This document shows positions 1-64,000 of a DNA stretch of 64,000 nucleotides, in pieces. Made by a program: the position numbers and the translations under genes. The first letter of the stretch is position 1. Each line of letters opens with the position of its first letter. The notes below the pieces were generated by a model. It searched no databases. It was not told where the DNA came from and worked only from the letters and a program-made list of their open reading frames with translations. The stretch comes from Ruegeria sp. HKCCSA071 (lineage in GTDB: Bacteria; Pseudomonadota; Alphaproteobacteria; Rhodobacterales; Rhodobacteraceae). The stretch covers positions 434,001 to 498,000 of the forward strand of contig NZ_JAEDOX010000001.1 of NCBI RefSeq assembly GCF_017872555.1, written 5' to 3'.

Positions 1-1
1 G

Positions 2-1117
2 ACGCAGCACCAGGCATTGGCCGAAGTGCGCCCGGATCTTCTGGCGCTGGAAATGCAGGCCAGATTTCTGCCCGCCAACGAAACTCCCAAAATTGACCGT
101 CCACGGTGGTACGACTTCATAGCACCGCAGGTCGAGGCCGAACTTCGTGCAAGGTTGCCAGAGCTGAGTGCTGTAGCGTTGCCAAGCAGCCGCGAAGCGC
201 GTCTGTACCTGGATACACATCTGGGGGTGCTGGAACTGACCTTTGACCGGCGCAGATTGTCGCCAGCGGCGCCGCATCAGTTGATCGTGACGATGCTGTT
301 TTTCGCGATCATAATGACCTCGATTTCATTTCTGTACATGCGAAACCAGTTGCGCCCCATCACACGGCTGGCCAATGCGGCGCAGGCGTTTGGACGAGGG
401 CGGAGCGTACCATATTCACCGGGCGGTGCCATCGAAGTACGCGCGGCGGGGAATGCGTTTTTGGATATGCGGTCACGGATCGAACGTCAGATCGAACAAC
501 GGACGCTGATGTTATCAGGCGTAAGCCATGATCTGCGCACGCCTTTGACGCGCCTGAAGCTTGGACTGGCCATGCTGCCCGAGGATGAGGCACGACCTTT
601 GCTACAGGATGTAAAGGAAATGCAGTCCTTGGTTGATGCATTCCTCGAATTTTCGCGCGGGGCGTCCGAAGGATCGCCAGAGGAAATCAACCCGGCGGAA
701 TTTGTTCGACAGATTGTGGATGACGCCAATCGGGCAGGGCATCGGGCCGAGTTGGTCACTGTCGAGGGGGAGGGAACGGCAATGCTGCGCCCTATGGCTG
801 TTCGTCGGGCCGTTGAAAACCTGATCGGCAACGCCGTGCGCTACGGCAGCCGTGCTGAGGTCAGCCTGTCGCTGAACGCCAAGTCGATGCGCATCCGTGT
901 CGAAGATGATGGCCCTGGAATTCCCGCAGAGCAGCGCACAGAGGCGGTCAAAGCCTTTACGCGGCTTGACCCTGCGCGCAACCAGAATCAGGGCAGTGGC
1001 GTGGGTTTGGGTTTGGCGATCGTGGCGGATGTTGCGCGCGCGCATGGTGGCACTCTGCGATTGGCCAAAAGTGAACGCCTGGGCGGTTTGTGCGCGGATA
1101 TAATTATTGGACGGTAA
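2..1117 (+). CDS. Sensor histidine kinase, EnvZ-like (5'-truncated by the window edge)
   Basis: This is the C-terminal part of a membrane histidine kinase that autophosphorylates and passes phosphate to a response regulator outside the window. The frame is open to the left edge, so the true start lies upstream. About 371 residues are visible: the end of a periplasmic sensor region, one membrane segment (about residues 93-112), a HAMP-like linker with LRPITRLANAA, a HisKA helix with the phospho-accepting His in VSHDLRTPLTRLK, and a HATPase_c domain with the N box NLIGNAVRYG and the G1 box DDGPGIP. The layout matches EnvZ-type kinases of alphaproteobacteria, normally preceded by an OmpR-like gene. 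The signal sensed cannot be told from what is visible. Confidence 0.9.
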   Translation, partial: TQHQALAEVRPDLLALEMQARFLPANETPKIDRPRWYDFIAPQVEAELRARLPELSAVALPSSREARLYLDTHLGVLELTFDRRRLSPAAPHQLIVTMLFFAIIMTSISFLYMRNQLRPITRLANAAQAFGRGRSVPYSPGGAIEVRAAGNAFLDMRSRIERQIEQRTLMLSGVSHDLRTPLTRLKLGLAMLPEDEARPLLQDVKEMQSLVDAFLEFSRGASEGSPEEINPAEFVRQIVDDANRAGHRAELVTVEGEGTAMLRPMAVRRAVENLIGNAVRYGSRAEVSLSLNAKSMRIRVEDDGPGIPAEQRTEAVKAFTRLDPARNQNQGSGVGLGLAIVADVARAHGGTLRLAKSERLGGLCADIIIGR

Positions 1118-1390
1118 ACGCCTGACACCTTTGCCGCTCCAAACCTGCACCAATATGACGATTTTCTGAGCCGAGGCGCTGGATTTCTCGCGAGATGATT
1201 TCGGAGTTTTTAGTAAGACCTGTCATCCCACGGCGATTAAACCGAGAGCGAAAATCGATGAACTGAATAAATTCGTCTGATTTCCAAGCGTATGTGGACA
1301 GGGTACGCAAGACGTGACGAACGCCTGAGGTCATAAATACAAACAAAACCAGCAGGATGGGCGGTGTGTTCAAGGCACGTGGCGGTGATT

Positions 1391-1467
1391 TGGTAGGCCC
1401 GGAGGGACTCGAACCCCCAACCAAAGCGTTATGAGCGCTCTGCTCTAACCAATTGAGCTACAGGCCC
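1391..1467 (-). tRNA. tRNA with CAT anticodon, probably tRNA-Ile2 (lysidine type), alternatively elongator tRNA-Met
   Basis: The reverse strand folds into a full 77-nt cloverleaf with encoded CCA. The anticodon loop reads CTCATAA, giving CAT. The acceptor stem begins GGGCCTG, so positions 4 and 5 are C-C, paired with G69 and G68. C4-G69 and C5-G68 are recognised by TilS, which favours an isoleucine tRNA whose C34 becomes lysidine. Elongator Met remains possible because the loop sequence alone does not decide. Confidence 0.9.
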
Positions 1468-1574
1468 GCCTAGGCGCATTGCGTATCACGGTGAACAGCC
1501 GCGTCAAGCCTGACCGTTGCAACAAACGCCACAATCGAATAACCCGCCCGCAAAGCATTCAAAAGGAACTGGCC

Positions 1575-2621
1575 ATGACAGCGGGCAAGAACGGAATCAC
1601 CTATGCCGATGCAGGCGTGGATATTGACGCGGGCAATGCTCTGGTTGACCGGATAAAGCCCGCAGCAAAGCGAACCAACCGCCCCGGCGTGATGAGCGGT
1701 CTGGGCGGTTTTGGCGCACTGTTCGACCTGAAAGCTGCTGGGTATCAGGATCCCATTCTGGTTGGTGCCACGGACGGGGTTGGTACAAAACTGCGAATTG
1801 CGATCGATACCGGCGTCGTGGATGGGGTTGGCATCGATCTGGTGGCCATGTGTGTCAATGACCTGATCTGTCAGGGGGCCGAGCCCCTGTTTTTTCTCGA
1901 CTATTTCGCGACAGGCAAGCTGGACACAGATACAGCCGCGCGGATCATTGAAGGAATTGCCGAAGGCTGTGCACAATCCGGTTGTGCTCTGATTGGTGGC
2001 GAAACTGCCGAGATGCCCGGCATGTACCCTGATGGCGATTTCGATCTGGCCGGATTCTCGGTCGGGGCAATGGAACGCGGTGCCGATCTGCCTTCGGGGG
2101 TGCAGGCGGGGGATGTGCTGCTTGGTCTGGCCTCGAACGGAGTGCATTCCAACGGGTACTCACTGGTACGTAAACTCGTCGAACTGTCTGGGCTGGGCTG
2201 GGATGCACCGTGCCCCTTTGGTGAAGGTTCGTTGGGCGAGGCGCTGCTTACACCGACGCGCCTTTACGTCAAACCGGCCCTGTCCGCGATCCGCGAAGGT
2301 GGCGTTCATGCACTGGCCCATATCACCGGTGGCGGTCTGACCGAGAACCTGCCGCGCGTATTGCCGGAAGGGTTGGGGGCCCAGATTGATCTGGACAGCT
2401 GGCAATTGCCGTCTGTATTCAGCTGGATGGCGCAGATTGGCGGTATTGCGGAAGCCGAGATGCTCAAGACCTTCAACTGTGGCATCGGTCTGATCATTGT
2501 GTGCGACCCGGATAGGGCCGATCAGCTTTCGACATTGCTGGCCGAGGCCGGCGAGACGGTGGCGCGGATCGGCACTGTCACCGAAACCCCCGGAGTTGCC
2601 TATTCGGGCAAACTGTTGTGA
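1575..2621 (+). CDS. purM: Phosphoribosylformylglycinamidine cyclo-ligase (AIR synthetase)
   Basis: PurM closes the imidazole ring of aminoimidazole ribotide in step five of purine synthesis, using ATP in the cytoplasm. The 348-residue product has the usual family length. It shows the AIRS motifs [24 protein letters not shown] and [11 protein letters not shown], and a C-terminal AIRS_C domain with [13 protein letters not shown]. The frame is open further upstream, but ATG 1575 preceded by AAAAGGAA matches the family start [17 protein letters not shown]. The stop overlaps the GTG of purN by four bases, so the two are translationally coupled. Confidence 0.97.
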
Positions 2622-3214
2622 GCCCCAAGCGCGTCGCGATCCTGATTTCGGGGGGCGGGTCCAACATGGTGTCGCTTGTCGACAGCATGACCGGTGATCA
2701 TCCGGCGCGGCCCTGTTTGATTCTGTCCAACAATGCGCAGGCGGGCGGGCTGAAAAAAGCTGCGGACCGTGGCATTCCGACCGCAGTGGTCGATCACCGG
2801 CCATTCAAGGGCAATCGCGCAGCCTTTGAGACTGAGTTGCTGAAGCCTTTGGAAGAAGCGCGGCCGGATATTGTCTGCCTGGCCGGGTTTATGCGGGTCC
2901 TGACCGCGGATTTCGTGACGCGCTTTCAGGGGCGAATGTTGAATATCCACCCCTCATTGCTACCCAAATACAAGGGGTTACATACCCACGCCCGCGCAAT
3001 TGAAGCGGGTGATACGGAACATGGATGTTCGGTTCATGAGGTGACGGCGGCCCTGGATGATGGCCCGATTTTGGGGCAGGCGCGGGTGGATATCGAACCA
3101 GCAGATACCCCGTACACTTTGGCCGCAAAAGTTCTGATCTGGGAACATGAACTTTATCCGGCGGTGCTGCGCCGCTTTGCCGAAGGCAACAGGTCACCTG
3201 TTCTCATGCCGTGA
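2618..3214 (+). CDS. purN: Phosphoribosylglycinamide formyltransferase (GART)
   Basis: PurN transfers a formyl group from 10-formyltetrahydrofolate to GAR, step three of purine synthesis. The 198-residue protein shows the family signature around [17 protein letters not shown], the catalytic Asn-His pair in NIHPSLLP and the Asp in ALDDGPIL. It starts at a GTG that shares GTGA with the purM stop. The pairing purM-purN is a common bacterial arrangement. Confidence 0.97.
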
Positions 3215-3328
3215 GGTTCCGAGGGTGATTTACACTCGCCTGAAAATCGTCCTATGGTCGTCGGTATCGCTTGGGGGCGAGGGATATTACGGGCACTCAC
3301 AAGAGCAAGAGCAAAACTAGTACGGCGC

Positions 3329-4486
3329 ATGAAAACTCTGACGACGACGCAAGAACTGGCCGATTTCTGCAAGGCGGCCGCAAGCTATCCATATATCACA
3401 GTCGATACCGAGTTTCTGCGCGAGCGGACCTATTATTCGAAACTGTGCCTCGTGCAACTGGCGGTTCCCTCAGATGATGAAGACAGCGCGGTTCTGGTCG
3501 ATCCGCTGGTGGATGGCCTGTCCCTCGAACCTCTGTATGAGCTTTTCCGAAACGAGAACGTGGTCAAGGTGTTCCACGCCGCGCGTCAGGATCTTGAGAT
3601 ATTCTGGGTCGAGGCGGGTGTGTTCCCCAACCCGTTGTTCGACACACAGGTCGCCGCAATGGTCTGCGGGTTTGGTGAGCAGGTCGGCTATGAGACGCTG
3701 GTGCGGAAAATCTGCAAGCAGGGCGTGGACAAGACGTCGCGGTTCACCGATTGGTCCCGTCGTCCTTTGACGGAAGCCCAGAAAACGTATGCATTGGCAG
3801 ATGTGACGCATCTGCGCAGAATCTATGAACACCTCGCTGCGGAACTCAATAAAACGATGCGTAACCACTGGGTGGCTGAAGAGTTGCGTACACTGACGCA
3901 GCCTGCCACGTATGATATCCGTCCCGAAGAGGCGTGGAAGCGGGTCAAAACGCGAACGAACTCGGCCAAGTTCCTAGCCGTCGTACGCGAGTTGGCGCAG
4001 TTTCGCGAAGGGTATGCGCAGGAGCATAACGTGCCGCGCAACCGGGTCTTTAAGGATGACGCCTTGGTCGAACTGGCGTCGACCAAGCCTAAAACAATCG
4101 CCGATCTCGGTGCGTCTAGGCTTTTGCTGCGCGAGGCGCGCAAAGGCCCGATTGCCGAAGGTATTCTTGCTGCGGTGACGAAGGGCGTGAATTGTCCGCA
4201 GGAAAATCTGCCGAAGATCGACAATTCCCGTGACAACCTGAAGGTCAACCCGGCTTTGGCTGACTTGCTTCGGGTTCTGCTGAAATCCAAAACCGAAAGT
4301 TCGGGCGTTGCGGCCAAACTGATCGCAACAAGTTCCGAACTGGACCAGATTGCCGCTGGCGAGCGAGAATTGCCCGCAATGTCGGGGTGGCGTTACGAGG
4401 TCTTTGGTGAAGACGCGCTGAAACTGTGCGAGGGGAAAATCGCGCTGGCGGCCAAAGGGCAGGCGGTCAAGGTCGTCTCGCTTTAA
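3329..4486 (+). CDS. rnd: Ribonuclease D
   Basis: RNase D is a 3'-5' exoribonuclease that trims tRNA and other stable RNA 3' ends. The 385-residue protein has the DEDD exonuclease core: D-x-E in VDTEFLRERTYY, Asp in FHAARQDLEIF and the Y-x3-D motif in YALADVTHLRR. An HRDC-like region follows at about residues 205-285. The frame extends upstream to 3254, but ATG 3329 gives the usual short N-terminus directly before the exonuclease domain. It converges on the lipoprotein gene with only six bases between the stops. Confidence 0.95.
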   Translation: MKTLTTTQELADFCKAAASYPYITVDTEFLRERTYYSKLCLVQLAVPSDDEDSAVLVDPLVDGLSLEPLYELFRNENVVKVFHAARQDLEIFWVEAGVFPNPLFDTQVAAMVCGFGEQVGYETLVRKICKQGVDKTSRFTDWSRRPLTEAQKTYALADVTHLRRIYEHLAAELNKTMRNHWVAEELRTLTQPATYDIRPEEAWKRVKTRTNSAKFLAVVRELAQFREGYAQEHNVPRNRVFKDDALVELASTKPKTIADLGASRLLLREARKGPIAEGILAAVTKGVNCPQENLPKIDNSRDNLKVNPALADLLRVLLKSKTESSGVAAKLIATSSELDQIAAGERELPAMSGWRYEVFGEDALKLCEGKIALAAKGQAVKVVSL

Positions 4487-4492
4487 CGGCGA

Positions 4493-5023
4493 TTACCGCC
4501 GCCGCGATTCCAAAGTGTTCTGTTGCCCGACGACACGGATCAGGCGAATGCCTTCAAGATCCTGGGTCGAGACATTTATTGCATCCGACACCATTCGTGT
4601 GCGTTCAGATCCTTGCGGGGTCTGTGAGCTGGGGTAATTCACTCGGAAAACAAACTCCAGAACTCCCTTTTCTTTGTTTTCTTCTGAATTAACCGAAACC
4701 AAGCGTGCGTTATAGGCACCCTGCCGAAGCGCGGTGCCAGAGGAGTAGATGATCGCGCCTGATGGTATTGGTTCGATCCGCAGTTCGTCGATCTTGGCGA
4801 TTGGAACACTGGTGTCTTCGGCATCTGGGCGCGAAAACAGGCCGCTTCCCTCTCTTGTCTTGGGAACCAACGCATCGGCGGCGTTTGGGTCCGGCGGTGT
4901 TTCAGACTTCACAGACCGGCTGGAGCCAAACCAGTTTGACGGATTCACCCGCGAGTCGCGCCAGCTGCCGCAGGCAGTCAGGGTCAGCATGGCGATGATA
5001 AGAACGGACAGAGACTTTTGCAT
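4493..5023 (-). CDS. Putative lipoprotein of unknown function
   Basis: The start at 5023 gives MQKSLSVLIIAMLTLTAC, a short lipoprotein signal peptide with a lipobox ending in Cys18, so the mature protein is probably anchored to the inner or outer membrane. The rest (176 residues in all) has no catalytic motif I recognise. It is Ser/Pro-rich after the Cys and then forms a mixed alpha/beta region ending in SRRR. An upstream ATG at 5041 would put extra residues before the signal peptide and is less likely. Divergent from sufE. Confidence 0.8.
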   Translation of the reverse strand: MQKSLSVLIIAMLTLTACGSWRDSRVNPSNWFGSSRSVKSETPPDPNAADALVPKTREGSGLFSRPDAEDTSVPIAKIDELRIEPIPSGAIIYSSGTALRQGAYNARLVSVNSEENKEKGVLEFVFRVNYPSSQTPQGSERTRMVSDAINVSTQDLEGIRLIRVVGQQNTLESRRR

Positions 5024-5161
5024 GGACCCACTGCTTTTCACATGAATTCAGACAATGGGTTAGCGCAATTTCTTCGCGTTGAAAAGCCACAGCTGGGGCT
5101 GGACAGCAGGTGGTCGTCGGCTTAGGTCACATTGTGATTTCAACGAAAGGATCACTGCGCC

Positions 5162-5572
5162 ATGGCCACGCCTGCCTTTGAAGACATTGTCGAGGATTTC
5201 GAGTTTCTCGAAGACTGGGAAGACCGGTATCGCCATGTCATCGAACAGGGCAAGGCGATGGAGCCTTTGGATGACGCGTTGAAAGTTCCGGCGACAAAGG
5301 TTCATGGTTGCGCCAGTCAGGTCTGGCTGCACCCGATAATCGAAGCTGGCGTGTTCAAATTTGATGGCGACAGTGACGCGCTGATCGTTCGCGGGCTGAT
5401 CGCCGTGCTTCGGTCCCTTTACAACGGGCTGCCGGTGTCCGAGGTGCCGCAGGTCGATGCGGCGGCGGAACTGGCCCGATTGGGCCTAAACGATCATCTG
5501 TCAGCGCAGCGGTCCAATGGATTGCGAGCCATGATCGAACGTATCCGCCAGGTCGCGCAGGAAAACGCCTAA
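5162..5572 (+). CDS. sufE: SufE-family sulfur acceptor protein
   Basis: SufE accepts persulfide sulfur from the cysteine desulfurase SufS and passes it to the Fe-S cluster scaffold. The 136-residue product begins FEDIVEDFEFLEDWEDRY, typical of SufE, and has the acceptor cysteine in KVHGCASQVWL. Length and motif spacing match the family. No suf operon genes lie beside it, so it may serve a suf cluster elsewhere in the genome. Confidence 0.93.
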   Translation: MATPAFEDIVEDFEFLEDWEDRYRHVIEQGKAMEPLDDALKVPATKVHGCASQVWLHPIIEAGVFKFDGDSDALIVRGLIAVLRSLYNGLPVSEVPQVDAAAELARLGLNDHLSAQRSNGLRAMIERIRQVAQENA

Positions 5573-5574
5573 GG

Positions 5575-6234
5575 TCACTCGGGGCGGTTTGCCCAGTCTG
5601 ACAAAGTGGTTTCCAGATCACCGTAGCCGGTGAAACGCCGTTCGAACGCCAATCCCATGCGGACCGCGCATTCCCGTGCGCGTTCAGTCAGTTTCGGATC
5701 GTCGATCTGGGCCTGATAAATCAATTTGGTGTAATTGCCGAAATACATGTCCCGCAGTTCCGGGTGGCGATCCAGGCCCAGTGGTTTCCAGACAAACGCG
5801 TCGAATTGGCGGGCAAGAAAGTCAGTCAGGTAGAAGGCAGTTGTTTCGTCCTCGCCGCGTTCTTGAAAGGCCTGATTGCCTTCGAAGAACGAATAGCAGT
5901 GAGGGCCTTCTACCATCTCGACACCCAGTTTTTTGCAGGCGGATTGCAGCAGGCCTCCGGTTCCGCAATCGGCATAAACCACATAGATTTTTTCGAACCT
6001 GTCGCGGTGTTTGGCCACGGTGTCTTCAACTGCTTGTGTGATCCGTTCCGGATGAACATGCAGGATTGCAGGCAGGCAGGTCAGCGCCATGTGATCCCAG
6101 CCGTTGCGCGTTTTGATATCCAAAATTTCGCGCGCAAGTGCCCCACAGGCGATCAGCAGGATGCTTGCGTTTTCCACGCCGTCATAGCCTTTGGTCGTCA
6201 GGCTTGCATCATCTGGTAGCGTATCGCTTGGCAT
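5575..6234 (-). CDS. DUF1638 domain protein
   Basis: A soluble 219-residue protein that I recognise as the DUF1638 family. It is rich in conserved-looking cysteines: LIACGALAREI, ALTCLPAILHVHPERI, YADCGTGGLL and GPHCYSFF. That pattern suggests metal, Fe-S or corrinoid contact, but this is inference. The family is often encoded near corrinoid methyltransferase components, and here a corrinoid-binding protein lies 1.3 kb upstream on the same strand, separated by a Hint-domain gene. The biochemical role is not established from sequence. The stop converges on sufE with two bases between them. Confidence 0.85.
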   Translation of the reverse strand: MPSDTLPDDASLTTKGYDGVENASILLIACGALAREILDIKTRNGWDHMALTCLPAILHVHPERITQAVEDTVAKHRDRFEKIYVVYADCGTGGLLQSACKKLGVEMVEGPHCYSFFEGNQAFQERGEDETTAFYLTDFLARQFDAFVWKPLGLDRHPELRDMYFGNYTKLIYQAQIDDPKLTERARECAVRMGLAFERRFTGYGDLETTLSDWANRPE

Positions 6235-6311
6235 GGATCGGCATCCTTATGGGCTCATGGCACAAGAGAATGAAAACAGCTTGCAGGCAAGCCTTCTTCC
6301 GACATCTCGTG

Positions 6312-7349
6312 TCAGGCTGCCGACGTTCGTGTTTCGAATGCCGATAACAGAGGCCGAACGGGCGGGCCGTAGGCGGCGATACCTTGCTTCGATAACTCGG
6401 GGAATAAGGACAGAATCTCCTGTCTGGCTGACTGTTCAAGGGCGTTCCAGATTTGGGCGCCGGGATGAAAGCTCTCGCTCAGGCAGCCTTCAGCCCAGAG
6501 CAGCTCATGCTGATCAAACAGCAGGTGAATGTAGGTTACGACCCCGCCGGGATTGAGGATGATGTCATGTCCGTTGATCAGGTGCTTGGCCGGGGCCAGT
6601 GCTTCGATTTGGCCGGTATGCAGTTCCAGGCGCCAGTTCTGGATCAGCATCCGGTGTTGCTGCGACACCAGTAGATCGCGGGTGTTCCCAAGCGCACCTG
6701 CCTTGAACAGGACCGGCGCGAACGCTCCAACCGCCTGAACCCGCCGCTGCCCGGCCCAGCGTACCGTTTGAAACCCGTGATCAAGGGTTTCCACCCAGTC
6801 GCCGGGGTGCAGCGTTTCCACCGGGCGTTCACCCTTGCGGGTTCTGATCAGTGTTCCGGGCGTGAAACAGGGGACCAGAGTCCAGTCCTCTCGGCTGGAC
6901 ACCATGCCTGAATACCGATTGCCGGCAAGGCTGTTGAAGGTGATCGATTGTATAGGCCCTGCTTCCAGAGCGGCCTGATCTGCATTGGCCGAGAACTCTG
7001 GTACCAGATATGTGTTGCCATCCACATCCTGCGCGACAACGGCAGTAATATTTGCACTTCTGCCGTCGAAATAAGTGACGGTGGCGTGGTAAACTGACGT
7101 GCCATCAAAGGTTTGCGGTGCGCCGCCGTCGATCGAAAATCGATCATTGGCAGTCACGTTGTTCATATCAAAGGTGGATCCGGGGTTTCCAATCGCGTTC
7201 CATGTTACGTTGTTGTGCGCCAACGGCGCGTCCGTGTTACCAAAGGTTTGCCCAACAAGCGCGGAAGCATTCTCAGCAACGTAATTGCCCTCAACACGGT
7301 CGATATCGGCGAGTTTGCCCAACGAAATGGCTGTGAATGACTGCGGCAC
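6312..7349 (-). CDS. Hint-domain (Hedgehog/intein-like) protein
   Basis: The 345-residue protein has a beta-rich N-terminal half with repeated Gly/Asn/Asp segments, then a Hint_2-type domain starting at about residue 167. That domain opens with [18 protein letters not shown], whose first Cys is in the position of an intein or hedgehog nucleophile, followed by LVSQQHRML and the motif GHDIILNPGG. In this family the domain is thought to support autoprocessing or anchoring of secreted proteins in marine alphaproteobacteria. No signal peptide is visible, so export may be by a type I system. It lies between the corrinoid protein and DUF1638 genes. Substrate and function are unknown. Confidence 0.85.
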   Translation of the reverse strand: MPQSFTAISLGKLADIDRVEGNYVAENASALVGQTFGNTDAPLAHNNVTWNAIGNPGSTFDMNNVTANDRFSIDGGAPQTFDGTSVYHATVTYFDGRSANITAVVAQDVDGNTYLVPEFSANADQAALEAGPIQSITFNSLAGNRYSGMVSSREDWTLVPCFTPGTLIRTRKGERPVETLHPGDWVETLDHGFQTVRWAGQRRVQAVGAFAPVLFKAGALGNTRDLLVSQQHRMLIQNWRLELHTGQIEALAPAKHLINGHDIILNPGGVVTYIHLLFDQHELLWAEGCLSESFHPGAQIWNALEQSARQEILSLFPELSKQGIAAYGPPVRPLLSAFETRTSAA

Positions 7350-7442
7350 AGAACCCCCGAAACTTGGATGTTTCGGTTTTTAGCCGCACTTTCGTTTACA
7401 AACGGATAATCGATGCACTTCAGGAGGGACGGCGCGCTAAAA

Positions 7443-7475
7443 CGAAAAAGACCGCCCGAAAAGGGCGGCCTTTCA
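7443..7475 (-). terminator. Intrinsic terminator of the corrinoid protein gene
   Basis: On the minus strand a stem GGGCGG/CCGCCC (7463-7468 with 7452-7457), extended past one mismatch by A-T pairs, is followed by a T-rich run. It starts about 20 bases beyond the corrinoid gene stop and separates that gene from the Hint gene. Confidence 0.85.
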
Positions 7476-7492
7476 AGAATACCTTAAGGGTC

Positions 7493-8191
7493 TTAGCCAG
7501 CCAGTTGATTGTGCTTGCGGCCCACGAAATCCTTGGCGGTTTCCACTGCAACCGCAGCGTCACGGCAGTAGGCGTCTGCACCGATGGCTTTGCCGAACTC
7601 TTCGTTCAGCGGCGCGCCACCGACCAGAACAATGTAATCGTCGCGCACGCCCTGTTCGACCAGAGTGTCGATAACGACTTTCATGTAGGGCATCGTCGTG
7701 GTCAGCAGGGCGGACATGCCCAGAATGTCGGGCTGTTCCGTTTCCAGTGCTTCCAGATAATTCTCGACCGGGTTGTTGATTCCCAGATCGACAACTTCGA
7801 AGCCCGCGCCTTCCATCATCATCGACACAAGGTTCTTGCCGATATCGTGGATGTCGCCTTTCACTGTGCCGATGACCATTTTGCCAACACGCGGAGCACC
7901 GGTTTCGGCCAGCAGCGGCTTGAGGATCGACATGCCGCCTTTCATTGCGTTGGCCGCCAGCAGAACCTCGGGAACAAACAGAATGCCGTCGCGGAAGTCA
8001 TGGCCCACAATGGTCATGCCGCCAACCAGGGCTTTGGTCAGGATGTCATACGGCGTCCATCCGCGTTCCAGCAGAATATTGGTGCCTTCTTCGATCTCTT
8101 CTTTCAATCCGTCATAGAGATCGTCGAACATCTGATCGACCAGTTCGTCATCATTCAGTTCGGACAGGACGATATCTTCTTCGTCGGACAT
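7493..8191 (-). CDS. Corrinoid (cobalamin-binding) protein, MtbC/MtgC-like
   Basis: A 232-residue protein carrying the two modules of methyltransferase corrinoid proteins: a helical cap (about residues 10-95) and a Rossmann-like B12 domain with the cobalt-ligand motif D-x-H-x-x-G in KGDIHDIGKNL, followed by VGGAPLNEEFG. It would shuttle a methyl group on cobalamin between a substrate methyltransferase and an acceptor. Stand-alone proteins of this kind serve methylamine/betaine demethylation and, in some Rhodobacteraceae, a methionine synthase split into separate polypeptides. No acceptor methyltransferase is adjacent, so I cannot choose. Upstream lies an unusual palindrome-rich leader. Confidence 0.92.
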   Translation of the reverse strand: MSDEEDIVLSELNDDELVDQMFDDLYDGLKEEIEEGTNILLERGWTPYDILTKALVGGMTIVGHDFRDGILFVPEVLLAANAMKGGMSILKPLLAETGAPRVGKMVIGTVKGDIHDIGKNLVSMMMEGAGFEVVDLGINNPVENYLEALETEQPDILGMSALLTTTMPYMKVVIDTLVEQGVRDDYIVLVGGAPLNEEFGKAIGADAYCRDAAVAVETAKDFVGRKHNQLAG

Positions 8192-8241
8192 GGGGTATTC
8201 CCTGTGCTGGGCGGGCTATCGGCCCGTGGTGGCATTTTTTC

Positions 8242-8287
8242 CGTTTTGGCCAAAACGTCGCATTCTGACTGTGACGATTGCGACGTT
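8242..8287. promoter_or_regulatory. Palindrome and inverted repeat between corrinoid protein and radical SAM genes
   Basis: A perfect 16-bp palindrome CGTTTTGGCCAAAACG (8242-8257) overlaps the left arm of a second inverted repeat, AACGTCGC (8254-8261) with GCGACGTT (8280-8287). They sit 51-96 bases upstream of the corrinoid ATG in a divergent intergenic region. They could be an operator or a leader RNA structure for the corrinoid gene. No known riboswitch consensus was recognised. Confidence 0.5.
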
Positions 8288-8461
8288 GGTCGTTTCGGGA
8301 CCGACCTATATGCCAAAAATGGCACCGGCTCGATTGAAAAGTCTGCAATATTATCCTGTTTGTTTTTCATCTATGCGTTCCTTTTTCTTCGTTGGGTTGG
8401 CTTGCACTGGTTTTGGTTCAGGCCTATCGTGCAAAAAGAACAAATAGGGAACAAATGTGCC

Positions 8462-9529
8462 GTGAGCATCGGGTATGTCGTCAAGGCAAGGGGGGTGGCG
8501 TCCAATACAACCGGGCGGTTTGAACGGTTTGCAACGCACGCCGTTGACGATGGGTGGTATATCGATGAAGACTTGCCGCCCCTGCGAACCGAGATGCGGG
8601 ATGAGGTGGCGCGCAGTGCCATCACCTATAACCGCTCACCCGATTTGCCTTTTGACCGTTCGATCAACCCGTATCGAGGGTGCGAGCATGGCTGTGTCTA
8701 TTGTTTTGCCAGACCCAGCCACGCCTATCTGGGTTTGTCCGCAGGACTGGATTTCGAAACCCGCCTTGTTGCGCGCCCCAACATGAGCGTTGTTCTGCGC
8801 AAGGAACTGTCGGCAAAGTCCTACAAGGTCGCCACGCTCGCGATCGGGACAAACACTGACCCATACCAGCCCATTGAAAAAAACCGCCTGATTACAAGGT
8901 CGTGCCTTGAGGTCTTGCAAGAGTTCAACCACCCCGTCGCAATCGTGACCAAAGGAACACTGATCGAGCGTGATCTGGATATTCTGGCTGACATGGCCAG
9001 CCGGGGATTGGTGCGGGTCGGTGTATCGCTCACCACGCTGGATGCAGGTCTGTCCCGGCGGATGGAGCCCCGCGCACCGTCTCCGGCGCGTCGGTTGCAG
9101 ACGATCAGAGCGTTGACCGATGCGGGTGTTCCGGTTCGCGTAATGACTTCGCCTATTGTGCCCGGGCTGACAGATCATGAGTTGGAGAACCTGTTGGACG
9201 CCGGAAAAGAGGCGGGCGCAGATGCGGCAAGTTGGATCATGTTGCGATTGCCGCGCGAAGTCTCTCAGCTTTGGCAGGACTGGCTGGCAGAGTACGAACC
9301 CGCCCGTGCAGAGAAGGTCATGTCCAAGCTGCGCGAAATGCATGGCGGGCGGGATTATGACCCGCGCTGGGGGCACAGGATGCGGGGTGAGGGGGACTAT
9401 GCCGAGCTCATCACCCTGAGGTTTGCTAAAACCTGCAAAAGACTGGGGCTTTCGAACAAATCCGCCCCATTACGATGCGATCAGTTTGCAGTTCCGCCGC
9501 AGCCCGGGGATCAAATGAGCTTGTTCTGA
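8462..9529 (+). CDS. PA0069-family radical SAM protein
   Basis: A 355-residue radical SAM enzyme with the 4Fe-4S motif C-x3-C-x2-C in YRGCEHGCVYCFARP. It is preceded by the family's usual N-terminus, with NTTGRFER, LPPLRTE and FDRSINP. C-terminal to the motif are TNTDPYQP and IVTKGTL, typical of this family and of spore photoproduct lyase relatives. The substrate is not known. The frame stays open far upstream, but homology begins near the GTG at 8462, which I take as start; the Shine-Dalgarno-like AGGGA is rather far upstream, so the exact start is uncertain. Divergent from the corrinoid gene. Confidence 0.88.
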   Translation: MSIGYVVKARGVASNTTGRFERFATHAVDDGWYIDEDLPPLRTEMRDEVARSAITYNRSPDLPFDRSINPYRGCEHGCVYCFARPSHAYLGLSAGLDFETRLVARPNMSVVLRKELSAKSYKVATLAIGTNTDPYQPIEKNRLITRSCLEVLQEFNHPVAIVTKGTLIERDLDILADMASRGLVRVGVSLTTLDAGLSRRMEPRAPSPARRLQTIRALTDAGVPVRVMTSPIVPGLTDHELENLLDAGKEAGADAASWIMLRLPREVSQLWQDWLAEYEPARAEKVMSKLREMHGGRDYDPRWGHRMRGEGDYAELITLRFAKTCKRLGLSNKSAPLRCDQFAVPPQPGDQMSLF

Positions 9530-9570
9530 AACCAAACGCCGAACCGTCCGCTGCTTCAGTATCGGAAGCA

Positions 9571-9600
9571 AAAGACCCCGGTTTTACCGGGGCCTTCTGG
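9571..9600 (-). terminator. Intrinsic terminator downstream of gltA
   Basis: Stem CCCCGGT (9576-9582) with ACCGGGG (9586-9592) and a three-base loop. On the minus strand it is followed by TCTTTTG, which suits termination of gltA. It lies between two convergent genes. Confidence 0.85.
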
Positions 9601-9622
9601 ATTGGTTGCGAACCCTAATGGA

Positions 9623-10918
9623 TTAGCGGTTTTCGATGTCCACGTAGTCGCGCAGCGTCTCACCCAGATACAGCTGACGCGGGCGGCCGATTTTGTTTTG
9701 TGGATCGGCGATCATCTCTTTCCACTGGCTGACCCAGCCAACAGTACGTGACAGGGCGAAGATCGGCGTGAACATCGAGGTTGGGAAACCCATCGCTTCG
9801 AGGATGATACCCGAATAGAAGTCGACATTCGGGAACAGCTTTTTCTCGGCGAAATACGGGTCTTCCAGCGCTTCGCGTTCCAGTTCCTTGGCAACCTGCA
9901 ACTTCGGGTTGTCTTCAACACCCAGCAGATCAAGAACTTCGTCTGCCGATTGCTTCATCACTTTGGCGCGCGGATCGAAGTTCTTGTACACACGGTGGCC
10001 AAAGCCCATCAGGCGGAACGGGTCATTCTTGTCCTTGGCGCGGGCGATGAATTCGGGAATGCGATCAACGGTGCCGATCTCTTCCAGCATTTCCAGGCAG
10101 GCCTGATTTGCGCCGCCATGTGCCGGACCCCAAAGGCAAGCGATGCCAGCGGCGATACAGGCAAACGGGTTTGCACCCGAGGACGACGCCAGACGCACGG
10201 TCGATGTCGAGGCATTCTGTTCGTGGTCTGCATGCAGCGTAAAGATGCGGTCCATTGCGCGGCTGAGGATCGGGTTGACCTCATATTCCTCGGCAGGGAC
10301 GCTGAAACACATGCGCAGAAAGTTCGACGCATAGTCCAGATCGTTGCGTGGATAAACGAAAGGCTGACCGGTGTGGTACTTATAGGCCCACGCAGCAATT
10401 GTCGGCATCTTGGCGATCAGACGATGCGATGCGATTTCGCGCTGCTGCGGGTCCGAGATATCCGTTGAGTCGTGATAGAAGGCCGACATCGCGCCAACAA
10501 CGCCGACCATGATAGCCATCGGGTGCGCGTCACGGCGGAAACCACGATAAAAATACTGCATCTGCTCGTGCAGCATGGTGTGGCGTGTGATCGTGGTCTC
10601 GAACTTCTCAAGATCCTTTGCCGCCGGTAGTTCTCCGTACAGCAGAAGATAACAGACTTCGAGGAAATGCGATTTCTCGGCCAGTTGGTCGATCGGATAG
10701 CCCCGGTGCAGCAGTTCGCCTTTTTCGCCGTCGATATAGGTGATGGTGCTGTCGCAACTGGCGGTCGAAGTGAATCCAGGATCGTAGGTGAAGACGCCGG
10801 CCTGACCGTAAAGCTTTCGAATATCAATGACATCCGGACCGGCGGTCGGGGAATGAACCGGCAACTCATACTCTTTGCCGTGAACGGTCAGAGTGGCTGT
10901 TTTGTTGCTGTCAGTCAT
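9623..10918 (-). CDS. gltA: Citrate synthase, type II
   Basis: Citrate synthase condenses acetyl-CoA and oxaloacetate at entry to the TCA cycle. The 431-residue protein has the type II length and motifs: N-terminal beta-rich domain ending [17 protein letters not shown], the His region [15 protein letters not shown], and [17 protein letters not shown] with a catalytic His. ATG 10918 is chosen over the upstream 10945 because AGAAGGGATAACC gives a good ribosome site and [10 protein letters not shown] matches the family start. Transcribed alone or after gltX. Confidence 0.97.
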
Positions 10919-10975
10919 GGTTATCCCTTCTTCATTCATGCGCATGCCAAAGGAACCTCTGGCAGTGCGGGCAAC

Positions 10976-10997
10976 GACTGCGCGCTCTCGCGCAGTC
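10976..10997 (-). other. Strong stem-loop between gltX and gltA
   Basis: GACTGCGCG (10976-10984) pairs perfectly with CGCGCAGTC (10989-10997) around a four-base loop. It has no T-run in either direction, so it is not a standard terminator. It may stabilise mRNA ends or separate gltX from gltA transcripts. Confidence 0.5.
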
Positions 10998-11039
10998 CGG
11001 GTGTTAGCGGAGCAGCGTTACCCGTTTATGAAGCTCGGG

Positions 11040-12440
11040 TTATTTCGCTGCTTCTGAAAGCCGCGCCAGGGTTTCATCCCGCCCCAGCACAAGCATCATG
11101 TCAAAAACCGAAGGTGTGACGGCGCGACCAGCCAAGGCGGCCCTGAGCGGGCCAGCCAGCTTGCCGAACGTGAGCTCCTTTGACTCGGCAAAGGAATTCA
11201 GGGTCTCCTCCAGTTCGTTCCGAGACCAGCTAGCATTTTGCAGCTGCGGCGTCAATTCACCCAGTATACCGTCGGATACAGATGCCAGCGCCTTTGCAGC
11301 TTTCTCGTCGGGAGAAATTGGGCGTTCGGTTAAGACAAAGTGAGCTTTTTCAAGGAGTTCAGGAAAGGTTCGCGCTCGATCCTTGAGGCAATACATCGCA
11401 CGTTCCAAATCACTCGATTGTGTATCTGTCAGGGGGGATAAAGCGGCTGCGGCCAAGTACGCTTCGATTTCATGCCGCAATGCAGCATCATTGGAGATGG
11501 CGATGTGTTGACCACAAAGGTTTTCAAGTTTTTTCAGATCAAACCGGGCCGGACTTTTGCCGATGCCGTTCAGATCAAACCATTCCTTTGCCTGCGCATC
11601 GGTAAAGAACTCATCGTCACCATGACTCCAGCCCAGACGGGCCAGATAGTTGCGCATCCCGGCGGCAGGATAGCCCATGGCCTGATATTCCTGCGCGCCA
11701 AGCGCACCATGGCGTTTGGACAGTTTCTTACCGTCTGGCCCGTGGATCAGCGGAATATGGGCCCAGACCGGAACATCCCATCCCATTGCCTCATAGATCA
11801 TCATTTGGCGCGCCGCGTTATTGAGGTGGTCATCGCCGCGAATGACATGGGTAACACCCATATCATGATCGTCAACCACCACGGCCAGCATGTAGACCGG
11901 TGTCCCGTCGGAACGCAGCAAAACCATGTCATCCAGTTGGTCGTTGCGAATGGTCACGTTGCCCTGAACCTGATCGCGGATTACTGTTGTGCCGTCCTGC
12001 GGAGCCTTGATGCGAATGACAAATGGCAAGTCGGGATGTGCGGAAGGATCAGCGTCACGCCAAGGGCTGCGGAACAGGGTCGACTTGCCCTCGGCCCGCG
12101 CCTGTTCCCGAAAGGCGGCAATTTCGTCCTGCGTCGAGAAGCATTTATATGCCTTTCCCTCGGCCAGAAGCTGGTGCGCGACTTCGGCATGCCTGGCAGC
12201 TCCTTCGAACTGGCTGACTACATCACCATCGTGATCCAGTCCCAACCATTCCATGCCCTGGAGGATCGCGTCGGTTGCCTCGGGGGTCGAGCGTTCCCGG
12301 TCGGTGTCTTCGATCCGCAGCAGGAACTTTCCGCCACGTCCGCGGGCATAAAGCCAATTGAACAATGCGGTGCGCGCGCCGCCGATGTGCAGAAAACCTG
12401 TGGGCGAGGGGGCAAAACGTGTGACGACCTGTTCGGACAT
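11040..12440 (-). CDS. gltX: Glutamate--tRNA ligase
   Basis: Class I synthetase charging tRNA-Glu, possibly also tRNA-Gln before amidation. The 466-residue protein carries the HIGH-type motif in [20 protein letters not shown] and the KMSKS-type motif KKLSKRHGA. The C-terminal anticodon-binding region is helical. ATG 12440 fits the family start [15 protein letters not shown]; an upstream in-frame ATG at 12476 would add 12 residues. Divergent from comEC. Confidence 0.96.
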
Positions 12441-12518
12441 GTTGAGGATTAACCTTTTGGTAACCGTATCTGGCATAGTTTGACGCCTGTCTAACGAGCC
12501 CGAAGGACGGGGGCAACC

Positions 12519-14567
12519 ATGCGTGTTCTTACACGGGTCGAGGCCGCGCTGCTGCACCAGACTGGGTATCTGTTTCCGTGGACGCCAGTGATGCTGGCAA
12601 CGGGGATCGGTCTCTATTTCGGTGCCCGGAGCGAGCCTGGCTGGCCGGTATACGCAGGTCTGTCTTGCTTGTTCCTGGCTCTTGTCGCCCTGAGCCGCCG
12701 GCTGCCACCGGGGGTGGGAACGTTAGCGACCGGGGGGGCGCTGATTGCGGTCGGTTTCATAATGGCAGGCACTCGCGCTCATATGGTGGCAGAACCGGTT
12801 CTGTCCTGGCGGTACTATGGCCCTGTCGAGGGGAGGGTCGTCGCCATGGATCGGTCTGCCTCGGATGCGTTGCGGTTGACGCTCGATCAGGTGCGCGTAG
12901 GGGACGTGCCGCAGGAGCGCAGGCCTCAACGCATCCGTCTTTCTGTTCATGGCGCAACAGGACCTTTTGCACCTGGGCAACGGATCATGACCACAGCGCA
13001 TCTTTCGCCGCCGCAGGGCCCTGTTGAACCCGGCGGGTTCGATTTTCGCCGCCATGCCTGGTTTCAGGGGTTGGGCGCGGTCGGGTATACCCGCGTTCCT
13101 GTTCTGAGGATTGCGCCAGCCAAAGCCGGTATCGACGGTGTTCGGATTACGGCAATCCGAATGGCGATATCGCATCAAGTGAAACAAGTCCTGCCCGGAG
13201 AAATTGGTGGGTTTGCCGCTGCCGTCACCACAGGCGATCGCAGCGGTATGGGGCAAGAGACGCTCTTGTCCCTGCGCGCGTCGAACCTGGCACACTTGCT
13301 TGCCATTTCCGGGCTTCACATGGGGTTACTGACGGGTTTTGTTTTTGTGGCCTGTCGCATTGGTTTGTCACTGATCCCCTTCGTGGCATTGCGGCTACCT
13401 GTTCGAAAAGTTGCGGCTGTGTTCGCGCTGGTCGCGGCAACGCTTTATTTGCTGTTGTCCGGTGGGAATATCGCAACCGAACGCGCCTATGTCATGGTCA
13501 GTGTGATGCTGGGGGCCGTGTTGATCGACAGGCGTGCGATTTCATTGCGCGCGGTTTCTGTCGCTGCGCTGATCGTTCTGGTTCTTTGGCCCGAGTCGCT
13601 GCTGAGCCCGGGGTTTCAGATGTCCTTTGCCGCAACGACAGCCTTGGTCGCCGTCTTCGGTGCATTGCAAAAGGTGGGTCCGTTACCCGGCCCGAACTGG
13701 TTGAAACCGATTGCTGGCTTGGTGATGTCCTCGGCGATTGCCGGGCTTGCTACGGCCCCAATTGGCGCAGCGCATTTCAATACAATGTCTCACTATGGGT
13801 TGCTGGCGAATCTGCTGTCCGTGCCCGTGATGGGCCTTGTCGTTGTACCTGCGGCAGTTGTCGCCGCACTGGCGGCCCCGTTTGGGTTGGAAACTTTTCC
13901 GCTGACCGTTATGGGCTGGGCGCTGCATTGGATCCTTGGGGTTTCAACCTGGGTGTCGCACCTGGATAGTGCTCAGGGTTTCGTCGTCAGTCCGCCCTGG
14001 TATGTATTGCCACTTGTTGCTGTTGGAGCTTTGTGGCTTGCCTTGTGGCAAGGGCGCGCGCGTTGGTACGGGGCCGGGCCCGTCATTTTGTCGTTTTTGC
14101 TTTGGAACTCCGGCCACAGGCCAGATGTTCTGATCGCGGAAAACGGGGGGTTAGTTGGCGTGATGACCTATCATGGCCGGGCCCTGAGTAAAAGCAAAGG
14201 CAGTGGGTTTGTTGCCAGCGTCTGGCTTGAGAATGACGGCGACGGTGCCGATCAGATCGCGGCAGCAGGCAGATGGCCTGATAGCAGCACCGTTCAGCGG
14301 TACCCTTATCAGGACAAGGAAATTATCCATATCCCGGGCAAAAGGGCTGCGCGCAAGTTCGACGAATGCGAAGGCAACCAGATCATTATTTCGACAGTTG
14401 CGCTGCCACTTGAGGGCGCGTGCGCCATCTTCGATCCGGATCACCTGTCCAAAACCGGCAGCCTGTCATTGTCGGATGGAAAGCTGACTTCAAGCGCAGA
14501 ACTGACAGGTCACCGTCTCTGGTCCCCGAATCCCGTCGGGGACCGTCATTTGAAGCTGGGTCAATAG
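12519..14567 (+). CDS. comEC: ComEC/Rec2 family DNA-uptake channel protein
   Basis: ComEC forms the inner-membrane channel for single-stranded DNA in natural transformation. The 682-residue protein has an N-terminal DUF4131 region (two to three membrane segments, then a beta-rich stretch), and the Competence domain with [15 protein letters not shown] at about residue 260, followed by many membrane segments to about residue 525. The last 150 residues are soluble but lack the HxHxDH motif of a metallo-beta-lactamase, as in many alphaproteobacterial ComEC proteins. GGACGGGGG precedes the ATG. The 3' end overlaps lexA by seven bases and contains a perfect hairpin at 14521-14544. Confidence 0.93.
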
Positions 14568-15259
14568 GTGCGGATCAGACCGACTAGGCGACCTTGAACC
14601 TTGACCTTTTCTTCGGGAAGAACGCGTGTCTCATAAGCCGGGTTGGCCGCTTCGAGCGCGATAGCGTTGCCGCGGCGGAAAAAGCGTTTCAGCGTCGCTT
14701 CTTGATCTTCTACCAGTGCAACCACGATATCACCGTTATCAGCAGTCGCGGTTTCGCGGATAACAACCACATCCCCGTCATTGATGCCCGCGTCGATCAT
14801 CGAGTCGCCGCGAACCTCAAGCGCATAGTGCTGGCCCTTCCCGGACACCATGGGGCCGGGGACTGCCACGTGATGCGACACGTGACTGATCGCCTCAATG
14901 GGGACACCCGCCGCGATCCGGCCCATCACCGGCAATTCCAGCGCATCCACAGCAACAGGCTCAATATTGGCCGGGCGGGGGCCTTTGGGTCGGTCGCCTT
15001 CGATCACGCGGGGTGAAAATCCGGTAGTTGGTTCACCGCCTAGGCTTTCGGGAAGCTTTACGATTTCAATCGCGCGGGCACGATGCGCGAGGCGACGGAT
15101 AAAGCCGCGTTCTTCCAGCGCAGTGATCAGCCTGTGGATGCCGGATTTCGACCGAAGATCAAGCGCGGCCTTCATTTCATCAAAACTGGGTGGAACACCG
15201 TCCGCCTGCACGCGTTTTTGGATGAATTTCAACAAATCCAATTGCTTCTTGGTTAGCAT
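14561..15259 (-). CDS. lexA: LexA repressor
   Basis: LexA represses SOS genes and cleaves itself when RecA is activated. The 232-residue protein has the N-terminal winged helix ([35 protein letters not shown]), the Ala-Gly cleavage site in [11 protein letters not shown], the catalytic Ser in [11 protein letters not shown] and the Lys in [12 protein letters not shown] LexA box lies 34 bases upstream of its ATG, so it is autoregulated. Downstream of moeA in the same direction but with its own promoter. Convergent with comEC with overlapping stops. Confidence 0.97.
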
Positions 15260-15292
15260 TGCTCACACCTCGTCGCTCATGCGTTTTCTTTT

Positions 15293-15307
15293 GTTCTACG
15301 CATGTTC
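15293..15307. promoter_or_regulatory. LexA box (alphaproteobacterial type)
   Basis: GTTCTACGCATGTTC is an exact match to the alphaproteobacterial SOS box GTTC-N7-GTTC. It is located between moeA and lexA, 34 bases before the lexA start, where it would mediate autorepression. Confidence 0.93.
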
Positions 15308-15337
15308 ACGTTTTGTGTCAATGAATTTGGGCGAAGT

Positions 15338-16510
15338 TCAGATAGGCAGGTACTGAACCGTTTCCCCGGTCTTGCGGGCGGGATCGTTCGGGGGACGGAC
15401 CAAAAGGGCGTTTGCCTGCGCCAGAACGCTAAGGAGAGAGCTGTCCTGATCTGCACAGGCCTGGATGCCTGTTTCGCCCAGAACCGCGCGCATGTAATGC
15501 TCGCGCGGACCGTTTTCTGTCAATGGTTCGGTCAACCGGGCAGAGTGAAACGGCGGCAGAACCATTTCCAGCCCCAGCATCCGGCGCACCATCGGGGCAA
15601 GGAACAGATAGCCACAGACCATCGCGCTGACCGGGTTTCCCGGAAGTCCGACCATCGCGGTGTCACCCATGCGACCAGCCATCAGGGGTTTTCCGGGGCG
15701 CATTCGGATCTTGTAGAACGACCGATCCATCCCCAAGCCCTGCGAAACGTCAGACACGAGGTCGTAGTCACCAACCGACGCGCCGCCAATCGTCACGATG
15801 AGATCGGCCCCTCGCGCCAGATCAAACGCAGTCTCAAGCGATGAAACCGTGTCCCGTGCAATCGGAAGGACACGAACTACAGCACCGAGCCCCTCAAGCA
15901 ATGCCCGCAATCCAAACGTGTTAGACGCGATAATCTGGTCCGGTCCCGGTTCTTCGCCGGGCATGACAAGTTCGTCGCCGGTCGAGATCAGAGCAATGAC
16001 GGGTTTTCGAGAGACCGGGACCCACGCGATATTCATCGCAGCCATCAGGGCAACGTCTTCGGCGCGGATCAAACGCGGTGCCGTGATGGGCGTGCCTGCC
16101 ATAAAATCCACACCGGCAGGGCGGATGTTCGTTTTGGGGCCGGGGTGGTCTGTGATCGTGATCAGATCGCCACGCCGGTCGGTATCTTCCTGAATCACAA
16201 CGAAATCCGCGCCATCGGGAACCGGAGCGCCGGTAAATATACGCACGGCCTGACCGGGGCCCACCGAGCCGTCGAAACGACGACCCGCAGCGGATTCGCC
16301 CACCACTTTGAACATGGCATGAAGCTCGACTTCGTCGGCTTTGACGGCATAGCCATCCATCGAAGATGCGGCGAAAGGAGGTTGGTCGCGCGTTGCCACA
16401 ACCGCGTGCGACAGAACACGTCCCGCGGACTGGGCCAGTGGAACCTGTTCCGAAAGTAGAGGGCCGACAAGATCGAACACCAGGGCGCGCGCTTCTTCGA
16501 CGGTAATCAT
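15338..16510 (-). CDS. moeA: Molybdopterin molybdotransferase
   Basis: MoeA inserts molybdate into adenylylated molybdopterin in the final step of cofactor synthesis. The 390-residue protein has the N-terminal motif [13 protein letters not shown], the MoCF-biosynthesis domain with [13 protein letters not shown] and [11 protein letters not shown], and the C-terminal domain with [11 protein letters not shown] and [10 protein letters not shown]. Start and length match the family. Its ATG overlaps the moaC stop by four bases. Confidence 0.96.
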
Positions 16511-16980
16511 TTCGCCTCGTAACGCCCTGATTTCCCGCCGTCTTTAAGACTTACATGAATGCCGCCAATTTCCATCGCTTTGTCGACGGCTTTGGTCATG
16601 TCGTATACAGTCAAGGCCGCGGTGGAAACGGCGGTCAGAGCCTCCATCTCAACTCCGGTTTGACCTGACGTTTTGACCGTCGCTTCGATCTGAACACCCG
16701 GCAGGTCCGGGTCGAGGGTCAGTTCAACGGCAACCTTGGTCACCGGCAAAGGATGGCAGAGCGGGATCAGATCCGGCGTCTTCTTTGCACCCATGATGCC
16801 GGCCAAGCGGGCAACGCCCAAAACATCGCCCTTTGCCGCGCGTTGTTCTGAAATGATTTCATAGGTTTCCGGTGCCATCTTCACGTAACCCACAGCCACG
16901 GCTATGCGATCTGTGACCTCTTTGCCCGAGACGTCGACCATATGCGCCTGACCTTGAGCATCGAAATGGGTCAGCGGCAT
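16507..16980 (-). CDS. moaC: Cyclic pyranopterin monophosphate synthase
   Basis: MoaC converts the MoaA product to cyclic pyranopterin monophosphate, an early step of molybdenum cofactor synthesis. The 157-residue protein shows the characteristic [35 protein letters not shown] and YDMTKAVDK motifs. ATG 16980 overlaps the trpC stop by one base (TGATG), so translation is probably coupled. Confidence 0.97.
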
Positions 16981-17792
16981 CACATCACTCCGGGGATAAG
17001 CGGATTGGACAGGATGTGGCGCGTGGCCGCTTCGACATCGTCCTGGCGCATCAGGCTTTCGCCGATCAAAAAACACCGGGCGCCATAGCGCGCAATATCC
17101 CGCAAGTCTTCTGGCGTGCCCAACCCGCTTTCACACACGATAGTACGGTCCGCTGGCACCAGTTTGGACAGGCGGCGTGTTGTGTCAAGAGTGGTCTCGA
17201 AGGTCTTGAGATTGCGGTTATTAATACCGATCAATGGACTTTTCAGTTGGGCTGCGCGTTCAAGCTCGGCTTGGTCGTGAACCTCAATCAGAACATCCAT
17301 CTCCCAATCGAAAGCGGTTTGTTCCAACTCGGCTGCCTGGTCATCGCTGACGGATGCCATGATAATCAGAATACAGTCGGCTTCCAATGCACGTGCCTCG
17401 ACCACCTGATACGGGTCATACATGAAATCCTTGCGCAAAGCCGGCAGAGATGTCGCGTTACGCGCTTGTGTCAGATATTCCTTTGCACCCTGAAAGCTGG
17501 GCGTGTCGGTGAGCACGGACAAACACGCAGCACCGCCTTCTTCATAAGCCTTGGCCAAGGCAGGCGGATCAAAATCAGGCCGGATCAAACCCTTGGAAGG
17601 GCTGGCTTTTTTGATCTCAGCGATCAGGCCGTAACCTTGCCGGGACGCAGCTTGAAGCGCTGCGGCAAACCCGCGGGTTTCCGAAGCGGCACGTGCTTCA
17701 CTTTCCAGCGTTTCCAAGGACTTCTGAGCCTTGTCTGCTGCGATTTCTTCCAGTTTGTAGGCTTTGATCTTGTCCAGAACGGTTTCGGTCAT
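16980..17792 (-). CDS. trpC: Indole-3-glycerol phosphate synthase
   Basis: TrpC closes the indole ring from CdRP in tryptophan synthesis. The 270-residue TIM barrel shows [38 protein letters not shown] and [11 protein letters not shown]. It is the single-function form, without a fused TrpF. The start overlaps the trpD stop by four bases, placing it third in trpG-trpD-trpC. Confidence 0.97.
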
Positions 17793-18804
17793 GCGGCCTC
17801 CTGAGTCTTGGCGGCCAAGGCCGTGATTTTGTTTTTGGCTTCACCGCTGTCGATGCTCGCAGCGGCCATGGCCACACCTTCGCGCAGATCACCTGCCGCA
17901 TCAGCGACAACCAATGCGGCGGCAGAGTTCAGCAACACGGCATCACGATACGCTGACCGAGCACCGTCCAGCAGAGCACGAAATGCGATGGCGTTCTCTT
18001 CAGGGGTTCCGCCGAGGATGTCTTCGAAAGGGTGCACAGGCAGGCCAGCATCCTCGGGGTGCAGCTCGACTTCTTTGATCACGTCATCTTCCAAAGCGGC
18101 GACCCAGCTGATACCGGTGATCGTCAACTCGTCTGTCCCGTCCGATCCGTGTACCAGCCATGCGCGGTCTGACCCCAGCAAGCCTAGTGTTTCAGCCATG
18201 GGGCGGATCAGCTCGCGGCTAAAGGCACCCGTCAGTTGCCGTTTGACACCGGCAGGGTTGGTCAGCGGGCCCAGGATATTGAAAATCGTGCGCGTTCCCA
18301 GTTCCTGCCGCGAGGGCATAACATGCGCAATGGCCGGGTGATGCATCGGTGCCATCATGAAACCGATACCGACATCTTTCAGAGCACTTTCAACAACTTG
18401 TGGGCCAACCATAACGTTGATACCCATTTGCCCCAATGCATCCGCTGCGCCGGATTTGGAGCTTAGGTTGCGGTTGCCGTGTTTAGCGACTGTCACGCCA
18501 GCGCCTGCGACGACAAATGCAGTCGCGGTCGAGATGTTCAGGGTGCCTTTCCCGTCTCCGCCCGTGCCAACGATGTCGATCGCCCCTTCGGGCGCCCGCA
18601 CGGCATTGCACTTGGCGCGCATCACAGCCGCGGCCGCGGCATATTCATCAACCGTTTCCCCCCTTGTACGCATGGCCATCAACAGCCCGCCAATCTGGCT
18701 TGGCGTGGCTTCGCCGTTGAACAGGATGCCAAAGGCAGCCTCGGCCTCTTTACGGGTCAGCGGACGATCGGCGGCTGCTCCAATCAGCGGTTTCAGCGCG
18801 TCGC

Positions 18805-18808
<4 letters not shown>
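17789..18808 (-). CDS. trpD: Anthranilate phosphoribosyltransferase
   Basis: TrpD joins anthranilate to PRPP. The 339-residue protein has [10 protein letters not shown]-type motif ([16 protein letters not shown]), [17 protein letters not shown] and [11 protein letters not shown]. Length fits the stand-alone enzyme. It overlaps trpG upstream and trpC downstream by four bases each, so the three genes form one tightly coupled unit. Confidence 0.97.
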
Positions 18809-19386
<578 letters not shown>

Positions 19387-19585
19387 ATGGGCACTTATCT
19401 TCGCTTGGGCATTTCGGGCTGGCGATGCAACCCCGGGCCACGGTATAATGTCCGCACATACATGCTCAGGCTTGGGCGGCAGCGTCAAGAGGACATACGG
19501 TTTCTGACGCCTCCAATTGACCGAGTGCCACACCAGATGGCGCAGAGCAGGGCGAGGCAGGGAAAAGAGGCGAAAGGCAGGAAAT

Positions 19586-21013
19586 ATGGGCGGATTTTTC
19601 GGAGGAATGGTCGCTGGGGCGATCGTTGTTTTGATCTTGGGTGCGGTCGTGTCGCTCAACACGCCGATGGTCAACACACCGGTTGTCGCGACCGAAGCAC
19701 CAGCGCCGACAATTTCAGAAACACCAGAGGCGCCTAGTGAACTTGCCGAGGATGTTTCTGATGCCGATCTGGTGGAACTGGCCCCGCGTGCGCCAGAAGC
19801 CGCCGATGATGCCAGCGAAGATCTGGCCGACCTGTCCGGGCTGGAAGCGTCATCCGAGCCGCAGCCCGAGGTTGGTAAAGCGGCTGAGGCCCCGAACGAG
19901 CCCGCTGCAACGGTGGCGACCGAAGTGTCTGTCATGACCGAAGCCCCTGCTGCGCCGCCCGAGCCCAGCCAGGTGCCCGCAGTTCAGCAGGAACAGACCT
20001 TGCCGGTTGTAATTGATGAAACCCCCGCGCCGCCGACCGGGTCCGACACATCCGAGGTCGCAGTTCTTGAGCCCGAGCCAAATCCGTTGCCTAAGGTTGA
20101 GGCCGAACCACAAACAAATGAAACAACGACAGAAAATTCATTTGAAAGCAGTCCGATTGCGGTGGAAGGGGATGAAGACACCTTGCCCCGCGAGCTTCCG
20201 CGCATTGCTGCGCTGCCTCAGATCGGGGGAGAACAGGAAGAAAGTACCAGTTCGATTGTCGGAAAACGTATCCTGCCATTGACGGAACGAGATGATGAGC
20301 CTGTTGCAGAACAGGCGATTTCCGAACAGCCATCTGCGGAAAAACCGATTGAACGTTTTGCCGCCAAGTTCGAGAACCCGGAAGCTAAGCCGCTGATGTC
20401 GATCATTCTGATTGATGACGAAGGCGCATTCGGTGCCGAAGCGTTGCAGGATTTCCCTTACCCGATCAGCTTTGCCGTAAACCCGTCTGATCCGGATGCG
20501 GCGGAAAAGATGGCACGGCACCGCGCGGCCGGGTTCGAAGTTCTGGCCCTTGCGGACCTGCCCGAGGCAGCAAGCGCGCAGGATGCCGAAGTTTCCCTGT
20601 CTGTGTGGCTGGACACGTTGCCGGAAACCGTTGGTATTCTGGAAGGCGTGAACAGCGGCATTCAGGGAAATCGCAAGCTGGCCGATCAGGTCGCGGCGAT
20701 TGCCGCCGGAACCGGACGAGGGTTGATCACTCAGGACAATGGGCTGAATACTGTCCAAAAGCTGGCGGTTCGCAATGGCATTCCGTCCAGCGTAGTGTTT
20801 CGCGATATCGATGGGGCACGACAGGATCCCAGAATCATGCGCCGGTTCCTGGATCAGGCCGCGTTCCGGGCAGGTCAGGAAGGAACCGTTGTCATGCTGG
20901 GGCGGGTACGGCCCGAGACAATCTCGGCCCTTTTGCTGTGGGGTCTTGAGGATCGTGGCAGCCGGGTGGCGATGGCGCCGATCTCGGCCGTCTTGATGAA
21001 ACAGGTTCAGTGA
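19586..21013 (+). CDS. Divergent polysaccharide deacetylase family protein (YibQ-like), membrane anchored
   Basis: The 475-residue protein begins with one N-terminal membrane anchor (residues about 3-27), then about 230 residues very rich in Glu, Pro, Ala and Ser that look disordered, then a divergent polysaccharide deacetylase domain starting near [15 protein letters not shown] and containing [12 protein letters not shown]. The family is related to NodB-type deacetylases, though its true substrate is unsettled. AGGCAGGAA precedes ATG 19586. It sits between trpG and trpE in opposite orientation and ends in a good terminator. Confidence 0.85.
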
Positions 21014-21022
21014 CTGTTTGAA

Positions 21023-21050
21023 TCAGGCGGCGATCGCCGCCTTGTTCTTT
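21023..21050 (+). terminator. Intrinsic terminator after the deacetylase-like gene
   Basis: An 18-bp perfect palindrome AGGCGGCGATCGCCGCCT (21025-21042) followed by TTGTTCTTT on the plus strand. It ends the plus-strand gene just before the trpE stop. Confidence 0.85.
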
Positions 21051-22560
21051 AACCGTTGCCGTTTCCAGTGAACCGTGCGGCATCTTCCGCTGCGCGCCGT
21101 ATGGCGTTTGACTTATGGACAGTCTCCATGAACTCGGCCTCAGGGTCGCTGTCATAGACAACACCGCCACCAGCCTGAATATAGAGTTTCTGATCCTTCA
21201 CGATGGCGGTGCGCAGGGCAATGCACATGTCCATGTCACCGCCCGCACTGAAATAGCCGACACCTCCGCCATAGACGCCGCGTTTTTCCGGCTCAAGCTC
21301 GTCAATGATCTCCATCGCGCGCACTTTTGGCGCGCCCGAGACGGTGCCCGCAGGCATCCCGGCAAAGAAGGCGTCCAACGCATCTTTGTCTTCCGCCAAT
21401 TCACCCACCACGTTCGAGACAATGTGCATCACATGGCTGTAGCGTTCGATGATGAACTCTTCGGTGGGACGTACAGTGCCGATTTTGGACACGCGGCCGG
21501 TATCATTGCGCCCGAGGTCCAGAAGCATGAGGTGTTCGGCCAGCTCTTTCTTGTCGGCCAGCAGGTCAAGCTCGTTTGCCTTGTCCTCCTCGGGGGTCGC
21601 GCCACGGGGACGGGTGCCTGCGATCGGGCGAATGGTGACTTCGCTGCCGAAAACACGCACCAGAATCTCGGGGCTGGCACCAACGACCTGAAAACCACCG
21701 AAGTTGAAATAGAACATAAACGGCGAGGGGTTGGTGCGTCGCAGCGAACGATAAAGCGCAAAAGGCGGCAGCGGAAAATCCTGCGTCCAACGCTGCGCCG
21801 GAACAACCTGGAAGATATCGCCAGCGCGGATGTATTCCTTGGCCTTTTCAACCGCTTCCATGTAGCCCGACTTGGTAAAGTTTGACACCGGTTCCGCAAT
21901 TTCGCGCGCGTCGCCCAGATCACGGGTTTCGGCGGGCATCGCGCGCTCCAGATCGCGGACCGCATCCATTACACGCTCGGCCGCCTGCGCATAGGCAGCC
22001 TTGGCAGATTGACCGTCGCTGGCCCAGGCGGGTGAGACCACGGTCACCTCGCCTTTGACACCATCCAGTACTGCGACAACAGACGGGCGCAACATGATCG
22101 CATCTGGCAGCCCCAACGGATCGGGGTTCACGTCCGGCAGGTATTCGACCAGCCGAACCATGTCATAGCCCAGATATCCAAACAGCCCGGCAGCGGCCTG
22201 AGGCAGGTCGTCTGGCAACTCGATACGGCTTTCGGCCAGCAAGGCACGCAAGTTGTCCATCGGATTGCCGTCCTGCGCAGCAAAGGCGTCGGCGTCGAAC
22301 CGCGCCGAGCGGTTCAATTCGGACGCTTCACCGTGACAGCGCCAGATCAGGTCCGGTTTCATGCCGATGATCGAATAGCGGCCACGCACCTCACCGCCCG
22401 TAACCGACTCCAGCATGAACGCATCTTTCTGCGCTCCCGTCAGTTTGAGCATCAACGACACGGGTGTGTCCAGATCGGCGGCGAGACGTGTGTAAACCAC
22501 CTGGTTTTCGCCCGCTTCATAGGCGCGTGCGAAGGTATCGAAATCGGGTGTCAGGGCCAT
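21049..22560 (-). CDS. trpE: Anthranilate synthase component I
   Basis: TrpE converts chorismate to anthranilate with ammonia from TrpG. The 503-residue protein has the N-terminal regulatory region with FMLESVTGG, close to the LLES feedback motif, and the chorismate-binding domain with IAGTRPRGATPEED, GRNDTGRVSKIG and PAGTVSGAPKVRAMEIIDE. It follows ppiD by eleven bases, so it has no room for a private attenuator. It is separate from trpGDC. Confidence 0.97.
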   Translation of the reverse strand: MALTPDFDTFARAYEAGENQVVYTRLAADLDTPVSLMLKLTGAQKDAFMLESVTGGEVRGRYSIIGMKPDLIWRCHGEASELNRSARFDADAFAAQDGNPMDNLRALLAESRIELPDDLPQAAAGLFGYLGYDMVRLVEYLPDVNPDPLGLPDAIMLRPSVVAVLDGVKGEVTVVSPAWASDGQSAKAAYAQAAERVMDAVRDLERAMPAETRDLGDAREIAEPVSNFTKSGYMEAVEKAKEYIRAGDIFQVVPAQRWTQDFPLPPFALYRSLRRTNPSPFMFYFNFGGFQVVGASPEILVRVFGSEVTIRPIAGTRPRGATPEEDKANELDLLADKKELAEHLMLLDLGRNDTGRVSKIGTVRPTEEFIIERYSHVMHIVSNVVGELAEDKDALDAFFAGMPAGTVSGAPKVRAMEIIDELEPEKRGVYGGGVGYFSAGGDMDMCIALRTAIVKDQKLYIQAGGGVVYDSDPEAEFMETVHKSNAIRRAAEDAARFTGNGNG

Positions 22561-22571
22561 CTTGGTCTCGC

Positions 22572-24413
22572 TTAAAAGCTCGCCTGCACGGCGTTCAGCG
22601 CCTGCTGATCCACGACCGGGCGGGCGCGGGTCTGAGCGTCCCGTACGTATGCGTCAAAAATATTCTGTGACAGCGCCTGATCCATCTGCGTTGCCAGTGC
22701 GTCGCGCAACCGGCGCAGTTCGTCGGAATCCTCGGGGGGCAGAACCTCGTCCAGACGCACTAGAAACGCTGCACCATTTCCGCCAACGACGCGCAACTCA
22801 CCGAGTTCCATCTGGAACACTTCGTTCATGAAACTGGCGGGAACGTCATCAAGAAACGCGGTGCGTGTCAGTGCGTTTTCAACGCGGAATGGCAGGCCAG
22901 TCGCTGCGAAGTCACCATCGGTGGCCAGTTGGCTCAGTGCGGCGTTTGCTTTGTCCAACAGGGCTTTATTGGTCTCTGCCTGTACCCAAGCCGCAGCGAC
23001 ACTGTCTCGTGCGCTTTCCAGCGGTTCGGGGCGACGCGGCAGAACGTCGTTCAGGCGCAAGGCAAAGATCGATCCGTCTTCGAGGAATGAGATTTCAGGG
23101 AAATCTCCTTCTTGCACGGCTTCGGCGGCAGCGCGGAACCCGTCATAGGCTGCTATGTCCTCGGCGCTGTCGCGGGTCCAGTCGATCTGACCCAGTTCCA
23201 TTTCGGTTTCATTTGCCAATTCTTCCAGAGTCGCACCGCCAGCCAGCATGTCGTTTATGTCTTCGGACTGTGCCTCGATCAGGCGGCGGGCGCGTTCTGT
23301 CGCCAGTTCTTCGCGCAGGGCCGGTTCGGCCTCCTCAAAGGGAACGCTGTTTGCAGCCAGGGATCCGTTGACACGGAACAGGGCGGGGCCAAATACCGAA
23401 GGCAGAGGGCCGACAACGGCGTCAAGCTCTGCCGCGAACACGGCGTCGGCGGCCTCGCCCAGATCCTCACGTGTCAGGTCGCCGAGATCGATATCGGAAA
23501 GTTCCAGATCACGGTCGCGAACCAGTTGTTCAAAAGTCGTTCCGCCGACCTCAAGTTGCGCCTTGGCGTCATTGGCTGCTTGCTCATCCGGGAAATTCAG
23601 GCGCTCGACCAAACGGCGTTCCGGTTGATTATATTCGTCCGACCGCTCTTCAAAAAGTTTGCGAAGGGCTTCTTCGTCAACCTCAACCGTGTCCACCAAC
23701 ATGGCCGGAGACAGAATCGCATACGTCAGCTGTTTCGTGCGGGGCAGGGTGAACTGCTCAGCGTTTTCGTCATAGTAGGTCTGAATCTGTGCGTCAGTCG
23801 GCTCGGCCACGGGGTCTTCCAATGCCTCGGCCCCTGCGGTTGCAACAGTAAAGCTGCGACGGGCACCAATGTAGTTGGCCATTGTGTCTGTCACGGTTGC
23901 GGGCATTTCCACACCTCCCATGATCGCACCTTGAACGATCGTACGGGCAGATTCTTTGCGCAGGTCCGACTCGAACTCGGAATCCGTCATGCCGACCTGT
24001 TCAAGCTGAAAGCGGTATGCCTCGCGGTCGAAATTGCCGTCTACGCCCTGAAAGGCCGGGACAGACACGATCTCTTTTTGCAGGTTTTCATCCCCTATGG
24101 AAATCCCGAGCTGGCTCACCTCGTTGTCCAACGCCGCCAAGGCCGTCAGGCGGGCAAGCGCATTGCGATCCAGCCCCAGATCGCGTGCCTGCGACATTTG
24201 CAGGGGCTGACCCGATTGCGCCTCAACCGCGCGGATCTCGCGCTGTAACTCGCGGACAAAATCATCGATCGAGATGCTTTCATCACCAACTTGCGCCACA
24301 GTACGGACTGTGCCGCTCAGGTTGACCGCGCCGAACCCCGCAAGCCCCAGCATCAGCATGCCCATCAGAATCCAGACAAAGGTTTTCGAAAGACTTTTAG
24401 CGCCTGCGGCCAT
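22572..24413 (-). CDS. ppiD: Peptidylprolyl isomerase PpiD-like, SurA N-terminal domain protein
   Basis: A periplasmic folding factor anchored in the inner membrane. The 613-residue protein has an N-terminal membrane helix (about residues 11-32), a SurA_N-3-type region with VAQVGDESISIDDFVRELQ, a parvulin-like middle (about 240-380), and a long helical C-terminal part ending QQALNAVQASF. The parvulin core is divergent, as in many alphaproteobacterial PpiD proteins, so it may act mainly as a chaperone. Directly upstream of trpE in one transcription unit. Confidence 0.88.
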   Translation of the reverse strand: MAAGAKSLSKTFVWILMGMLMLGLAGFGAVNLSGTVRTVAQVGDESISIDDFVRELQREIRAVEAQSGQPLQMSQARDLGLDRNALARLTALAALDNEVSQLGISIGDENLQKEIVSVPAFQGVDGNFDREAYRFQLEQVGMTDSEFESDLRKESARTIVQGAIMGGVEMPATVTDTMANYIGARRSFTVATAGAEALEDPVAEPTDAQIQTYYDENAEQFTLPRTKQLTYAILSPAMLVDTVEVDEEALRKLFEERSDEYNQPERRLVERLNFPDEQAANDAKAQLEVGGTTFEQLVRDRDLELSDIDLGDLTREDLGEAADAVFAAELDAVVGPLPSVFGPALFRVNGSLAANSVPFEEAEPALREELATERARRLIEAQSEDINDMLAGGATLEELANETEMELGQIDWTRDSAEDIAAYDGFRAAAEAVQEGDFPEISFLEDGSIFALRLNDVLPRRPEPLESARDSVAAAWVQAETNKALLDKANAALSQLATDGDFAATGLPFRVENALTRTAFLDDVPASFMNEVFQMELGELRVVGGNGAAFLVRLDEVLPPEDSDELRRLRDALATQMDQALSQNIFDAYVRDAQTRARPVVDQQALNAVQASF

Positions 24414-24493
24414 GGTGCCCTCTTGTTATTTCGGCAGCGTTCTGCCCTGTCGGTTGCCGCCTTGAATACGACGCACACCGCCGGGGGGCAAGC

Positions 24494-25669
24494 TTAGAAG
24501 GACAGGCCCTGCAATCGTTTGAACAATTGGCCCAAACCTGTGCGGTCGAGGTTGGCGAATGCAATGCGCACTTGCCGTTTCCCGTCCGGGTGGTGAGCGG
24601 GCATGAACATGGTACCGGGCAATAACAGAACACCGGCTTCACGCACCAAACGCCGAGCAAGCTCGTCAGACGGAATGTCAAACGGATGCTCCAGATAGGC
24701 GAAATACGCCCCAAGTCCCAAAAGGCGCCAACCTTCGGATTCCAGCGCGGGCATACCCTCAAGGATGGCAGCACGACGGTCGAGTATTTCGTCGCGTTCC
24801 CCTGCCAGCCATTGCGACAAGTTTTGCATACCCCAAAGCGCGGCGAACTGTCCGACCTGACCAGGGCAAATGGCAACGGTGTCAAGAAACTTTTCGACCT
24901 CAGCCAAAAGTGCAGGTCCCGTTGCAATGGCACCGACCCTGTGACCCGTCAGCCTGTAGGCCTTAGAGAAGGAATAAAGGTGGATCAGCGTCTGATCCCA
25001 GTCTGGTTGCTGGAACAGATCATGTGGCGGCCCGCTGCGACTGTCGAAGTCACGGTAGGTTTCGTCGACGATTAGGTGAATCCCGGTTTCGCGCGCCAGC
25101 TCAAAGAAGGCGCGGACAAGGTCCGCCGGGTATTCAACGCCGCCGGGATTATTGGGCGTGACCAGAGCGATGGCACGTGTTTTGTCCGTGATCAGCGCGC
25201 GTGCGCTCTCAGGGTCGGGCAGCAAATCGTCGCCGGACTTCAGGTCCAAAGCGTGGACACCCGACATATCCAGCCACATTTTATGATTGAAATACCATGG
25301 GGTTGGAAGAATAACCTCATCCCCTTCACCTGTGATGGCCGAAATCACTGCTGAAAACGCCTGATTGCAGCCTGAGGTGATAGCAACCTGAGGTGCCTCA
25401 ACACTTGCTGCGTAATGCTCGCTGATCTGCGCAGCCAGTTCCGCGCGAAGATCATTATTTCCCAGCACAGGGCCATAAAGATGCGCATGGTCTTCGCGCA
25501 CGGTAAATTCGGCCATAGCCTCGCGCAACGCCAGCGGCGGCGGGTCAACCGGCGCCGCTTGGCTGACGTTGATCAACGGACGTTCGGGCGGGAACGTAAC
25601 ACCCTCGAGCCATCGGCGCGCTTCCATCACTGGCGGCGCAAATGTTGCGGCGGTCCGGCTGAGCGTCAT
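24494..25669 (-). CDS. PLP-dependent aminotransferase, class I/II
   Basis: A 391-residue fold-type I aminotransferase. Seen motifs are ITSGCNQAFSAVI, LVTPNNPGGVEYP for cofactor binding, the PLP-contacting Asp and Tyr in LIVDETYRDF, and the Schiff-base Lys in LYSFSKAYRLTGHRVG, with the C-terminal Arg in KRQVRIAFANLD. Substrate specificity cannot be predicted. It lies between gpt and ppiD, 21 bases from gpt, and may be cotranscribed with it. Confidence 0.9.
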   Translation of the reverse strand: MTLSRTAATFAPPVMEARRWLEGVTFPPERPLINVSQAAPVDPPPLALREAMAEFTVREDHAHLYGPVLGNNDLRAELAAQISEHYAASVEAPQVAITSGCNQAFSAVISAITGEGDEVILPTPWYFNHKMWLDMSGVHALDLKSGDDLLPDPESARALITDKTRAIALVTPNNPGGVEYPADLVRAFFELARETGIHLIVDETYRDFDSRSGPPHDLFQQPDWDQTLIHLYSFSKAYRLTGHRVGAIATGPALLAEVEKFLDTVAICPGQVGQFAALWGMQNLSQWLAGERDEILDRRAAILEGMPALESEGWRLLGLGAYFAYLEHPFDIPSDELARRLVREAGVLLLPGTMFMPAHHPDGKRQVRIAFANLDRTGLGQLFKRLQGLSF

Positions 25670-25690
25670 GTGCTGCCTACTGATCTGAAT

Positions 25691-26200
25691 TCAATCGGTG
25701 CCCCGATAGGGCTCGACATACTGAAGGGCCATGTCCCACGGGAAAAAGATCCATGTGTCCTGACTGACTTCGGTGATGAACGTATCCACCATTGGGCGTC
25801 CCTTGGGTTTTGCATAAACCGTCGCAAAATGCGCTTTCGGATACATCTCCCGAACCAATTCCAGTGTTTTCCCGCTGTCTACCAAGTCGTCGATGATCAA
25901 AATTCCGGTTCCGTCGCCCATTAATTTGGCATCGGGTGCTTTCAGAACTTCGGCCTCACCCTGAGCCTGATGATGGTAGGATTTGACGCTGACCGTATCG
26001 ACAGTACGAATATCCAGTTCCCGGCTTACGATCATCGCAGGGGCCATGCCGCCGCGGGTGATCGCCACCACAGCACGCCAGCTGCCGTCATCGGGGCCTT
26101 GTCCGTCCAGACGCCACGCCAATGCGCGCGAGTCGCGGTGGATCTGGTCCCAGCTGATGTGAAATCCTTTTTCGTGCGGCAGGCGATCCTTAGCGCTCAT
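25691..26200 (-). CDS. gpt: Xanthine (guanine) phosphoribosyltransferase
   Basis: Salvages xanthine or guanine with PRPP. The 169-residue protein has the PRPP-binding loop in [15 protein letters not shown] and the [19 protein letters not shown] region of the Gpt family. ATG 26200 with upstream AAAGGTTAAG is preferred to 26233. It lies four bases after fabI, so the two are probably one operon. Confidence 0.94.
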
Positions 26201-26204
26201 GTTC

Positions 26205-27011
26205 TTAACCTTTTTCCACGTCTGGGGCGTCAACGGCCTTCATTCCGACGATATGGTAGCCCGAATCCACGTGCAGGTTCTCACCGGTGACGCCGCTGCT
26301 TAGGTCTGACAGCAGGTACAGGGCCGACTTGCCGACATCGTCAATGGTCACGTTGCGGCGCAGCGGAGAGTTGTACTCGTTCCATTTCATGATGTAGCGG
26401 AAATCGCCAATGCCGCTGGCGGCCAGCGTTTTGATCGGACCGGCGGAAATCGCGTTCACGCGAATGCCGTCCTTGCCCAGATCCTCGGCCAGATACTTGA
26501 CTGACGCTTCCAGAGCGGCCTTTGCAACACCCATCACATTATAATGCGGCATGACCTGCTCGGCTCCGTAATAGGTCAGCGTTATCGCGCTGCCGCCTTC
26601 GGACATCAACTTTTCCGCGCGCTGCATAACCGCAGTGAACGAATAAACGGATACATCCATTGTCAGCGTGAAATTGGCCCGGCTTGTATCCACATAACGT
26701 CCACGCAATTCGTTCTTGTCAGAAAAACCGATGGCGTGAACGACGAAATCCAGTTTACCCCATTTCTCTTCCAGCGCCGTAAAGAGTGCATCAATAGATG
26801 CCTCATCGCTCACGTCGCAGGGCAGAACGATTTCGCTCCCGAGCTGCGCAGCCAGTGGGTCCACACGTTTCTTTAAAGCATCACCCTGGTAGGAAAAGGC
26901 AAGTTCAGCTCCGGCTTCGGACAAGGCGCGGGCGATTCCCCATGCAATCGATTTGTCATTGGCCAGTCCCATGATGAGGCCACGTTTGCCGGCCATCAAC
27001 TGATTTGACAT
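26205..27011 (-). CDS. fabI: Enoyl-[acyl-carrier-protein] reductase (NADH)
   Basis: FabI makes the final reduction of each fatty acid elongation cycle. The 268-residue SDR protein shows [21 protein letters not shown], the Tyr-x6-Lys active site in [14 protein letters not shown], and [14 protein letters not shown], all typical of FabI. ATG 27011 follows GGCGGAGAACC and matches the family start. Divergent from pdxH. Confidence 0.96.
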
Positions 27012-27146
27012 GTTTGGTTCTCCGCCTGTCTTCGCGTTATGTTGAGTTGGTTTATGCCATTGGTTGCGCTGCATCAAGGCCGTGCGCTCTTGCTCGCAGC
27101 GGGTTCTCGCCTTAGGTTCGTCGTTAATACTTTCCAGGGGATGGAA

Positions 27147-27752
27147 ATGACCGAGCGTGAAGGCATCTTTGCTGGCTCCGATCCGTTTGAAATTGCGGCC
27201 CGGTGGTTAGCTGAGGCTGAAGAAACTGAGGTGAATGATCCGAATGCGATTGCGCTTGCAACCGTAGACCCGGATGGTTTGCCAAATGCACGCATGGTCT
27301 TGCTAAAGGAAATTGAGGCGGATTCGTTTGTATTTTATACAAACTACGAAAGCGCCAAAGCGAACGAGCTGGATACGTCGGAAAAAGCTGCATTTGTAAT
27401 GCATTGGAAATCTTTGCGGCGTCAACTTCGCGTTCGTGGTACAATATGTCGTGAAAACGGGCCCCAAGCTGATGCATATTATGCATCAAGGTCATTGAAA
27501 AGCCGGTTGGGTGCCTGGGCTTCAAAGCAGTCACAACCGCTTTCAAGCCGCACAGCTTTGATGGCAGAGGTCGCGAAAGTGACCGCTAAACTAGGGCCGA
27601 ATCCACCACGCCCTCCGTTCTGGGGCGGGTACCGATTAACGCCGACAGAAATTGAGTTCTGGGCCGATGGAGCATTTCGCTTGCATGACCGGTTCAGATG
27701 GAAACGAATTGAGCCGGGATCGGCATGGCATGTTGAAAGGTTGAATCCATGA
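27147..27752 (+). CDS. pdxH: Pyridoxamine/pyridoxine 5'-phosphate oxidase
   Basis: PdxH oxidises PNP or PMP to pyridoxal 5'-phosphate with FMN. The 201-residue protein has [31 protein letters not shown], the conserved [11 protein letters not shown] and the C-terminal PPFWGGYRL ... WRIEP-like end with [22 protein letters not shown] 27147 is six bases after AGGGG. Gives the cofactor for the aminotransferases in the window, though without operon linkage. Confidence 0.96.
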
Positions 27753-27873
27753 CGTTCACGTGTCGTGAAATGCAACAGGCAGAAAGTAAACGATTTTTTC
27801 AGCTTGAATTTGCCCGCCAATCCCATAAACAACAGACCCTTAACGAACTGCTAAAATTCGCGATGGGAAAACC

Positions 27874-28401
27874 GTGCCAGAAGACCTGAACAATATGTAT
27901 CGCGTCCGTGGACACGTGAAATGGTTCGATCCCGCTAAGGGATACGGCTTTGTTGTGTCGGACGAAGGCGGGCCAGACATCCTGTTGCATGTGAATGTTT
28001 TGCGCAATTTCGGTCAGAGTTCCGTCGCGGACGGTGCGGGTATCGAAATCATGACACATCGCACGGACAGAGGTGTCCAAGCGGTTGAGGTTGTTGCAAT
28101 CGACCCGCCAGCGCGCGCCGAGTCGATGATGCTGGCTGATTTTGCCGAGTTGGATCCGGACGCTATCGCAGAAGCCCCTTTGGAGGCTGCGCGGGTGAAG
28201 TGGTTCGACAAAGGCAAGGGCTTCGGGTTCGCAAATGTTTTTGGGCGCGGAGAAGACGTGTTCTTGCACATAGAAGTGCTGCGGCGCTCGGGGCTTGCTG
28301 ACCTTCAGCCCGGAGAGGCGCTTGCGATGCGCGTAATTGATGGCAAGCGCGGCCGAATGGCGGCGCAGGTTCTCGCCTGGGAAGCCGCGCTGGACGGCTG
28401 A
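27874..28401 (+). CDS. Cold-shock protein with two CSD domains
   Basis: The 175-residue protein holds two cold-shock domains joined by an acidic linker: the first with VKWFDPAKGYGFVVSDEG (about residues 15-75), the second with VKWFDKGKGFGFANVFGRG (about 107-170). Both keep the RNP-1-like GYGFV/GFGFA strand; the second RNP-2 reads DVFLHIEVL. Such tandem proteins bind single-stranded RNA or DNA. The start is a GTG preceded by GGGAAAA; an internal ATG at 27895 is the alternative. The DUF192 gene follows after seven bases. Confidence 0.9.
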   Translation: MPEDLNNMYRVRGHVKWFDPAKGYGFVVSDEGGPDILLHVNVLRNFGQSSVADGAGIEIMTHRTDRGVQAVEVVAIDPPARAESMMLADFAELDPDAIAEAPLEAARVKWFDKGKGFGFANVFGRGEDVFLHIEVLRRSGLADLQPGEALAMRVIDGKRGRMAAQVLAWEAALDG

Positions 28402-28408
28402 CGGTTCC

Positions 28409-28876
28409 ATGACTCGTTTTCTGGTATTCTGGACCCTTCTGATCACGCTGTGGACAGGGGGGGCGTTTGCTGCATGCAGCGCCGACCATGTCACACTCCG
28501 AAACGACAGCGCGACAATCCGATTTGACGTGGAAGTGGCGATTACGCCACAGGAACGGTCAAGGGGTTTGATGTTTCGCGAGTCGTTGCCGAATCGATCG
28601 GGTATGTTGTTCGTGTTTGATCCACCGCAACCCGTCGCGTTCTGGATGAAGAACACACTGATTCCGCTCGACATGATATTTCTGGACCGTACGGGCACGG
28701 TGACACATGTACATGAGAGAGCGATTCCCGGCGATCTGACACCGATTGAAGGTGGTGATGCCATTTTTGCGGTGCTGGAAATCAATGCGGGATTGTCCGC
28801 GCGCTACTCTATCGGCGTCGGCACTCAGATGCAGCACGAAATTTTTTCGCAAGGCCCTGCGATTTGGCCCTGTTAG
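28409..28876 (+). CDS. DUF192 family secreted protein
   Basis: A 155-residue protein with an N-terminal signal peptide (residues 1-22, ending GGAFAACS) and a DUF192 domain marked by ITPQERSRGLMFRESLP, MLFVFDPPQPVAFWMKN and PLDMIFLDRTG. The family is widespread and of unknown function; the fold is small and beta-rich. The gene follows the cold-shock gene in an evident two-gene operon and precedes tRNA-Pro. Confidence 0.9.
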   Translation: MTRFLVFWTLLITLWTGGAFAACSADHVTLRNDSATIRFDVEVAITPQERSRGLMFRESLPNRSGMLFVFDPPQPVAFWMKNTLIPLDMIFLDRTGTVTHVHERAIPGDLTPIEGGDAIFAVLEINAGLSARYSIGVGTQMQHEIFSQGPAIWPC

Positions 28877-28919
28877 GGCTTTTCAAATCAGATTGGCATC
28901 GTTAGGAAGGCGCACGGTC

Positions 28920-28996
28920 CGGGGCGTGGCGCAGTCTGGTAGCGCACCTGTTTTGGGTACAGGGGGTCGTAGGTTCGAATCCTGCCGCCCCGACCA
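28920..28996 (+). tRNA. tRNA-Pro (TGG anticodon)
   Basis: A 77-nt cloverleaf with acceptor pairs CGGGGCG/CGCCCCG, anticodon loop TTTGGGT (anticodon TGG), a standard T arm and encoded CCA. Confidence 0.97.
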
Positions 28997-29010
28997 CTTC
29001 CTTCACATTC

Positions 29011-29445
29011 TCATGTGGGCGTTCCGCCCATCGCCCGATACAAGGAGCTGATCGCCTGATCCAGCGTGTCACTTTCCAATGGTACTTCAACGATCAAACC
29101 GCTTTTCTGCGGTACTTTAAAGTACGAACGTGTGTCGACGCGATAGCCGGAACCTGTTTTTGACGATGTCAGGCGCATGACACTCTGGGGCAGGTCCTGC
29201 GGAAATCCGTCATAGTTCAGAATCAAATAGGCCGCCGCTTTTGGGGGCAGATACTCGCTACATTCAAAAGCCTGTTCGCCGATTTTCTCAAAGACCTTGC
29301 CGGGACCAGAACAACTGGTTTCGAAAGCCTCAAATAACCTTTTGGGATGGGTTTCGAACAGTGCGCTACGTGACGGGGTGGGCATTTCTTGTGGCGTGCA
29401 GGCCACGATGCAGGCCAATGCGGGGATAAAGCGAAGCAACTTCAT
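29011..29445 (-). CDS. Putative lipoprotein of unknown function
   Basis: ATG 29445, preceded by AGAAAGG, gives MKLLRFIPALACIVAC, a short signal with a lipobox Cys16. The 144-residue product continues with THPKRLFEAFETSCSGPGK and further conserved-looking Cys, then a beta-rich C-terminus. I do not recognise a family. The size and two extra cysteines suggest a small periplasmic domain with one disulfide. The longer frame to 29529 would bury the signal peptide and is unlikely. Confidence 0.75.
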   Translation of the reverse strand: MKLLRFIPALACIVACTPQEMPTPSRSALFETHPKRLFEAFETSCSGPGKVFEKIGEQAFECSEYLPPKAAAYLILNYDGFPQDLPQSVMRLTSSKTGSGYRVDTRSYFKVPQKSGLIVEVPLESDTLDQAISSLYRAMGGTPT

Positions 29446-29742
29446 TCGTTTGGCCTTTCTCAATCCGGAGTGAACCTTTGGTCGTTCAGCGTGGGTTCGA
29501 CAGACCCGGCGAAGGTGATTCCATTGCAACCTAATCAGTGCGGCGTTGGTTGATCAATTACAGATAACTATGCTGGTAAAAACGGTAATTCGATTTGAGA
29601 CTTCGGGTTGTGATCGAAAACTTACCGCGGGCAAGCCTGTGGAGGAATCATGCCCTGAGTCTCGCCCCCTTCCTGTCACGGTCAGGTCAACAAAAAAGAT
29701 TTCAATTTTGGCTGAAAAAGGGCGTTGACCTTCTATGGTAAG

Positions 29743-29789
29743 ATACGTCAGATTGTATGAGCCGAAGAAATTGCCACAATATCTGGTGT
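29743..29789. promoter_or_regulatory. Pair of NrdR-box-like sites upstream of nrdJ
   Basis: CCACAATATCTGGTGT (29774-29789) closely resembles the NrdR consensus acaCwAtATaTwgtgt. A weaker copy, ATACGTCAGATTGTAT (29743-29758), is centred exactly 31 bp upstream, with 15 bp between the sites. Paired boxes three helical turns apart are the known NrdR architecture on ribonucleotide reductase promoters. Confidence 0.7.
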
Positions 29790-29840
29790 TCAAGCTGGGA
29801 CGGTAACGGGCGAGGGTCGGATACGCACAGTCTAATGTCG

Positions 29841-29880
29841 TGCAGCCGTAGTGACGGCTTTTTCGCTGCACAAAGCAGCG
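29841..29880 (+). promoter_or_regulatory. Mutually exclusive hairpins in the nrdJ leader
   Basis: AGCCGT (29844-29849) pairs with ACGGCT (29854-29859), followed by TTTT, like a short intrinsic terminator. CGCTGC (29864-29869) pairs with GCAGCG (29875-29880). TGCAGC (29841-29846) could instead pair with GCTGCA (29865-29870). The competing pairings resemble an attenuator, but function is not shown. Confidence 0.4.
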
Positions 29881-29985
29881 ACCTGTACCTTTGTGCGCTT
29901 CTGTCGGCGTTGCGGTGGTGCTCCGCAACTCAATATGAAGTGCCGTGAACCGAAAACTGGGCGGAATTTAACTAGGGCTGCGGAC

Positions 29986-32900
29986 ATGAAGATTGAAAGA
30001 AAATTCACCAAACCAGGTCAGGATGCCTATTCAGAACTGGATTTTGTGTCCGCTACGTCTGAAATCCGCAATCCTGATGGAACCATTGTATTCCGTCTGG
30101 AAGGGATCGAAGTTCCATCACCCTGGTCGCAGGTGGCAAGTGACGTAATCGCCCAGAAGTACTTTCGCAAAGCTGGTGTTCCGTCCAAACTGAAGAAAGT
30201 TAAGGAAAAAGACGTACCCGAATTCCTTTGGCGGTCGGTTCCCGCTGAAAATGCTGAATTCGAGGGCGAGACTTCCTCCAAGCAGGTCTTTGACCGACTG
30301 GCCGGTGCGTGGGCATACTGGGGATGGAAAGGTGGTTACTTTTCTACCGAGGAGGATGCGCGCGCCTATTTTGACGAGATGCGGTACATGCTGGCGACCC
30401 AGCGCGCCGCGCCAAATAGCCCGCAATGGTTCAACACTGGCCTGCACTGGGCCTATGGGATCGACGGTCCGGCGCAAGGGCACCACTATGTCGACTTCAA
30501 AACCGGCAAACTGACCAAATCCAAGTCCGCCTACGAGCATCCGCAGCCGCACGCGTGTTTCATTCAGTCTGTCGATGATGATCTGGTGAACGAAGGCGGC
30601 ATCATGGATCTGTGGGTGCGCGAGGCGCGCCTGTTCAAATACGGCTCGGGCACCGGGACCAACTTCAGCCATCTGCGGGCCGAAGGCGAGGCACTGTCGG
30701 GTGGTGGCAAATCCTCGGGCCTGATGGGCTTTCTAAAGATCGGCGACCGCGCCGCCGGCGCGATCAAATCAGGCGGGACAACCCGTCGGGCAGCAAAGAT
30801 GGTTATTGTCGATGCGGATCACCCCGACATCGAACAATTCATCGAATGGAAGGTGATCGAAGAGCAGAAAGTGGCCTCGATCGTTGCCGGATCGAAGATG
30901 CACGAGAAGATGCTGAACGGCATCTTCGAGGCCATCCGGTCTTGGGATGGTGTCGCTGATGACGCTTATGATCCGAACAGGAACGACGCGCTGAAAAAGG
31001 CGGTTCGTGAAGCGAAAAAGGTCGCAATCCCGGAAACTTACATCAAGCGTGTCTTGGATTATGCCAAGCAGGGCCACGACAGCATCGAGTTCCCGACCTA
31101 TAATACTGACTGGGATTCGGAAGCCTATAGCTCGGTTTCGGGCCAGAACTCGAACAACTCCATCCGCGTCACCAATGCGTTTCTGACCGCTGTCGAGAAA
31201 GACGCCGATTGGGAACTGATCAACCGAACTGACGGCAAGGTCGCCAAGACGGTCAAGGCGAGGGACCTGTGGGAGAAAGTCGGCCACGCCGCTTGGGCCT
31301 GTGCCGATCCGGGCATCCAGTTCCATGACACGGTCAACGAGTGGCACACATGTCCAGAAGACGGCGAGATCCGCGGCTCAAACCCGTGCTCGGAATACAT
31401 GTTCCTCGATGACACGGCCTGTAACCTTGCCTCGATGAACTTGCTGACCTTCCTTAAGGATGGCGAGTTCCAGGCGGCGGATTATATGCATGCCTCTCGC
31501 CTGTGGACCCTGACGCTGGAAATCTCGGTGACCATGGCGCAATTCCCGTCAAAGGAAATCGCGCAACTGTCCTATGACTTCCGCACGCTGGGTCTGGGTT
31601 ATGCCAATATCGGCGGTCTGCTGATGAACATGGGCTACAGCTATGACTCGGATGAGGGCCGGGCGATCTGCGGCGCACTGACCGCGATCATGACCGGTGT
31701 GGCCTACGCGACCTCGGCTGAGATTGCGGGGGAGCTGGGTCCGTTCAAAGGCTATGAGCGCAACGCCGAGCATATGCTGCGCGTCATCCGCAACCACCGC
31801 CGCGCGGCGCAAGGCGTGACCGACGGGTATGAGAAACTGGCCGTCAAGCCCGTGCCTCTGGACCATGGTAACTGCCCCGACAAGCGTCTGGTCGATCTGG
31901 CCATGTCCGCTTGGGATGAGGCGCTGAGCCTTGGCGAGAAAAACGGCTACCGCAACGCACAGGCCACGGTGATTGCGCCCACCGGCACCATTGGTCTGGT
32001 GATGGATTGCGACACCACCGGGATTGAGCCAGACTTTGCTCTGGTGAAGTTCAAGAAGCTGGCCGGTGGCGGTTACTTCAAGATCATCAACCGCTCGGTC
32101 CCGTCGGCGCTGGAAAAGCTGGGCTATTCCTCGTCACAGATCGAAGAGATCGTTTCATATGCCGTTGGTCACGGCACCATCGGCAACGCGCCGGGGATTA
32201 ACCACACCTCGCTGACCGGCCACGGCTTTGGCCCGAATGAGCTGGCCAAGGTGGATGCCGCACTGGAAAGCGCATTCGACATCCGGTTCGTCTTCAACCA
32301 GTGGACACTGGGCGAAGATTTCTGCACCGGTGTTCTGGGCATTCCAGCGACCAAGCTGAATGACCCAACGTTTGATCTGCTGCGCCATCTGGGCTTTACC
32401 AAGGCGGATATCGACGCAGCGAACGATCACGTCTGCGGAACCATGACGCTGGAAGGCGCGCCGCATCTGAAGGAAGAACACTACTCGATCTTCGACTGCG
32501 CCAACCCGTGCGGAAAAAAAGGCAAGCGTTTCCTTGGGGTTGACAGCCACATCACCATGATGGCTGCGGCACAGAGCTTCATCTCGGGCGCGATCAGCAA
32601 AACGATCAACATGCCGAATGACGCGACCATCGAGGATTGCCAGAAAGCCTATGAACTCAGCTGGTCGCTGGGTGTGAAGGCCAACGCGCTCTACCGAGAC
32701 GGCTCGAAGCTATCGCAACCTCTGGCGGCAGCACTGGTCGAGGACGACGACGAGGCGGCCGAAGTGCTGGAAAGCGGCTCGGCGCAGGAAAAAGCCGTCG
32801 TTCTGGCCGAAAAAGTGATCGAAAAGGTTGTGGTCAAGGAAATGATCCGCAGCCATCGCGAGAAACTGCCGCATCGCCGCAAGGGGTATACTCAGAAGGC

Positions 32901-33606
32901 CATCGTTGGCGGCCACAAAGTGTACCTGCGCACAGGTGAGTTTGAAGACGGTCAATTGGGCGAGATTTTCATCGACATGCACAAGGAAGGCGCTGGCTTC
33001 CGGGCGATGATGAACAACTTTGCCATCGCCGTGTCGGTCGGGCTGCAATATGGCGTGCCGCTGGAGGAGTTTGTCGACGCCTTCACCTTTACCAAGTTCG
33101 AACCGGCAGGGATGGTGCAGGGCAACGACTCGATCAAGAACGCGACCTCGATCCTGGATTACATCTTTCGCGAATTGGCCGTGTCCTATCTGGACCGTAC
33201 CGATCTGGCTCATGTGAAACCCGAGGGCGCGACCTTTGATGATCTGGGCCGCGGTGAAGATGAAGGCGTTTCTAACGTTTCGGAAATCAGTGAAACTGCG
33301 GCGTCCAAGTCGTTGGAAGTGTTGAAACAAATCAGCTCGACAGGGTATCTGCGCAAGCGTCTGCCACAGGATCTGATGGTGTTAAACGGCAGTTATGGCG
33401 ACGTGGCCGGAATGTCGGAAACGGCAACTGTGTTCGAAGCGCCTGCCACCGAAACGGCAGTGGCAACCGGGATGGACGCCCGCACCAAAGCCAAGATGCA
33501 GGGCTATGAGGGCGACCCCTGTGGCGAATGCGGAAACTACACGCTGGTGCGTAACGGCACTTGCATGAAGTGCAATACCTGCGGCGCGACAAGCGGGTGT
33601 AGCTGA
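29986..33606 (+). CDS. nrdJ: Vitamin B12-dependent ribonucleoside-diphosphate reductase (class II)
   Basis: NrdJ makes deoxyribonucleotides with adenosylcobalamin as radical source, independent of oxygen. The 1206-residue protein has the RNR core with [15 protein letters not shown] near residue 140, [21 protein letters not shown] with active-site Cys, and [27 protein letters not shown] domain follows (about residues 970-1090, [15 protein letters not shown]), and the C-terminus ends in a Cys cluster, CGECGN...[13 protein letters not shown], used for thioredoxin-linked reduction. ATG 29986 has AGGG upstream and fits the family. NrdR-like boxes lie about 200 bases upstream. Confidence 0.97.
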
Positions 33607-33900
33607 CTTTAGCGCCCCGGCACCCCGGGGCGTAGGGGTCGGACGCTGCCCTAAGTAACCGACCCCGACGAATACGGAGAACAGGTCTGAGACTTACCAA
33701 GTGACCTTTCTCCACTCGGCCGACATGCCCGTGTTGGCCGGGAACAGGGTGGGGCGGAATATTTGCTCCCTCCCACTCTTTCACGGGGCGGGTGCGCTCG
33801 CCCCATGCGCAGTCCAGGCCGCAGGCAAAAAAACACCGGGCGGTCAACGAAATGAGCCTGGAAGGCGAAACTGACAGGGGGCTTCGGCCCCCTTTCTTTT
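33607..33900 (+). ncRNA. Candidate structured RNA or long structured 3' UTR downstream of nrdJ
   Basis: This stretch has no convincing reading frame but a dense series of perfect stems: GGGGTCGG (33635-33642) with CCGACCCC (33659-33666); GGAGAA+AGGTC (33676-33687) with GACCT+TTCTCC (33703-33713); a 9-bp stem 33717-33725 with 33732-33740; GGGGCG (33785-33790) with CGCCCC (33799-33804). It closes with a textbook terminator at 33876-33900. I could not match it to 6S, SRP, RNase P RNA or tmRNA. It could be an independent sRNA or the processed 3' end of nrdJ mRNA. Confidence 0.45.
33876..33900 (+). terminator. Strong intrinsic terminator
   Basis: AGGGGGC (33876-33882), a TTCG loop and GCCCCCT, then TTCTTTTTG. 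It lies 270 bases past the nrdJ stop and 250 bases before the EF-hand gene. Confidence 0.92.
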
Positions 33901-34148
33901 TGTCCTTCCGAGTCGTCCCGGATAAGCGCCACATTGCCGGATCGAGGTGGTCCTGTCGGGCAAGAGCCGCCGATACAGGTTTTGCCGGCTTCTTCAGGCG
34001 GAGGGCCGCAAACCCGACTCGGGCAAACACGCAAAGATTGGCGTGAAATCACGATACTCTACCAAAGCGCGTGACGCGCAGGGGGGCCCATGTGCTTCTG
34101 GGCGTCGTCCGGACGTAAACACAAACACACCTTTCAGGAGGCACTGAA
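33901..34148. other. Intergenic region upstream of the EF-hand gene
   Basis: About 250 bases with no supported gene. It includes a short hairpin GCGCGT/ACGCGC (34067-34079) and a strong Shine-Dalgarno AGGAGG just before the EF-hand ATG. The promoter is presumably here, but I cannot assign it. Confidence 0.4.
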
Positions 34149-34394
34149 ATGAAATCGCATTATTTGATCGGGCTTTCCATGGCCGTTCTGGGCTTGCCCG
34201 GCGTTGCTTCGGCCCAATCCTCAGCCGATACCAACGGTGATGGTCTGCTGACCATCGAGGAAATTCAGGCAGTCGTACCGGAAGTCAGCGCCGATACCTT
34301 CTCGGCCATGGATGCCAATGGTGACGGAGCGCTGGATGCAGACGAGGTCGCGATCGCGCAGGAGGCAGGATTGTTGCCGCCCAGCGACGGGTAG
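34149..34394 (+). CDS. Small secreted EF-hand protein
   Basis: An 81-residue protein with a signal peptide (cleavage expected after GVASA, residue 22) and two EF-hand loops: DTNGDGLLTIEE and DANGDGALDADE. It would bind calcium in the periplasm or outside the cell. A near-ideal TTCAGGAGG site precedes the ATG and a terminator follows, so it is a stand-alone, probably well-translated gene. Partners are unknown. Confidence 0.88.
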   Translation: MKSHYLIGLSMAVLGLPGVASAQSSADTNGDGLLTIEEIQAVVPEVSADTFSAMDANGDGALDADEVAIAQEAGLLPPSDG

Positions 34395-34408
34395 GCATTG
34401 TATGAACA

Positions 34409-34439
34409 GGCGGCCCGATCCCTTTCGGGCCGCATTTTC
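34409..34439 (+). terminator. Intrinsic terminator after the EF-hand gene
   Basis: GCGGCCCGA (34410-34418) pairs perfectly with TCGGGCCGC (34425-34433), followed by ATTTTCA. It ends 7 bases before the convergent MttB-family gene. Confidence 0.85.
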
Positions 34440-34445
34440 ATCACC

Positions 34446-35990
34446 TTAAGCGGGAAGATGGATTTTAAATTTTTTTCGAAGTTCGGCGTCCAGAACCGGG
34501 TCGAACCTTGCTGGGGAAGGGGTGGAAAGGATTTCCTCTTTCCTTGCCACGGCTTTTTCCACCAGATCGGGCTTGCCAAGCTCAACCCACTCTTTCGGTG
34601 AGGAGCGATCTCCGTAAGTCGGATAGACGTAATCTGACTGCATCCGGCTCAGCGTTGCGTCAGTTCCCAGATAGTGGCCTGGGCCGCCCATGCATACCGC
34701 CGCCATTTGATCCAGTGCCAGCGTGTCATCCGTCACTTCGATCCCGCGTACACAGCGTTGCGCCTGTCCGATCAAATCATCGCTGAGGATCAGACTTTCC
34801 AGGCAGAACCCCAGCAACGAGGCATGCATCCCGGCTGCCTCATATACCATGTTCAGACCGGACAGACCTGCCATGACATTCGAACACATCTGTTCCCATC
34901 CGGCTTGCATATCGGGCAGTTTCGAATCCGATGCGCCAGCCGCAGCTCCGCCCGGAAGGTCGTAGAACCGGTGCATCTGGGCACATCCGGCAGTCAGAAG
35001 GGCCTGTTCCCCTGAACCGATCGACATGGCACCGGTTCGCAGGTCCAAACCAAACGGCCAGGTGCCAAAAATCGCCGGAGCACCGGGACTTACGGCATTA
35101 ACATAAACCAATCCCGCCAGGCATTCCGCAGTTGCTTGCGTGATCGCACCGGCGATGGTCGACGGCGCTGTGGCTCCGGCCATACCAGCAGATAGCAGCA
35201 AGACAGGCATTCCGGCCTTGATGCATGCTTCCATCACTTCGCAGCTTTCGGTTGCGAATTTCATTGGAGGAACAACAAAGCAGTTCGAGTTCGACACGAA
35301 GGGTCGTTCGCGAAATTTGTCTTCACCGCCCGCAATCATATAGATCATCTCCATCGCTGGAGCGACGTGGCTTGGTTCGGTGAAAGATGTCCCGATGTGT
35401 TTGAATGACCCTGAACAGCAGGCGTAAATCGTGTTGAGGTCCATTTCGAGGTTGTCCGCGATGTCACGACAGACCATTGGCCGCTGCACAAAGTGTATAT
35501 TATCAAGCTGTTGGCAGATGCGTGCGGCATCGTGCAGATCTTGCACGGTGGAATGGCGATATTCCCGACCGTGGACGTCGACCATGGACACGGCCGCTCC
35601 GGCCGTACCGTAGTGCACCTTGGTGCCCGACAGTTCCAGATCGGTGTTACCGTCCCGGCTGTACAAAGTGACTGAACGGTTCGCCTTAGCAACCGTGTCC
35701 TCGACAAGGGCACGGGGGAAACGGATACGTCCATCGTCGCCCAAGGTGCAGCCCGCACCGACCAGATAGTCAATGCCACTTTGCGGCGCGTCCGCCAGGC
35801 CAATGGTTTCAAGCGCGGTCAGTGCTGCTTCGTGGATGCGTTCGATCTGTGCCTGTGTCAGTACATTCAGGACGCCGCCTTCCATTCCGGGGCGGACAGG
35901 TCGCAGGTGCTCGGGCAGTGCAGTTGCACGGGCAGCTCGGCGCGCGGCACGGCCGCCACTGCGCGAAGAATTGCGGGGTTGGTCGTTCAT
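34446..35990 (-). CDS. MttB-family (trimethylamine/glycine betaine-type) corrinoid methyltransferase without pyrrolysine
   Basis: A 514-residue TIM-barrel methyltransferase of the MttB superfamily. It has a basic N-terminal stretch (RSGGRAARRAARA), then VLTQAQIERIHEAALTALETIG, FTEPSHVAPAMEM, and AIFGTWPFGLDLRTGAMSIGSGEQAL. The reading frame is continuous with no in-frame TAG, so it is not a pyrrolysine enzyme; such relatives include glycine betaine methyltransferase MtgB. It would move a methyl group from a quaternary amine to a corrinoid protein, for which the 7493-8191 product is a candidate. Substrate is not predictable. An inverted repeat lies 30 bases upstream. Confidence 0.9.
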   Translation of the reverse strand: MNDQPRNSSRSGGRAARRAARATALPEHLRPVRPGMEGGVLNVLTQAQIERIHEAALTALETIGLADAPQSGIDYLVGAGCTLGDDGRIRFPRALVEDTVAKANRSVTLYSRDGNTDLELSGTKVHYGTAGAAVSMVDVHGREYRHSTVQDLHDAARICQQLDNIHFVQRPMVCRDIADNLEMDLNTIYACCSGSFKHIGTSFTEPSHVAPAMEMIYMIAGGEDKFRERPFVSNSNCFVVPPMKFATESCEVMEACIKAGMPVLLLSAGMAGATAPSTIAGAITQATAECLAGLVYVNAVSPGAPAIFGTWPFGLDLRTGAMSIGSGEQALLTAGCAQMHRFYDLPGGAAAGASDSKLPDMQAGWEQMCSNVMAGLSGLNMVYEAAGMHASLLGFCLESLILSDDLIGQAQRCVRGIEVTDDTLALDQMAAVCMGGPGHYLGTDATLSRMQSDYVYPTYGDRSSPKEWVELGKPDLVEKAVARKEEILSTPSPARFDPVLDAELRKKFKIHLPA

Positions 35991-36392
35991 TTCAAGAATC
36001 CGGTCGTTGAGTGATGTCTTAAGGTGTCAGCAAGCACACCTTTACGGCCGTCCTCGTGCGGCACGCCCACGATCTGCCCCAATGGTGCGGCTGATCAGGC
36101 TGATTTTCCAGTCGTCGTCTGCCATTTTGCCCCTCAACGTCTTGCGCGAGCATTCCAAAACACTGCGACACAATCTGTTCTATTTGCGACCTTTGAAAAT
36201 TATTCACGCGGACAAATCTCGCCGTCACTTTGCCAGATAATCATGCGCCGATATTTTCACCCATTTCGGCGGGAATCTGTTACACTGCATTCACTTACTT
36301 CTGAGGTCTGCGCCTGTGAGTTGAATTATGAACCAGTAGGCCACAGATTGAATTGAAGTCATGCCTCTGATCGAAACCAGAGCGGTGTTGCA
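35991..36392. other. Intergenic region between MttB-family and outer-membrane genes
   Basis: About 400 bases between divergent genes with no supported reading frame. It carries the inverted repeat at 36021-36042 and AT-rich stretches around 36190-36330 that probably contain promoters for both genes. I see no further structure that I can name. Confidence 0.5.
36021..36042. promoter_or_regulatory. Inverted repeat upstream of the MttB-family gene
   Basis: AAGGTGT (36021-36027) and ACACCTT (36036-36042) form a 7-bp inverted repeat with an 8-bp spacer, 31 bases before the ATG. It may be a repressor operator or a leader hairpin. Confidence 0.45.
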
Positions 36393-36923
36393 TTGAACCC
36401 GACTGTGAAACCTTTTTCCGTCCTTGTTGTTGCGATAATGTTCGCCGGTGCTGACCCTGTTGCCGCCGAGGACTGGACTGGCGGGTATGCTGGTTTCAGT
36501 TTTGGATTTGCAGATGCTGATGGTCCGGGTGGTGCAAATGGCGATGATACGGCCTTTGGTGCGCATCTGGGCTATGATCAGGATTTTGGGAATTTTGTTC
36601 TGGGCGGTGAGTTGGAGTATAATCGGCTGTCCCTGAACCTTGGCCAGTCTCAGGGCAGTCTCGACAGCATGACCAGCTTGAAACTGCGTGGCGGATATGA
36701 TTTTGGCAACGCTCTGGGATACGTGGTCGTAGGCGCGGCGCGGGCTGATACATCGGTCGACAGTGACACAGCCGCGGTTTACGGAATCGGACTGGCCTAT
36801 CCGATTGGCGAGAATTTAGTTATCAGCGGTGAAGCGTTGCGACAGAATTTCGACGATGTCACCCGGTCCAGCGGCAGTCTGGACACCAATGTTTTCAACC
36901 TGCGTACGACATTTCGGTTTTGA
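36393..36923 (+). CDS. Outer-membrane beta-barrel protein
   Basis: A 176-residue protein with a signal peptide (cleavage after PVAA, about residue 25) and alternating amphipathic strands such as WTGGYAGFSFGFA, FVLGGELEYNRLSL and LKLRGGYDFGN. It ends in Phe (TTFRF), the usual outer-membrane insertion signal. It fits the small porin-like OMP_b-brl group, probably eight strands. The start is a TTG at 36393, preceded by GAGCGG; GTG 36405 is an alternative. No operon partner. Confidence 0.8.
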   Translation: MNPTVKPFSVLVVAIMFAGADPVAAEDWTGGYAGFSFGFADADGPGGANGDDTAFGAHLGYDQDFGNFVLGGELEYNRLSLNLGQSQGSLDSMTSLKLRGGYDFGNALGYVVVGAARADTSVDSDTAAVYGIGLAYPIGENLVISGEALRQNFDDVTRSSGSLDTNVFNLRTTFRF

Positions 36924-36929
36924 ATGCGG

Positions 36930-38114
36930 CTATTCAGCCGCGTGTCGCTTGGCGAGCTGTGCTGAAAACGCGCACAGGGTTTTCAAGGCACTGACAAATT
37001 TCTCATCATCCACGGTCATGGCGACCCGAATGTGCCCTGCAGCGGCTTTGCCAAAGCTTTCGCCCGGCATGACGGCAATCGCATGAGTGTCCAGCAGGGC
37101 GTTCGCAAACTCTTCACCCGTCAGGCCGGTCGCCCGCACATCCAGCATCAGATACATAGAACCCTGCACCGGGACGAGCCCCACTGTGTTCTGTGCCGCC
37201 AATATGTCCATCGCAAATGAACGGCGGCGACGGAATGGCGCGGCGATCTTGTTTTCAAGTTCCTGTCCTGCGTTGAGTGCAAAGCTGGCCGCGTCCTGAA
37301 TGAACCCCGGTACGCCATAGGTTGTGTGAGTAGCCAGATCTATCAGGTGACGGATCACGTGTTCAGGACCAACGATCCACCCGCATCGGGACCCGGTCAT
37401 GGCATGAGATTTGGACATTGATCCAACCACCAAGGTACGGTCGGCCATTCCGGGCAGCGCGCGGGCGGACAGGTGCTCACCCTCCCAGATCTGGGTGTCA
37501 TAGACTTCATCTGATATCAACCACAGGTCACGGCGTTGGCAAACATCGGCAATGGCTTCAAGTGACTGACGGGAATACACCACTCCGGTCGGGTTGTTCG
37601 GTGTGTTGATCAACAGCGAAACCGCGCCTTCCGCGGCTGCATCGATCAAATCGGCGCGCGGTTGAAATGCATCCTCTGCAGCGGTCCGAACAGCGCGGGC
37701 AATGGCCCCGGCGCCGCGAATCGTCCCGGGATAAGTGGCATAATACGGGTCCAGAAACAGCCCGGTGTCGCCGGGATCGCACACCGCCATATACGCCGCG
37801 AACAGGGCGGACTGCCCACCGGGCGTGATCATTACATTGTTGCGCGTCGTTGGAATACCTGTGCGGGACTGAACCCGGGCAGCAACCGTATCGCGCAGCA
37901 AATCTGTTCCGGGCACCGTGGCATAACCGGTGTGACCGTTGCGGGCCGACAAGTCCATAGCGTGCAGGATCGAAGGGTCGGTACGAACGTCATGCTCGCC
38001 GATTGTCAATTCTGTCACAACATGCCCTTCATTCAGCATCCGTCGGGCGCGGTTGAACACCTCCCACCCGTCGCTGCCGCCGGTGATCTGCGTGATGCGC
38101 TTGGACAATTTCAT
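36930..38114 (-). CDS. PLP-dependent aminotransferase, class I/II
   Basis: A 394-residue fold-type I aminotransferase. Visible motifs are MITPGGQSALFAA, LLINTPNNPTGVVYS, the Asp/Tyr pair in WLISDEVYDTQ, the Schiff-base Lys in VVGSMSKSHAMTGSRCGW and the C-terminal substrate-binding Arg in HIRVAMTVDD. It resembles aspartate/aromatic aminotransferases, but the substrate is uncertain. It converges on the barrel gene and is separated from yjbR by 56 bases. Confidence 0.9.
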   Translation of the reverse strand: MKLSKRITQITGGSDGWEVFNRARRMLNEGHVVTELTIGEHDVRTDPSILHAMDLSARNGHTGYATVPGTDLLRDTVAARVQSRTGIPTTRNNVMITPGGQSALFAAYMAVCDPGDTGLFLDPYYATYPGTIRGAGAIARAVRTAAEDAFQPRADLIDAAAEGAVSLLINTPNNPTGVVYSRQSLEAIADVCQRRDLWLISDEVYDTQIWEGEHLSARALPGMADRTLVVGSMSKSHAMTGSRCGWIVGPEHVIRHLIDLATHTTYGVPGFIQDAASFALNAGQELENKIAAPFRRRRSFAMDILAAQNTVGLVPVQGSMYLMLDVRATGLTGEEFANALLDTHAIAVMPGESFGKAAAGHIRVAMTVDDEKFVSALKTLCAFSAQLAKRHAAE

Positions 38115-38170
38115 GACAAGGGTCCCGGTTACTCTGCGCTGAATGGGACAGAGCGGCAGGCGTTTGTCAA

Positions 38171-38515
38171 TCAGCTTTGCGGCGCTATCGAGGCCTGAGT
38201 TTTTTTGGTCAATGATGCGCGGACAAGGTCATAGGACACAGTCAAACGATGGCGCATTTCGTCAGCGCCGGTTTCAAACGGAAGACGCACCCAGCTGCGG
38301 TGGAAATAGGGGGCTTTTACGCCGATCCCGGCGTCTATCAGCATCTGCGCCGTCTCGATATCGGGCGTTTTGACGGAAACACCGTCATTTGCGATTCCGA
38401 TACAGGCGAACATCTTGCCACCAATTTTCCAGGCGTCATGGCCACCGCCCCAGGGATCGGAAAGTTCAGCACCGGGAAGCGTTTTGCAGATGGAATTGAC
38501 GAAATCTCGGTCCAT
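38171..38515 (-). CDS. MmcQ/YjbR family protein
   Basis: A 114-residue protein of the YjbR (CyaY-like fold) family, with the N-terminal signature MDRDFVNSICKTLPGAELSD, DAWKIGGKMFACI and the C-terminal SWVRLPFETGADEMRHRL. Function is not established; some members are proposed to bind DNA. ATG 38515 fits the family although its ribosome site is weak. Divergent from cysS and upstream of the aminotransferase on the same strand. Confidence 0.88.
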   Translation of the reverse strand: MDRDFVNSICKTLPGAELSDPWGGGHDAWKIGGKMFACIGIANDGVSVKTPDIETAQMLIDAGIGVKAPYFHRSWVRLPFETGADEMRHRLTVSYDLVRASLTKKTQASIAPQS

Positions 38516-38734
38516 GTTCGGCACTGTGCCCAACGGGGGTGGCAAACTCAACACTTGGCTTGTGAATGATCCCATGCTAACCGATGTCCCATGAACCCGG
38601 TGACCTGCATCATTATCTGCTGCATTACCTGCTGATTTATCAAGCGGGCCGGTTTCTTTCGTTTTCATCCCTGAGACAAGTTGCTAAGCCCGCGCCAACG
38701 CGCAAGCCTTTGCTGTTTCTTAGGAGCCCGACCG

Positions 38735-40132
38735 ATGACGACGATCAAGCTGCACAACACACGGACGCGGACGAAGGAAGACTTCGTACCGATCGATCCT
38801 GAAAACGTGCGGATGTATGTCTGTGGCCCAACGGTCTATGACCGCGCCCATTTGGGTAATGCCCGTCCGGTGGTTGTGTTCGATGTGCTCTATCGCCTTT
38901 TGCGCTACGTCTATGGCGCAAAGCATGTGACTTATGTGCGCAACTTCACCGATGTGGACGACAAGATCAATGCGACGGCGCTGGCGCGCAAGCAGGCTGG
39001 TGCAGAAGGCACGCTGGAACAATTGGTGCAGGAGCGGTCGGACGAGACCATCGACTGGTACTTGCACGACATGGGGGCGTTGGGAGCGTTGGAACCCAAC
39101 CAGATGCCACGCGCGACCCAGTATATCGCCCAGATGATCGCGATGATCAAAGACCTGATCGCCAAGGGCCACGCCTATGCCGCCGAAGGCCATGTTCTGT
39201 TCGCGGTCGACAGCTGGAAAGAAAGCTATGGCAAGCTGTCTGGCCGGTCGGTCGATGACATGATCGCAGGTGCGCGGGTCGAGGTGGCACCATACAAGAA
39301 AAACCCGATGGATTTCGTGTTGTGGAAGCCTTCGACCGATGAACTGCCGGGCTGGGACAGCCCATGGGGCCGGGGACGTCCGGGCTGGCACATCGAATGC
39401 TCAGCCATGAGCTATGAACTGCTGGGTGAGAGCTTTGATATCCATGGTGGTGGCAACGACCTGATGTTCCCGCATCATGAGAACGAGATCGCCCAAAGCA
39501 AATGCGCGCACCCGCATGGCGAATTCGCGCGGGTCTGGCTGCATAACGAGATGTTGCAGGTTGAAGGAAAAAAAATGTCCAAATCGCTGGGCAATTTCTT
39601 TACCGTGCACGATCTGTTGGAGCAGAGCGTGCCGGGTGAAGTGATCCGCTTCGTCTTTCTTCAGACGCATTATCGCAAGCCGATGGACTGGACCGAGAAA
39701 AAGGCCCATGAGGCCGAGGCGACGCTGCGCAAATGGCGGGCGCTGACAGCGGGCATCGAGCCTGCCGCCAGCGCGGCACCTGAAGTCATCGCAGCACTAA
39801 GTGACGATCTGAATACGGCAGGTGCCATGAGCGAGCTTTACCGTCTGGCTTCAGATGGTGACGCCGCAGGCCTGTTGGCAAGTGCGCAACTGCTGGGTTT
39901 GCTTTTGCCTGAGATGGGCGACTGGGCCGACACCGCATCTGTCGACCTGACCGCCCATGCGGACCGTTTGGCGAAAGCACGAGCCACCGCGATGCAAAGC
40001 AAGGACTTCTCGGAAGTTGATCGCTTGAAGGCAGCATATGTAGCGGCGGGGCTTGAGGTTCGAATGAGCAAGGAAGGTGTCGAACTGGTGCCGGGCGCCG
40101 GTTTTGATGCTGCCAAGCTGGAGGAGGTCTGA
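38735..40132 (+). CDS. cysS: Cysteine--tRNA ligase
   Basis: Class I synthetase for tRNA-Cys. The 465-residue protein has the zinc/active site start [19 protein letters not shown], with HLGN as the HIGH motif, [13 protein letters not shown] and [13 protein letters not shown] for zinc ligands, and [12 protein letters not shown] 38735 follows TAGGAG. Its stop overlaps the start of cimA by one base (TGATG), so the two are coupled. Confidence 0.96.
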
Positions 40133-41766
40133 TGACCAAGGAACGCCTCTACCTTTACGACACAACCCTGCGCGATGGGCAGCAAACACAGGGTGTGCAG
40201 TTTTCGACCGCTGAAAAAGTGCAGATCGCGCAGGCGCTGGACGCATTGGGCGTGGATTACATCGAAGGCGGTTGGCCCGGCGCCAACCCGACCGATAGCG
40301 CGTTTTTCGAGGTGGCCCCAAAGACCTCGGCCCGGTTGACGGCGTTCGGCATGACCAAACGCGCTGGACGATCAGCCGAGAATGACGATGTGCTGGCTGC
40401 GGTGATGAATGCGGGAACGCAGGCTGTTTGTCTGGTCGGCAAGTCGCATGATTATCACGTCACCCACGCGCTTGGCATTTCACTGGAAGAAAACACGGAA
40501 AACGTGCGTGCCTCGGTCGCGCATATCGTCGCGCAGGGGCGTGAAGCGCTTTTTGATGCGGAACATTTCTTTGATGGCTACAAGGACGATCCGGAATATG
40601 CCGTGGATGTTTGTCGCGCAGCGCTTGAGGCGGGCGCGCGGTGGGTTGTCCTGTGCGACACAAATGGTGGCGCTTTGCCGTCCGAGGTCGGGCGGATTGT
40701 ATCCGAGGTGATCGCAGCCGGGCTGCCCGGTGATCGGCTGGGCATTCACACCCATAACGATACCGAAAATGCCGTTGCCTGTTCTCTGGCTGCTGTTGAG
40801 GCCGGTGCACGGCAAATTCAGGGCACATTGAATGGTTTGGGCGAACGTTGCGGCAATGCGAACCTGACCGCTTTGATCCCGACGCTGTTGTTGAAGGAAC
40901 CCTATGCGTCGCAGTTTGATATTGGTGTCAGCCGTGAGGCTCTGGCTGGTTTGACCCGGATCAGCCGGATGCTGGATGATGTCCTGAATCGGGTGCCCAG
41001 CAAGCAGGCGGCTTACGTCGGGGCGTCGGCTTTTGCACATAAGGCCGGACTGCACGCCAGCGCGATCCTCAAGGACCCATCGACATATGAGCATGTGGAC
41101 CCCGCAAGCGTCGGGAACGCCCGCATCATTCCGATGTCGAACCAAGCTGGTCAGTCAAACCTGCGCAAGCGTTTGACCGAGGCTGGTTTGCGTGTTGAGG
41201 CAGGTGACCCCGCACTTGGCCGCATCCTTGACCAGATAAAGGCCCGCGAGGCGGATGGATATTCCTATGACACCGCTCAGGCCAGTTTTGAACTGCTGGC
41301 GCGGGAAGAACTGGGTCAGTTACCTGAGTTCTTCGAGGTCAAGCGTTACAAAGTCACCGTTGAAAGGCGTAAGAACAAATACAACAAGATGGTCAGCCTA
41401 TCCGAGGCCGTTGTTGTCGTAAAAGTGGATGGTGAAAAGAAGCTGTCTGTGAGTGAATCCATGGACGAGTCAGGCAGCGACAGAGGGCCAGTGAACGCCC
41501 TTGCGAAGGCGCTGGCTAAGGATCTGGGCCAGTATTCGCAGGTGCTGTCAGATATGCGTCTGGTCGACTTCAAGGTGCGTATTACGCAAGGCGGCACCGA
41601 AGCGGTCACACGTGTCATCATCGACAGCGAAGACGGTAAGGGGCGGCGCTGGTCGACCGTGGGCGTCAGCGCGAACATAGTCGATGCGTCTTTCGAGGCG
41701 CTTCTGGATGCGATTCAGTGGAAACTGGTGCGCGACTGTGATCCGAAAAAGGCAGCAGCCGAGTGA
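40132..41766 (+). CDS. cimA: (R)-citramalate synthase
   Basis: CimA condenses pyruvate and acetyl-CoA to citramalate, a threonine-independent route to 2-oxobutanoate for isoleucine. The 544-residue protein has the DRE-TIM barrel with LYDTTLRDGQQTQGVQFS and the HxH metal motif in LGIHTHNDTENAV, then a C-terminal LeuA-type regulatory domain (about residues 390-530, RVIIDSEDGKGRRWSTVGVS). Length and sequence fit the CimA group (TIGR00977) better than LeuA. Coupled to cysS and to the following gene (GTGA overlap). Confidence 0.92.
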   Translation: MTKERLYLYDTTLRDGQQTQGVQFSTAEKVQIAQALDALGVDYIEGGWPGANPTDSAFFEVAPKTSARLTAFGMTKRAGRSAENDDVLAAVMNAGTQAVCLVGKSHDYHVTHALGISLEENTENVRASVAHIVAQGREALFDAEHFFDGYKDDPEYAVDVCRAALEAGARWVVLCDTNGGALPSEVGRIVSEVIAAGLPGDRLGIHTHNDTENAVACSLAAVEAGARQIQGTLNGLGERCGNANLTALIPTLLLKEPYASQFDIGVSREALAGLTRISRMLDDVLNRVPSKQAAYVGASAFAHKAGLHASAILKDPSTYEHVDPASVGNARIIPMSNQAGQSNLRKRLTEAGLRVEAGDPALGRILDQIKAREADGYSYDTAQASFELLAREELGQLPEFFEVKRYKVTVERRKNKYNKMVSLSEAVVVVKVDGEKKLSVSESMDESGSDRGPVNALAKALAKDLGQYSQVLSDMRLVDFKVRITQGGTEAVTRVIIDSEDGKGRRWSTVGVSANIVDASFEALLDAIQWKLVRDCDPKKAAAE

Positions 41767-42545
41767 GCGTGGTCTTTGACCAAGACGTCAAAGCCTGCGC
41801 GGCACTTGTGCAGCGGGCTGATCCAGATCGTTTCCGCGCAGCGATGGCTGCACCGGTTGCAGATCGTGCAGTTCTGTTCCCGATTTACGCGCTCAACGTC
41901 GAAGTTGCCCGCGCGCCCTGGGTGACGCAAGAGCCGATGATCGCCGAGATGCGGCTGCAATGGTGGCGAGACGCGCTACAGGAAATTGCAGAAGGGGCAA
42001 CCGTACGGCGGCACGAGGTGGTGACACCCTTGTCACGGGTTCTTTCGCCCCATCTGGCTGGTGTTTTGGATGAATATGTGGCTGTAAGGCGTTGGGATAT
42101 ATACCGTGATCCGTTCGAGGATCAGGATCACTTTGACGCCTACATCGATCACAGTACGGGCTCATTGGTTGTTGCATCAGCTCAGGCGCTGGGGGCGGCC
42201 GATGAAACTGTGTTGCGTGACTTTGGATATGCGGTTGGGGTGTCGAACTGGTTGAGGGCTATTCCTGAATTGGAACAACGCGGGCGGATACCGCTTTTGG
42301 ACGGTACCATTGAAGGGGTGCGTGCCTTGGCCGGAACCGCTTTGAATCGCCTGCAAAAAGCTAGATCGCATCGGGCTGAGATTTCGGCCGAGGCACGGCC
42401 AGCATTATATTCCGGTTGGTTGGCCGAACGGGTTTTAAAGCAAGCCATAGCCCGACCCGAACGTGTCGCCTCCGGTGATCTTGTACCGCGAGAAATACAG
42501 CAGCGGCTGTCCTTGATGTGGACTGCGGGCAGCGGGCGCTGGTGA
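41763..42545 (+). CDS. Squalene/phytoene synthase-like protein, NDUFAF6-type
   Basis: A 260-residue all-helical protein of the squalene/phytoene synthase fold. The first Asp-rich catalytic motif is missing: the equivalent helix reads FPIYALNVEVARAPW, so prenyl transfer is unlikely. This fits the NDUFAF6 relatives found in alphaproteobacteria and mitochondria, where the human protein is a complex I assembly factor. Motifs MRLQWWRDALQEI and DAYIDHSTGSL support the family. It starts with a GTG that overlaps the cimA stop, giving a cysS-cimA-NDUFAF6-like operon. Confidence 0.85.
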   Translation: MSVVFDQDVKACAALVQRADPDRFRAAMAAPVADRAVLFPIYALNVEVARAPWVTQEPMIAEMRLQWWRDALQEIAEGATVRRHEVVTPLSRVLSPHLAGVLDEYVAVRRWDIYRDPFEDQDHFDAYIDHSTGSLVVASAQALGAADETVLRDFGYAVGVSNWLRAIPELEQRGRIPLLDGTIEGVRALAGTALNRLQKARSHRAEISAEARPALYSGWLAERVLKQAIARPERVASGDLVPREIQQRLSLMWTAGSGRW

Positions 42546-43772
42546 TCAGGCCCGTTCCGGGTCGGCAGGTCGCAGAACCAGCCACAACAGGGCCCCGCCT
42601 GCCAATGTCAGCAACGGAATCATGGCAAGGTTGACTGCTGTCCACCCTTCAACCGGGGACCCACCCGAGCAGTTCATCAATCCACCCGAAGCCAGCGAGG
42701 CCATAGTCACTCCGCCAAACACCAGCAGGTCGTTAAGACCCTGCATCCGACCGCGTTCCTGCGGTTCATGCGATGCGGCCAGCATCGTGGTCGCGCCGAT
42801 AAAGCCAAAGTTCCACCCAACACCAAGAAGAATGAGAGCAACGAAAAAGTTCCCTAAATCAACGCCCTGCAAGGCGACCAGTCCAGCGGCTGCAAGAATC
42901 GCCAGACCCAGCGCCACGATCCTTTCGATGCCAAACCGGGCGATCAGGTGACCCGTAAAGAAACTGGGCACATACATGGCCAGCACGTGGCTGGTGACGA
43001 TGTCAGCCGCGTCATTGGCCGAGTAACCACAACCCACCACGGCCAACGGAGTTGAGGTCATCACAAGATTCATCAGCGCGTAAGATACCATGGCACATAT
43101 GATGGCCACGGCGATGCGGGGTGTTTTCAGCAACTCCAGTCGCGACCGCCCCTTGGGCTCGGTGTCGGTGGGTTTTGCAGGCGTTGGGATGTCAAGAAAG
43201 AAGAACAGGGCGGACCCCAGAACATTGATCCCAATGACGGCCAGATAGGTGCCCAGAAACGGGATGACATAGGCTTCTGATGTGAGCTTGACGATCTGCG
43301 GGCCAATGATGGCGGCCGCCAGCCCTCCAGCCATGACATAGGAAATCGCTTTGGGGCGGTAATCGTCTGATGCGGTGTCTGCCGCTGCAAAGCGATAGAA
43401 CCCGTGCGCGCTCATGTAGATGCCGGTCAGCAGGCTGCCGACAAGAAAAATGGGAAACGAGCCCAGGAACAGCCCATAAGCGCTGATCAACCCGCCCAGA
43501 GCACCGGCGGTTGCCCCGACAAGGAACCCAACCCGACGCCCCCATTTTTGCATGATGGCTGAGATTGGCGTGGCTGCCAGCATCGATCCCAGAACAATCA
43601 GCGAAATGGGCAATGTTGCCAGGCAGGGATTGGTCGCCAGCGACTGGCCTGCCAGCCCACCGACGATGAACATCACGGGCATCTGCGCGCCCAGAATGGC
43701 CTGCGCCGCCACCAAGACGGCGACGTTGCGTTTGGCCTGGCGGTCATCGGGAAGGGTCGAGATCATGGTCAT
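42546..43772 (-). CDS. MFS transporter
   Basis: A 408-residue major facilitator protein with about twelve membrane segments. Between segments two and three is a motif-A-like stretch, MQKWGRRVGFLVG, and a central loop with TPAKPTDTEPKGRSR splits the two halves. Substrate cannot be predicted. The frame extends to 43949, but ATG 43772 (or 43766) gives a normal short cytoplasmic N-terminus. Divergent from the alkA-like gene with about 100 bases between them. Confidence 0.88.
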   Translation of the reverse strand: MTMISTLPDDRQAKRNVAVLVAAQAILGAQMPVMFIVGGLAGQSLATNPCLATLPISLIVLGSMLAATPISAIMQKWGRRVGFLVGATAGALGGLISAYGLFLGSFPIFLVGSLLTGIYMSAHGFYRFAAADTASDDYRPKAISYVMAGGLAAAIIGPQIVKLTSEAYVIPFLGTYLAVIGINVLGSALFFFLDIPTPAKPTDTEPKGRSRLELLKTPRIAVAIICAMVSYALMNLVMTSTPLAVVGCGYSANDAADIVTSHVLAMYVPSFFTGHLIARFGIERIVALGLAILAAAGLVALQGVDLGNFFVALILLGVGWNFGFIGATTMLAASHEPQERGRMQGLNDLLVFGGVTMASLASGGLMNCSGGSPVEGWTAVNLAMIPLLTLAGGALLWLVLRPADPERA

Positions 43773-43869
43773 GGCCGAATGGTTATCGGCTAAGTGTTTG
43801 AGGCACAACCCGGTTGCATCTGCGGCACATGCGCCTAACGTGCCAGTGACAACCGAGCAGGGAGACCAG

Positions 43870-44502
43870 ATGCCTGTTGGCCGCATCATCGAAACGCCGG
43901 ATTGTGTGGCGGAAGGGGCTGAATGGCTGGCCCAGAGCTGTCCGCGCATGGCCTATGCAATGGAACAGACTGGCCCATTGCCGTTACGTCGCCGTCCCGA
44001 CGGGTTCGCGCAACTGCTGAGTGCCATTGTCAGCCAACAGGTCAGTGTGGCTTCGGCCAATGCAATATGGAAACGCCTGCAAGAGGCCAAACTGACGGGT
44101 CCGCGTAAGATCATGTGGGCAACGGATGACGATCTTCGGGCTGTAGGGTTAAGCCGTCAGAAGATCCGATATGCAAGGGCTTTGGTGGAAGCGCGTATAG
44201 ATTACAAAGCGTTACGTGATGCCTCTGATGCGGAAGTTTTGACCACGCTGACGCAAGTGTCAGGCATTGGCGTCTGGACCGCGGAGATATACGCCATGTT
44301 CTCACTTGGTCGCGCTGATGTGATCGCCCCCGGTGATCTGGCGCTGCAAGAGGCCGCGCGCATCCTTTATGACCTGCCCAACCGTCCAACGGACAAAGAA
44401 CTGCGCAAGATGGCCGAGGCCTGGTCGCCCTGGCGCTCGGTTGCGGCGCGGGTGCTGTGGGCCTATTACCGGGTTGCAAAGCAAAGAGAAGGGATCAGAT
44501 GA
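43870..44502 (+). CDS. DNA-3-methyladenine glycosylase II-like (HhH-GPD)
   Basis: A base-excision repair glycosylase that removes alkylated purines. The 210-residue protein has the helix-hairpin-helix with LTQVSGIGVWTAEIY and the catalytic Asp in IAPGDLALQ, matching AlkA/MAG. AGGGAG precedes ATG 43870, and the longer upstream frame overlaps the MFS promoter region. It shares ATGA with the esterase gene downstream. Confidence 0.92.
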   Translation: MPVGRIIETPDCVAEGAEWLAQSCPRMAYAMEQTGPLPLRRRPDGFAQLLSAIVSQQVSVASANAIWKRLQEAKLTGPRKIMWATDDDLRAVGLSRQKIRYARALVEARIDYKALRDASDAEVLTTLTQVSGIGVWTAEIYAMFSLGRADVIAPGDLALQEAARILYDLPNRPTDKELRKMAEAWSPWRSVAARVLWAYYRVAKQREGIR

Positions 44503-45164
44503 CACGGGTTTTGAATGCGCTCCGGAAAGAGCCTGTTTCGGGCGACACGCGCTCGGTTGTGGTGTTCGTACATGGCTATGGCGCAAACGGTGCCGATCTG
44601 CTGGGTTTGGCCGACCCGTTGGGTGAACACCTGCCCGACACGTTGTTCGTGGCCCCGGACGCGCCCGAGCAGATCCCGGGAATGCCCAATGGTTTTCAGT
44701 GGTTTCCCATTCCCTGGATTGACGGTTCGTCTGAGGAAGAGGCGCGCAGGGGCATGGAAATGGCGGTCGAGGATTTCAATGCCTTTCTGGATGCTCTGAT
44801 GGTGGATGAAGACCTGTTGCCCGAACAGGTTGTCCTTTTTGGTTTCAGCCAGGGTACGATGATGAGCCTGTATGTCGCGCCCCGCCGCGAAGACCCCGTG
44901 GCAGGAATTGTCGCTTTCTCTGGACGTTTGCTAGAGGCGGACCTTCTGGCAGACGAAACCATCAGCCGGATGCCGGTATTGCTGGTGCATGGCGATGCCG
45001 ACGACGTCGTCCCGCCACAATCCTTGCCCGAAGCGGCAGAGGCCCTGCAATCCGCCGGTTTCAAAGAGGTCTATGCTCATGTCATGAAAGGCACCGGGCA
45101 CGGCATCGCCCCGGACGGGCTGAGTGTGGCCCTGGCCTTCATGCGCGACAAGCTGAGCCTTTAG
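44499..45164 (+). CDS. Phospholipase/carboxylesterase family hydrolase
   Basis: A 221-residue alpha/beta hydrolase. The nucleophile Ser lies in LFGFSQGTMMSLY (G-x-S-x-G), the Asp in LVHGDADDVVPP and the His in MKGTGHGIAPD, completing the triad. FVHGYGANGADLL supplies the oxyanion region. It fits the carboxylesterase/lysophospholipase group. Start overlaps the glycosylase stop by four bases, so both are one operon. Confidence 0.92.
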   Translation: MTRVLNALRKEPVSGDTRSVVVFVHGYGANGADLLGLADPLGEHLPDTLFVAPDAPEQIPGMPNGFQWFPIPWIDGSSEEEARRGMEMAVEDFNAFLDALMVDEDLLPEQVVLFGFSQGTMMSLYVAPRREDPVAGIVAFSGRLLEADLLADETISRMPVLLVHGDADDVVPPQSLPEAAEALQSAGFKEVYAHVMKGTGHGIAPDGLSVALAFMRDKLSL

Positions 45165-45207
45165 CCGGTAAGATCAAATCAGCGGAACACCGGTGTTTCG
45201 CATCGGA

Positions 45208-45633
45208 TCAAGACCAAAGATGCGCTTCCGCAAACTCGACTGAGTTTCCGGCCGGGTCGCGCACGTACAAGGAACGCGCGCCTCCGGGCCAGTCAAACTC
45301 TGCGTCTACGGGGACATTCCAGTCCAGAAGGTGCTTGCGCATCACTGCGATTTCATCACGGGTCAGTACAAGACACACATGCCCGGCACCGCGGGCGCCG
45401 TGGGGCGGAACGGGCATGTCCGGGTTGAGGGGCGGCTGTTCCGTCTGTTCTGGGTTAAAGATCAGCAGGACCGATCCGCCAATTCGGTAAAACACGTGGC
45501 GGTTGGCGACGCGCTGAATGCGGTCCAGGCCCAGTACTTCGCCGTAAAACTGTTCCGCTGCGTCCAGATCATCGACATAAAGCGACGCTTCCAGAATCGC
45601 CGAAGGGGCCGGTATTCCGGGAGTTAGTTTCAT
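45208..45633 (-). CDS. VOC family (glyoxalase-like) protein
   Basis: A 141-residue vicinal-oxygen-chelate protein with two beta-alpha-beta-beta-beta repeats: ASLYVDDLDAAEQFYGEVLGL, then GAGHVCLVLTRDEI, ending in the YVRDPAGNSVEFAEAHLW motif that carries the metal-binding Glu. Possible roles include dioxygenase or glyoxalase; substrate not predictable. Converges on the esterase gene. Confidence 0.88.
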   Translation of the reverse strand: MKLTPGIPAPSAILEASLYVDDLDAAEQFYGEVLGLDRIQRVANRHVFYRIGGSVLLIFNPEQTEQPPLNPDMPVPPHGARGAGHVCLVLTRDEIAVMRKHLLDWNVPVDAEFDWPGGARSLYVRDPAGNSVEFAEAHLWS

Positions 45634-45665
45634 GACCTAAGTTTAGCAGATCAGGGCAGGGTATG

Positions 45666-46271
45666 TCACCGGCGTGGTCGACGGTCGCGTTTTCGTTGCG
45701 GTGTGGTGTTCAGGGATGGCATGGGCAGGCTGTCCCACTGGCCCGGTTCCAGATCGTCCAACGTCCAGTCACCAATGCGACAGCGGATCAGGCGCAGGGT
45801 CGGCAAGCCCACGGCGGCCGTCATTCGACGCACTTGACGGTTTTTGCCTTCGCGTATGGACAGTTCTATCCAACTGTCTGGTACCGTCTCGCGCTCGCGG
45901 ATTGGCGGGGTACGGGGCCACAGGTTGCCTGGCTCGTCGATCTGGCGCACCTTAGCCGGACGGGTCAGGCCGTCTTTTAACTCGACGCCGTTTCGCAGAG
46001 CTTTCAGGGCAGTTTCGTCCGGAATGCCCTCGATCTGAACCCAATAGGTTTTTGCCATCTTGTGCTTGGGGTCCGAGATCTGCGCCTGCAACTTGCCGTG
46101 GTCAGTCAGAAGCATCAAACCTTCGCTGTCACGGTCCAGTCGACCGGCGGGATAAACCCCGGGCAGATCGATGAAATCGGACAGTGTACTGCGCGGAGTA
46201 TCCGCATTGTCGCGGTCGGTGAACTGCGGCAGTACATCGTAAGGTTTGTTGAAGCGAATGAACCAGGACAT
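45666..46271 (-). CDS. RNA pseudouridine synthase, RsuA/RluE-type
   Basis: A 201-residue pseudouridine synthase. The catalytic Asp is in [18 protein letters not shown], followed by KTYWVQIEG and [22 protein letters not shown]. With no S4 domain and a start directly at [12 protein letters not shown], it best resembles RluE, which modifies 23S rRNA position 2457 in E. coli. The start at 46271 is chosen by homology; earlier in-frame ATGs exist. Confidence 0.88.
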
Positions 46272-46483
46272 GACGTGCGCATACCCCGAAGAGTGCACCC
46301 CGCGCAAGCTGTGGATAACTGTCATGTGCCTGTTACGGATTCGCATTACCCAGTTTGCGACATATTGTGGAAAATCAGGGCTTGTCAGAGTATTAACACG
46401 ATATATAGTCAAACTAAGGCCGGGGCGGGTGTTCCCCGCTCTGATGTCAAAAAGGGCAGAGCAGAGCGAGGAGCGATTCTGAT

Positions 46484-47071
46484 ATGGACGGAGACTTCAG
46501 GACCGAATTTGTCAGGGAGCCAGGTGCATTGAAGCATCATCCGGCATTGGTTTTGAACGCCGATTATCGCCCCCTGTCTTATTACCCGTTGTCCCTGTGG
46601 CCCTGGCAAGAGGCGATCAAGGCGGCCTGGCTGGATCGGGTCGACATCGTGGCCGAATACGATGAAGTGGTTCGCAGCCCGAGTACGCAGATCCGAATAC
46701 CTTCGGTCGTTGTTTTGAAAGACTATGTAAAACCCAGAAAGCGCGTGGCCTTCACGCGCTTTAATTTATTTCTGAGAGACGAGTTCCGGTGCCAGTATTG
46801 TGGCAGTCGCGGTGATCTGACCTTTGATCATGTGGTGCCACGGGCCGCTGGTGGGGTGACCAGCTGGCAGAACGTTGTGGCGGCGTGCAGCCCGTGCAAT
46901 CTGCGCAAAGGGTCGAAATCGCTCCGTCAGGCAGGAATGAGCCTGCGTAAGCCACCCCGCCAGCCTGACGCCGAAGCACTGCGCAATGTTGGTCGGAAAT
47001 TTCCCCCCAATCACTTGCACGAAAGCTGGATCGATTTTCTGTATTGGGATGCGGAACTGGACGAATTCTAG
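46484..47071 (+). CDS. HNH endonuclease family protein
   Basis: A 195-residue protein with a C-terminal HNH nuclease domain: zinc cysteines [22 protein letters not shown] with the catalytic DH, then [17 protein letters not shown]. The N-terminal half, with [20 protein letters not shown], is conserved in housekeeping HNH proteins of many bacteria, so it is probably not a phage or homing enzyme. Role unknown. AGGAG lies upstream. Its TAG stop shares CTAG with the dsbB stop on the other strand. Confidence 0.9.
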
Positions 47072-47538
47072 GCTCTGCCTGACCGCCATGCCGCGAGCCA
47101 GATCAGCACCAGAACAGCCGAGGCAATGGCATTCCATCCAGCCATCGAGATGTTGAACAGTTCCCAAGGGATATCGTCGCAGCGAACCAAAGGCGCGGAC
47201 ATAATCTGATCGAACAGGTCGTCATTCGACATCCCACTAATGCTACCGGATGTGCAACTGGTCGGACCTTCCCACCATCCTTGCTCAACACCGGCGTGAT
47301 AGAACCCGATGCCCGAAGTGGTGGCAGCGGCCATTGCGCCACAGAGGGGCAGGAAACTTAGCCTTGGTAAGGCCAGCGCCAAAACGCCAATCGCGATTGC
47401 GACCCCATGCGGGTAGCGCTGCCAGATACACATTTTACACGGGGCAAGGCCGCCCAGATGCTGAAAGCCAAAAGCTGCCAGCAGAAGGGCCAGCGACCCA
47501 AGACTTGCCAGTGCGATAAGTTGTGAACGTCTCGTCAT
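47068..47538 (-). CDS. dsbB: Disulfide bond formation protein B
   Basis: DsbB re-oxidises DsbA using quinone in the inner membrane. The 156-residue protein has four membrane segments, the first Cys pair in APCKMCIWQRYPH and the second pair in PTSCTSGS and LVRCDDIPW. Length fits. It overlaps the DedA-like gene start by four bases and shares its stop tetranucleotide CTAG with the HNH gene. Confidence 0.92.
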   Translation of the reverse strand: MTRRSQLIALASLGSLALLLAAFGFQHLGGLAPCKMCIWQRYPHGVAIAIGVLALALPRLSFLPLCGAMAAATTSGIGFYHAGVEQGWWEGPTSCTSGSISGMSNDDLFDQIMSAPLVRCDDIPWELFNISMAGWNAIASAVLVLIWLAAWRSGRA

Positions 47539-48113
47539 AGGTATTTCACCACCAGGAAGCCGCCAAACAACAGGATGATGAACAAGGTGAACATCAGCCC
47601 CAGGCGTTTTTCGATAAATTCACGGATCGGCTCGCCAAAGCCCCAAAGCAGGGCCGCAACAAGGAAGAACCTGAGCGCGCGTGCCAGTATCGACGTTGCG
47701 ATGAATGTTCCAAGCGGCATTCCTGTCCAGCCTGACATGATGGTGATGACCTTGTAGGGGAAAGGCGTCACTCCGGCGGCCAGTACCGCCCAGAACCCGA
47801 AATCGTTGAAGCGGGTGTTGAATTCTTCCATCGCATGGGCCTTGCCCATGGATTCAAGAATGGGCTGCCCAAGGCTTTCATAGAAAAACGCACCAATCGC
47901 GTAGCCCAGCATCCCGCCCAGAACCGAAGCCACCAGGGCTACGGTTGCAATCAGCCAGGCGCGCGACGGGCGCGCCAGGATCATTGGAATCATCAGAACG
48001 TCGGGGGGGATTGGAAAGAACGAGCTTTCGACAAAAGCCACTACGGCCAGCGCCCAAAGCGCATGAGGGTGTTCCGCCAGACGAATTGTCCAGTCATAAA
48101 GCGATCGCAACAT
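47535..48113 (-). CDS. YqaA/DedA family membrane protein
   Basis: A 192-residue integral membrane protein of the SNARE-associated/DedA group with about five membrane segments and the motif GFWAVLAAGVTPFPYKV, the YqaA version of the family's F/Y-x-x-R region. Family members act in lipid flipping and envelope homeostasis. It is upstream of dsbB with a four-base overlap, so both are one operon. Confidence 0.88.
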   Translation of the reverse strand: MLRSLYDWTIRLAEHPHALWALAVVAFVESSFFPIPPDVLMIPMILARPSRAWLIATVALVASVLGGMLGYAIGAFFYESLGQPILESMGKAHAMEEFNTRFNDFGFWAVLAAGVTPFPYKVITIMSGWTGMPLGTFIATSILARALRFFLVAALLWGFGEPIREFIEKRLGLMFTLFIILLFGGFLVVKYL

Positions 48114-48258
48114 TTAGCACTCAAATCCCGTTCTCGACCCGGGAAAGCCAAACCACGCACCTGACGGCCCGTCAACCATCACGGCAGTAACAAATGGAAT
48201 AATGGATGATTTTTGCCTCTGGACCTTCCCTTTGATGGGCGCTAATCCAGTGTCCGTG

Positions 48259-48344
48259 GCCCAAGTGGCGGAATGGTAGACGCAGGGGATTCAAAATCCC
48301 CCGGTAGTGATACCGTGCCGGTTCGAGTCCGGCCTTGGGTACCA
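48259..48344 (+). tRNA. tRNA-Leu (CAA anticodon)
   Basis: An 86-nt class II tRNA with acceptor pairs GCCCAAG/CTTGGGT, anticodon loop TTCAAAA (anticodon CAA), a long variable arm CGGTAGTGATACCG and encoded CCA. Confidence 0.97.
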
Positions 48345-48348
48345 AAGT

Positions 48349-48387
48349 AAAAACAGGGGGTTAGGGGAACCTGCTTCCTGTTTTTTC
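48349..48387 (+). terminator. Intrinsic terminator of tRNA-Leu
   Basis: AAAACAGG (48350-48357) pairs with CCTGTTTT (48377-48384) around an inner GGTT/AACC stem, and runs into TTTTTTC. Confidence 0.8.
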
Positions 48388-48465
48388 TATTCGGGATTAT
48401 CGAGTGCTTGGGCACTTAACTCTCAATTCTTCGTTCTGGTCTGGTTCTTTTCCTGCCTCTGGTAT

Positions 48466-48488
48466 CACCCTCATCCCGGATGAGGGTG
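48466..48488. promoter_or_regulatory. Perfect 11-bp inverted repeat
   Basis: CACCCTCATCC (48466-48476) and GGATGAGGGTG (48478-48488) are exact inverted copies around one base. No T-run follows. It may be an operator of the downstream operon or a leftover hairpin of tRNA read-through. Confidence 0.55.
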
Positions 48489-48721
48489 CCGTATACGATC
48501 CGCTGTTGAACAAACCTGAACAAAAATGGACGCAAAGATAAAGTAGACCGATCAGGCGGGTTTTCCTGTGTGCCAGAGGGGAAAATTCAAAAATTACGCT
48601 CATATATGCGGATTGATGCGAGTCAGGCCGGCGCTGGCCTTGACATTGAAAGTATCTGGATGAACCCTCAAAGGGGTTGGGAGAAACTGGAAAATTCAAC
48701 AGGTTGCACCTGCTGTGAGGC

Positions 48722-48744
48722 GTGCCGATCATCGTTATCGGCAC
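48722..48744 (+). promoter_or_regulatory. Leader hairpin before the TAXI substrate-binding gene
   Basis: GTGCCGAT (48722-48729) pairs with ATCGGCAC (48737-48744) with a 7-base loop, 65 bases before the ATG. Operator or mRNA leader structure. Confidence 0.45.
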
Positions 48745-48809
48745 AGTTTCATGGGCAGGTCATCGATTTGAATTCCAACTGCCAGACAAAAATATGTGGG
48801 AGTATTGAA

Positions 48810-49778
48810 ATGAAAAACAGCAGCAAATTGAGCCTCGGCGCGTTTGTAACCGCAGCCATGTTGGCTCCGGCGGCCTATGCCGAAGAGTTCATTACAATTG
48901 GTACCGGCGGCGTGACCGGTGTTTACTATCCGACAGGTGGCGCGATCTGCCGTCTGGTGAACAAGGGCCGGAAAGAGCACGGCGTGCGCTGCTCGGTCGA
49001 ATCGACCGGTGGCTCGGTCTACAACATCAACACCATTCGCGAAGGCGAGCTGGAATTCGGCGTTGCCCAGTCCGACTGGCAGTATCACGCGTATAACGGC
49101 TCCTCTAAATTTGAAGAGGCAGGTCCCTTCGAAAAGCTGCGTGCCGTGTTCTCGGTCCACCCCGAGCCATTTACGGTTGTGGCCCGCGCCGATGCGGGCA
49201 TCACAAACTTTGAAGACCTGAAAGGCAAGCGCGTGAACATCGGGAACCCCGGTTCCGGTCAGCGGGGCACCATGGAAGTTCTTCTGAGCGAAATGGGCTG
49301 GACCACCGATGATTTCGAACTGGCGACAGAGCTGAAAGCGGCTGAACAATCGGCTGCCCTTTGCGACAACCAGATCGATGCTATGGTTTATACCGTTGGT
49401 CACCCGTCGGGTTCGATTCAGGAAGCCACCACAGCCTGTGACTCGGTTCTGGTGAATGTCAGCGGTGAAGCCGTGGACAAGCTGGTCAATGACAATTCGT
49501 TCTACCGCACTGCAACCATCCCCGGTGGCATGTATCGTGGTTCTGACGGCGACACCCAGACATTCGGCGTAGGCGCGACTTTCGTAACTTCGGCAGATGT
49601 GTCGGAAGACGCGGTATATGCGGTGGTCAGCTCGGTCTTTGAAAACTTCGAAGACTTCAAAAAGCTGCATCCGGCGTTTGCCAACCTCAAGCCCGAAGAG
49701 ATGATCGCAGATGGCCTGTCGGCGCCGCTGCATCCGGGTGCCGAGAAGTATTACAAAGAAAAAGGCTGGATTCAGTAA
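48810..49778 (+). CDS. TAXI-family TRAP transporter substrate-binding protein
   Basis: The periplasmic receptor of a TRAP transporter. The 322-residue protein has a signal peptide (cleaved after AAYA, residue 24) and the TAXI signature [20 protein letters not shown], followed by [20 protein letters not shown] and [26 protein letters not shown] receptors bind small organic acids or amino acids such as glutamate; the ligand here is unknown. ATG 48810 follows GGGAG. The permease lies 99 bases downstream, past a hairpin. Confidence 0.94.
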
Positions 49779-49790
49779 ACCAGTCCTGAC

Positions 49791-49815
49791 GCAGGGTGCT
49801 TTTGGGGCGCCCTGC
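49791..49815 (+). other. Intercistronic hairpin between receptor and permease genes
   Basis: GCAGGGTGC (49791-49799) pairs with GCGCCCTGC (49807-49815), one G-U pair, loop of seven. No T-run follows. Such hairpins often protect the receptor mRNA end and let it be made in excess over the permease. Confidence 0.55.
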
Positions 49816-49877
49816 ACAACGCCTGTACCAAGCAGGTGAATCAGAAGGTCAAAATGGCCGCGACGGGGAGACATTTA

Positions 49878-52487
49878 ATGAATTCCGACACTCAATCCAA
49901 TCGTCCGCTTTCCGAAGAAGAGCTTCAGGATCTGGTCGCATCATCTGACGCGGGCGGGCGTAATCCGGTCGGGAATGTAGGTGTCTTCCTGGCGATTGTA
50001 GCCGCGATTTGGTCGATTTTTCAGGTTATCCTGGCGTCGCCGCTCGCAAACTACGTGTTGCCGGGCAGCGTGGTAAACAATGCGCGGCAATTCCACCTTG
50101 CCTTCGCTCTGTTTCTGGCCTTTGCGGCTTACCCCGCTCTGAAATCCAGCCCGCGCGGCTATATTCCGGTTCAGGATTGGATCATGGGCTTGGTCGGTGC
50201 GTTCGTCGCGCTTTATGGCTATTTTTTCTATGACAAGATCGTAAATGCGGGCGGTTTGGCCGACGATACGGACAAATGGGTCGCGTTGCTTGGGTTGCTA
50301 CTTTTGTTCGAGGCGGCGCGTCGAGCGCTCGGCCCGGCCATGGCAATTATCGCGACGATTTTTTTGGCCTATGTCTTCTTTGGCGCATCCGAATGGGTGC
50401 CGGAAGTAATCCGATGGAAGGGTGCAAGTCTGAAAAAGGCCATGAGCCATATGTGGATCACGTCGGAGGGCGTGTTTGGCATCGCCTTGGGCGTTTCCAC
50501 CAAATTCGTGTTCCTGTTCGTGCTGTTTGGTGCGCTGCTGGATAAGGCAGGGGCAGGGAACTATTTCATCAAGATGGCCTTTGGTGCACTCGGACACCTG
50601 CGTGGTGGTCCGGCGAAAGCGGCCGTCGTTGGTTCCGCTGCAACCGGCCTGATCTCGGGCTCGTCGATTGCCAACGTTGTGACAACCGGGACATTCACCA
50701 TTCCGCTGATGAAGCGTGTGGGCTTTAGCAGTGAACAAGCCGGATCGGTCGAAGTGGCCTCATCGGTCAACGGTCAGATCATGCCACCTGTGATGGGTGC
50801 TGCGGCGTTCCTGATGGTGGAATATGTGGGCATTTCGTATGTCGAGGTGATTACCCACGCGTTCCTGCCAGCAGCGATTTCTTACATCGCGCTGGTCTAT
50901 ATCGTGCATTTGGAAGCCGTGAAGCGGAACATGCCGACTTTAGGTGACCGTGACGTGCATCTGGCGCGAACCGTTGTGGGTATGTTGGCTTTCTTCCTGG
51001 TGTTTGCAGGGCTTTGTTATGGCTCGCAATTCCCGGTCGATGCTGTAACGAGCTGGGTTCCGTCTGCAGCAGGCCTTGTGCTGAGCCTGATCGTCTGCGC
51101 GATTTATGTCGGATTGCTTTATCTGGCCGCTCAGGTGCCGGACCTTGAGCCGGACGACCCGAATGCAAAAGAGGTCACGCTTCCTGTTATCGCTGATATT
51201 TATAAGGCAGGTTTGCATTACCTTCTGCCGATCATCGTTCTGGTTTACTTCCTGATGATCGAACAAAAATCGCCGGGACTGTCGGCGTTCTGGGCGACCG
51301 CCCTGCTGTTCGTAATCCTGTTGACGCAGAAACCGCTCAAGGCTCTTTTCCGGGGGCAGAGCAATCTCAAGAACACCTTTGTCGATGGCGTCGCTGACCT
51401 GTGGCAAGGGTTGATTGATGGCGCGCGGAACATGATCGGTATCGCGCTGGCAACCGCCACTGCGGGCGTGATCGTAGGCACGGTGACCTTGACGGGCGTA
51501 GGTCAGGTTATGGCTGATCTGGTAGAGTTCCTGTCGGGAGGCAATCTTATCCTGATGCTGGTTATGGTTGGGCTGCTAAGTCTGATTCTGGGCATGGGTC
51601 TGCCGACCACGGCGAACTATATCGTTGTCAGTTCGTTGATGGCCGGGGTAGTCGTTGAGCTGGGCGCGCAAAGCGGGCTGATTGTACCGCTGATCGCTGT
51701 ACACCTGTTTGTGTTTTACTTCGGGATCATGGCCGATGTTACACCGCCCGTTGGGCTTGCAAGTTTCGCGGCTGCTGCCGTGTCGGGCGGTGATGCGATC
51801 AAAACCGGCTTCACGGCGTTCTTCTACAGCCTGCGCACTGTGGCACTGCCTTTCGTGTTCATCTTCAACACTGATCTTCTTTTGATCGACGTTACATGGC
51901 TTGAAGGGATCACGGTGGCCGTTTTTGCGACCATAGCGATTCTGGTCTTCACGGCGGGCACGATGGGGTATTTCCTGACCCGGAGCCGTATCTATGAAAG
52001 TGTCGCGCTCGTTCTGGTGGCATTTGCCCTATTCCGACCAGACTTTTTCATGGATCGTATCTCGCCTCCGTTCAAATCAGTTGAACCCGCTGCATTCGAA
52101 GAAACCATTGGTCAGACACCACCGGGAACAGATGTACGCCTGGTCGTTGCGGGCCCCGATTTCGATACGCTCGAGATGGTGGACACAACTGTTGTTGTCA
52201 CTGTGGGCGACGAAGAAGGAGGTGCTGCACGGATTGAGGCGATGGGCCTGCTGCTGGTTCCTGAGGACGGGCTGATCAAGCTTGACGAGCCGCTGTTTGG
52301 CACGCCGGTCGCCGACGATCTGGGCATCTTTGACTACTATGGCGATGAACCCGTACGCCTGGCCTCGGTCAGCTTACCGTCCGAACAGCTGCCCAAGCAG
52401 CTGGTGTATATCCCAGCGATGATCTTCTTGGGTCTTATCGCGTTCCTGCAACGCGGCCGTGCCGCCAGACAAGGGGTGCCCGCATGA
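49878..52487 (+). CDS. TAXI-TRAP transporter fused permease with DUF3394
   Basis: The 869-residue protein fuses the small (4-segment) and large (12-segment) TRAP permease subunits and moves substrate with a Na+ or H+ gradient. The large-subunit motifs GGPAKAAVVGSAATGLISG, ANVVTTGTFTIPLMKR, NGQIMPPVMGAAAFLM and GMGLPTTANYIVV are clear. A C-terminal DUF3394-like soluble part (about residues 735-845) precedes a last membrane helix. GGGGAG precedes ATG 49878. The universal stress protein gene overlaps its stop. Confidence 0.94.
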   Translation: MNSDTQSNRPLSEEELQDLVASSDAGGRNPVGNVGVFLAIVAAIWSIFQVILASPLANYVLPGSVVNNARQFHLAFALFLAFAAYPALKSSPRGYIPVQDWIMGLVGAFVALYGYFFYDKIVNAGGLADDTDKWVALLGLLLLFEAARRALGPAMAIIATIFLAYVFFGASEWVPEVIRWKGASLKKAMSHMWITSEGVFGIALGVSTKFVFLFVLFGALLDKAGAGNYFIKMAFGALGHLRGGPAKAAVVGSAATGLISGSSIANVVTTGTFTIPLMKRVGFSSEQAGSVEVASSVNGQIMPPVMGAAAFLMVEYVGISYVEVITHAFLPAAISYIALVYIVHLEAVKRNMPTLGDRDVHLARTVVGMLAFFLVFAGLCYGSQFPVDAVTSWVPSAAGLVLSLIVCAIYVGLLYLAAQVPDLEPDDPNAKEVTLPVIADIYKAGLHYLLPIIVLVYFLMIEQKSPGLSAFWATALLFVILLTQKPLKALFRGQSNLKNTFVDGVADLWQGLIDGARNMIGIALATATAGVIVGTVTLTGVGQVMADLVEFLSGGNLILMLVMVGLLSLILGMGLPTTANYIVVSSLMAGVVVELGAQSGLIVPLIAVHLFVFYFGIMADVTPPVGLASFAAAAVSGGDAIKTGFTAFFYSLRTVALPFVFIFNTDLLLIDVTWLEGITVAVFATIAILVFTAGTMGYFLTRSRIYESVALVLVAFALFRPDFFMDRISPPFKSVEPAAFEETIGQTPPGTDVRLVVAGPDFDTLEMVDTTVVVTVGDEEGGAARIEAMGLLLVPEDGLIKLDEPLFGTPVADDLGIFDYYGDEPVRLASVSLPSEQLPKQLVYIPAMIFLGLIAFLQRGRAARQGVPA

Positions 52488-52915
52488 CACGTTCTGTTCT
52501 GTGTGCCATTGATATCAGCAATGGCGAGATTGATGCTCCGGTCTTGCAAAAAGCCGCAGCTTTGGCGGATCTGGAGGGGGCACAGTTGGATGTCGTGACT
52601 GTGCTGCCCGATTTTGGGGAAAGCTGGGTGTCCGGGTTCTTTGAATCCGATTTTCACGAAAAGGCGTTGGCAGAGGCGCAAGCCAAACTGACGGCGTTGT
52701 GCATTTCAGCATTGGGGGCGGAGCGCAATGAAAGTATCCGGCATGTGGTTGCGACAGGTACAGCCTATCAGGAGATCCTGAAAACCGCCGAAAACGCGGG
52801 TTCCGATCTGATCGTGATCGGCGCGCATAAGCCGGATTTGAAGGACTACCTGCTTGGTCCGAATGCCGCGCGTGTGGTTCGGCATTCCAACGTTTCGGTG
52901 TATGTCGTACGCTGA
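52484..52915 (+). CDS. Universal stress protein (UspA family), TRAP-linked
   Basis: A 143-residue UspA-fold protein with the ATP-binding type end GAHKPDLKDYLLGPNAARVVRHSNVSVYVVR, close to the G-x2-G-x9-GS/T motif but with NAARV in place of GSV, so nucleotide binding is uncertain. It starts inside the permease stop (ATGA overlap), so it belongs to the TRAP operon. TeaD of Halomonas, the UspA protein of the TeaABC ectoine TRAP transporter, is a known parallel for regulation of transport. Confidence 0.9.
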   Translation: MTRSVLCAIDISNGEIDAPVLQKAAALADLEGAQLDVVTVLPDFGESWVSGFFESDFHEKALAEAQAKLTALCISALGAERNESIRHVVATGTAYQEILKTAENAGSDLIVIGAHKPDLKDYLLGPNAARVVRHSNVSVYVVR

Positions 52916-52973
52916 CTGATCCTCCAGCGCGCAAAAGATCGCGTCGCCGGTCGTGAACGAATATCGGGTGGGT

Positions 52974-54014
52974 TCAGTAGCCTGTCATCTCAAGATAGCC
53001 AGCGCCTTTTTGGCTGCCGGTTACGGTGACAGGACCTTCCCAGTATTCGAAACTGGTTCCCATCCACGCATCAGGTGTGAGGGCTGAGACCTGAATGTCT
53101 ATGCCCCGGTCCGGAAGATTGACGTGCCAGTGTGTCGGGATATTGCGTCCGGCGACCTTATCGGTACTCAGCGGCAAGAGGTTGATTGAGCCGTTGGGGA
53201 TGGCCTCAGTACTGCCGTCTGAATTGACCCAGGTGGCCGAGGTGAAATCGCCACGATCCCCGCGCAGGCGAAAAGCCATCAGTTTGTCGCCGTCCTCAAA
53301 GCTGAGCGAGAACCAATCCCAGCCCCTCTGATCCGTCGCCAAAGGTTGTGAGGACCATTCCCGATCCAGCCAGCCCTGACCGGTTACACGGACTTCACTA
53401 TCCGGCAAATGCAGCACGCCTTCGACTGTATAGAAGGGCTGTGAGTAATAGTAACTCGCCTGTCCATCAGCGGATTTGACCGAATAGCCCGCGTTGCCGT
53501 GAAGAACCAATGGCCCTTGCGCAGTCAGAGAAAGATCATAGCCGAAGTCTTCACCATTTGCTGTAAGCGACAGGCTGTCCAGATCCGATCCGGCCATGCG
53601 CCATTCATCAATCCAGGCCTCAAACGGTTGTGCGGTTACACCGGCCTGGCCAATCCCCCCGCGTGACAATCGCTCGGTAAAAAAATGATCCTTGGGGGTC
53701 GTAACAGCAGCATGACCCATCCAAAGTTGCGGACTTTGCCACCCGTCGCTGTCATAGGGTTTCAGGGCTGACCGGAATAGGGTCCATTGAATGCCATAGT
53801 CCAGGCCGTCGTCCCCTTGGAGATTGGCGGTCAGATACCACCATTCGACGCGGTAGGCCGGATGTGGGCCGTGATCCATTGGGAATTCAAACTCATACCC
53901 GGCTGATGGCACGTCAAAGCCTTCGGCCGACCCGCCGAGACCTGCATAGCCCTGCGCCCATAGTGGTATTGGGTAGAGCCACAATAGAAGGAACAGGAGG
54001 ATCCTAACGTTCAT
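52974..54014 (-). CDS. AttH/CrtC-like lipocalin-domain protein, secreted
   Basis: A 346-residue periplasmic protein with a signal peptide (cleaved after PLWA, residue 20). The body has two lipocalin-like barrels of the carotenoid 1,2-hydratase/AttH type, with DHGPHPAYRVEWWYLTANL near the start and GQGWLDREWSSQPL in the middle. It is the third gene of an ATPase-FtsX-lipocalin unit, overlapping the permease by 11 bases. It is probably not a carotenoid enzyme in this setting; it may receive or hand on a hydrophobic substrate. Confidence 0.88.
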   Translation of the reverse strand: MNVRILLFLLLWLYPIPLWAQGYAGLGGSAEGFDVPSAGYEFEFPMDHGPHPAYRVEWWYLTANLQGDDGLDYGIQWTLFRSALKPYDSDGWQSPQLWMGHAAVTTPKDHFFTERLSRGGIGQAGVTAQPFEAWIDEWRMAGSDLDSLSLTANGEDFGYDLSLTAQGPLVLHGNAGYSVKSADGQASYYYSQPFYTVEGVLHLPDSEVRVTGQGWLDREWSSQPLATDQRGWDWFSLSFEDGDKLMAFRLRGDRGDFTSATWVNSDGSTEAIPNGSINLLPLSTDKVAGRNIPTHWHVNLPDRGIDIQVSALTPDAWMGTSFEYWEGPVTVTGSQKGAGYLEMTGY

Positions 54015-56418
54015 TGGCGAACACTCTCAGCAGATCGGCGGGTGGCAGGCGGAGCATCCGTAGCGCAGGCAGGGTGGCGGCAAGCAGGGCGGCAAGAAGG
54101 GTCAACAGGAACAACCACAGCCAATCCCATGGGAACACGAACATCGGCAGGCGCCAACCAAAGGCCTGAACGTTGATCACCGTCAGCAGAACCCAAGCCA
54201 GAACAAGCCCAAGTGGCAGCGCCAGACAGGCGGTCAACGCCGCCAGCAAAAGGCTACGCAACAGTTCCAACCCCGCAAGTTGCACCCTGTTTAGCCCCAG
54301 CGCCCAGACCGGTGCGATCTGTGGCAGGCGCTGGGTCCACAGGGTCAGCAGACTGGTGAGAATGGCAAATCCCGCCACGCCGAGGGTCAGCACATTCAAA
54401 GCCGAGGTCACGACAAAGGTCTTCTCAAATATCGCAAGCGACTGCGCCTTCATTGCGGCTTGCTGCACGACAGCCTGACGTGGAAGGTTGAACCGTTCCC
54501 TCAGGGTTTGCGCCATTTCCGTTGCTTTTTCGGTGTTTAGACGAATGCCAAAGCGGCGGTTTTCCGCACCCGGCGCGACCCAGTCCAGTTGGTCCATCGA
54601 GACGATGGCTTGCCCAGTAGGATTTCCATAATCCGAATAAACCCCGGCGATGGTCAGGATGTGGTCCGGCAATAAGGCAAGTACATCCTCGGGCCAAAGG
54701 TCGGCACGTCGGGCAAGCTGTTCGTTGATCAGAACCGCACGCCCGGCCATGACGTCATCCCATGCATTCGGCGTGGAGGTGATCACTGGCCAGTTCTGCC
54801 GATAGACCGGATCATCCACGATACCGTAAAGAAACAGAGGCCCCGTCTCGTGCGACAATTCCACATTTCGGATTGGCAGAATGGCTTCGACCTGAGGGCG
54901 CAGCCAATCGGTGATTTCCCGCCCCTGATCGTCGTCGCTGGCAGTCAGGTAGAGTTCTGAGGTCAGGCGCTGGTCCAGCCACCCGACGAATGTCAGCCGG
55001 AAACTGGATACCATTGTGCCTACGCCGACATTCGCTGCCAAGGCCAGCAACAGGGCCATCAGGGCAAGTGACAATCCGGGCAATTGTGCCCGCATATCTG
55101 CCCAAACCCATTGGGCAACAGGCCCCCGCGCCGCGCGGCCGCAGAGTGAAAGCGTTAGAGACAAAAGCGCAGGCAACATCAGCGCTGAACCGGTTAGCAA
55201 GCCAGCCAACAGGGCAAACCCGGCGATCAGCCCCCCGAAAGTGACATAGGCCAAACCGCCACCCAGGATCATGATCAGACCTAATACCGCCGCAAGATGG
55301 CGCGCGCGGGGGTCGCCCCGCCATGCTTGAACGCCCGGACTTGCCAGCAGGGGCATACGCGACAGGCGCCACAATGCGTGACCGCTGGCCAGTAAAGTGC
55401 CAAAGACTGCCATGGCGATCCCTGCCAAAACCCATTGCAGTTGCAGCGTCAGTTGCCCTGTTACTGGTGCGCCGTAAAGGCCACGCAACGTGGCTGCGAC
55501 ATCAGGCAGAAGTGCTCCGGCCAGAAAGAAGCCCAAAAGCAACCCGACAAGCCCACCGATCAGGGCCAGAAAAGTCAGCTCGGCAAGGATCAGCCAGACC
55601 AACAATCGCATCGAAACACCCAATGCCCGCAGGGTACGGATGATGCCTCTGCGTTGTGCAAAGGCCAGCCCGACCGTGCCGTTCACGATAAAAAGGCCGA
55701 CCGCAAAGGACAGCAATCCAAAGGCTGACAGGTTCAGATGAAAACTGTCGGTCAGCTGAGCAGTGTCGATCTTTTGTGAGGGGCTGATGCGTTCCAGCTC
55801 TGGCGCGATCGCGGTCAGGGGATGAAGCCCGCGGGGTTGATCAGGCAGTATAATGAGCCGCGAGATTGCACCGGGCTGATTCAGAAGACGTTCGGCAACG
55901 CCGATATCCGTCAGGATCACATCTGGTGGTAGTGCAGAGGTACTGAGAACTGGGGGCAGAGTATCGTGACCGCGCAACAAGTGCTCCAACTCTGTCGAAA
56001 CCAGCAGGCGGCCCGGAGCAGTCAATATGTCCGCCGGGTCGGGCGGCGCATCGCTTTGCTGGGCCTCGGTAACTGCGGGCAGGGCGGGATAGGCCACCAT
56101 ATCCACGCCCATCAAACGTAACGTACGTCCAGCGACCCGATAAGGGCCTTCCAGTACGGCGGCCACCTGCCATCCTGCGCGACGCAGGTCGACATAACGG
56201 GACATGGGGATGAAACCGGCTGGATCGCGCAATTCGTCAAACTGCCCAAGTGCCAGTTGGGCGTTGGCACGGGAATAGCTGGCGCGGGCCTCGGCATTGA
56301 TGGCCTGTACAGCGGACCACAGACCAGTTGCCAGGGCGATACCGATCAGCAGCGTTGCCAGTTGCAACCAATGCACCCGCCAATGGGACAGCAGGGCCTG
56401 GACGACGGCAAATGTCAT
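54004..56418 (-). CDS. ABC transporter permease, FtsX-like (MacB type)
   Basis: An 804-residue protein with two FtsX modules: a first membrane helix (about 18-38) and periplasmic domain, three segments around 235-360, further segments about 380-480, a second periplasmic domain, then three final segments (about 680-790). The ending LRMLRLPPADLLRV is typical of FtsX families. It would couple ATP hydrolysis to periplasmic work on lipids or lipoproteins. ATG 56418 overlaps the ATPase stop by four bases. Confidence 0.9.
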   Translation of the reverse strand: MTFAVVQALLSHWRVHWLQLATLLIGIALATGLWSAVQAINAEARASYSRANAQLALGQFDELRDPAGFIPMSRYVDLRRAGWQVAAVLEGPYRVAGRTLRLMGVDMVAYPALPAVTEAQQSDAPPDPADILTAPGRLLVSTELEHLLRGHDTLPPVLSTSALPPDVILTDIGVAERLLNQPGAISRLIILPDQPRGLHPLTAIAPELERISPSQKIDTAQLTDSFHLNLSAFGLLSFAVGLFIVNGTVGLAFAQRRGIIRTLRALGVSMRLLVWLILAELTFLALIGGLVGLLLGFFLAGALLPDVAATLRGLYGAPVTGQLTLQLQWVLAGIAMAVFGTLLASGHALWRLSRMPLLASPGVQAWRGDPRARHLAAVLGLIMILGGGLAYVTFGGLIAGFALLAGLLTGSALMLPALLSLTLSLCGRAARGPVAQWVWADMRAQLPGLSLALMALLLALAANVGVGTMVSSFRLTFVGWLDQRLTSELYLTASDDDQGREITDWLRPQVEAILPIRNVELSHETGPLFLYGIVDDPVYRQNWPVITSTPNAWDDVMAGRAVLINEQLARRADLWPEDVLALLPDHILTIAGVYSDYGNPTGQAIVSMDQLDWVAPGAENRRFGIRLNTEKATEMAQTLRERFNLPRQAVVQQAAMKAQSLAIFEKTFVVTSALNVLTLGVAGFAILTSLLTLWTQRLPQIAPVWALGLNRVQLAGLELLRSLLLAALTACLALPLGLVLAWVLLTVINVQAFGWRLPMFVFPWDWLWLFLLTLLAALLAATLPALRMLRLPPADLLRVFANER

Positions 56419-57062
56419 TGTATGCACCCGCCGCTCAGGCGTAGGTGCGTGTCCAGTCGGTCCGCGATCTGCGGGGAATGCGTCACCAGCAGCAAAGCTG
56501 CGCCGGTATCAGACACAAGTGACAGCATCAGGTCCAGCACCTTGGCGCTGGCGGTTTCGTCAAGATTGCCCGTCGGCTCGTCCGCCAGCAACAGTTTCGG
56601 GCGCGCTGCCATGGCGCGTCCGATGGCCACCCGCTGTTGTTGCCCGCCTGACAAGCTTTCGGGGTAGCGGTCCAGCAGATCCAAAAGCCCAAGCCGTTCG
56701 GCCAGTTGCCCAGACCAATTGACATCCTCGGTACCTGCAAGGCGGGCATAAAAGGACAGGTTTTGCCCCACGGTCAGCGATGGGATCAGGTTGAACTGCT
56801 GGAACACCAGCGAAACCTTACTGCGCCGCAACTCGGCTCGGCCCGCATCATCCAAAGGGGATAGCGGCGTGCCATCCAGCGTGATTTCTCCACCGTCGAA
56901 ACTGTCCAGTGCGGCGGCCAGGTTCAGCAAAGTGCTTTTTCCACAGCCGCTTTCACCGGTCAGTGCAAGCGTTTGTCCCTGATCCAGTGCCAGAGACACG
57001 TCGCGCAGAACGGGTCGCCCGCCGGGGTAGGTTTTCTGAACTCGGTCGATGATCAACAGCAT
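56415..57062 (-). CDS. ABC transporter ATP-binding protein, LolD/MacB type
   Basis: A 215-residue ATPase with Walker A GESGCGKST, Q-loop VFQQFNLIPSLTV, signature SLSGGQQQRVAIGRA, Walker B LLLADEPTGNLDE and H-loop LLVTHSPQ. The LDE after Walker B marks the LolD/MacB group, which partners FtsX permeases. ATG 57062 follows AAAGGGCG and is preferred to 57080. First gene of the triad. Confidence 0.95.
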   Translation of the reverse strand: MLLIIDRVQKTYPGGRPVLRDVSLALDQGQTLALTGESGCGKSTLLNLAAALDSFDGGEITLDGTPLSPLDDAGRAELRRSKVSLVFQQFNLIPSLTVGQNLSFYARLAGTEDVNWSGQLAERLGLLDLLDRYPESLSGGQQQRVAIGRAMAARPKLLLADEPTGNLDETASAKVLDLMLSLVSDTGAALLLVTHSPQIADRLDTHLRLSGGCIQ

Positions 57063-57233
57063 GAAGCGCCCTTTTTGCACAGGATGTGCGTTGGACTTCC
57101 CAACTGTCCAGTGCAGACCTTACTCCGGTTCCTTTCGCCGCAGGCTGACTTATCCGGTGGCGGGGTTGTGCCTTGCGTTTTGAAAGGTCATTGTGCCTTG
57201 ACAGTTCGTGATCGAATATCAGGGTGTAAATAC

Positions 57234-57668
57234 ATGACGTTGCTGCATCAGATCGTTTGGGGCAGTACCTTTCTGGGTATCTGCATCCTGATCGAGATTC
57301 TCTTTCTGACCTGGTGCACGATGTCCATAATCAAGATGGACAAAAGATGGGTCACACGCGGGGTGTTTGTGGCAACCGCGGGGCCAATTGCCGTTGCCTT
57401 GGGCTTCATTATCGCAACGCACACCATTCAGGTCTGGATCTGGGCTATCGTCTGGGTATTGCTGAATGTTCTGCCGGACTGGAACTCGGCCATCTATTTC
57501 TCGTTGGTGACGTTTACGACGCTCGGATACGGCGACATTGTTCTGGGTGAAGGGCTGCGCATTTTCGGCTCGTTTGCCTCGGTCACCGGGCTGTTGGCGT
57601 TTGGATTGTCGACCGCGTATCTGGTCGCATTGATGACACGCGTCTTTCAGGAGAGGTTCTTTTCCTAA
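57234..57668 (+). CDS. Two-segment potassium channel family protein
   Basis: A 144-residue membrane protein with a pore region carrying the selectivity filter in TFTTLGYGDIVLG, preceded by hydrophobic segments (about 5-27, 42-60, 62-80) and followed by one (about 105-128). It fits the small ion channel_2 group and should form tetramers passing K+. AGGG precedes ATG 57234. Its TAA overlaps the cls stop on the other strand (CTAA). Confidence 0.88.
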   Translation: MTLLHQIVWGSTFLGICILIEILFLTWCTMSIIKMDKRWVTRGVFVATAGPIAVALGFIIATHTIQVWIWAIVWVLLNVLPDWNSAIYFSLVTFTTLGYGDIVLGEGLRIFGSFASVTGLLAFGLSTAYLVALMTRVFQERFFS

Positions 57669-59077
57669 AGGATCGGAGCAAACAACCGCGCCAGCGGCGC
57701 ACCAAAGCGGATGTGGGCCGGTTGTTGACTCAACCTGCGGGTCAATTCGTAACTGGTTTCGAAATCTTCTTGCAGCATCTGGTCGACGGCCTGTGCGGCC
57801 CGGGCATCAAAGAACAGCGCCATGGCTTCGAAGTTCAGGCGGAAGGATCGGTTGTCGAGGTTTGTTGTTCCAACAGCGGCCAGCGTCTCGTCGACAACGA
57901 ACGCCTTTTGATGCATGAACCCACCAGTATAGCGGAACACGCGCACGCCGCAGTCGCGGATTTCATCGAAATAGGCAAACGCGGCCAGCCAGGGCAGGCG
58001 ATGGTCGATCATGTCAGGAACAAGGATGCGTACATCCACCCCGCGCATCGCGGCATGTTGCAGCGCTGTCATGACATCGATGTCGGGTACGAAGTAAGGC
58101 GACGCAATCCACAACCGTTCTTTTGCCTCGGCGATTGCCGCAAAGAACATCATGGCACCAGTTTCGGTTTCATCTCCGGGCCCGGTCGCGACCAGCAGGG
58201 CATTCATGTTCTGTTCGGATTCACTGCCTGCCCAGTCAAGTTCATCAATCAGGTCTTCGTTATGCGCCCAATGCCAATCTTCGGTGAAGATTAGCTGTAA
58301 TTGCCGGACGACATGACCGGACATCATTATGTGAGTGTCGCGCCAGTGGCCGAAATGCGGGTGTTTGCCCAGATATTCCTCGCCTACATTGTGGCCACCG
58401 ATAAAGCCTGTCTCGCCATCGATAATGACAGTTTTGCGGTGGTTTCGGTAATTCAGTTGAAACCGGAAATTCGGGCCGCGTTGCTGACGAGGGTCGGCGA
58501 CATCAATCCCGGCTTCACGCATGGTATCCAGATACGCGCGCGGCAAACCATAACTGCCGACTGCATCGGTCATGAAACGGACGTGAACCCCACGCTTCGT
58601 CGCCTCGATCAGTTTGGATTGCAGTTTGCGGCCAAGCGTATCGTCTCTGATAATGTAGAATTGAATGAGGATATAGTTCTTGGCCTTGTCGATGGCGTCG
58701 AAAATGGCGTCGAATGTGGCGTGCCCGTCAACCAGTAGCCGGGCACCGTTTCCGCTGGACACAGGGAGATGCGCCAGAAACTCGAACGGGCGCGGATTGA
58801 TGGACATTGAGGAGGGGTCGGGCCTTGAATAATCGGCAAAGGTTTTGATCCCTTCAACAACCCGCTCACTTTTCTGGCGCGCGATGCGATATCCGTGAAA
58901 GCGATGGTGCCCCAGAAAAAGGTACAATGGCACCGCCAGGAAAGGTGCTGACACCAAAAAGACCACCCAACCAACTGCACCTTGCGGTGTCCGCGCGGTT
59001 TGCGCCGCTCGGATCGAAAACACAAATGCAGCCACGTACAACGTGAATACAAAGATAGATACCAGCGCTGTCCACAT
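57665..59077 (-). CDS. cls: Cardiolipin synthase
   Basis: Makes cardiolipin from phosphatidylglycerol at the inner membrane. The 470-residue protein has two N-terminal membrane helices (about 4-24, 36-58) and two phospholipase D motifs: NHRKTVIIDGETGFIGG and MHQKAFVVDETLAAVGTTN. The arrangement matches bacterial ClsA-type enzymes. It converges on the K+ channel gene. Confidence 0.93.
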   Translation of the reverse strand: MWTALVSIFVFTLYVAAFVFSIRAAQTARTPQGAVGWVVFLVSAPFLAVPLYLFLGHHRFHGYRIARQKSERVVEGIKTFADYSRPDPSSMSINPRPFEFLAHLPVSSGNGARLLVDGHATFDAIFDAIDKAKNYILIQFYIIRDDTLGRKLQSKLIEATKRGVHVRFMTDAVGSYGLPRAYLDTMREAGIDVADPRQQRGPNFRFQLNYRNHRKTVIIDGETGFIGGHNVGEEYLGKHPHFGHWRDTHIMMSGHVVRQLQLIFTEDWHWAHNEDLIDELDWAGSESEQNMNALLVATGPGDETETGAMMFFAAIAEAKERLWIASPYFVPDIDVMTALQHAAMRGVDVRILVPDMIDHRLPWLAAFAYFDEIRDCGVRVFRYTGGFMHQKAFVVDETLAAVGTTNLDNRSFRLNFEAMALFFDARAAQAVDQMLQEDFETSYELTRRLSQQPAHIRFGAPLARLFAPIL

Positions 59078-59101
59078 GGGGTCTTACGTCTTTCGGGCCG
59101 T

Positions 59102-60073
59102 TCAGTTTTCCCCAGTGTAGATGCGCGACCAGTCTTGCGCCATATCGACGATGATCCATCCCTTGTCAGGACCCTGATCCAGCCCGTCTGCCAGCTTTCC
59201 GATCGGACTTTCGCGGTCGTAGGCCCATTCGCGTTCCGCGTCCGTGTGGTGGATCAGAATTCCCAAACGCGGGCCATCACCCGACGTTGTCCAATCCAGC
59301 ATAGCGAAATCTCCGTCCGAATTGCCTGCGGCCAGAATCGGGCGTCTGCCAATCGTGCGTTCGATGTTGATCGGCTTGCCTTCCTTGTCGTCGATGAAGG
59401 CTAACCCCGGCGCCTTGATAATCGTCGGGCTGCTGTCGATCACCTTATAGGTGCTGTCTGCGTAACTTCCCAATATCTGTTCCGGCGGGATACCATAGGC
59501 ATCCTCGGCGAAGACGCGCATGAAATGAATGCCGCCACCGGATACGATGTAGGTCTTGAAACCTTCATCACGTAGATAACGCAGCAACTCTACCATCGGT
59601 TGGTAGGTCATTTGGTCATAGGGCAGGCCGGTGCCAGGGTGGCGTTCGGTTTCCAGCCATTGCGCAACACCTGCCTGAAAGTCATCGACGCTGGTGCCCG
59701 AATGCGAGGCGTTGACAACTTCGATCAGCGCCTCATGCCCGCCTTCAAGAACGGCCGCAAGATCACCCTTTGCAGCAGCTTCCAGTGCAGGCGTTGTCAG
59801 GATCGACGGGTCCTGATCGGCCAGATCGGCCAGTCGGTCCATGGCAAAAACAAACTGGAAATACACGGGCTGTTCGGCCCAAAGCGTTCCGTCATTGTCG
59901 AATACGGCGATCCGGTCATCCGGCGTCACGTAATGAGCTGAGGCAGGGTCGGTTACTTCATCAATAAACGAAACGATTTTCGCTTTGGATTCTAAATTGT
60001 TCCAAGAGGGCAAGGGGTCGGCGATGGCGACCGTCGCTCCTAGCACACTGCACAATATCAAAATCAGACGCAC
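59102..60073 (-). CDS. Secreted HAD-family phosphatase
   Basis: A 323-residue haloacid dehalogenase-fold protein with a signal peptide (cleaved after VAIA, residue 18). The nucleophile motif is AVFDNDGTLW (D-x-D), motif II is YIVSGGGIHF, and the acidic motif IV lies in GNSDGDFAMLDW. Periplasmic HAD proteins of this type are phosphomonoesterases. It lies 94 bases downstream of the sulfatase gene on the same strand, so the two may act together on a phosphorylated or sulfated substrate. Confidence 0.88.
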   Translation of the reverse strand: MRLILILCSVLGATVAIADPLPSWNNLESKAKIVSFIDEVTDPASAHYVTPDDRIAVFDNDGTLWAEQPVYFQFVFAMDRLADLADQDPSILTTPALEAAAKGDLAAVLEGGHEALIEVVNASHSGTSVDDFQAGVAQWLETERHPGTGLPYDQMTYQPMVELLRYLRDEGFKTYIVSGGGIHFMRVFAEDAYGIPPEQILGSYADSTYKVIDSSPTIIKAPGLAFIDDKEGKPINIERTIGRRPILAAGNSDGDFAMLDWTTSGDGPRLGILIHHTDAEREWAYDRESPIGKLADGLDQGPDKGWIIVDMAQDWSRIYTGEN

Positions 60074-60167
60074 GGATTATTCCTCAATTTTCAACCGCCA
60101 ATGAGAAGCGCCGGGGCCCCGATATCGGGACTCCGGCTTTGCTGTTTCTTGGATCAAACGGCCAGGT

Positions 60168-61787
60168 TCACGGTGCGCCCGGAGGTGACGTCAGCTTCTC
60201 CATCACCTTGTCGAGGCTGAAGCTCGCCGCTTCCTGTCGGGGTGGGTATTCCTTGAAGGTTTCAAGGAACTGCGCGACATAGGCCTGCGCAGGTACCAGC
60301 ATGTAGGCACGGTCGAGCATCCAGTCATAGTAGGTGTTCGATGTGCGATAGCCACGCTCGTATGGGTCGCGTCGCAGGTTGGTGATCAATGGCACGCGCA
60401 GAGGGGTCAGTGGCTCCATCCAGGCGCGCAAGGTCGCCCATGCCTTCTGTTCAAGGAAGGTGATTTTCCAATCACCGAAGCGCAGTGCCGCAAGGTCACC
60501 ATCGTCCGTGAAATAGAAGATTTCCCTGCGCGGGCTCTCGTCTGTTTCGCCGGTCAGCAACGGCAAGATGTTGTAGCCATCCAGATGCACCCGATAGTCA
60601 CGCCCGCCGCCAACTTCGGCCACGGTGACACCTTCCAGAAGATCTTCTTTCACGGTTTCGTTGCCAGCTGCAGCCAGAAATGTCGGCAACCAATCCATAT
60701 GGTGCACGATCTCGTTCGACACAGCGCCTTCGGCAATTTTGCCGGGCCACCGAACCATGGCAGGTACGCGCCATGCACCTTCCCATTGGGTGTTTTTCTC
60801 ACCCCAGAACGGTGTCATCGCGGCATCTGGCCACGTATTCATGTGCGGACCATTGTCAGTCGAGTAAAACACGATGGTTTTGTCGGCAATGCCCAGCTCG
60901 TCCAGCGCAGTCAGGAAGTCACCGATATGCATATCGTGTTCGATCATGCCAGCCGTATACTCATCCACCTGCTTGCCGACGATTTCATTGGCTTTTGCCC
61001 ATTTCTCTTCGGAAACATGCGTGCGGAAATGCATCCGGGTGCCTGACCACCAGACGAACCACGGTGTACCGCTTTCCTCTTGTTTGCGGATGAATTCAAT
61101 CGCTGCCGCCGCGGTTTCATCGTCGACCGTTTCCATGCGCTTCTTGGTCAGCGGGCCGGTATCCTCGATCTCACCACCTGCTGCCGACTTGATCACACCG
61201 CGCGGTCCGAAAGCTTGCCGAAAGGTTCTGCCATCGGGCAGAACAGCATCATTGGGATAGTCAATGTTTTCCGGCTCTTCCTCGGCATTGAGGTGGTAAA
61301 GATTACCAAAAAATTCGTCAAAACCGTGGTTTGTCGGCAGATGTTCATCCCGGTCGCCCAGGTGGTTTTTTCCGAACTGACCTGTGGCATAGCCTTCTGC
61401 TTTAAGAAGTCCCGCAATGGTCGGGTCTTCGATCTGCATACCTTCCTTAGCGCCTGGCAGGCCAACTTTGGACAGGCCCGTGCGGAAAACGGATTGCCCC
61501 ATGATGAAAGATGATCGCCCGGCCGTGCACGACTGCTCACCGTAGTAATCCGTGAACATCATGCCTTCTTCGGCGATGCGGTCGATATTGGGTGTCTGAT
61601 ACCCCATCAGACCCCGCGTGTAGGCCGAGATGTTAGACTGACCAACATCGTCGCCCCAGATCACAAGGATATTCGGTTTCTGGTCCTGCGCCCAAGCGGG
61701 AATGGCCAGTGTCAACGTGGCGGTTACCACGGCAAGTCGGCGCAAGTTACTGCGCCAGGTGCCAGATGGCGAACATGGAGGTAACAT
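60168..61787 (-). CDS. Arylsulfatase (formylglycine type), secreted
   Basis: A 539-residue sulfatase with a signal peptide (cleaved after PAWA, about residue 33). It has the metal-binding start ILVIWGDDVGQSN and the activation motif SCTAGRSSF (C-x-A-x-R), whose Cys must be converted to formylglycine. Further metal/active residues lie in FYSTDNGPHMN and MVRWPGKIAEG. The maturase is not in the window. ATG 61787 follows AGGAGC, and the upstream frame to 61928 overlaps the promoter. It would release sulfate from aryl or carbohydrate esters. Confidence 0.92.
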   Translation of the reverse strand: MLPPCSPSGTWRSNLRRLAVVTATLTLAIPAWAQDQKPNILVIWGDDVGQSNISAYTRGLMGYQTPNIDRIAEEGMMFTDYYGEQSCTAGRSSFIMGQSVFRTGLSKVGLPGAKEGMQIEDPTIAGLLKAEGYATGQFGKNHLGDRDEHLPTNHGFDEFFGNLYHLNAEEEPENIDYPNDAVLPDGRTFRQAFGPRGVIKSAAGGEIEDTGPLTKKRMETVDDETAAAAIEFIRKQEESGTPWFVWWSGTRMHFRTHVSEEKWAKANEIVGKQVDEYTAGMIEHDMHIGDFLTALDELGIADKTIVFYSTDNGPHMNTWPDAAMTPFWGEKNTQWEGAWRVPAMVRWPGKIAEGAVSNEIVHHMDWLPTFLAAAGNETVKEDLLEGVTVAEVGGGRDYRVHLDGYNILPLLTGETDESPRREIFYFTDDGDLAALRFGDWKITFLEQKAWATLRAWMEPLTPLRVPLITNLRRDPYERGYRTSNTYYDWMLDRAYMLVPAQAYVAQFLETFKEYPPRQEAASFSLDKVMEKLTSPPGAP

Positions 61788-61952
61788 GGTTTGCTCCTGA
61801 TCTGATAGGATCTTAGTGACCCTTGGAAAATTAAATCTCCGGCGTTCAAACGCATGAACAACACGGCAGCAATGTGTTGATTCCCATGTCGAAAATATCA
61901 GATTCTGGGAATCGAACGTTTTCATCATAGGTCAGTTCTTGCGTCGGAAACT

Positions 61953-61988
61953 CATCATATGATTATATCTCAAAGTACAAATGTGAGA
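61953..61988. promoter_or_regulatory. Candidate operators between sulfatase and Crp/Fnr genes
   Basis: ATCATATGAT (61954-61963) is a perfect 10-bp palindrome. TCTCA (61968-61972) and TGAGA (61984-61988) form an inverted repeat with 11 bases between them, ending just before the regulator ATG. These are candidate autoregulatory sites. Confidence 0.35.
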
Positions 61989-61992
61989 CAAA

Positions 61993-62661
61993 ATGAATAA
62001 TCTGCCGCTATTACGAAACACCGGATGGTTCAGTGAACGCTCGTCAGAGTTTCAGGCCGATTTGGCAGCCCTTGGCATAGCGAAATCGGTAGAAGCAGGA
62101 GAGACGCTGTACCACTACGGTGATCCGGCAAATGGAATCTACGCGATTCTCAGCGGTGGTGTGCAGATAACGGCCCCCGCGGATGACGGTCAGGAGTTTG
62201 TTTTGCACCGCGATGGCGCTGGGTTCTGGATTGGCGATCTTGCATTGTTTGCAGGTGCATTGCGACTGGTCAGTGTTGTCACGACGCAAGCCACTCAAGC
62301 CTTGTTCTTCCCTAACCTGAGCATCTCGCGATTGATTCAGAACAATCCTGACTACATCCGGGATTTCTATGCGTTAACGCATGAGAATATGCGAACCGCT
62401 TTGCGCATCATGGCAAATCTGGCCGTGACGGGAACGGAAAAGCGGCTGGTCCTGAGGTTGCTTCACTTGGACGAAGGAACCTCGAAAACCGAGGGCTGGA
62501 TTGAAGTTTCCCAAGACGATCTGGCGGTGATGATTGCTGTATCGCAACCGACTTTGCACAGGAACCTTCACCGGCTTGTGGATTTGGGGTTAATCGAACT
62601 GGGGTATGGCCGGGTTCGACTGCTGGATCGGGGCGCATTGATAGCCAGTTGTCAGACCTGA
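61993..62661 (+). CDS. Crp/Fnr-family transcriptional regulator
   Basis: A 222-residue regulator with a cyclic-nucleotide-binding-like barrel (about residues 20-120, ETLYHYGDPANGIYAILSGG) and a C-terminal winged helix whose recognition part is DDLAVMIAVSQPTLHRNLHRL (about 176-197). It lacks Fnr-type cysteines at the N-terminus, so it does not look like an Fe-S oxygen sensor. Ligand unknown. It is divergent from the sulfatase gene, making it the likely local regulator of sulfatase and HAD genes. Confidence 0.9.
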   Translation: MNNLPLLRNTGWFSERSSEFQADLAALGIAKSVEAGETLYHYGDPANGIYAILSGGVQITAPADDGQEFVLHRDGAGFWIGDLALFAGALRLVSVVTTQATQALFFPNLSISRLIQNNPDYIRDFYALTHENMRTALRIMANLAVTGTEKRLVLRLLHLDEGTSKTEGWIEVSQDDLAVMIAVSQPTLHRNLHRLVDLGLIELGYGRVRLLDRGALIASCQT

Positions 62662-62760
62662 GGTTTCGGGTAGCGACACCGGCATGCGGTCCAATATACG
62701 CGGACAGGCTGGCCGCTGTGTACCGTACCCGACGAACTTAAGCCTACGCCACGCCGCGGT

Positions 62761-63849
62761 TCAGTTTTTCGCACGCGCCTGACTGTCCTCCTCGCCCAAT
62801 TGGCCGTCCAGAGACATCAGGATTGCAACCGGGCGCAAAGCGGGGATGTGGCTGAACACGATCAGGATGCAGACCGTCAGCGGTACGCTGAGGAAAGCAC
62901 CGATCAGGCCCCAGACTGTTGTCCAGAAGGTCAACGCCAGAATGACAAGGAATGTCGACATGTTCAGCGAACGGCCCAGCATGGCCGGATCAAGGAAGTT
63001 ACCGATCAGGAATTGAAGGGTGCCGCACCCAAACAAGATGATCAGAAACGGAACGATCGTATCAAACTGAACAAGTGCGATCATGGCCGGAAAAAACACC
63101 GCTATAATCGACCCGATCGAGGGAATGAAGTTCAGAGCAAAGGTCAAAACGGCCCAGGTTTCCGCATATTCCAAACCAAGGACCCTGAATACAAAATAAC
63201 TGATGCCTGCTGTGATCAGGCTGATCAGCGTCTTAACCCCAACATATCGTTGCAGGCTGATCGATATGGCATCAAGCATGGTCGCAAAATCCGCGCCGGT
63301 TTGGGGGTCGCCAGCCGCCAGTTGAATTTTCTTGCGAAAGGCCAGACGCTCGGCCATCAGGAACGCGACATAGAGGCTGATCAGAAAGAACTGGTTTAGC
63401 AGGGACGTAGCGCTGCCCAACAACAGGCGTGCGACATAGGTCATGTCGATGCTGACCAGATTGTCGCGGATGAAAGTGGTGACGTCGTTGCCGACAAGAC
63501 CGGTTATGCGCTCAACCGCCCCGTCGAACTGGTTTTCGTACGTGCTGACGGACCGTGCAAACTGCGTTGCCTGACTGCCCAGCACGTACATGATCATGAA
63601 CAATCCTACCAGAACGACGGTCACTCCGGCGATATTGGCCAACCAGACCGGAGCGCGGGTCAGCGCGGTAACGCGGTCGCTTAACGCTATGATCAGAACG
63701 TTGACCAACAGCGCCATGGCAAGAGGGATCAGGAAGTTCGCCCCGGCATAAAGCCCCAACACTATCAGCGTCGCGATGATGCAGGTGTCGCGGACAACAG
63801 ACAGTTTTAGCCTGGGGCGAGCCGTGAAATCTTCCTGATCCGGGATCAT
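62761..63849 (-). CDS. AI-2E family transporter (YdiK/PerM type)
   Basis: A 362-residue membrane protein with about seven or eight segments: two at the N-terminus (about 22-58), one at 70-92, then a soluble region, a long hydrophobic stretch at about 195-340 with LNFIPSIGSIIAVFFPA, the conserved family motif. Members act as secondary transporters; the autoinducer-2 role is shown only for a few. It converges on the Crp gene. Confidence 0.9.
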   Translation of the reverse strand: MIPDQEDFTARPRLKLSVVRDTCIIATLIVLGLYAGANFLIPLAMALLVNVLIIALSDRVTALTRAPVWLANIAGVTVVLVGLFMIMYVLGSQATQFARSVSTYENQFDGAVERITGLVGNDVTTFIRDNLVSIDMTYVARLLLGSATSLLNQFFLISLYVAFLMAERLAFRKKIQLAAGDPQTGADFATMLDAISISLQRYVGVKTLISLITAGISYFVFRVLGLEYAETWAVLTFALNFIPSIGSIIAVFFPAMIALVQFDTIVPFLIILFGCGTLQFLIGNFLDPAMLGRSLNMSTFLVILALTFWTTVWGLIGAFLSVPLTVCILIVFSHIPALRPVAILMSLDGQLGEEDSQARAKN

Positions 63850-64000
63850 TCAGTATCCTGTTTATCTGTTCTTACGTAGGCTGGTGATCGCCTGTCTTTA
63901 CCTAATCCTGCACCTGCAATCCGTTTTTAGCAATGCAGTCAGCCGTTTGCAGATCGGCAATTGTCACTTTGATAGCGATGACGGGTTCTGTGTTTTATTT
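63850..64000. other. Window end: upstream region of the AI-2E gene
   Basis: 150 bases with no supported gene. It probably holds the promoter of the AI-2E transporter gene. No hairpin or repeat was noticed. Confidence 0.4.

Follow-up and report, generated by a model that had tools for sequence, protein, structure and literature searches.

A conserved structured RNA at the end of nrdJ messages in Rhodobacteraceae, a candidate 3'-UTR-derived regulatory RNA

What is the nature of the densely structured DNA stretch that directly follows the ribonucleotide reductase gene nrdJ in Ruegeria sp. HKCCSA071? NrdJ is a reductase of class II, a vitamin B12-dependent type, and produces the precursors of DNA; bacteria of this family, the Rhodobacteraceae, are common in the sea. 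A first-pass annotation, made from the sequence alone, proposed that this stretch could encode a small RNA (sRNA), either an unnamed one or one derived from the 3' UTR of nrdJ. Here we address this proposal by comparative analysis of the region within a 64,000-nucleotide segment of the genome (contig NZ_JAEDOX010000001.1, positions 434,001 to 498,000, forward strand; hereafter, the window, in whose numbering all positions are given).

Structure and conservation of the region behind nrdJ

The plus strand of positions 33607-33900 (294 nt) folds with a minimum free energy (MFE) of −147.4 kcal/mol, compared to −115.9 ± 5.3 kcal/mol for 200 dinucleotide shuffles, none of which (0/200) folded as well (z = −5.96); together with the presence of an intrinsic terminator, this bears out the description of these positions, in the first-pass annotation, as a terminator-capped structured RNA region behind nrdJ. 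The four strong stems counted there are too few: the MFE fold consists of five hairpins (H1-H5), a sixth, a long stem and the terminator (Table 1). Likewise, H3 does contain the 11 pairs ascribed to it, but these are not uninterrupted, being split 6 + 5 by the one-base bulge C33682. Its loop contains the motif CUUACC, invariant across the 54 genomes of the genus, and within the same set H5, unlike H1-H4, shows no two-sided changes. The terminator stem spans 33876-33893 and is followed by the T-rich TTCTTTTTGT. By “core” we denote the 3' part of the region (33779-33902), in which hairpin A and stem B, about 90 nt together, sit directly on the terminator. Judging from the fold and the gene order, 33607-33902 is a structured stretch that follows the nrdJ stop codon (33604-33606) and ends in the predicted nrdJ terminator. 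Mechanically called open reading frames overlap 33607-33900 on both strands; two antisense ones, the only two compared with Pfam, produced no match, and the changes in loop length seen in the alignments are not multiples of three, which argues against a conserved reading frame.

Table 1. Positions of nrdJ, the elements of the RNA and the mttB-like gene in the window.
Feature	Positions	Strand	Evidence
nrdJ, class II (adenosylcobalamin-dependent) ribonucleotide reductase	29851-33606	+	Pfam PF02867 (8e-123), PF08471 (1.9e-41)
Hairpin H1 (GCGCCCCGG/CCGGGGCGU type)	33612-33633	+	MFE fold; two-sided pair changes within the genus
Hairpin H2 (AGGGG...CCCC, then GACGA)	33635-33666	+	MFE fold; two-sided changes, 54 genomes
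Hairpin H3, 11 pairs, one bulge	33676-33713	+	MFE fold; two-sided changes within the genus
Hairpin H4, 12 pairs, CCCG loop	33715-33742	+	MFE fold; two-sided changes within the genus
Hairpin H5 (GGGUGGGGCGGA...UCCCUCCCACUC)	33746-33779	+	MFE fold
Core hairpin A (GGGGCGGG-UGCG-CUCGCCCC)	33785-33804	+	8/8 pairs with two-sided changes; pairing in 99.7% of cells
Core stem B, enclosing the conserved CGCAGGCA...CGGGCGGU...GAGC loop, then AAACU	33808-33867	+	10/11 pairs with two-sided changes
Intrinsic terminator and U tract closing the RNA	33876-33903	+	7/7 pairs with two-sided changes, 75 sequences
mttB-like gene	34446-35990	−	Pfam MTTB

Covariation was assessed in an alignment of 75 cores from 72 genera (the best-scoring loci and 20 weaker ones picked by hand; four rows come from Ruegeria). 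In the structure-fitted version of this alignment, 96.6% of the cells pair and 25 of the 31 pairs include two-sided changes; the 210 two-sided cells compare to a shuffle mean of 38.6 and to 19-42 cells when the pairing partner is slid. Because this alignment had been fitted to the structure, the count was repeated on a plain MAFFT alignment, in which 94.8% of the cells are paired and 24 of the 31 pairs account for 191 two-sided cells (shuffle mean 44.6, with 56 the largest value among 200 shuffles); RNAalifold recovered 25 of the 31 pairs de novo from the same alignment. The structure, that is, hairpin A, stem B and the terminator, is supported by covariation, so that the check by which the first-pass annotation would have its RNA judged comes out in favor of the RNA, with two-sided pair changes above the controls both within the genus and across the 75 cores. 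The inner helix (5 pairs, CGC/GCG and GG/CC) shows no two-sided changes in the 75 cores.

Several unpaired bases are conserved as well. The UGCG loop of hairpin A is kept in 73 of the 75 rows; in the loop of stem B, CGCAGGCA is found in 70/75, CAGGCR in all 75 and GCGAAACU in 59/75 rows, and a nearby GGU is conserved. Pairing of the UGCG loop with CGCA was considered and is not supported, given that three loci (L121, L122 and L127) change one side without compensation; both sides hardly vary, which places this pairing beyond the reach of covariation. A hammerhead-like reading of UGA..GAAAC was dropped: the hammerhead needs CUGANGA, which is absent from the core alignment.

Within Ruegeria, the core is under more constraint than the third codon positions of nrdJ. 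Mean pairwise identity (46 of the 54 genus sequences) is 0.936 in the core, 0.916 in the terminator and 0.816 in the 5' domain, and drops to 0.522 over the 80 nt past the U tract (0.448 if gaps are counted as mismatches); for the last 44 codons of nrdJ, it is 0.714 at third positions, with a protein identity of 0.991 (51 of the 54 sequences). Codon figures calculated from 46 sequences (0.72 for all positions, 0.558 for third positions) were set aside because of indel misalignment.

The hairpins in front of the core are less uniform. Among the 57 loci in which at least 50 nt separate nrdJ from the core (four of them from Ruegeria), an H2-like pattern is found in 25 and an H5-like pattern also in 25, with means of 0.0 and 0.1, respectively, in mononucleotide shuffles; in 22 of the latter 25 loci, the H5-like pattern ends 1-2 nt ahead of the core model. 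Thus, H1-H5 are extra hairpins that precede the core in Ruegeria and of which some recur in other genera: the upstream part of the RNA is modular and the core fixed.

Distribution and genomic context

A search by DNA similarity detected the region or a part of it in 60 of the 101 genomes of relatives, namely all 54 genomes of the genus Ruegeria, five further members of the family and one genome from beyond it, in which the match comprises 30 nt, the terminator alone. For a wider search, a covariance model of the core (R1; 33779-33902) was built from 27 sequences. With stricter filters, which miss weak matches and were used for the family-, order- and class-wide searches alike, R1 detected the core in 233 of the 345 family genomes (one per genus, two from the own genus), that is, in 232 of the 344 genera, and in 211 of the 302 good genomes. 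Hence the core is conserved in some two thirds of the family's sampled genera. In the order sample, 97 of the 121 genomes were positive, every one of them from the Rhodobacteraceae; in the class sample, 5 of the 337 genomes were positive, all five from the same family, and none was found outside it. A pattern scan of named genomes yielded at least 119 stretches; the titles of the 80 listed name Rhodobacteraceae, Paracoccaceae, Rhodobacterales or genera that include Ruegeria, Sulfitobacter, Shimia, Celeribacter, Roseovarius and Litoreibacter, except for two metagenome-assembled genomes labeled only Alphaproteobacteria. There were no exact matches to the pattern among viral contigs, and among plasmid and phage records 18 gave short matches (19-28% of the query), 17 of these to the terminator end.

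In the loci examined, the RNA almost always lies behind nrdJ. In the 75 cores and the few further loci that were inspected among the 233 R1-positive genomes, nrdJ adjoins the RNA in 70/70 loci tested first, lies upstream on the same strand in 75/75 cores (the two sets overlap) and is also found beside the RNA in 11 of 12 further loci picked for weak or double matches. The distance between the nrdJ stop codon and the core ranges from 1 to 680 nt in the 75 loci, with a median of 111 nt, and is at most 4 nt in 10 of them, whereas the terminator always lies within a few bases of the core. Terminator-like sites were detected in 2 of 57 nrdJ-core gaps; the same detector found 56 of the 75 core terminators, so that it presumably also misses some sites in the gaps. 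The −10-like motif TANNNT occurs just ahead of the core in 1 of the 75 loci compared to 7.4 in shuffles, that is, less often than expected by chance, although this motif is a weak test for alphaproteobacterial promoters. The longest downstream open reading frame shares the strand of the RNA in 30 of the 75 loci and has the opposite orientation in 45. Taken together, the adjacency to nrdJ, the composition of the gap, the terminator, the scarcity of TANNNT and the strands of the downstream frames suggest that the element closes the nrdJ transcript and does not serve as the leader of the next gene.

Some of the large gaps contain small same-strand open reading frames located directly behind nrdJ. 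Pfam identifies these gap genes as M78/IrrE-like in three loci (L055, L080 and L132) and as DUF2188 in another (L106); by eye, a similar HEIAH frame is seen in L157. The 3' end of nrdJ thus looks like a cargo slot. In two loci, the last ~25 codons of nrdJ are duplicated behind the inserted small gene (L157, 207-829; L166, 285-649), as if, judging from this arrangement, the insertion had carried its own nrdJ end.

The RNA is missing from some genomes that have nrdJ. Among the 112 R1-negative family genomes, 80 were checked, and 68 of these produced a strong nrdJ match (>340 bits). In 40 nrdJ downstream regions taken from these 68 genomes (two of which, L162 and L165, are short contig ends), the core was absent or decayed in all 40. 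Two of these regions contain weak sense-strand matches (L176, 27.3 bits; L140, 24.8 bits) that look like decayed cores, and the other 38 have no sense-strand match at an E-value of 0.001. The RNA is therefore dispensable in some lineages, having been lost or never gained in some that keep nrdJ. A link to a backup class I reductase was considered and rejected, given that the class I small subunit (PF00268) is found in 6 of 64 genomes without the RNA and in 5 of 64 with it; because this subunit was not found in over 90% of these 128 genomes, nrdJ probably encodes the main aerobic reductase in these bacteria.

R1 gives a single listed match in all but three of the 233 positive genomes. In G332 (C15:141770-142061; L082, L325 and L326), two weak, overlapping extra matches of 33.5 bits each come right after the main core and may represent a partial tandem repeat. 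In G397 (88% complete, 4% contamination), both copies follow an nrdJ. In G348, the copy behind nrdJ scores 104.3 bits and the second copy (L324, C315:269-386), which lies on a short contig and has no nrdJ in the 268 nt available upstream to the contig start, is decayed (33.7 bits); by eye, an H5-like hairpin precedes this decayed core. A further genome, G762 from the order sample, carries two good copies that share a contig and score 91.9 and 90.4 bits; one of them (L306) lies behind nrdJ, and the other (L305) lacks an adjacent nrdJ. The displaced copy comes after genes for Tn7-like TniQ, TniB and an rve-domain transposase; downstream of it, a gene for an AsnC-type regulator lies on the other strand. 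The two copies are 83% identical, with the displaced one slightly closer to the version found in a sister species (84% compared to 81%), and both keep stem B with differing sequences (GGCCAAGC/GCUUGGCU and GGCCUUGC/GCAAGGUC), each with compensating base pairs of its own. They would flank about 37 kb if the contig is circular. The same segment (L305, L306, L317 and L318) includes two copies of a Mutator-type transposase gene, with the contig end within the second. We read this arrangement as the trace of an element that may have inserted behind nrdJ, carrying a substitute RNA with it, which would suggest that loss of the RNA is costly. Altogether, in the examined loci, the core is behind nrdJ except for the displaced intact copy in G762 and the decayed copy in G348.

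Possible functions of the RNA

In bacteria, 3'-UTR-derived sRNAs come from the end of an mRNA and consist of compact stem-loops closed by an intrinsic terminator with a U tail; they act by pairing with their targets, in most cases with Hfq or ProQ. The RNA described here, known from sequence alone, has in common with them the mRNA-end position, the stem-loops and the terminator with a U tail, and by position and sequence it closes the nrdJ mRNA, together with the terminator of that mRNA. The reading that we put first, with a probability of roughly 0.47, is that the core is a 3'-UTR-derived regulatory RNA of the nrdJ transcript; this preference comes from the position of the core, which is tied to the terminator rather than to the stop codon, from its conserved unpaired bases and from its size, which is that of an sRNA. 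The sRNA proposal of the first-pass annotation thus persists as a conserved, terminator-ended nrdJ 3'-UTR RNA, and its other form, an independently transcribed sRNA gene, is less likely because no promoter-like element was seen before the core. Under the preferred reading, RNA polymerase would start at the nrdJ promoter, read through nrdJ and any inserted small gene, enter the RNA element and halt at its terminator; the 3' part of the message would then be used as a regulatory RNA of about 120 nt, either released from the 3' UTR or acting as a 3' UTR. The unpaired UGCG loop, AGGCA and the A-rich loop, GGU and GAAACU could provide the contact surface for target mRNAs or for a protein, and the dose of the regulatory RNA would track nrdJ transcription. 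The conserved unpaired bases suit a protein- or ligand-binding element equally well. An unlikely but conceivable extension is that an RNA cut from the nrdJ message links the provision of DNA precursors with other functions of the cell in Rhodobacteraceae and is important enough for a mobile element that lands behind nrdJ to supply a replacement copy. More generally, a conserved RNA that ends its messages would place a central enzyme under an extra layer of control.

Almost as likely as a 3'-UTR-derived sRNA is a cis-acting element that safeguards or modulates the 3' end of the nrdJ message, through decay, processing or translation; no separate sRNA would be involved, and the effect would be confined to the transcript of which the element is part. 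Such a role accords with the presence of nrdJ upstream of the core in 75/75 loci and with the fate of the additional copies: in G762, nrdJ still has an intact copy behind it despite the displaced second copy, and in G348 the copy without a visible nrdJ is the one that decayed. It also accords with the lack of a detectable class I small subunit in 58 of 64 genomes without the RNA and 59 of 64 with it. However, the conserved loop bases exceed the needs of a stabilizing hairpin, the distance from the nrdJ stop codon is free, and a search for coevolving contacts of the nrdJ leader with the core was negative: in 51 loci, cognate leader and 3'-UTR pairs were no better than mismatched ones, with 748 of 2000 permutations as good (390 of 2000 for the start-codon region), so that this pairing was discarded.

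Improbable in our assessment is a ligand-sensing RNA, responsive, for example, to adenosylcobalamin or a nucleotide, located in the 3' UTR or serving as an attenuator of the downstream gene. A conserved loop within a covarying stem beside a terminator does resemble terminator-linked aptamers, and the enzyme encoded upstream belongs, by its Pfam match, to a B12-dependent class. Against this, neither a cobalamin riboswitch nor any other riboswitch was matched in the window or in 18 further loci, and the downstream gene is not conserved; an attenuator for that gene is rejected given the lack of strand conservation (30 versus 45 of the 75 loci).

A strong terminator accompanied by ordinary stem-loops and conserved by chance or recent ancestry is very unlikely: terminators behind genes are common, and the core does end in one, but the fold stands out from shuffled sequences (z −5.96), core identity (0.936) exceeds that of nrdJ third positions (0.714) and of the sequence past the U tract (0.522), the covariation extends over 72 genera, and the loop bases are strongly conserved. 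A misread housekeeping RNA such as 6S RNA or tmRNA, with which the length, GC content and single copy would fit, can be dismissed with near certainty, given that no Rfam family matches at 33607-33900 and that a genome-wide look for 6S RNA and tmRNA located a 6S candidate (32.7 bits, below the cut-off of 46.4) and an alpha tmRNA (301.5 bits) elsewhere in the genome.

Known RNAs and other features of the window

At the gathering cut-offs of Rfam 15, no family was reached at 33607-33900, nor in 18 distinct related loci scanned with permissive filters, in agreement with the earlier impression that the RNA matches no known family. The best sub-threshold match there is CrcZ (17.7 bits, cut-off 95, E = 0.018). 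Together with BjrC80 (17.4 bits, cut-off 80), suhB/mmgR (15, cut-off 41), Atu_C8 (29.3, cut-off 50) and sraL (19.9, cut-off 39), it belongs to a set of weak matches that take in the terminator end and all fall far under their cut-offs. In one locus (L096, E = 0.05), the Atu_C8 match extends over the entire core; because the other 17 loci scanned lack it, we take this match to be due to chance.

Another structured RNA associated with nrdJ has been reported, the nrdJ RNA motif, a candidate found by Rfam search within operons of Streptomyces ambofaciens (PMC8388888). The present RNA differs in that it lies behind nrdJ in Rhodobacteraceae and not, as that report describes for the motif, inside Streptomyces operons; the model of the motif, whose presence in the Rfam library we take from the same report, gave no match in 33400-34200 (E ≤ 10), in ten loci (E ≤ 1) or in nine loci (E ≤ 10). 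A parallel in type is the Polynucleobacter motif HRC-28-1, with six stems, the last of which is an apparent intrinsic terminator, for which the authors propose a 3'-UTR RNA of the upstream gene (PMC8632094); compared by description only, it is of the terminator-ended 3'-UTR type seen here, at another gene in other bacteria. The same source describes two motifs of the Rhodobacterales, HRC-8-4 and uORFC-8-2, neither of which lies at nrdJ: they are located at the cco operons or hvrB and upstream of cysS. Both come from the same order as the present RNA, and HRC-8-4 is, as here, a structured RNA linked to a terminator. The numbering used by Brewer et al. 2021 implies further HRC-8 motifs beyond the main text (PMC8632094). 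The main texts of studies on Ruegeria sRNAs (PMC4809877) and Paracoccus sRNAs (PMC5107571) do not mention nrdJ, nor is it named in the main text of PMC8632094, PMC2864571 or PMC6429828. As far as Rfam and the main-text literature go, the RNA is probably undescribed, although supplements may list it; Rfam would gain a ready-made family with covariation support.

Several other features of the window deserve mention. By translation and alignment with relatives, the true start of nrdJ is probably the ATG at 29986 (MKIERKF...). An Rfam match to PYLIS_3 at 34835-34934 on the minus strand (42.8 bits, cut-off 38) lies within the mttB-like gene; the frame of this gene is open without an amber codon, so that the match probably reflects coding similarity and not pyrrolysine insertion. 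Between the RNA and the mttB-like gene, there is a short gene for an EF-hand protein (34149-34394, plus strand), which tblastn, at the threshold applied, detected in 49 of the 54 Ruegeria loci; some of these loci are short stretches. Upstream of nrdJ, at 29746-29790, there are two motifs, ATACGTCAGATTGTAT and CCACAATATCTGGTGT, both kept among the relatives, which look like a candidate pair of NrdR boxes.
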